From: a virus
Direction: 5' to 3' (one strand)
DNA length: 22,443 nucleotides
Virus record (IMG/VR): IMGVR_UViG_3300020188_000827
Location: 1-22,443 of that record
A program made the translations under genes and the position numbers. Below the pieces are notes generated by a model. That model had not been told where the DNA came from and did no database searches. It saw only the letters and a program-made list of their open reading frames with translations. Below, piece by piece: positions 1-22,443 of the stretch. Position 1 is the first letter of the stretch. The number at the start of each line of letters is the position of its first letter.

Positions 1-816
1 GCAACTATCAGAGATCTTAAAAAAATAAATGAAGCATTTGAAACTGTTTATTTTATAACAGGTAATCATGATTTATATTACAGAGAAAAACGTGATTTAA
101 ACAGTATTGAATACGCCAGAGACCTGTCTAATTTTGTAATGGTGGACGAACATTTTGTCCAAGATGACGTTGCTATTATACCTTGGCTTGTAGGGGACGA
201 ACACAAACAAGTAGCAAAGATGGATGTCAAATATATGTTTGGACATTTTGAATTACCTTACTTTAAAATGAATGCAATGGTAGAGATGCCAGACCACGGA
301 GGTATAAACGACAAAATGCTGAGTGGTCCTGAATATGTGTTTAGTGGCCATTTCCATAAACGCCAATATAAAAATAATATACATTATATAGGAAATGCTT
401 TCCCACATAATTATGCAGATGTAGGGGACGAAGAAAGAGGAGCAATGTTTTTGACATGGGGCGAAGAACCTCAATATGTAAATTGGGAAGATTGTCCTAA
501 GTATAGAGTATTTACATTAAAAGAACTATTGGACAACCACCAAGATTTATTAGATGAATACACTTATGCAAGGGTAAAATTAGATATTAGTATTTCATAT
601 GAAGAAGCAAATTTTATCAGAGAAAAATTTGCAGAACAATATAAGGTTAGAGAATTACAACTTATTCCTGTAAAAGACGAAGAAGAATTTGAGGGCGGTG
701 ATATAAGTTTTGAAAGTGTTGATCAAATAGTTTTACAACAACTTGAAACAATAGAAAGCAACACGGTAGACAAACAAAAACTAATTGATATTTACAATGA
801 GATCGAGATACAATAA
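1..816 (+). CDS. 47: Recombination endonuclease subunit gp47 (Mre11/SbcD-type), 5' truncated by window edge
   Basis: The reading frame is open from base 1 and ends at TAA 814-816, so the true start lies upstream. The first ATG (139) is internal, because the metallophosphatase motif GNHD is encoded before it at 61-72. Further metal-binding motifs are GHFEL (codons 81-85) and SGHFHK (about codons 115-120), in the order and spacing of T4 gp47, a nuclease of the Mre11/SbcD family. By comparison with T4 gp47 (339 aa), roughly the first 60 residues are missing. With gp46 (1436-3205) it should form the exonuclease complex that resects DNA ends for recombination-dependent replication and repair. In T4 genes 47 and 46 are also neighbours; here a small ORF and a pyrophosphatase gene lie between them. 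Identification is firm; host and exact activity are inferred from the family. Confidence 0.93.
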   Translation, partial: ATIRDLKKINEAFETVYFITGNHDLYYREKRDLNSIEYARDLSNFVMVDEHFVQDDVAIIPWLVGDEHKQVAKMDVKYMFGHFELPYFKMNAMVEMPDHGGINDKMLSGPEYVFSGHFHKRQYKNNIHYIGNAFPHNYADVGDEERGAMFLTWGEEPQYVNWEDCPKYRVFTLKELLDNHQDLLDEYTYARVKLDISISYEEANFIREKFAEQYKVRELQLIPVKDEEEFEGGDISFESVDQIVLQQLETIESNTVDKQKLIDIYNEIEIQ

Positions 817-818
817 TA

Positions 819-938
819 ATGGGCAAATTAAGACAATGGTTTAGACGTTGGTTTGACAAACAAATAGAACTAAGTTTTCAACGTCAAGCAAACAAATTAT
901 TTTTAAAAGGTCAAAAGACAAAGAATGCTAAAAATTAA
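819..938 (+). CDS. Small basic hypothetical protein (39 aa)
   Basis: ATG at 819 lies 2 nt after the gp47 stop, and the frame ends at TAA 936-938. The product begins MGKLRQWFRRWFDKQ and is rich in Lys, Arg, Gln and aromatic residues, with an amphipathic-helix look and no recognised domain. Its last 14 bases (ATGCTAAAAATTAA) overlap the start of the pyrophosphatase gene. The same 14-base stop/start overlap recurs at the pyrophosphatase-gp46 junction, which suggests this ORF once abutted gp46 directly. Its tight fit between gp47 and the next gene supports it being translated, possibly by coupling. Function is unknown; it could instead be a spacer used only for translational coupling. Confidence 0.6.
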   Translation: MGKLRQWFRRWFDKQIELSFQRQANKLFLKGQKTKNAKN

Positions 939-950
939 AAACATATCAGC
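925..950 (+). repeat. Direct repeat at the pyrophosphatase start
   Basis: The 26 bases from ATG 925 match those from ATG 1436 at 24 positions, the first 18 without a mismatch. Each copy contains the upstream gene's stop and the downstream gene's start (ATGCTAAAAATTAA). Confidence 0.9.
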
Positions 951-1449
951 AGGTAACTTACCAGATGAAGTAAATGTTATCATTGAGATACCAGCAAATT
1001 CATCTCCTGTAAAGTATGAGATAGATAAAGAGTCTGGTGCAATGTTTGTAGATAGATTTTTATCGTCTCCTATGTTTTATCCTTGTAACTATGGATTTGT
1101 ACCAGATACATTAGCAGAAGACGGTGACCCTACTGATGTATTAGTTATAACACCGCATCCACTAATACCTCATAGTGTTATTACTGTTAGGCCCGTTGGT
1201 GTATTATTAATGACAGACGAAGCAGGAAAAGACTCTAAAATATTAGCAGTTCCTACAGATAATTTATCAGAGGCGTACAGACATATTAGATGCATTGATG
1301 ATGTAGAAACAACACTTAAGAATCAAATTGAGCATTTCTTTAAGTATTACAAAGATCTAGACGATGGCAAGTGGGTGACTATTGAAGGATGGGGCGATGC
1401 CGAAGAAGCCAAGCAAGAGTTATTAAAGGATAGACATGCTAAAAATTAA
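925..1449 (+). CDS. ppa: Inorganic pyrophosphatase (family I, soluble)
   Basis: The 174-aa product matches bacterial family I pyrophosphatases over its whole length (E. coli Ppa is about 176 aa). It hydrolyses PPi to two phosphates using Mg2+. Visible signatures are EIPANSSPVKYEIDK (residues 21-35, substrate Lys/Glu), FVDRF (41-45, Arg44), the family signature DGDPTDVLV (66-74, metal-binding Asp66, Asp68, Asp71) and MTDEAGKD (96-103, Asp98 and Asp103). All catalytic acidic residues seem intact, so it should be active. In the phage it would pull DNA synthesis forward by removing PPi. The start ATG 925 overlaps the 39-aa ORF by 14 nt, and its end overlaps gp46 by the same 14 nt. Those repeated junctions suggest a captured host-type gene inserted into an existing phage operon. 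Confidence 0.95.
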   Translation: MLKIKNISAGNLPDEVNVIIEIPANSSPVKYEIDKESGAMFVDRFLSSPMFYPCNYGFVPDTLAEDGDPTDVLVITPHPLIPHSVITVRPVGVLLMTDEAGKDSKILAVPTDNLSEAYRHIRCIDDVETTLKNQIEHFFKYYKDLDDGKWVTIEGWGDAEEAKQELLKDRHAKN

Positions 1450-1461
1450 AAACGTTTCAGC
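1436..1461 (+). repeat. Direct repeat at the gp46 start
   Basis: Second copy of the repeat at 925-950. This one is probably the original, since the encoded KNFMSVG that follows is native to gp46 N-termini. The two copies bracket the pyrophosphatase gene. Confidence 0.9.
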
Positions 1462-3205
1462 AAAAAACTTTATGAGTGTTGGCAACAACACACAGGCAGT
1501 TAATTTTGACAACTGCCAACTTACACTTGTATTAGGACATAACTTAGACATGGGTGGAGACGGTAGCAGAAACGGTACTGGTAAAACTACTATAATAAAT
1601 GCATTAAGTTATGCACTTTATGGGGAAGCATTAACAAACATCAGACGTGATAACCTTATAAACAAAACAAACGGTAAAGGAATGATTACTACTGTTGAAT
1701 TTGAGATTCAAGATAAAAAGTACAGAATAGAAAGAGGAAGAAGACCTAATATTTTAAAACTGTTTATAGACGGAGAGGATGTTTTAGATAATGAACAACA
1801 AGGTGATAGTAGAGAAACACAAAAAGAAATTGAAAAGATAATTGGTTTCCCTCATAATATGTTTAAGCATTTAATTGCTCTCAACACATACACAGAACCT
1901 TTCCTAAGTATGAAAGCCAATGACCAACGTGATATGATTGAACAGTTATTAGGTATAACTGAGCTTTCTAAAAAAGCAGAAGTTCTTAAAGAAAGACAAA
2001 AAGTTACTCGTGAAAGTATCAAAGAAGAAGAAATCAGAATAAATGCTGTGGAAGAAAGTAATAAAAGAATTGAAAAAAATATTAATGAGATAGAAAGTCG
2101 CAGTAGAGCCTGGGAAAAAAATAAGGATGACAAATTAATAGAGTTAGGCGAAAAAATTATTCGCATGGAACGAATAGATATTGATGCCGAATTAGAAAAT
2201 CATAAATTGTTATCTACTATAAAAGAAAAAATTAATCAAAAAACTACATTAGAAGCAGATCAGAAAAGACTGACTAATAGTGCTGATCGCAGTAAAAATA
2301 AACTGGAAGAACTTAAAAGTAATTTAACAAGAGCCAAAGAGGGTGTATGTCCTGCATGTGGGCAAGATACAGCACATTTAGAAACACATGAGGAATATAC
2401 CGAAGAATTACAGGAAAAAATCACAGCAGAAAAAGAATACTATGATGATTTAGAATTACAACTATTAAAAACATGTGGAGCAATAGATGAAATAGGTGAT
2501 ATTCCTGAAGCATCGGATGTATATTATAATACATTGGAAGAAGCATTAGAACATAAACATAATCTTGTCACGATGCAGTCAAATTTAGAAACAATGGCAT
2601 TAGATGTAAATCCGTACATAGAACAAATAGAAGGACTAAAAACAACTGGTATACAAGAAATAAGTTTTGAAACAATGAATGAACTTACTCATTTACAGGA
2701 ACATCAAGAGTTTTTATATAAGTTATTAACAAGTAAAGATAGTTTTATTAGAAAGAAAATAATAGATCAAAATATAGCATACTTAAATCACAGATTGGCA
2801 CACTATTTGGATAAACTAGGACTTCCACATGATGTTAAATTTGCTAGTGATTTAGGTGTAGAAATTACAGAATATGGCAGGGACTTAGACTTTGATAATT
2901 TGAGCAGAGGTGAACGTAATAGACTTATACTTGGATTAAGTTGGGCATTCAGAGATATGTATGAAAGTTTAAATAGGCCTATGAATTTAATGTGTATTGA
3001 CGAACTTATAGATTCAGGTATGGATACTATGGGTGTAGAAAATGCACTTGGCATACTTAAAAAGATGCACAGGGAACAAGGCAAAAACATCATGCTCATT
3101 TCTCACAAAGAAGAACTAGTCGGACGTGTAAATAATGTTTTAACAGTCGTTAAAGAAGGCGGCTTTACAGCATATAACACGGACACTGAGTATCTTGATG
3201 GCTAA
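1436..3205 (+). CDS. 46: Recombination endonuclease subunit gp46 (Rad50/SbcC-type ATPase)
   Basis: The 589-aa SMC/Rad50-like protein (T4 gp46 is 560 aa) opens with KNFMSVG, as T4 gp46 does. The Walker A region is split: GHN at 34-36, then an extra loop, then NGTGKTT at 46-52. Long charged coiled-coil arms (about 175-300 and 315-430) flank a zinc-hook CPAC at 305-308. The C-terminal ATPase half has the ABC signature LSRGE (489-493), Walker B MCIDEL with Asp522-Glu523, and a switch-type ISHKE near 561. It works with gp47 in end resection and recombination-dependent replication. The start ATG 1436 overlaps the end of the pyrophosphatase gene by 14 nt. Its own end overlaps the next ATG (3198) by 8 nt, so the genes are probably co-translated. 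Confidence 0.95.
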   Translation: MLKIKNVSAKNFMSVGNNTQAVNFDNCQLTLVLGHNLDMGGDGSRNGTGKTTIINALSYALYGEALTNIRRDNLINKTNGKGMITTVEFEIQDKKYRIERGRRPNILKLFIDGEDVLDNEQQGDSRETQKEIEKIIGFPHNMFKHLIALNTYTEPFLSMKANDQRDMIEQLLGITELSKKAEVLKERQKVTRESIKEEEIRINAVEESNKRIEKNINEIESRSRAWEKNKDDKLIELGEKIIRMERIDIDAELENHKLLSTIKEKINQKTTLEADQKRLTNSADRSKNKLEELKSNLTRAKEGVCPACGQDTAHLETHEEYTEELQEKITAEKEYYDDLELQLLKTCGAIDEIGDIPEASDVYYNTLEEALEHKHNLVTMQSNLETMALDVNPYIEQIEGLKTTGIQEISFETMNELTHLQEHQEFLYKLLTSKDSFIRKKIIDQNIAYLNHRLAHYLDKLGLPHDVKFASDLGVEITEYGRDLDFDNLSRGERNRLILGLSWAFRDMYESLNRPMNLMCIDELIDSGMDTMGVENALGILKKMHREQGKNIMLISHKEELVGRVNNVLTVVKEGGFTAYNTDTEYLDG

Positions 3206-3623
3206 TTGGCTTTACAAAAACAAAACAGTAACAACATTACCAGACGATTGTGAGGCATTTGTATATCTAATAACGAATAACACAAATGGAAAAATGTATG
3301 TTGGTAAAAAATTAGCCAAATTCAAAACAACCAAACCTCCCTTAAAAGGTAAAAAGAACAAACGTCGTGGCACCAAAGAAAGCGATTGGCAAACTTATTG
3401 GGGTAGTAACGATCATCTCAAAGAAGACGTTGAATCATTGGGAGAAGATAAATTTACACGAGAAATTTTGTACTTTTGTTCCAGTCGAGGCATTGCAAGT
3501 TATTTAGAAGCAAAGGAACAATTTGACAGAAAAGTATTACTCACAGACGATTATTATAATGGAATTATCAATGTCAGAGTGGGCGGTTCAAAAATCCTCA
3601 AGGAAGAGCTCAAAGACATATAA
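3198..3623 (+). CDS. GIY-YIG family endonuclease-like protein (SegE-type)
   Basis: The 141-aa product starts at ATG 3198, inside the last codons of gp46; an in-frame TTG one codon earlier is less likely. The GIY-YIG core is readable: FVYLITN (21-27), NGKMYVGKK (30-38), a basic stretch KGKKNKRRG (50-58) that can supply the conserved Arg, YWGSNDHLK (67-75), FTREIL (86-91), LEAKEQF with the likely catalytic Glu (103-109), and YYNGIIN (119-125) with the conserved Asn. This order matches phage GIY-YIG proteins of the Seg/homing-endonuclease type. It could be a free-standing homing endonuclease or a host-DNA nuclease; the sequence does not decide. Its stop codon forms one strand of the predicted closing helix of the structured RNA that follows. 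Confidence 0.75.
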   Translation: MANWLYKNKTVTTLPDDCEAFVYLITNNTNGKMYVGKKLAKFKTTKPPLKGKKNKRRGTKESDWQTYWGSNDHLKEDVESLGEDKFTREILYFCSSRGIASYLEAKEQFDRKVLLTDDYYNGIINVRVGGSKILKEELKDI

Positions 3624-4035
3624 GTAGGTGTGTTAAAACGAAAGTTAAAACACAATTCACTAAGGCATACAAAGGCACAAACATAGGACTATACACCGGC
3701 CCCAACAGAGGCAAATTAAATCTGGCTCCTTGACAATCCGGCAATGGCAACACCCGGTGCGAGATACTGGAGATGTATAGCGGCAAAGTACAAACACACG
3801 ACAGACAGTATAAAAGGATGTAAGCTCTGAGAAAAAGCAACTTACAAGTTATATAACTAAACTTACCTAGGTTATATGATTTCCGTGAGATTCGTGACGG
3901 TAGTGTATGGGGACAGAAGGCTCACTGGTTCCTAGTAGCACCCGAGGTTAAGATGGCGACGGCATCACATGATGACTTCATTCTCACCTGTATAGGTGAG
4001 TTATGGCTTCAACATACATGATAACGGTCTACTTA
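3621..4035 (+). ncRNA. Candidate structured non-coding RNA, about 415 nt
   Basis: This interval holds no convincing gene and is clearly GC-richer (about 44% by hand count, locally 53%) than the AT-rich surroundings, a classic sign of structured RNA. Its ends pair: TAAGTAG (3621-3627) with CTACTTA (4029-4035), plus two G-U pairs. Inside, in order: a hairpin 3629-3654 with a GAAA tetraloop; a domain closed by CTATAC/GTATAG (3689-3694 with 3775-3780) and ACCGG/CCGGT (3695-3699 with 3754-3758); TGTAAG/CTTACA (3819-3824 with 3841-3846); ATATAAC/GTTATAT (3851-3857 with 3871-3877); and a domain closed by TGTATG/CATACA (3904-3909 with 4013-4018) and GAAG/CTTC, containing the hairpin CTCACC/GGTGAG (3983-4000). 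All were paired by eye. No tmRNA, RNase P or group I intron core was recognised. The strand is inferred from the upstream plus-strand operon. Short open frames also cross it, so a decayed gene is the main alternative. Confidence 0.5.
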
Positions 4036-4062
4036 AAAAATTCTTTCAAACAAATGAAAGAA
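4035..4062 (-). terminator. Intrinsic-terminator-like hairpin for the minus-strand island
   Basis: TTCTTTCA (4041-4048) and TGAAAGAA (4055-4062) form a perfect 8-bp stem around a 6-nt loop. Read on the minus strand, the stem is followed by six T (4040-4035), the layout of a Rho-independent terminator, though the stem is AT-rich. It lies about 65 nt past the stop of the minus-strand 65-aa gene. It would stop that transcript just before it runs antisense into the structured RNA. Confidence 0.55.
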
Positions 4063-4092
4063 CGAAGTTTACGAAGTGATTGAATGTAGTTT

Positions 4093-4111
4093 GAAAAGGT
4101 CCGTAGGACCT
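4093..4111 (-). terminator. GC-rich hairpin just after the minus-strand operon
   Basis: AGGTCC (4097-4102) pairs with GGACCT (4106-4111) across a GTA triloop. It begins 16 nt past the stop codon of the minus-strand 65-aa gene. On that strand it is followed by a short T run (TTTTC), too weak for a good terminator alone. It may be a 3'-end-protecting hairpin working with the stronger terminator at 4035-4062. Confidence 0.4.
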
Positions 4112-4127
4112 ATATAGAGTTTAAAGA

Positions 4128-4325
4128 TTAAAGTTGTTCTGTTGGAGATTTGCCTGCTTTTGCTTGATTATAATCATTTATAGTTTTAACTAATGAAGCT
4201 CTTTGTTTTGATGACATTTCCCATGCTTCAGACCAGGTGACAGATCCATTACTATACACAACTAGTTCAGTTATGTTTTTCTCTATGGCGTCTGTTTCTT
4301 CGTTGAGCTTCCTAAGGTATGCCAC
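4128..4325 (-). CDS. Small hypothetical protein downstream of gp26 (65 aa)
   Basis: The 65-aa, helix-prone, acidic/polar product ends at TAA (4130-4128). No ATG is available at the front: the only reasonable start is GTG at 4325, preceded by a strong purine site GAGGAGG very close to it. The open frame continues upstream into gp26 without a start codon. The gene lies 23 nt after the gp26 stop, so translational coupling is likely. No domain is recognised. In T4-like phages gp26 neighbours are often hub-assembly factors, so a chaperone-like role in baseplate hub assembly is possible, but nothing in the sequence shows it. Confidence 0.65.
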   Translation of the reverse strand: MAYLRKLNEETDAIEKNITELVVYSNGSVTWSEAWEMSSKQRASLVKTINDYNQAKAGKSPTEQL

Positions 4326-4348
4326 TACCTCCTCAGGCTCTGATTGAG

Positions 4349-5224
4349 CTAGGAAGCCGTGAAAAAATTTACGGGATTAAAGTTTACCTGTGCTTGGAAC
4401 TCATATGGTTCTTCTTCAGTACCACATGCAGTACATCTCATGAGTACTTCTTTGTTTACACCTATATTGGAAATCTCTGAGATAAATTCTTCTATCTGTT
4501 TTCCAACAGCACTTTCACAGTTTTCTAAAAATTCGCGAATATTATTTGAGTCATTAACGATTATGTCATCGCTGTCTTTATCAACAGCAGGAATTGTGAT
4601 AGAAGCCACACTATCCACCATTATATCAAAATTTAATTGAGAAAGTTCTATAAAATTACTATTAAATGCACGAATTCTTTCCACTTCATCATCTATGGTA
4701 GCAATTGATTGTAAACTTCTTTCACTTCTAAAGTTTGCTACTCCGGCCTTTACTGTAGTTTCATAACTAAAAGGTCTAATTTCTACTAGTAGACCTGTAT
4801 CAGTATTAAATTGATATGCATCATCTAATGTACTCATAGTGGATAAAGCACCCTCTACACTGACGTTTTCAGTGACAACTTCTTCACATTTATCACAAGT
4901 GCTGGATACTTCCATATCATCACCATAAGTAGCACCCTGAATAGCAATTAGTAATGCATCTATGTCATTACTTAAAAGTTTTCTTGGTAATTTGATTGTT
5001 GGTATACAACTGCTAATTACTGTGGCAATTGCTTCACCGTTTAATAATGCATCTGGATTTTTTAGCATTAGTTCATCCTTAGCAGTCATGGGATATACTG
5101 GTAATTCTCCAGTTTCCGACATGTCTACTACATCCGGGGTATAAAATTTACCTTTACTGGGTAATTGTGTATATAACTTTGGCGACCTAAAATGTCCTGC
5201 TAGTGGATTGGTATTATCTGCCAT
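4349..5224 (-). CDS. 26: Baseplate hub protein gp26 (T4 baseplate family)
   Basis: The 291-aa product carries the family opening LPSKGKFY (21-28), followed by YPMTAKDEL (44-52), NPDALLNGEA (56-65) and the conserved VISSCIP (69-75), as in marine T4-like gp26 proteins annotated as baseplate hub subunits. It is longer than T4 gp26 (208 aa). Two Cys pairs, CDKC (110-113) and CTAC (264-267), could bind one zinc. It should act in assembly of the baseplate hub in the infected cell. The start ATG has AGGAG upstream on the minus strand and a GATAAATA late-promoter box 57 nt further up. It ends in TAG and is followed by the 65-aa gene. It is one of only two minus-strand genes in the window. Confidence 0.88.
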   Translation of the reverse strand: MADNTNPLAGHFRSPKLYTQLPSKGKFYTPDVVDMSETGELPVYPMTAKDELMLKNPDALLNGEAIATVISSCIPTIKLPRKLLSNDIDALLIAIQGATYGDDMEVSSTCDKCEEVVTENVSVEGALSTMSTLDDAYQFNTDTGLLVEIRPFSYETTVKAGVANFRSERSLQSIATIDDEVERIRAFNSNFIELSQLNFDIMVDSVASITIPAVDKDSDDIIVNDSNNIREFLENCESAVGKQIEEFISEISNIGVNKEVLMRCTACGTEEEPYEFQAQVNFNPVNFFTAS

Positions 5225-5248
5225 ATTAAAACTCCTGTTAATTAAGTT

Positions 5249-5256
5249 GATAAATA
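5249..5256 (+). promoter_or_regulatory. Late promoter box GATAAATA for the 878-aa virion gene
   Basis: GATAAATA lies 67 nt upstream of ATG 5324. It lies on the gp26 side of the minus-strand box, so the two late promoters point toward each other and their 5' leaders overlap. Confidence 0.68.
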
Positions 5257-5281
5257 TACATAGTGATAATTTATCATGTAG

Positions 5282-5289
5282 TATTTATC
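5282..5289 (-). promoter_or_regulatory. Late promoter box GATAAATA for gp26
   Basis: The minus strand reads GATAAATA, one base off the T4 late -10 consensus TATAAATA and identical to the boxes before six plus-strand units in this window. It lies 57 nt upstream of the gp26 ATG. T4 late promoters need the phage sigma factor gp55; that this box is used the same way is inferred. It faces the plus-strand box at 5249-5256. Confidence 0.7.
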
Positions 5290-5323
5290 TTCATTAAATA
5301 CGCATATAATAGAGAAACCGGTA

Positions 5324-7960
5324 ATGGCAAATTTTAAGGGTACGATAACAGACAGTGAAAGCAACACATATAACGTTGATGTGTCTGTGCCTGATTTTGC
5401 CCTGGAATCAACATTAAAAAAGATAGAAGATATTTTAAGTAAGTCAACTAAACTTAATTCTGACACAAAAGAATCCATAGAAAAACTAGTTAAAGAAACA
5501 AAATCAGGCAATGAGAAAAAAGAAACTGATAACCTAGTTAAAACAATGGAAAAGTTCTTTAAAGAAAATCAGTCTAAAAAGAAAACACTCAGAGAAAGAG
5601 TTAGTGCTGATGTTCTTGATAATATGGAAAGGGACTTCAGACAGGTTGGTAATGCTGTAACTACTTTAACAACAGTATTAATAACAGCAGGTGCAGTTGC
5701 AAGTACATTCTTAGTAAAAGGATTTACAAATTTAGGTGAAGGGTTAAAAACATTAACCGATGTTGGTGGTGCTTTTGGTGATTCTCTCTCACAAACAAGT
5801 ATAAGTGCAGAAGAGAATATCCTGTCCATGAACAAACTGGGCTTGACAACAGGTCAGGCTGTTGAAGTACTGGGTAATTATTCAAGGACTATGGCGGTAT
5901 TAGGCCAAAGTAGTGTAGTTGGTGCAACAAAATCTTTCTTAGACTTATCAGACGGCGGATTAGCATTTGGTTCAACTCTTCAAGATGCAACAGAATTCTT
6001 GCAAGAAGACTTAATGTTCAGAACAATGATGTTGAGAAGAGATCAGATCAACAATGAACAAGCAATTAGAGATTCTTTAGCATTAAATCGAAATCTCAGA
6101 ATGTTCTCTACATTACTAGGTATTAACAGTGATGAATTAAAGAAAAATGCTCAGAATGTTATAGACGGAAATACAGCCTTTAAAGCCTATGCGGCTAGTT
6201 TGCAAAACGGCCAAAGTGTTATTACAGGTGCAGAAATGTTGGCAACAGGGTTGTTTGGTTCGTTAGGTGAAGCAGGACAACAGGTTGCAAATGGTCTTTT
6301 AACAATATCTGCTACTGGTGTTGGTGCTATAGATGATTTTGTAAATGAGTTAGTGCCTTTGGCTCCTGGCGTTGCTAGAGTGGTTGAAGATGTTGCGAAA
6401 GGATTAAGATCAGGGCGTATAGACCAGTCAAATGCCAACCAAGCAGTATTAAGAATAACAGAAGCATTTGCTAATGTAGACCCATCAACAATCAATCAAC
6501 TAATACCTATTATTTCAGGATTAGGTGGCGAGCTTGCCGGAACTTCAGAAGTTTTGGTACAAGGATTTATTAATGCAGGTAATAGTGTTGACAAATTAAG
6601 ACAGCAATTAGATATGCCACTTGCATTTAGTGATACACAAAGCGGTCTTATCACATTCCAAAACATTGTAAGTAAAGCACAAGGAGCCTTGTCAGGTTTC
6701 CAAAATGCATTGGTGATAGGTGCAAGTCAAGGATTAAATGGATTTAGTAAATTACTTGATTCCGCAATACAGAACGAAGAATTTGCAGAAATGCTTACAA
6801 ATGCAGGTAGAAGATTTGGCACAATATTTAATAATGTGATTTCAAGAATGGGCGGTATGGATGCCGCAATAGCAAAGATTTCAGACGGCATAGGATATCT
6901 GCTTGAAGAAGGTGCACAATTATTTGAAAATATTTTAAATGGGTTTGTGGACAAACAAGGCAACTTGCAAATATATCAAGGCTTTGTCAACATGATAGCA
7001 GAAGGCCTAGTAGCGGCACTAAAATTAGCAGGTGTTGTTATAATGGAAGGCTTTAAAATAGCAATTACAAATATGGATGTAGTTGGTGCAATAGTTGGAG
7101 GCTTTTTGACCTTGTTTGCACTAAAAAGTTTGGCTACAGCCGTAACAAGTGTACTTATTGCAGGAATGACCTCTTTATTTACAAAAGCGGCGGCTGGATT
7201 GGGTTTAACTACTACATTAACAACTGCAACGACGGCAGGAACATCAGCCGCAGGTGCGGCCGCAACAGGCACCGCCGCTAATAAACTTTTAAATAAAGAT
7301 GGTAAACCTAACAACAAGCCCAAAGCAAACAAAACAACAACTAAAGGAGTACTAAAAGGTGCTACTAGAGTTGCTGGTAAATTCCTACTACCTGTAACTG
7401 CGGCATTGGGACTGTATGATGCCTTTCAAGGTTTTGGTGCAGATCAGAATGCTTCATTTACTGGCAAAATGGCAAATGCAGGTTCCAGTTTATTAAATGG
7501 TTTAACCTTTGGATTATTAGGTAGCAGTTCCAAAGAAATTGCAGAAAGAGCTCAAGGAAAAGAGGTTGAATCTAATACAGCACTAGACAGCAATGTTGCC
7601 TTAAGAGAAGCAGTGATGAATGTTACTGCAAAATCTATGACAATACATATTACAGACCCAACTATTGTTAGATTGGTTAATCCTGTGATGAATACAACTA
7701 ATAGGTTGAATGCAACACAACGTAATAATACTGCTCCAATAGATGTTGTTACGGCGACACAAAGGGAAATTGATACTGCAACTAATATTCAAAACAGTGG
7801 CATAGATCCTAAGAATTATACACCTGAGGAAAAAGAACTAGTAGACAAAGTAAACAACCTGTCCGATCAACAAACATCGGTTTTACAACTTATGCTTAGT
7901 GAATCTAAAAAACAAACTAAACATCTTGCAGATTTACTAAACAAAGACTTTAACGATTAA
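5324..7960 (+). CDS. Large virion structural protein, tape-measure-like (878 aa)
   Basis: The 878-aa product begins with a Lys/Glu-rich helical, coiled-coil-prone region (about 20-100). A hydrophobic helix follows at about 108-135 (LTTVLITAGAVASTF), then a long helical body. A cluster of membrane-like segments lies near 565-620 (VVGAIVGGFLTLFALKS), then an Ala/Gly/Thr-rich linker to about 655 and a polar tail. Length, coiled coil and internal hydrophobic helices are typical of tail tape-measure proteins, and the place between gp26 and gp20 fits a tail gene. It has no clear likeness to T4 gp29 (590 aa) that I can recognise, so the tape-measure role is inferred from architecture. A virion-packaged membrane-active protein is the main alternative. 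It has its own late promoter. Confidence 0.6.
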   Translation: MANFKGTITDSESNTYNVDVSVPDFALESTLKKIEDILSKSTKLNSDTKESIEKLVKETKSGNEKKETDNLVKTMEKFFKENQSKKKTLRERVSADVLDNMERDFRQVGNAVTTLTTVLITAGAVASTFLVKGFTNLGEGLKTLTDVGGAFGDSLSQTSISAEENILSMNKLGLTTGQAVEVLGNYSRTMAVLGQSSVVGATKSFLDLSDGGLAFGSTLQDATEFLQEDLMFRTMMLRRDQINNEQAIRDSLALNRNLRMFSTLLGINSDELKKNAQNVIDGNTAFKAYAASLQNGQSVITGAEMLATGLFGSLGEAGQQVANGLLTISATGVGAIDDFVNELVPLAPGVARVVEDVAKGLRSGRIDQSNANQAVLRITEAFANVDPSTINQLIPIISGLGGELAGTSEVLVQGFINAGNSVDKLRQQLDMPLAFSDTQSGLITFQNIVSKAQGALSGFQNALVIGASQGLNGFSKLLDSAIQNEEFAEMLTNAGRRFGTIFNNVISRMGGMDAAIAKISDGIGYLLEEGAQLFENILNGFVDKQGNLQIYQGFVNMIAEGLVAALKLAGVVIMEGFKIAITNMDVVGAIVGGFLTLFALKSLATAVTSVLIAGMTSLFTKAAAGLGLTTTLTTATTAGTSAAGAAATGTAANKLLNKDGKPNNKPKANKTTTKGVLKGATRVAGKFLLPVTAALGLYDAFQGFGADQNASFTGKMANAGSSLLNGLTFGLLGSSSKEIAERAQGKEVESNTALDSNVALREAVMNVTAKSMTIHITDPTIVRLVNPVMNTTNRLNATQRNNTAPIDVVTATQREIDTATNIQNSGIDPKNYTPEEKELVDKVNNLSDQQTSVLQLMLSESKKQTKHLADLLNKDFND

Positions 7961-7993
7961 TTTCCAGTTTCCTGTCAAATATTAAAATCACTC

Positions 7994-8022
7994 TTGACAC
8001 AATACGATAAATAGTGTAATAT
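7994..8022 (+). promoter_or_regulatory. Composite promoter before gp20: late box inside a sigma70-like promoter
   Basis: A late box GATAAATA lies at 8006-8013, 28 nt before ATG 8042. Around it is a perfect -35 hexamer TTGACA (7994-7999), a 17-nt spacer, and TAATAT (8017-8022; 4 of 6 match to TATAAT). Host-type and phage late signals could therefore both drive the head operon. The late box is the more certain of the two because it recurs across the window. Confidence 0.6.
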
Positions 8023-8041
8023 AACTAAAAGGATTATATTT

Positions 8042-9763
8042 ATGAGTTGGAGAAAATACTTTTCTAGTGTCGATAACAGTGGTTTACCATTAAATGTAAC
8101 AGGTAATACCCCTGAAGGAGGCCCAGGAGCGGCAACAAGCAGATATGCTAGTTGGTTGCCGGAAGTTTATGCCGGTTCTCCTAACCGTTTGATGAGATAT
8201 ATGCAATATGATCAAATGGACAATGACTTAGAAATCAATTCAGCATTGGACACAATAGCAGAATTTGGTACTCAAGAAGATGAATATAGTGGACTTCCTT
8301 TTGAAATAAACTATAATAGAGACCCTTCTGACACAGAACAAAAGATAATTACTAAGACCCTAACTCAATGGTGCAGGCTCAATGAGATGCATAAAAGAGC
8401 ATTTAGAGTGTTCCGTAGCACTATAAAATACGGTGATCAATTCTTTATTAGAGACCCAGAGACTTATAAATTATTTTGGATAGACCCTGCTAATGTAGAG
8501 AAAGTTATTGTTAATGAAAGTGAAGGCAAAAAGATAGAAACATATTTCATTAAAAATTTAGAACCTAACTTTGCAGATATGGTTGCTACAGATGTGTCCG
8601 GATTACATGCAAGGCCATATGGCTCCGGTGCCGGAATGATGGGCGGTGGACTTCAAGGACCGCAAACTGGTAACTATTTAACTGGTGCAATAGACGGTGT
8701 AGACCAGGGTGTTCCTGTAGATGCAAAACATGTTGTTCATATAAGTTTAACTGAAGCAATGGACCATGCATGGCCTTTTGGTGTAAGTATTTTAGAACCA
8801 ATATTTAAAGTATTCAAACAAAAAGAATTATTAGAAGACAGTATTATTATATACAGGGTTCACAGAGCACCTGAAAGACGTGTGTTCTTTATTGATGTGG
8901 GTAACATGCCACCACATAAAGCAAGACAGTATTTGGAACAAGTAAAATACGAAGTACAGCAAAAACGTGTTCCTAATAAAAAGTCAGATGGCAGTAGTGT
9001 TGCAGATGCGGCCTACAATCCAATGAGTATGTTAGAAGATTACTTCTTTGCACAAACGGCAGATGGTAGAGGTAGTAAAGTAGACACACTACCAGGCGGT
9101 GAAAACTTAGGACAAATAGACGATTTAAGATATTTTAATAATAAACTTTTAAGAGGTTTAAGAGTACCAAGCAGTTACTTGCCTACTGGACCAGAAGATG
9201 GAAGTAGTGTTTATAACGACGGTAAAGTGGGTATTGCTTACATTCAGGAATACAGATTTGCTAGATACTGTGAAAGATTACAAAAACAAATACAAGAAGA
9301 TTTAGATACAGAATTCAAAATGTTCCTCAAACACAGAGGTATAGAATTAGATAATTCAGATTTCTTTATTACATTTAATAAACCAATGAACTTTAGTTCA
9401 TATAGAGACCTACAAATTGATCAGGAAAGAGCTAACTTGTTTAATACATTGGCGGCTACACCGTTCTTAAGTAATCAATTTAAATTGAAGAAATATCTAG
9501 GTCTTACAGAAGACGAATTTAAAGACAACGAAGAATTATGGCGTAAAGAAAACGGTTATGAAAAATTTGTTGATGGTGAAAAACAAGCAGATCTCAGAAA
9601 TCTTGGTATAAGACCAGAGCCTGATGCATCGGTAACACCTGGAGCAGATTTAGACTTTGGTGATTTACCTGATCAAGCAATGGATAATACAGACGATCTA
9701 GGCATAAATACTACTGATACAAATCCAAACCAAATACCTGGTGGGAATACACCAGAACTTTAA
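8042..9763 (+). CDS. 20: Portal vertex protein gp20
   Basis: The 573-aa protein (T4 gp20 is 524 aa) has the family's most conserved stretches: IYRVHRAPERRVFFIDVGN (about 274-292), MPPHKARQYL, a KVDTLPGGENLG block, LRVPSSYLP and KPMNFSSYRDLQ. It forms the dodecameric portal at one head vertex, starts prohead assembly, and is the channel for DNA packaging and the docking site of the neck. ATG 8042 follows an AGGA site and a late promoter box. The C-terminal 60 residues are polar and low-complexity, as in marine relatives. It is the first gene of the head operon that continues through gp23; the next ATG begins 1 nt after its stop. Confidence 0.96.
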   Translation: MSWRKYFSSVDNSGLPLNVTGNTPEGGPGAATSRYASWLPEVYAGSPNRLMRYMQYDQMDNDLEINSALDTIAEFGTQEDEYSGLPFEINYNRDPSDTEQKIITKTLTQWCRLNEMHKRAFRVFRSTIKYGDQFFIRDPETYKLFWIDPANVEKVIVNESEGKKIETYFIKNLEPNFADMVATDVSGLHARPYGSGAGMMGGGLQGPQTGNYLTGAIDGVDQGVPVDAKHVVHISLTEAMDHAWPFGVSILEPIFKVFKQKELLEDSIIIYRVHRAPERRVFFIDVGNMPPHKARQYLEQVKYEVQQKRVPNKKSDGSSVADAAYNPMSMLEDYFFAQTADGRGSKVDTLPGGENLGQIDDLRYFNNKLLRGLRVPSSYLPTGPEDGSSVYNDGKVGIAYIQEYRFARYCERLQKQIQEDLDTEFKMFLKHRGIELDNSDFFITFNKPMNFSSYRDLQIDQERANLFNTLAATPFLSNQFKLKKYLGLTEDEFKDNEELWRKENGYEKFVDGEKQADLRNLGIRPEPDASVTPGADLDFGDLPDQAMDNTDDLGINTTDTNPNQIPGGNTPEL

Positions 9764-9764
9764 T

Positions 9765-9968
9765 ATGAGATTAAACGAATTTTACAATCCTGAATTTGAT
9801 GAGTTTCAAAAACAACATCAAGATGATACAAGAAAGAGCAAAATGACTCTTGAAACTCTTGGCAAACTCAGAAAAGTTCGCGAAGTACAACGTGCAGAAG
9901 AGTTAGAACATGCAAAATTTCAGAAGGTAATGTATGCTACTCCAGTTGACAATAATAATGCATTTTAG
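9765..9968 (+). CDS. Small prohead-region protein between gp20 and the gp67-like gene (67 aa)
   Basis: ATG 9765 lies 1 nt after the gp20 stop (TAA 9761-9763), implying coupling. A GTG at 9741 would give an 8-residue longer form but lies inside gp20. The product starts MRLNEFYNPEFDEF and continues as a strongly charged helix (KLRKVREVQRAEELEHAKF). T4 has the small core proteins gp67 and gp68 between gp20 and gp21; here one gene of this kind sits beside a clearer gp67-like gene. A minor core or gp68-equivalent role is likely by position, not by recognised sequence. Its TAG stop shares a base with a late promoter box. Confidence 0.75.
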   Translation: MRLNEFYNPEFDEFQKQHQDDTRKSKMTLETLGKLRKVREVQRAEELEHAKFQKVMYATPVDNNNAF

Positions 9969-9975
9969 ATAAATA
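9968..9975 (+). promoter_or_regulatory. Late promoter box GATAAATA for the gp67-gp23 head genes
   Basis: GATAAATA starts on the last base of the preceding TAG stop. It leaves a roughly 150-nt leader before ATG 10125, which is A-rich and contains one GC-rich hairpin. It would give extra transcription of the scaffold and capsid genes, which are needed in the highest amount. Confidence 0.65.
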
Positions 9976-10064
9976 CTTTAGAGAAACAACTAAAAAACAT
10001 CAAAAACACTCAAAAAACACCTTTTTATACATAAAAACACAACTTTACTATAAGTAATTAGATG

Positions 10065-10083
10065 GCTCGGTATATTTCCGAGC
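10065..10083 (+). promoter_or_regulatory. Leader hairpin before the gp67-like gene
   Basis: GCTCGG (10065-10070) and CCGAGC (10078-10083) form a perfect 6-bp GC-rich stem with a 7-nt AT loop, in a leader otherwise nearly free of G and C. A smaller AGTG/CACT hairpin follows, then the GGAG ribosome site before ATG 10125. There is no T tract, so it is not an intrinsic terminator. An mRNA-stability or translation-control element is possible. Confidence 0.45.
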
Positions 10084-10124
10084 TGAGTGTTCAATCACTT
10101 TAAATTTTATATGGAGAGACCACA

Positions 10125-10943
10125 ATGTCAGAATCAAGAAGTAAATTAGAAGAAATTCTTGAACTTCTCCTTGCTGAAGAAAACGAAAAAGCAGAAGAAA
10201 TGCTTCATGAGTATGTTGTTGCAAAAGCAAGAGCAGAATATGAAAAAGTTCTAGATGAAGACGTTTCTGAAGAAGAAGCAGTTGAAGAAATTGAAGAAGC
10301 AGAAGAATCAGAAGAAGAAGCAGTTGAAGAGGCTGAAGAATCTGAAGAAGAGGCTGTTGAAGAATCAGAAGAAGCAGTCGAAGAAGAGTTCGAAGTTGAT
10401 GAAGTAATTGATCAATCAAACGATTTTGAAGATGATATTCTTGCTGATGAAGAAGAAATCGAAGCAGACGAAGTCGGCGAAGAAGAAGAAAGCGAAGAAG
10501 AGGAAGAAAACGGAGACCTAGAGGACAAAGTTGACGACCTAGAAGACGAGCTTGACGAACTTAAAGCAGAATTCGAAAAATTGTTAGCAGACGACGAAGA
10601 AGTCGAAGACGGTGAAGAAGCAGAAATGGACGCAGAAATGGACATGGAAGACGAACTCGATTTAGAGTCAGTTGAATATGATCTTGATGAAGAAGTTGCT
10701 GAAGAAGATGAAGTTGTTGAAGAAGCAACTAAACTTCAAGATAAAGCACCTGAAGTTGCTAAAAACGAAAACCCAGACAACAAAGAATCTTCACTTACAA
10801 ATGCACCTAAGAAAACATTTGTAGTTGACGGTCAAAAAGCAGGCATCGAAAATAAAGATGGCGGCGAAGGTAGTATGGGCGACAACAAACCAGCAGATAA
10901 CACACCAACAGATAACATAAACGTTGAACCTAAAAAGGCGTAA
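10125..10943 (+). CDS. 67: Acidic prohead core protein, gp67-like (272 aa)
   Basis: The N-terminal 45 residues (LEEILELLLAEENEKAEEM and the helix after it) resemble the T4 gp67 layout: a short amphipathic helix then an extremely acidic tail. T4 gp67 is only 80 aa, whereas this one has a very long Glu/Asp/Ala/Val tract (about 45-205) and then a polar tail rich in Lys, Asn and Pro. gp67 is an internal core protein that helps shape the prohead and is degraded by gp21. On the DNA level the acidic tract is an almost pure purine GAAGAA-type run on the plus strand. Position between gp20 and gp21 supports the call; the long tail may expand easily by slippage. Confidence 0.75.
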   Translation: MSESRSKLEEILELLLAEENEKAEEMLHEYVVAKARAEYEKVLDEDVSEEEAVEEIEEAEESEEEAVEEAEESEEEAVEESEEAVEEEFEVDEVIDQSNDFEDDILADEEEIEADEVGEEEESEEEEENGDLEDKVDDLEDELDELKAEFEKLLADDEEVEDGEEAEMDAEMDMEDELDLESVEYDLDEEVAEEDEVVEEATKLQDKAPEVAKNENPDNKESSLTNAPKKTFVVDGQKAGIENKDGGEGSMGDNKPADNTPTDNINVEPKKA

Positions 10944-10966
10944 GTCTTTTTAATTAGGAGTAACTG

Positions 10967-11593
10967 ATGGCGAGAAAACTATACGAATACATGAGTCCTG
11001 AGCAGTCTAAGGTTCAGATTACTGAATCTAATGACGGTAAAGACCTGTTCATGCAAGGATTATTCATTCAAGGTGATGTAAAAAACCAAAATGGTAGAGT
11101 ATATCCCAAAGATGAAATAAGAAAAGCAGTAGAAAGTGTAAAATCTCGTTTATCTAGTGGTGAAACTGTAATGGGAGAGTTAGATCACCCAGAAGAATTA
11201 CAAATTAACCTAGACCGTGTAAGTCACATAATAACAGATATGCATTGTGATGATTCAAACGGATTAGGAAAATTAAAAATCATAGAAACACCAATGGGTA
11301 ACATTGCAAGAGCATTGTTAAAAGCAGGTGCTAAACTTGGTGTAAGTAGTAGAGGTTCAGGAAACGTTAACGAAAGTGGTAAAGTTTCCGACTTCGACAT
11401 AGTAACAGTGGACATTGTGGCACAACCAAGTGCACCAGATGCCTACCCAAAGACAATCTATGAAAGTTTATTTAACATGCGAGGCGGAGCATCATTATTT
11501 GATACCGCTGGAGCATTAACACACGATAAAAGTGCAGAAAAGTATTTGATGAAAGCAATCACTGGTTTCATCAATGAATTAAAAATAAAGTAG
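10967..11593 (+). CDS. 21: Prohead core protease gp21
   Basis: The 208-aa protein (T4 gp21 is 212 aa) is the serine protease that digests the scaffold and trims capsid proteins during head maturation. Catalytic signatures of the family are visible: GELDHPE with the His at 74, GVSSRGSG with the nucleophile Ser at 127 or 128, and the DFDIVTVDIVAQPSAPDA block (about 142-159) conserved after it. It acts inside the prohead and then inactivates itself. ATG 10967 follows AGGAG. It lies 23 nt after the gp67-like gene and 9 nt before gp22, so the scaffold, protease and capsid are made from one operon. Confidence 0.95.
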   Translation: MARKLYEYMSPEQSKVQITESNDGKDLFMQGLFIQGDVKNQNGRVYPKDEIRKAVESVKSRLSSGETVMGELDHPEELQINLDRVSHIITDMHCDDSNGLGKLKIIETPMGNIARALLKAGAKLGVSSRGSGNVNESGKVSDFDIVTVDIVAQPSAPDAYPKTIYESLFNMRGGASLFDTAGALTHDKSAEKYLMKAITGFINELKIK

Positions 11594-11602
11594 GAGACTA
11601 CG

Positions 11603-12715
11603 ATGGCAGTGAATTTTAAAGACCTACTTGAAAATGCGGAACTTACTGAAGAAGTAAAATCTGCTCTTCAAGAAGCATGGGAAGGTAAAATTTCTGAAGC
11701 AAGAGAAGAACTTACTGCGGAACTTAGAGAAGAGTTTGCACAAAGATACGAGCATGACAAAGGTCAAATCGTTGAAGCAATGGACAAATTCATCTCAGAA
11801 AAAGTAACAGCAGAAGTGGCGGAAATTGCAGAGGAAAAAACAGCCCTTGCAAACGATCGAGTAAAATACACGAAAGCCATTAGTGAACATGCCAAAGTTT
11901 TAGACAAATTTGTAACTGAAATGGTTGCAAAGGAAGTTAAAGAACTTAGAGCAGATAGAACAAAAACAAGTGAGCATGTAGCAAAATTAGATAATTTTGT
12001 AGCAGAGCAACTTGCTAGTGAACTGTCTGAATTCCACGAAGACAAAAAAGGCTTAGTGGAGCAAAAAGTTAAAATGGTAAGAGAAGGCAAGAAGCAATTA
12101 GCAGAAGCCAAACAAGATTTCATTAAGAAAGCGGCAGACAAAGTTGAAAACGTTGTCAATAACGTAATTACTAATGAAGTTAAATCTTTCCGTGATGACA
12201 TTACTAAGGCACGTGAAAATGACTTCGGTCGAAGAATTTTTGAAGCATTTGCAAATGAATATAACGTAAGTTATCTGAATGAAGCAAAAGAAATCAAGAA
12301 AGTAGAAAAAACAATCGCTGAGATGGAAACTAAACTTAACGAAGCACAGCAAATTATTGCTGATAAAGAAGAAGCAGTTGCTTTAACTGAGTCTAAGTTA
12401 AGAGTAGCAGAAGATCAAATGAATCGTAAAGAAACATTAAACGAACTTTTGGCTCCACTTGGCAAAGAGAAGAAAGAAATTATGTCAGACTTACTTGAAA
12501 GTGTTAAGACAGAGAACTTAGAGAAGCAATTCAATAAGTATCTTCCATCTGTTTTAGATGGCGAAACACCAAGAGTGAAGAAGACGTTGTCAGAATCAGT
12601 TACTAGTGAACACACTGGTAATAAGGCGGCTGTAATAACAGAAGCCGATGACAAAAGTGCGAATGATATCGTAGAAATTGATATGATCCGTAAATTAGCC
12701 GGACTTTCAAAATAA
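11603..12715 (+). CDS. 22: Prohead core scaffold protein gp22
   Basis: The 370-aa, highly charged, almost fully helical protein (long Glu/Lys heptad stretches, about 10-320) has the conserved ending DMIRKLAGLSK and the internal block FGRRIFEAFANEY (about 210-222). It is the main component of the core around which gp23 assembles, and gp21 later cuts it to small peptides. It is longer than T4 gp22 (269 aa), as in marine relatives. The start ATG 11603 has TAGGAG, which overlaps the gp21 stop codon. Confidence 0.93.
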   Translation: MAVNFKDLLENAELTEEVKSALQEAWEGKISEAREELTAELREEFAQRYEHDKGQIVEAMDKFISEKVTAEVAEIAEEKTALANDRVKYTKAISEHAKVLDKFVTEMVAKEVKELRADRTKTSEHVAKLDNFVAEQLASELSEFHEDKKGLVEQKVKMVREGKKQLAEAKQDFIKKAADKVENVVNNVITNEVKSFRDDITKARENDFGRRIFEAFANEYNVSYLNEAKEIKKVEKTIAEMETKLNEAQQIIADKEEAVALTESKLRVAEDQMNRKETLNELLAPLGKEKKEIMSDLLESVKTENLEKQFNKYLPSVLDGETPRVKKTLSESVTSEHTGNKAAVITEADDKSANDIVEIDMIRKLAGLSK

Positions 12716-12730
12716 TAACAGGAGTTAGAA

Positions 12731-13876
12731 ATGGCAGAATTATTTGAAAGCAACTGGTCCGCAACTAAAGACGCTTTGCTTGAAGGCTTATCTGGAAACA
12801 GAAAATCTTCATTAGATGTGGTCCTCGAAAATACAAAGAGACATTTGTCAGAGGCCGCAACAGCAGGTGCCACAGGTGCAGGTTCAGTAGCAACATTAAA
12901 CAAAGTTATGTTACCATTAATTAGAAGGGTTATGCCTTCAGTTATTGCTAACGAACTAGTAGGCGTTCAGCCTATGACTGGTCCAGTAGGACAAATCCAC
13001 ACACTAAGAGTCAGATATGCTGAAACTGGTGGTGGAGCAACAGCAGGTGACGAGGCTTTAAGTCCTTTTAAACTTGCAGGTAGTTACGCAGGTTCTCCAG
13101 ACGCTACAGCGGCGGCTGAAGGAACAGCAGGTAACAAAATGTCAATCCAAATCTTAAAAGAAACTGTTGAAGCAAAAACAAGACGTTTAAGTGCTAGATG
13201 GACATTTGAAGCGGCACAAGATGCAGAAGCAATGCATGGCGTGGACGTTGAAGCAGAAATTATGCAGGCATTAGCTCAAGAGATCGTAGTTGAAATCGAC
13301 CAAGAAATTATCGGTTCACTAAGAACTCTAGCAGGTGCTGGTACTACACTAGACTTTACAGGTTCATCATTAATTGGTACACCTGCATACGTTGGTGACA
13401 GACATGCATTATTGGCTATAGAGATCAACAGAGCGGCTAACAGAATCGCGGCTAGAACAAGACGTGGTGCTGGTAACTATATCGTTGTATCTCCAGAAGC
13501 ATTGACAATCCTACAAAGTGCGTCAACTTCAACATTTGCTAGAACAACAGAAGGTTCTTTTGAAGCACCTACAAACACTAAGTTTGTTGGTACATTAAAC
13601 GGAACAATCAAAGTATTCGTAGACAACTATGCGGCTGACGGTACAAAAGTACTAGTTGGTTACAAAGGTTCAAGCGAAACTGATGCTCCAGCATTCTATT
13701 GCCCATACATTCCATTAATGAGCACAGGCCCAGTGATGGACCCAAGCACATTTGAACCAGTAGTAAGTTTCATGACTAGATATGGTTATAAAGAACTTAC
13801 AAATACTGCTTCATCTCTTGGTAATGCGGCAGACTACGTTGATGCGATTACTTTAAGTAACGTTGTATTCCAGTAA
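12731..13876 (+). CDS. 23: Major capsid protein gp23
   Basis: The 381-aa T4-type major capsid protein has the signature blocks KVMLPLIRRVMP (58-69), GVQPMTGPVGQIHTLRVRYA (78-97), SARWTFEAAQDAEAMHG, RRGAGNYIVVSPEALTILQS, FYCPYIPLMSTGPV and SFMTRYGYKELTN. It forms the hexameric shell (HK97-like fold). A gp21 cleavage motif, L-x-E before Ala, is visible as LSE-A at 39-42, so the mature protein would be about 340 aa. The whole protein is much shorter than T4 gp23 (521 aa) and cyanophage homologues (about 465-470 aa from memory), mainly in the N-terminal part and before the GAGNY block. ATG 12731 follows AGGAG. A strong terminator follows the gene. Confidence 0.96.
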   Translation: MAELFESNWSATKDALLEGLSGNRKSSLDVVLENTKRHLSEAATAGATGAGSVATLNKVMLPLIRRVMPSVIANELVGVQPMTGPVGQIHTLRVRYAETGGGATAGDEALSPFKLAGSYAGSPDATAAAEGTAGNKMSIQILKETVEAKTRRLSARWTFEAAQDAEAMHGVDVEAEIMQALAQEIVVEIDQEIIGSLRTLAGAGTTLDFTGSSLIGTPAYVGDRHALLAIEINRAANRIAARTRRGAGNYIVVSPEALTILQSASTSTFARTTEGSFEAPTNTKFVGTLNGTIKVFVDNYAADGTKVLVGYKGSSETDAPAFYCPYIPLMSTGPVMDPSTFEPVVSFMTRYGYKELTNTASSLGNAADYVDAITLSNVVFQ

Positions 13877-13931
13877 GCCTTAAAACTTACAGGTTCGTAG
13901 ACGACCAGTTGCTAGTTTAACTAGAAACATT

Positions 13932-13960
13932 AAAAAGCACACTACGGTGTGCTTTTTTTT
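13932..13960 (+). terminator. Strong intrinsic terminator after gp23
   Basis: AAAAAGCACAC (13932-13942) pairs with GTGTGC plus Ts across a TACG loop (13943-13946). The stem is followed by T13953-13960, giving a textbook Rho-independent terminator; read as RNA, UACG is a stable UNCG-type tetraloop. It would close the gp20-gp23 head operon about 56 nt after the gp23 stop and insulate the fibre genes. Confidence 0.92.
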
Positions 13961-13976
13961 GACTGAAGATAATTAT

Positions 13977-13984
13977 GATAAATA
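13977..13984 (+). promoter_or_regulatory. Late promoter box GATAAATA for the 1159-aa fibre gene
   Basis: GATAAATA follows the gp23 terminator by 16 nt and precedes ATG 14010 by 25 nt, the tightest promoter-to-start spacing among these genes. Confidence 0.7.
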
Positions 13985-14009
13985 GTTCTATATATTGGGA
14001 TTTTAATAA

Positions 14010-17000
14010 ATGGCAACAAAACGTACCTACATAAATGCAGATGAAGAACTAGTAATCAAAGGTCAACTGACCATTGAAGGAAATGTAACTCAGATTGAAA
14101 CAACTCAGCAGGTTACAAATCTTCAAGGCAATGTTTTCACTATTAACAGTGATGGTGATAATACTCCGGCCATATTAAATTTAAACAGTAACGGTACTTT
14201 AGGTTCATTAACATTTACTGATGGCGGTAATATTGCCGCAGAACCCGGACTACAAGGAAATTTATTTGTAGCATCTGGCCAATCTATTATTATAGACGGT
14301 GGCGGAAGTATAGGTGGTTCAGGATTTACAGGAAATTTAACAGGTACCGCCAGTAATGCAGATGCATTGAGTAGTGCAGTAACTTTAAATTTAAGCGGTA
14401 ATGCAACAGGCAGTACAAGTTTTATAAATGCTGGAGACTCAGTAACTTTACCGGTCAATTTAGTAAACAGTGGAGTAACTGCAGGTACTTATGGTACAAG
14501 CAATGATGCGGCACAAATTACTGTTGATGCACAAGGTAGAATTACAACAGCAAGTGATGTTGCTATAAATCATGATGCTTTATTAAATTTTGTAGCAGAC
14601 GAACACATTGCTCATAGTAGTGTAACTCTTACTGCAGGAGCAGGTTTAACTGGTGGTGGGGACATCACATCAAGTAGAACTTTTGATATTGTAGGCGGAA
14701 CAGGTATAACTGTAAATGCTAACGATATACAAACAGATGATTCCTATATCAAAGGATTATTAAGTGCAAGTAATGGTGTTGACTACAATAGTTCAACAGG
14801 AGCCTTTCAAGCAGTTGAAAGTGAAATACAACATGATAGTTTAGATGGCTTTGTAGCAAATGAACATATAAATCACAGTGGCGTAACACTTACAGCAGGA
14901 ACAGGTCTTACAGGCGGTGGCGATATAACTACAAGTAGAACATTTAATGTTGTGGGTGGCGATGGTATTACTGCAAATGCAAATGATATACAAGTAGACA
15001 GTACTGTAGTTAGAACAAGTGGTAATCAATCTATTGCAGGAACAAAAACATTTACCGGTACAGTAGATTTAAGTGGGGCAACAGTACCTGGCTTTACAGT
15101 TACTGGAGAATTATCAGTAACAGGAAATGTAAACTCACTTAACTATGTAGATCTACAGGTACAAAATTCAGAAATAATTTTAAACAGTAATGTGGTAACG
15201 GCTCAAGATGCAGTAATTAAAAATGAAAGAGGTTCCACAGGTAACGATACATATTTAAAATGGGACGAAGGAACTAGCAGATGGCAGTTTAGTAATGATG
15301 GTAGCACCGATAATAACATGCTACTATTTTCAGACTTTAGTGCAAGTAACGGTGTAGACTATAATAGCTCAACAGGAGCATTTCAGGCTGTAGAAAGTGA
15401 AATACAACATGACAGTTTAGATGGATTTGTAGCAAATGAACACATAGACCATACATCTGTAAGTATTACAGCAGGTACAGGTTTAACAGGTGGCGGCACA
15501 ATAGCATCTACAAGAACATTGAATGTTATAGGCGGAGATGGTATTACTGCAAATGCAAATGATATTGAAGTAGATAGTACAGTAATAAGAACAACAGGTA
15601 ATCAAAGTTTAGCAGGTGTAAAAACATTTACTGGTGAACTTTTGTTACCAACTACAGATGTAACAACCGAAAATGCTATATTTACAGACAGCAATGAAGC
15701 ATGGGTATATGTTAATGGTAGTAAAAAACAAATTACGCCAACAAGCAGTTTAGGTACAGCAGAACAAGCCAATAGTTCTTTATCTTATTCTCTAGTAGGC
15801 AGTACAACAGGAACAAGTACATACGAACTATACGCAGGTAAAAGAACTATAGGCGTAGACGATTTTCATGCTATTAAAGGTTTAGAAGAAGGAACATATA
15901 CAAGTTTAAGTGAAACTGCAACAGCAGTAACAATAGAAGCAGACATAAGTGCAATCAGAGGTGCATTTAGTGTTATTGATAACGGCGGTGATGGTAGTTT
16001 ATCATATAATTCAGGTACAGGTGTTATTACATATACAGGCCCAAGTGCAAGTGATATTAGATCGCATTTTAGTGGCACTGGACTTATTGCGTATAATAGC
16101 GGAACAGGAGTAATTAGTACATCTGCAGACAATTATGGTAATTGGAATTTTGACACAGATACAAGTTCAAGTGAAAGTGTTTCTAGTGGCAACTTAGTTT
16201 CCATATTGGGTGGTAGTGGAATAGATGTAACACATAGTGGAAAAACTATAACAGTCACAAATACTAATAGTGCTGACATAACAGGTGTTATAGCAGGCTC
16301 TGGTTTGTCAGGAGGCGGATTAAGTGGTACTGTTACCCTGGACATTGGTGCAGGCACAGGCATAAGTGTTGCGGCTGATACAATAAGTGTTGACATGTCA
16401 GCATTTGATACTGATGATTTAGCAGAAGGCACAAACAAATATTATACTGACGCCAGAGTAAGAGCGGCAATTAGTGCAACAAATGGTTCTGCAGGTTATA
16501 ATAGTGCTACTGGTGTGTTCAGCATACCAAATTCAACATCTCATATTGGTGAAGGTTCCAATCTATATTATACAGATGCAAGAGCCAGAAATGCTATTAG
16601 TGTAAGTGGTGATTTAAGTTATAATAGTGCAACTGGTGTTATCAGTTTCACTAACGATGCTGGTGATATAGAAAGTGTTTCTATAACAGCGGGTACAGGT
16701 TTAACAGGTACTGCCAGTGCATCTAGTGGCGCATTTAGTACAACACTTAATGTAACTGGTTTAACAGTCAGTGAACTAGCACCGACATCATTATTAACCA
16801 GCTCAGAAACATTTGCTGATAGCGACACACAGTTAATGACAGCGAAGGCTATAGATGACAGAATTATCAGTAAAGGTTACAGCACAACAACAGGTACAGT
16901 AACACAAGTCAACGGTGGTAGTGGACTTACAGGTAGTGTAACAACATCAGGAAGTTTAGCCGTTGGTGCAGGTAATTATATACTAGTTGGTGCCAATGAT

Positions 17001-17489
17001 GTAGGCGTCGATGCAACATCCACAAATACAGCAAACAAAGTTGTGGCTAGAGATGGTAGTGGTAACTTTGCCGCAGGAACTATAACTGCTACAGCAACAA
17101 AGGCCCAATATGCTGACTTGGCTGAGAATTATGTAGCAGACGAAAGTTATGAACCAGGAACTGTTTTAGTAATTGGCGGAAAACACGAAGTAAGTGTAAC
17201 AGATGAAGCAGGAAGTTACAAAGTAGTAGGTGTTGTATCAACAGACCCTGCACACTTAATGAATGTAGATTGTGAAGGCGAACATGTAGTAGCAGTAGCA
17301 TTACGTGGAAGAGTTCCTTGTAAAGTAACTGGTAATGTAAACAAAGGCGATGTACTTATTGCTAGTGATACTCCAGGGTTTGCTATGGTAGGTGCTATGG
17401 CACATACATTAAGTCCATTACAAATAGTTGGTAGATCATTAGAAACTAAAACAGATGCAATGCCTGGTGTTGTTGAAATCATAGTTTAA
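14010..17489 (+). CDS. Long repeat-containing fibre / virion appendage protein (1159 aa)
   Basis: The product is Gly/Ser/Thr/Asn-rich and predicted beta, with no long helices, typical of trimeric phage fibres. After the N-terminal part (MATKRTYINADEELVIKGQL) come repeated modules built on TAGTGLTGGG, NANDI and AGTKTFTG. Two copies of 99 aa (codons from 14763 and 15339) are nearly identical. Then come NSGTGVITYTGPSASDI- and NKYYTDARVRAAIS-type modules. The C-terminal domain (about 1033-1159: YADLAENYVADESYEPGT, VVGVVSTDPAHLMN, VALRGRVPCKVTG) is a common end of marine phage fibres and resembles the autoprocessing chaperone type. It should be an adsorption or baseplate-attached fibre. The exact position on the virion is not shown. 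Confidence 0.75.
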   Translation: MATKRTYINADEELVIKGQLTIEGNVTQIETTQQVTNLQGNVFTINSDGDNTPAILNLNSNGTLGSLTFTDGGNIAAEPGLQGNLFVASGQSIIIDGGGSIGGSGFTGNLTGTASNADALSSAVTLNLSGNATGSTSFINAGDSVTLPVNLVNSGVTAGTYGTSNDAAQITVDAQGRITTASDVAINHDALLNFVADEHIAHSSVTLTAGAGLTGGGDITSSRTFDIVGGTGITVNANDIQTDDSYIKGLLSASNGVDYNSSTGAFQAVESEIQHDSLDGFVANEHINHSGVTLTAGTGLTGGGDITTSRTFNVVGGDGITANANDIQVDSTVVRTSGNQSIAGTKTFTGTVDLSGATVPGFTVTGELSVTGNVNSLNYVDLQVQNSEIILNSNVVTAQDAVIKNERGSTGNDTYLKWDEGTSRWQFSNDGSTDNNMLLFSDFSASNGVDYNSSTGAFQAVESEIQHDSLDGFVANEHIDHTSVSITAGTGLTGGGTIASTRTLNVIGGDGITANANDIEVDSTVIRTTGNQSLAGVKTFTGELLLPTTDVTTENAIFTDSNEAWVYVNGSKKQITPTSSLGTAEQANSSLSYSLVGSTTGTSTYELYAGKRTIGVDDFHAIKGLEEGTYTSLSETATAVTIEADISAIRGAFSVIDNGGDGSLSYNSGTGVITYTGPSASDIRSHFSGTGLIAYNSGTGVISTSADNYGNWNFDTDTSSSESVSSGNLVSILGGSGIDVTHSGKTITVTNTNSADITGVIAGSGLSGGGLSGTVTLDIGAGTGISVAADTISVDMSAFDTDDLAEGTNKYYTDARVRAAISATNGSAGYNSATGVFSIPNSTSHIGEGSNLYYTDARARNAISVSGDLSYNSATGVISFTNDAGDIESVSITAGTGLTGTASASSGAFSTTLNVTGLTVSELAPTSLLTSSETFADSDTQLMTAKAIDDRIISKGYSTTTGTVTQVNGGSGLTGSVTTSGSLAVGAGNYILVGANDVGVDATSTNTANKVVARDGSGNFAAGTITATATKAQYADLAENYVADESYEPGTVLVIGGKHEVSVTDEAGSYKVVGVVSTDPAHLMNVDCEGEHVVAVALRGRVPCKVTGNVNKGDVLIASDTPGFAMVGAMAHTLSPLQIVGRSLETKTDAMPGVVEIIV
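14763..15059 (+). repeat. Fibre internal repeat, copy 1 (99 aa)
   Basis: In-frame 297-nt unit starting SASNGVDYN and ending AGTKTFTG. The second copy is at 15339-15635. At the protein level the two differ at about 16 of 99 positions, and their first 36 residues are identical. A more diverged relative precedes copy 1 (about 14575-14760). Confidence 0.9.
15339..15635 (+). repeat. Fibre internal repeat, copy 2 (99 aa)
   Basis: Same 297-nt length and frame as 14763-15059, ending AGVKTFTG. In the first 108 nt all 11 base differences from copy 1 are synonymous, pointing to an old duplication held by selection on the protein. Confidence 0.9.
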
Positions 17490-17510
17490 AAAGCATAAAT
17501 TCCATATAAA

Positions 17511-17518
17511 GATAAATA
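17511..17518 (+). promoter_or_regulatory. Late promoter box GATAAATA for the 316-aa virion gene
   Basis: GATAAATA lies 22 nt after the preceding stop and 114 nt before ATG 17633. The long leader in between is strongly structured. Confidence 0.68.
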
Positions 17519-17534
17519 GTATTGACGGAGAAGA

Positions 17535-17618
17535 CTGTGTCGTCATTTATGGATTGGCCATAAAGACACAGACATCAGTTATTAAGGCATGGTGTCCTTA
17601 TACAACTTGATGAACTGA
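17535..17618 (+). promoter_or_regulatory. Structured mRNA leader of the 316-aa virion gene
   Basis: Two stem-loops fill the 5' leader. The first: CTGTGTC (17535-17541) with GACACAG (17565-17571) encloses, after a 4-nt bulge, TTTATGG/CCATAAA (17546-17552 with 17558-17564) around a 5-nt loop. The second: TCAGTT/AACTGA (17575-17580 with 17613-17618) encloses TAAGG/CCTTA (17583-17587 with 17596-17600). No T tract follows, so it is not a terminator. The gene's start lacks a strong Shine-Dalgarno site, so the structure may affect translation or RNA stability. Confidence 0.55.
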
Positions 17619-17632
17619 CCTGGACATAAAGT

Positions 17633-18583
17633 ATGGCAATATTTGGAAATTTTAAGGGTACTACTCAATCTGAATTTAAAATCGGAAAAAGTTCTACCGG
17701 TTCAAAATTATCCACAGGCTCCCTACCCTCAAGCGATATATCAAACGGTGATATATACATAGATAGTTCTAATTCAACTTTGCAGGTATATAATAACGCC
17801 TGGGTAAGTGTAGGAAGTACTTTAACGGACTTGAACGTTGACTCTGGTACATTATTTGTAGACAGCAGTAACGATACAGTCTCCGTCGGCTCAACTAGTT
17901 CTAATGACAAACTATTTGTAAATGGTAGTTTAAGATTAGGAACAAATCCAAGTTTAAAACACGGTGGTGCATATTTAGATGTATCACATAGTAACGGAAC
18001 TGCTACACAATTAAGGGTTAGAGATAACAGTAGTGGTAGTGACCCTATATTTAAAATATACAATGCAAGTAATAGTGCCGAGGTATTTAAAGTACAAGGT
18101 TCAACTATTAGAATCAATGATGCATATAATTTGCCAACAGCAGACGGCACAAGCGGCCAAGTTTTAAAAACAGACGGATCAGGAACAATTAGTTTTGGAT
18201 CTATACCTGCAAGTGGTAGTAACACTCATGTACAATTTAATGATGGTGGCGACTTAGCAGGTGATTCAGATTTTACATTTGATAAATCAACCAACACACT
18301 TCAAGTAACAAATTTAGATGTAATGGGAACTTTCAGTAAATCTGAAGATTACGGTTCTATTACATCAGCGGCAAACATAACAGTCGATTATGGTGACATA
18401 ACAACAGAAGATAGATTACCTACTCCACATGATAGTTATACAGTTTCAGAGGCAAATTCATTAACATATTTGAACACAGGTGATATGATATTTGTTAGTG
18501 ATGAAACAGGAGGTGCTACAATGGCTTTTTATGATGGCACTAACTGGAGAAGAATACAAGATAGGGCAATAATTAGTACATAA
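17633..18583 (+). CDS. Fibre-like virion structural protein (316 aa)
   Basis: The product opens MAIFGNFKGTTQSEFKIGKS and is Ser/Asn/Thr/Gly-rich and beta-predicted. It contains motifs common in marine phage fibre proteins: NGDIYIDSSNSTLQVYNNAW, SGQVLKTDGSGTISFGSIP, HVQFNDGGDLAGDSDFTFD and a closing TGGATMAFYDGTNWRRI block (about 293-309). The FNDGG-type module and the FYDGTNW end are typical of short appendage proteins. It is predicted to be a tail fibre, neck appendage or fibre-associated subunit; the sequence does not say which. It has its own late promoter and long leader, starts at ATG 17633 with only a weak ribosome site, and is followed 17 nt later by the next fibre-type gene. Confidence 0.65.
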   Translation: MAIFGNFKGTTQSEFKIGKSSTGSKLSTGSLPSSDISNGDIYIDSSNSTLQVYNNAWVSVGSTLTDLNVDSGTLFVDSSNDTVSVGSTSSNDKLFVNGSLRLGTNPSLKHGGAYLDVSHSNGTATQLRVRDNSSGSDPIFKIYNASNSAEVFKVQGSTIRINDAYNLPTADGTSGQVLKTDGSGTISFGSIPASGSNTHVQFNDGGDLAGDSDFTFDKSTNTLQVTNLDVMGTFSKSEDYGSITSAANITVDYGDITTEDRLPTPHDSYTVSEANSLTYLNTGDMIFVSDETGGATMAFYDGTNWRRIQDRAIIST

Positions 18584-18600
18584 AAAACCAAGGACACACA

Positions 18601-20016
18601 ATGCCAAGAGCAAAAAAGACTACTACAAAGACAGATAAAAAGGTAGTAGCAAAGAAGCAAACAGTACAAGACATAGAAAAGATTATTAAGAAGCAAGTGC
18701 AAGAGCAATTAGAGGAAGCACTTCTTAATATTGAAATAGAGTCGCCCGAACCGGTAAAAACAGATGCTTGGGTTGATATGGATTTGCTTAGAGAGGAAAT
18801 TAAAAAGGAAGTACAATTTGCACAACGTAAAGTTGAGCATGTACAAAAAATAGAAAATAAGTCTGATATTAGTATATCTAGAAGTGAACTAAAACTTGTT
18901 GGTGAAAAAGAATTTTTATTTACAAGCGATTTAGACGGACTTGTAATAAGTGAAAATGATAAGGCTTTAATAACAGCAAGTAAAAGTGGTGCTATAGGAT
19001 TTGGATTAAAAGCACCTAGAAGTTTTGGGGTAGGTAGTGCCCATTTTAGAGCTAATTATACCAGTGATGCTCCAATGCCAACAAGTGGTGATGGAAGTAC
19101 AAGAGGTGTAATTGTTGAAGGTGACGGTGACGATGATAAAACCTTCACATTTAGAGTTCTAAGTAGAATGAACAGGCAGGGTCTTAATGTAACAGGAGAT
19201 GGAAGTTTATTAGTAAATTCTCCTAAAGATGAAACATTAAGCAGAGTAACAATTAATCAGACTAACAATGATAGGCCTGCATTAAATGTTATAAGTGCTA
19301 GTAAATATTTTGATGAAACTGTTTTAAATTTACAGGCAAAAGCAGGATTAGAATCAAAATTTAATTTTATTAATGCCAAAGCAGATGTGGATAATAACGG
19401 AGGCTCTGGTATAGATGTTTTTAAAGTAAATGCTGAAGGAAGTGTTTACAGTGAACAGAGTTTTTATTCAAATGGTAAAGGTTATGCAGAACTATTTGAA
19501 TGGGCAGACGGGAATCATAAAAATGAAAACAGAGATGGTTTTACGGTTGCTCTAAACGAAAAAGGACAATTAATTATAGCAGATGAAGGAGATAGTATTA
19601 TAGGAGTTGTAAGTTCAAATCCAGCATTTATTGGAAATGCAGGCTGGAACGGATTACAAGACAGATATAATCTTAATGCAGATAAAGAGCATATGAAAAC
19701 CAAATACAAAATTGTTGAATGGTTAGATGATACTGGTGTTTTACACAGTTATGATGTAAAAGATTTAGACCAAGATTTTGCTTTTCCTGAAAATGCTATA
19801 ATTTATGAAACAGACAGTCAAGGTAATGACATGATCAAAAGAATTTATAGAAGTGATTTTGATAAGTCTGAAGAATACACAGATAGAATTAATAACGGTT
19901 GGTCGCCGGTGATAATTGCAGGAACGACGCCAGTTTTTAAAGGGCAATTTATGGGCTCTAACTGGATTAAGGTTTCTGATATTAGTGATGACCTTGAACA
20001 ATGGATAATCAAATAA
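18601..20016 (+). CDS. Virion appendage protein with Peptidase_G2-like autoprocessing domain (471 aa)
   Basis: The product has a Lys-rich start, a coiled-coil-prone helix (about 20-85), then a beta-rich central part. From about 294 it has a domain recognisable by GYAELFEWADGNHKNENRDG, IIGVVSSNPAFIGN, and near the end NGWSPVIIAGTTPVFKGQ. This matches the pattern of the phage intramolecular chaperone/Peptidase_G2 domain (as in phi29-type appendage proteins), which trimerises the fibre and can then cut itself off. Whether the catalytic residues are intact cannot be judged by eye. ATG 18601 follows AAGGA. It should be co-transcribed with the 316-aa gene, 17 nt upstream, and may form one appendage with it. 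Confidence 0.72.
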   Translation: MPRAKKTTTKTDKKVVAKKQTVQDIEKIIKKQVQEQLEEALLNIEIESPEPVKTDAWVDMDLLREEIKKEVQFAQRKVEHVQKIENKSDISISRSELKLVGEKEFLFTSDLDGLVISENDKALITASKSGAIGFGLKAPRSFGVGSAHFRANYTSDAPMPTSGDGSTRGVIVEGDGDDDKTFTFRVLSRMNRQGLNVTGDGSLLVNSPKDETLSRVTINQTNNDRPALNVISASKYFDETVLNLQAKAGLESKFNFINAKADVDNNGGSGIDVFKVNAEGSVYSEQSFYSNGKGYAELFEWADGNHKNENRDGFTVALNEKGQLIIADEGDSIIGVVSSNPAFIGNAGWNGLQDRYNLNADKEHMKTKYKIVEWLDDTGVLHSYDVKDLDQDFAFPENAIIYETDSQGNDMIKRIYRSDFDKSEEYTDRINNGWSPVIIAGTTPVFKGQFMGSNWIKVSDISDDLEQWIIK

Positions 20017-20020
20017 TAAT

Positions 20021-20028
20021 GATAAATA
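20021..20028 (+). promoter_or_regulatory. Late promoter box GATAAATA for the last fibre gene
   Basis: GATAAATA begins 4 nt after the preceding stop and lies 35 nt before ATG 20064, which has a strong AGGGG ribosome site. Confidence 0.7.
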
Positions 20029-20063
20029 CTATTAAATATTTTTGCTATATTAGGGGATAAAAA

Positions 20064-22443
20064 ATGGCAACAGCAATTCAAAGAAGAAGAGGTACCACTA
20101 GCCAACATAGTAGTTTTACTGGTTTGGCAGGTGAGATCACGATAGATACAGATTTAAATACCGTCATAGTTCATGATGGTTCAACAGCAGGTGGTTATAG
20201 ACTTGCAAAATATACTGAAGTACAAGCGGCGGCGGCAGGTGATATTACATCTGTTGTAGCAGGTTCTGGTTTAACAGGCGGTACTACAAGTGGTGACGCA
20301 ACTATAGCCATAGATTACGAAAACCTTTCAGGTAACTTGGTTCCAAGTGCAAACAACACTTACAGTTTAGGTACAGCAAGTAATGTTTGGAAAGATGTTT
20401 TTGTTGGACCAGGATCATTATATGTTAACGGACAACAAGTAATTTCAGATAACTCAGGTACTATTCAAATTAGTGCAGATGCAGGACAAAACATTAGTAT
20501 TGTAACATCTGGTGCAGGTAGTGTTGAACTTACATCAGGTTCTGGTGTAATTGAAATGAAATCTAATGTACAAATGACATCAGGAAAAACAATTAGCACA
20601 GCAGGTGGCGGTGCTACCACACAAGGTGGTAATATTGATATGGATAGTAACAATATTAACAACTTGGATGATCCAGTTGTGGCGCAAGATGCGGCTACTA
20701 AGGCATACGTTGATGCACAACTTTTAACACAAGATAATACAGATGAAATAACAGAAGGTTCAACTAATCTTTACTTTACAAATGCAAGAGCAGATGCTAG
20801 AGTACAAGCGGCAATCGATACAGATACTGCTTTTGGTAGTGCTTCAGATTCTTTAGTACCATCACAGTTAGCAGTTAAAACATACGTTGATGCACAAGTT
20901 GATACAGTAGATGCTTTAAGTGAACTAAGTGGTGACACAGATGATGTTACTGAAGGTTCAACTAATTTATACTATACAGATGCTAGATCAAGAGCGGCAA
21001 TTAGTGTTACTGATTCAGGTGGCGATGGTTCTTTAGCATACAATAGTTCTACTGGTGTTATTACATATACAGGCCCAAGTGCTAGTGAAGTAAGAGCTCA
21101 CGTTAGTGCTGGTGACGGTTTAGATGTTAGCAGTGGTTCTTTCTCAGTAGACAATACTGTAGTAAGAACAAGCGGCACACAAACAATCGCAGGTGCTAAA
21201 ACATTTAGTGATGATGCAGTATTTAGTGGTAACTTAACTGTAAGTGGAACACAAACAATTTTAAATACAGAAACCTTAACTGTAGATGATAACTTAATCG
21301 TACTTAACAATAACGAGTCTGGAACCCCTAGCCAGAACGCAGGTATTGAAGTTGAACGTGGAACATCAGCAAATAAAACTTTAGTATGGAACGAAGGAAC
21401 AGATAAATGGTCTGTAGGTACTGAAACATTTGTTGCTGGAACATTTGAAGGTGATGTAACTGGTACAGTAAGTGATATTAGTAACCATGATACTGATGAT
21501 TTATCAGAAGGTTCAACTAATTTATATTACACAACCGCACGTTGGGATACCAAAATGGCGGCGGCTACTACTGATGATCTTACAGAAGGTTCAAACTTAT
21601 ATTATACTGATGCAAGAGCAGATGCTAGAATTAGTAATGCTATTGTTGATGAAGATAACATGGCATCAAATAGTGCCACACAAATACCTTCACAACAAAG
21701 TGTTAAAGCATACGTTGACTCACAAGTAGCAGGTAAAGATGCTTTAAGTGAACTAAGTGGTGATACTGATGATGTATCAGAAGGTTCAACTAACTTATAC
21801 TTTACAGATGCAAGAGCAAGAGCAGTTGTAAGCGGTAGTACAGGTGTTACATATAACAGTTCAACTGGTGCTATTAGTATAGGACAAGATGTTGGTACCA
21901 CAGATGATGTACAGTTTGGTAATGTAACAGCAGATTTAACTGGTGACGTAACAGGTCAAGTTAGCGACATAAGTAATCACCTTTTAGATGAAGATAACAT
22001 GGCATCCAATAGTGCAACTAAAGTTCCTTCACAACAAAGTGTTAAGGCATACGTTGATGCACAGGTTGATACAGCAGACTCTTTAGGTGAACTAAGTGGT
22101 GATACTGATGATATAACAGAAGGATCATCAAACTTATTCTTTACAAACGCAAGAGCAGATGCTAGAATTACAGCGGCATTAATTGACGAAGACGATATGT
22201 CATCAGATAGTGCTACTAGAATCCCTTCACAACAAAGTGTTAAGGCATATGTTGATTCACAAGTTGATACAGTAGATGCTTTAAGTGAACTAAGTGGTGA
22301 TACTGATGATGTATCAGAAGGTTCAACTAACTTATATTTCACAAACGCAAGAGCAGATGCAAGAGCAGATGCTAGATTTGATGTTAAACTAGCGGCGGCT
22401 GATACAGGCGACCTAAGTGAAGGTTCTAATTTATATTATACTG
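20064..22443 (+). CDS. Long repetitive fibre protein, 3' end beyond the window (793 codons visible)
   Basis: The frame opens at ATG 20064 after AGGGG and stays open to the window end, so it is missing from any stop-bounded ORF list. The N-terminus, MATAIQRRRGTTSQHSSFTG followed by EITIDTDLNTVIVHDGS, is the widespread fibre-attachment domain of the Mtd N-terminal type. A conserved marine-fibre module follows (TILNTETLTVDDNLIVLNNN, GTPSQNAGIEVERGTS, TLVWNEGTDKWSVG). Then come tandem units made of IPSQQSVKAYVDSQVDTVDA, LSELSGDTDDVSEGSTNLYF and TNARADAR. It is probably a long tail fibre or adsorption protein. Its receptor-binding tip is not in the window. It shares modules with the 1159-aa fibre, including a 29-nt identical stretch. 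Confidence 0.8.
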   Translation, partial: MATAIQRRRGTTSQHSSFTGLAGEITIDTDLNTVIVHDGSTAGGYRLAKYTEVQAAAAGDITSVVAGSGLTGGTTSGDATIAIDYENLSGNLVPSANNTYSLGTASNVWKDVFVGPGSLYVNGQQVISDNSGTIQISADAGQNISIVTSGAGSVELTSGSGVIEMKSNVQMTSGKTISTAGGGATTQGGNIDMDSNNINNLDDPVVAQDAATKAYVDAQLLTQDNTDEITEGSTNLYFTNARADARVQAAIDTDTAFGSASDSLVPSQLAVKTYVDAQVDTVDALSELSGDTDDVTEGSTNLYYTDARSRAAISVTDSGGDGSLAYNSSTGVITYTGPSASEVRAHVSAGDGLDVSSGSFSVDNTVVRTSGTQTIAGAKTFSDDAVFSGNLTVSGTQTILNTETLTVDDNLIVLNNNESGTPSQNAGIEVERGTSANKTLVWNEGTDKWSVGTETFVAGTFEGDVTGTVSDISNHDTDDLSEGSTNLYYTTARWDTKMAAATTDDLTEGSNLYYTDARADARISNAIVDEDNMASNSATQIPSQQSVKAYVDSQVAGKDALSELSGDTDDVSEGSTNLYFTDARARAVVSGSTGVTYNSSTGAISIGQDVGTTDDVQFGNVTADLTGDVTGQVSDISNHLLDEDNMASNSATKVPSQQSVKAYVDAQVDTADSLGELSGDTDDITEGSSNLFFTNARADARITAALIDEDDMSSDSATRIPSQQSVKAYVDSQVDTVDALSELSGDTDDVSEGSTNLYFTNARADARADARFDVKLAAADTGDLSEGSNLYYT
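21648..21986 (+). repeat. Fibre tandem repeat unit, copy A (with extra module)
   Basis: In-frame unit beginning DEDNMASNSATQIPSQQSVK. It includes the YVDSQ, LSELSGDTDD and NLYFTDARA elements plus an extra TYNSSTGAISIG module before the next unit. Positions 21737-21799 are identical to 22274-22336. Confidence 0.85.
21987..22184 (+). repeat. Fibre tandem repeat unit, copy B (66 aa)
   Basis: In-frame 198-nt unit from DEDNMASNSATKVPSQQSVK to ADARITAALI. It is the most diverged of the three consecutive copies in its middle part (DSLGELSGDTDDITEGSSN). Confidence 0.85.
22185..22373 (+). repeat. Fibre tandem repeat unit, copy C
   Basis: Begins DEDDMSSDSATRIPSQQSVK. It contains a 63-nt stretch identical to copy A and ends in a 12-nt tandem duplication (22347-22358 repeated at 22359-22370) giving ARADARAD in the protein. 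More units probably continue past the window. Confidence 0.85.

Follow-up and report, generated by a model that had tools for sequence, protein, structure and literature searches.

Why is one fibre-type gene of the uncultured virus IMGVR_UViG_3300020188_000827 preceded by a strongly folded leader, lying between a late promoter and a weak ribosome site, and what might this leader do? The question was addressed in the window (i.e. the whole 22,443-nucleotide stretch analysed) and in relatives of the gene. The leader is best explained as a cis-acting, gene-specific junction RNA and a putative protein-bound translational operator, an explanation in which, taken as a whole, our confidence is about even. 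That a selected cis-acting RNA structure is present at all is, judged from sequence comparison, very probable.

The leader and the fibre gene of the window

The stretch comes from a T4-like phage: portal, protease and gp23 genes were recognised in it (Table 1), and the closest cultured proteins to its gp23 (61-69% identical) belong to large T4-like phages, e.g. PA5oct, GAP32 and 121Q. The leader occurs in a set of uncultured phages that includes at least one T4-like member. The fibre-type gene gave a weak tail-fibre match only (phrog_9942, E 6e-4), and no relative of its protein was found among cultured phages (phage collection, tblastn, E 1e-5) or in genome_contigs. An RNA-binding domain was searched for in the fibre protein and none was found, while a structure model of the N-terminal module (pLDDT 59.6) was set aside as unusable.

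Two neighbouring fibre genes are without a structured leader: 14010-17489, encoding a 1159-aa protein with BppL_N matches, and 18601-20016, encoding a 471-aa protein with a Peptidase_G2 autoproteolytic domain. Elsewhere in the window, a pair of GATAAATA octamers, one on each strand and separated by about 25 nt (5249-5256, plus strand, and 5282-5289, minus strand), sits between the divergent genes 4349-5224 (minus) and 5324-7960 (plus).

Table 1. Coordinates of the leader elements and of the genes recognised in the window.
Feature	Position	Strand	Remark
Portal gene	8042-9763		recognised in window
Protease gene	10967-11593		recognised in window
gp23 major head protein gene	12731-13876		recognised in window
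T4-type late promoter GATAAATA	17511-17518	+	GATAAATA also upstream in relatives
P0, 5' strand (ACGG..AAG)	17525-17533	+	G17533-C17615, A17532-U17616, GG 17527-17528 with CC 17619-17620
Unpaired A, junction strand P0/P1	17534	+	A in 41/41 leaders
P1 arm	17535-17571	+	conserved 7-bp stem 17535-17541/17565-17571, closing C-G
P1 extra inner stem, long subclass	17546-17552/17558-17564	+	
Unpaired A, junction strand P1/P2	17572	+	A in 41/41 leaders
P2 arm	17573-17612	+	stacked helices CAUCA/UGAUG plus GUU/AAC
P2 inserted hairpin UAAGG-CAUGGUGU-CCUUA, long subclass	17583-17600	+	
Unpaired AA, junction strand P2/P0	17613-17614	+	AA in 30/41, A in 11/41 leaders
P0, 3' strand (CUGACC)	17615-17620	+	pairing in relatives
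Weak Shine-Dalgarno-like UGGA	17621-17624	+	directly 3' of P0; GGGGA or GGAG(A) there in relatives
Fibre-type gene, 316 aa	17633-18583	+	N-terminal module MAIFGNFKGTT.SEFKIGK conserved, remainder variable

Transcription presumably starts at about 17524-17525, as we judge from the promoter spacing of T4. The late promoter and the folded leader below it, both part of the original prediction, were borne out by the GATAAATA octamer and by the predicted energy of 17535-17618, which is -25.7 kcal/mol vs -16.1 (sd 3.1) in 200 shuffles, none of which was as low (z -3.1). The first hairpin, P1, is bulged and consists of 7 bp (CUGUGUC/GACACAG) and a further 7 bp (UUUAUGG/CCAUAAA) separated by a 4-nt bulge. 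Both hairpins of the two-domain leader described earlier are present, but they form the arms of a single three-way junction, and the element spans about 17525 to near 17620 rather than 17535-17618, since an outer helix, P0, closes both of them. P0 is weak in the window, with about four pairs (AG/CU plus GG/CC), and when the full leader is folded without constraints, the minimum-energy structure pairs the 5' part otherwise than in P0; the helix is assigned here because relatives show it. An intrinsic terminator was rejected, as there is no U run; ACAUCAG comes after P1 and AACUGACC after P2.

The leader belongs to a long subclass, which has an extra P1 stem and a hairpin inserted in P2, the sequence of the insert being well kept. 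The P2 insert (GUUCGUAAGGCAUGGUGUCCUUAUUACAAC in most) occurs in the window (17578-17606) and at loci L002, L012, L014, L018, L020, L026, L027, L029, L031-L033 and L038; it is near letter-identical while the surrounding stems covary, and may be a second binding site.

The ribosome site is indeed weak, as first read (UGGA, 8 nt before ATG 17633). It had also been claimed that no other fibre gene here has such a leader, and this held: a grammar of the junction (two arms plus linkers), scanned over both strands of the window, fits solely at 17533, and the junction was not seen in the leaders below the other five plus-strand GATAAATA octamers. No tRNA or tmRNA was found in the window. The Rfam search proposed at the outset was run, and Rfam 15 gave 0 matches at the gathering threshold for the window and 10 relatives; below that threshold there were only chance matches at E 4-7, or none.

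Architecture and covariation among relatives

Scanned with the fibre protein, viral_contigs yielded 54 loci, and GATAAATA lies upstream of the gene in all 41 of them whose match begins at residue 1. Thirteen of the 54 lack a match to R1 (a model of class I leaders): 12 match other parts of the protein only (L042-L046 and L048-L054, left out of the leader comparison) and L040 is class II. An N-terminal alignment scan gave 66 loci, including this distant class, whose N-termini read MA[IV]I.NAKGTSQS.FRIGKRG; L176 and L177 (matching residues 19-103 only, with no promoter before the match) were left out. Together with two further scans, from which the partial L205-L209 were left out, this yielded L210, L211 and 8 distinct leaders of class II, all with GATAAATA upstream. 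Duplicates were dropped (L001, L005 and L041 are identical to the window leader, L025 and L035 to L024, and L040 is on the same contig as L197), and the pooled set consists of 41 distinct leaders: 31 of class I, 8 of class II, L210 and L211. Alignment A1 holds 17 short leaders only, and the long ones enter in A2, which comprises all R1 matches (32 distinct rows) fitted to the model and is thus biased towards it. Alignment A4 misplaced class II and was kept out of the counts.

All 41 leaders share one architecture, P0..G-A-C-P1-G-A-C-P2-G-A(A)-C..P0'. The automatic grammar fits 40 of them, and L211 was fitted by hand with one P2 mismatch; among 12,300 dinucleotide shuffles it fits 11, and as the grammar itself requires the flanking letters, it is this shuffle rate, not invariance alone, that constitutes the test. 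The A of the first two crossings is invariant (Table 1), the closing pairs of P1 and P2 are C-G and the innermost P0 pair is G-C in every leader. Loops and stem sequences vary around these fixed bases: P1 is paired in 286/287 cells, a single position showing as many as six pair types, and P2 in 235/246. Two independent hairpins were therefore rejected as a description, since the invariant A linkers and a closing G-C pair connect both arms.

Past its first pair, P0 is class-dependent. Most class I leaders have CGG/CCG over a small internal loop (14/17 leaders of A1); P0 is CGUAC/GUGCG in L006 and L011, CAAG/CUUG in L210 and GUGAG/CUUAC in L211. Most class II leaders have AUUUG/CAAGU or ACUUG/CAGGU (this alternative P0 was seen in L186-L202). 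In addition, class II leaders carry a 5' hairpin, AAGUCC/GGA(U/C)UU, beginning at about the predicted transcript start (e.g. L186:1920-1979), which shares bases with the 5' strand of P0; in the 8 leaders concerned the two are mutually exclusive, and a switch is possible. Such competition is what a small-molecule riboswitch or bistable switch, with ligand-dependent formation of P0, would predict. This reading is nevertheless hardly probable: three or four invariant unpaired A bases are very few for a ligand pocket, a rival hairpin of this kind is not present in all members of class I, and no riboswitch of Rfam was matched.

Pairing was found to be conserved in relatives with strong covariation; the original prediction had named its absence as the result that would speak against it. 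In A1, 91.7% of cells pair and 59 cells carry double changes, vs 20.6 (sd 3.2) in shuffles (0/500 as high) and 5-15 in controls with slid partners; in the model-biased A2 the count is 120 vs 33.1 (0/500). The number of A1 pairs with a double change is not above shuffles (71/500 as high), nor is that of further pair types (303/500). Double changes are absent from the A1 P0 pairs, whose cells are either intact or broken, and in class II from P0 and P2, P1 alone having them (4 pairs).

Cell counts do not count events, and changes were therefore also counted by parsimony on a protein tree (built on residues 1-160 of 28 class I proteins; near-duplicates, class II, L210 and L211 left out). P1 pairs 2, 5, 6 and 7 changed 5, 5, 7 and 6 times, equally on either strand, and are broken at 0/28 leaves. 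In P2 there were 3 changes at pair 2 and 11 at pair 3, with none broken; of the 28 leaders, 7 are unpaired at pair 4, 2 at pair 5 and 1 at pair 6. The comparison of leaders establishes the three helices, the single-A junction strands and the compensatory change.

Pairing could be selected in DNA, for instance in a cruciform or at a site of recombination or module exchange. The element does directly precede a gene with a 3' part that is swapped between phages. A cruciform would give equal numbers of G-U and A-C cells, and there are 12 G-U vs 1 A-C (with 6 other mismatches) in 21 distinct P1 and 19 distinct P2 stems, counted in 34 of the 41 leaders after near-duplicates were dropped, the rows being related. 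Moreover, the element invariably lies after the promoter and before the ribosome site, on the sense strand, and its variable stem sequences offer no homology for recombination. A DNA-level element is thus very improbable; the G-U excess points to selection on the RNA strand, as support rather than proof.

Linkage of the junction to one fibre family

Among 187 distinct stretches downstream of ATAAATA in the loci collected, 43 fit the grammar and all 43 precede a gene of the fibre family; 33 of these were labelled so automatically and 10 are long leaders with the ATG or first codons outside the stretch, sitting at the known leader positions of L112-L127. R1 found one strong match per record in 24/30 records, with six weak extras (E 0.1-1) at noise level, and the class II model R2 one in 23/26, missing L210-L212, which are not class II. 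A gene-blind DNA pattern scan of viral_contigs gave 19 matches, 15 of them real and all 15 in contigs known to carry the gene; the other four (L088, L090, L092 and L102) are GC-rich, gene-less and due to chance. Two further candidates were discarded, namely a second R1 match inside the fibre gene of L027 (20.7 bits), with no promoter before it in the stretch examined, and a match in HTVC008M (13.5 bits, E 0.38), which overlaps a minor coat gene at its end and is without the GAC architecture. In sets of cultured phages R1 matched 0/5 and 1/8 (weakly) and R2 0/13, the set of 8 and the R2 set being searched under stricter filters and thus giving weak negatives.

The strict linkage to the gene established by these scans bears on the idea, put forward at first, of a small RNA processed from the leader, taken here to act in trans. 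A compact folded 5' unit would suit such an RNA. However, no free-standing copy was found in the 30 (R1) and 26 (R2) records or in the pattern scan; there is no terminator after the fold and the gene follows directly; and the leader remains joined to its gene across differing upstream neighbours (two kinds of long or 360-aa protein, others, or nothing recognised). With the element found solely before one gene family and ending at its ribosome site, this proposal is highly unlikely.

Within the gene, synonymous codon variation begins with codon 2, and the constraint therefore does not extend past the start codon. What all leader carriers share of the protein is its N-terminal module, and the putative operator may for this reason be autogenous. 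Its position is that expected of an autogenous operator, i.e. gene-specific and beside its own ribosome site (43/43 before a family gene). The fibres range from 273 to 815 aa, with differing middles and the N-terminal module kept (e.g. L012, L027, L028, L029, L030, L047 and L210); the same C-terminal ending, ...TMAFYDGTNWRRIQDRAVIS, is often found in these variable proteins, and the middle of L210 has collagen-like matches.

Possible mode of action and known systems

The Shine-Dalgarno (SD) site is not hidden: over the 41 leaders its mean unpaired probability is 0.51 vs 0.46 in shuffles, and that of the AUG 0.47 vs 0.44, the SD being picked by a simple rule and single leaders ranging from 0.07 to 0.85. 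SD-AUG spacing is 4-10 nt and the helices end before the SD-like site. Accessibility no lower than in shuffles argues against a simple sequestering hairpin.

An open site directly after P0 in class I would also suit a ribosome-recruiting enhancer, in which the junction docks on the 30S subunit (e.g. by an S15-like contact) and offsets the weak ribosome site; S15 is described as binding a three-way junction in 16S rRNA (PMC4684408). We consider an enhancer improbable, as the junction is kept in relatives with good GGAG sites (L006, L021 and L211) and one gene per genome uses it.

The main rival is a 5'-terminal mRNA stabiliser, a fold near the transcript start that blocks 5'-end-dependent decay with no specific ligand. 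The first paired bases of class I lie 7-9 nt past the promoter octamer, or at about +2 to +4 if the start follows T4 spacing, and the leaders are stable (z below -2 in 34/41). A 5'-terminal fold would indeed stabilise mRNA without any binding protein, which weighs against an operator. A plain hairpin would suffice for this purpose, however, and the invariant junction A and closing C-G pairs would be left unexplained; the other late leaders of the window are without the junction, and class II has another hairpin 5' of the junction. A stabiliser therefore appears unlikely. Use by a single gene per genome argues for gene-specific control over a general stabiliser or enhancer.

The first suggestion of a translational control element or protein-binding site thus stands as the best reading, in which the structure comes from comparison and the partner is one that we infer. 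The 5' end of the late transcript would fold as a compact three-way junction ending at the ribosome site of the fibre gene. The junction may be recognised by a protein, which could be the conserved N-terminal module of the fibre, an assembly partner of the fibre or some RNA-binding protein of the phage. Invariant junction bases, with loops and stems free to vary, are as expected if such a partner reads the shape of the junction rather than the loops. The bound junction would block or gate 30S loading on the adjacent weak ribosome site, and fibre synthesis would thereby be matched to assembly. The leader probably controls the amount of that fibre made; for the protein-operator mechanism itself, including its partner and the direction of control, our confidence falls a little short of even. 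The linkage of N-terminal module and leader may also partly reflect simple joint inheritance.

Possible, though rather doubtful, is the more specific view that this minimal three-way junction (G-A-C per strand crossing) represents an undescribed RNA family, and is the adhesin's autogenous operator read by the fibre N-terminal module. If so, the regulator would travel with the gene while the receptor-binding part is swapped between phages, making fibre supply self-limiting whichever receptor is recognised. For any operator of this kind, fibre supply would be under post-transcriptional control by a core fold of about 50 nt, small enough to be solved and to be tested with a reporter.

A literature search found no description of such an element. 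The T4 genes e, soc, 49 and I-TevI likewise have RNA structure at a late promoter of this type and a ribosome site, and their SD is sequestered on early read-through RNA, according to a review; the 5' arm of the gene e leader lies at or before the late promoter and is lost from late transcripts (PMC3014915). Unlike in e and soc, all three helices of the fibre leader are 3' of GATAAATA and the ribosome site is not hidden. A sequestering leader of the e/soc type was accordingly rejected, the SD and AUG not being paired off and the late RNA retaining the 5' arm. Genes 25 and 38 of T4 are both tail genes. As described in the same review, they too have a cis RNA structure at the initiation region, but with a helix between SD and AUG (PMC3014915), whereas here the helix is upstream of the SD. 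There being no helix between SD and AUG, a split ribosome site of this type was also rejected.

The T4 gene 43 and gene 32 operators are alike in that a structure lies upstream of or overlaps the ribosome site, and theirs are bound by the gene product (PMC3014915); they are a hairpin with a conserved loop or a pseudoknot, whereas the putative operator here is a three-way junction with variable loops. The manA and wcaG RNAs (RF01745 and RF01761), presented as structured 5' UTR elements of T4-like marine phages (PMC2864571), are tied to metabolic genes, unlike the fibre leader, which neither model matches. The operators of rpsO, bound by S15, resemble it by description in offering a three-way junction readable by a protein, at a different gene (PMC4684408). 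T4-like phages have few structured control RNAs: the T4 review lists just a handful of leader structures and states that functional characterisation of a riboswitch or trans-acting small RNA from T4 is lacking (PMC3014915). To these a compact, fibre-tied RNA with strong comparative support is now added. Its kind, a control element in a phage mRNA leader, is known, while the family, the three-way-junction design and the fibre target appear to be new.
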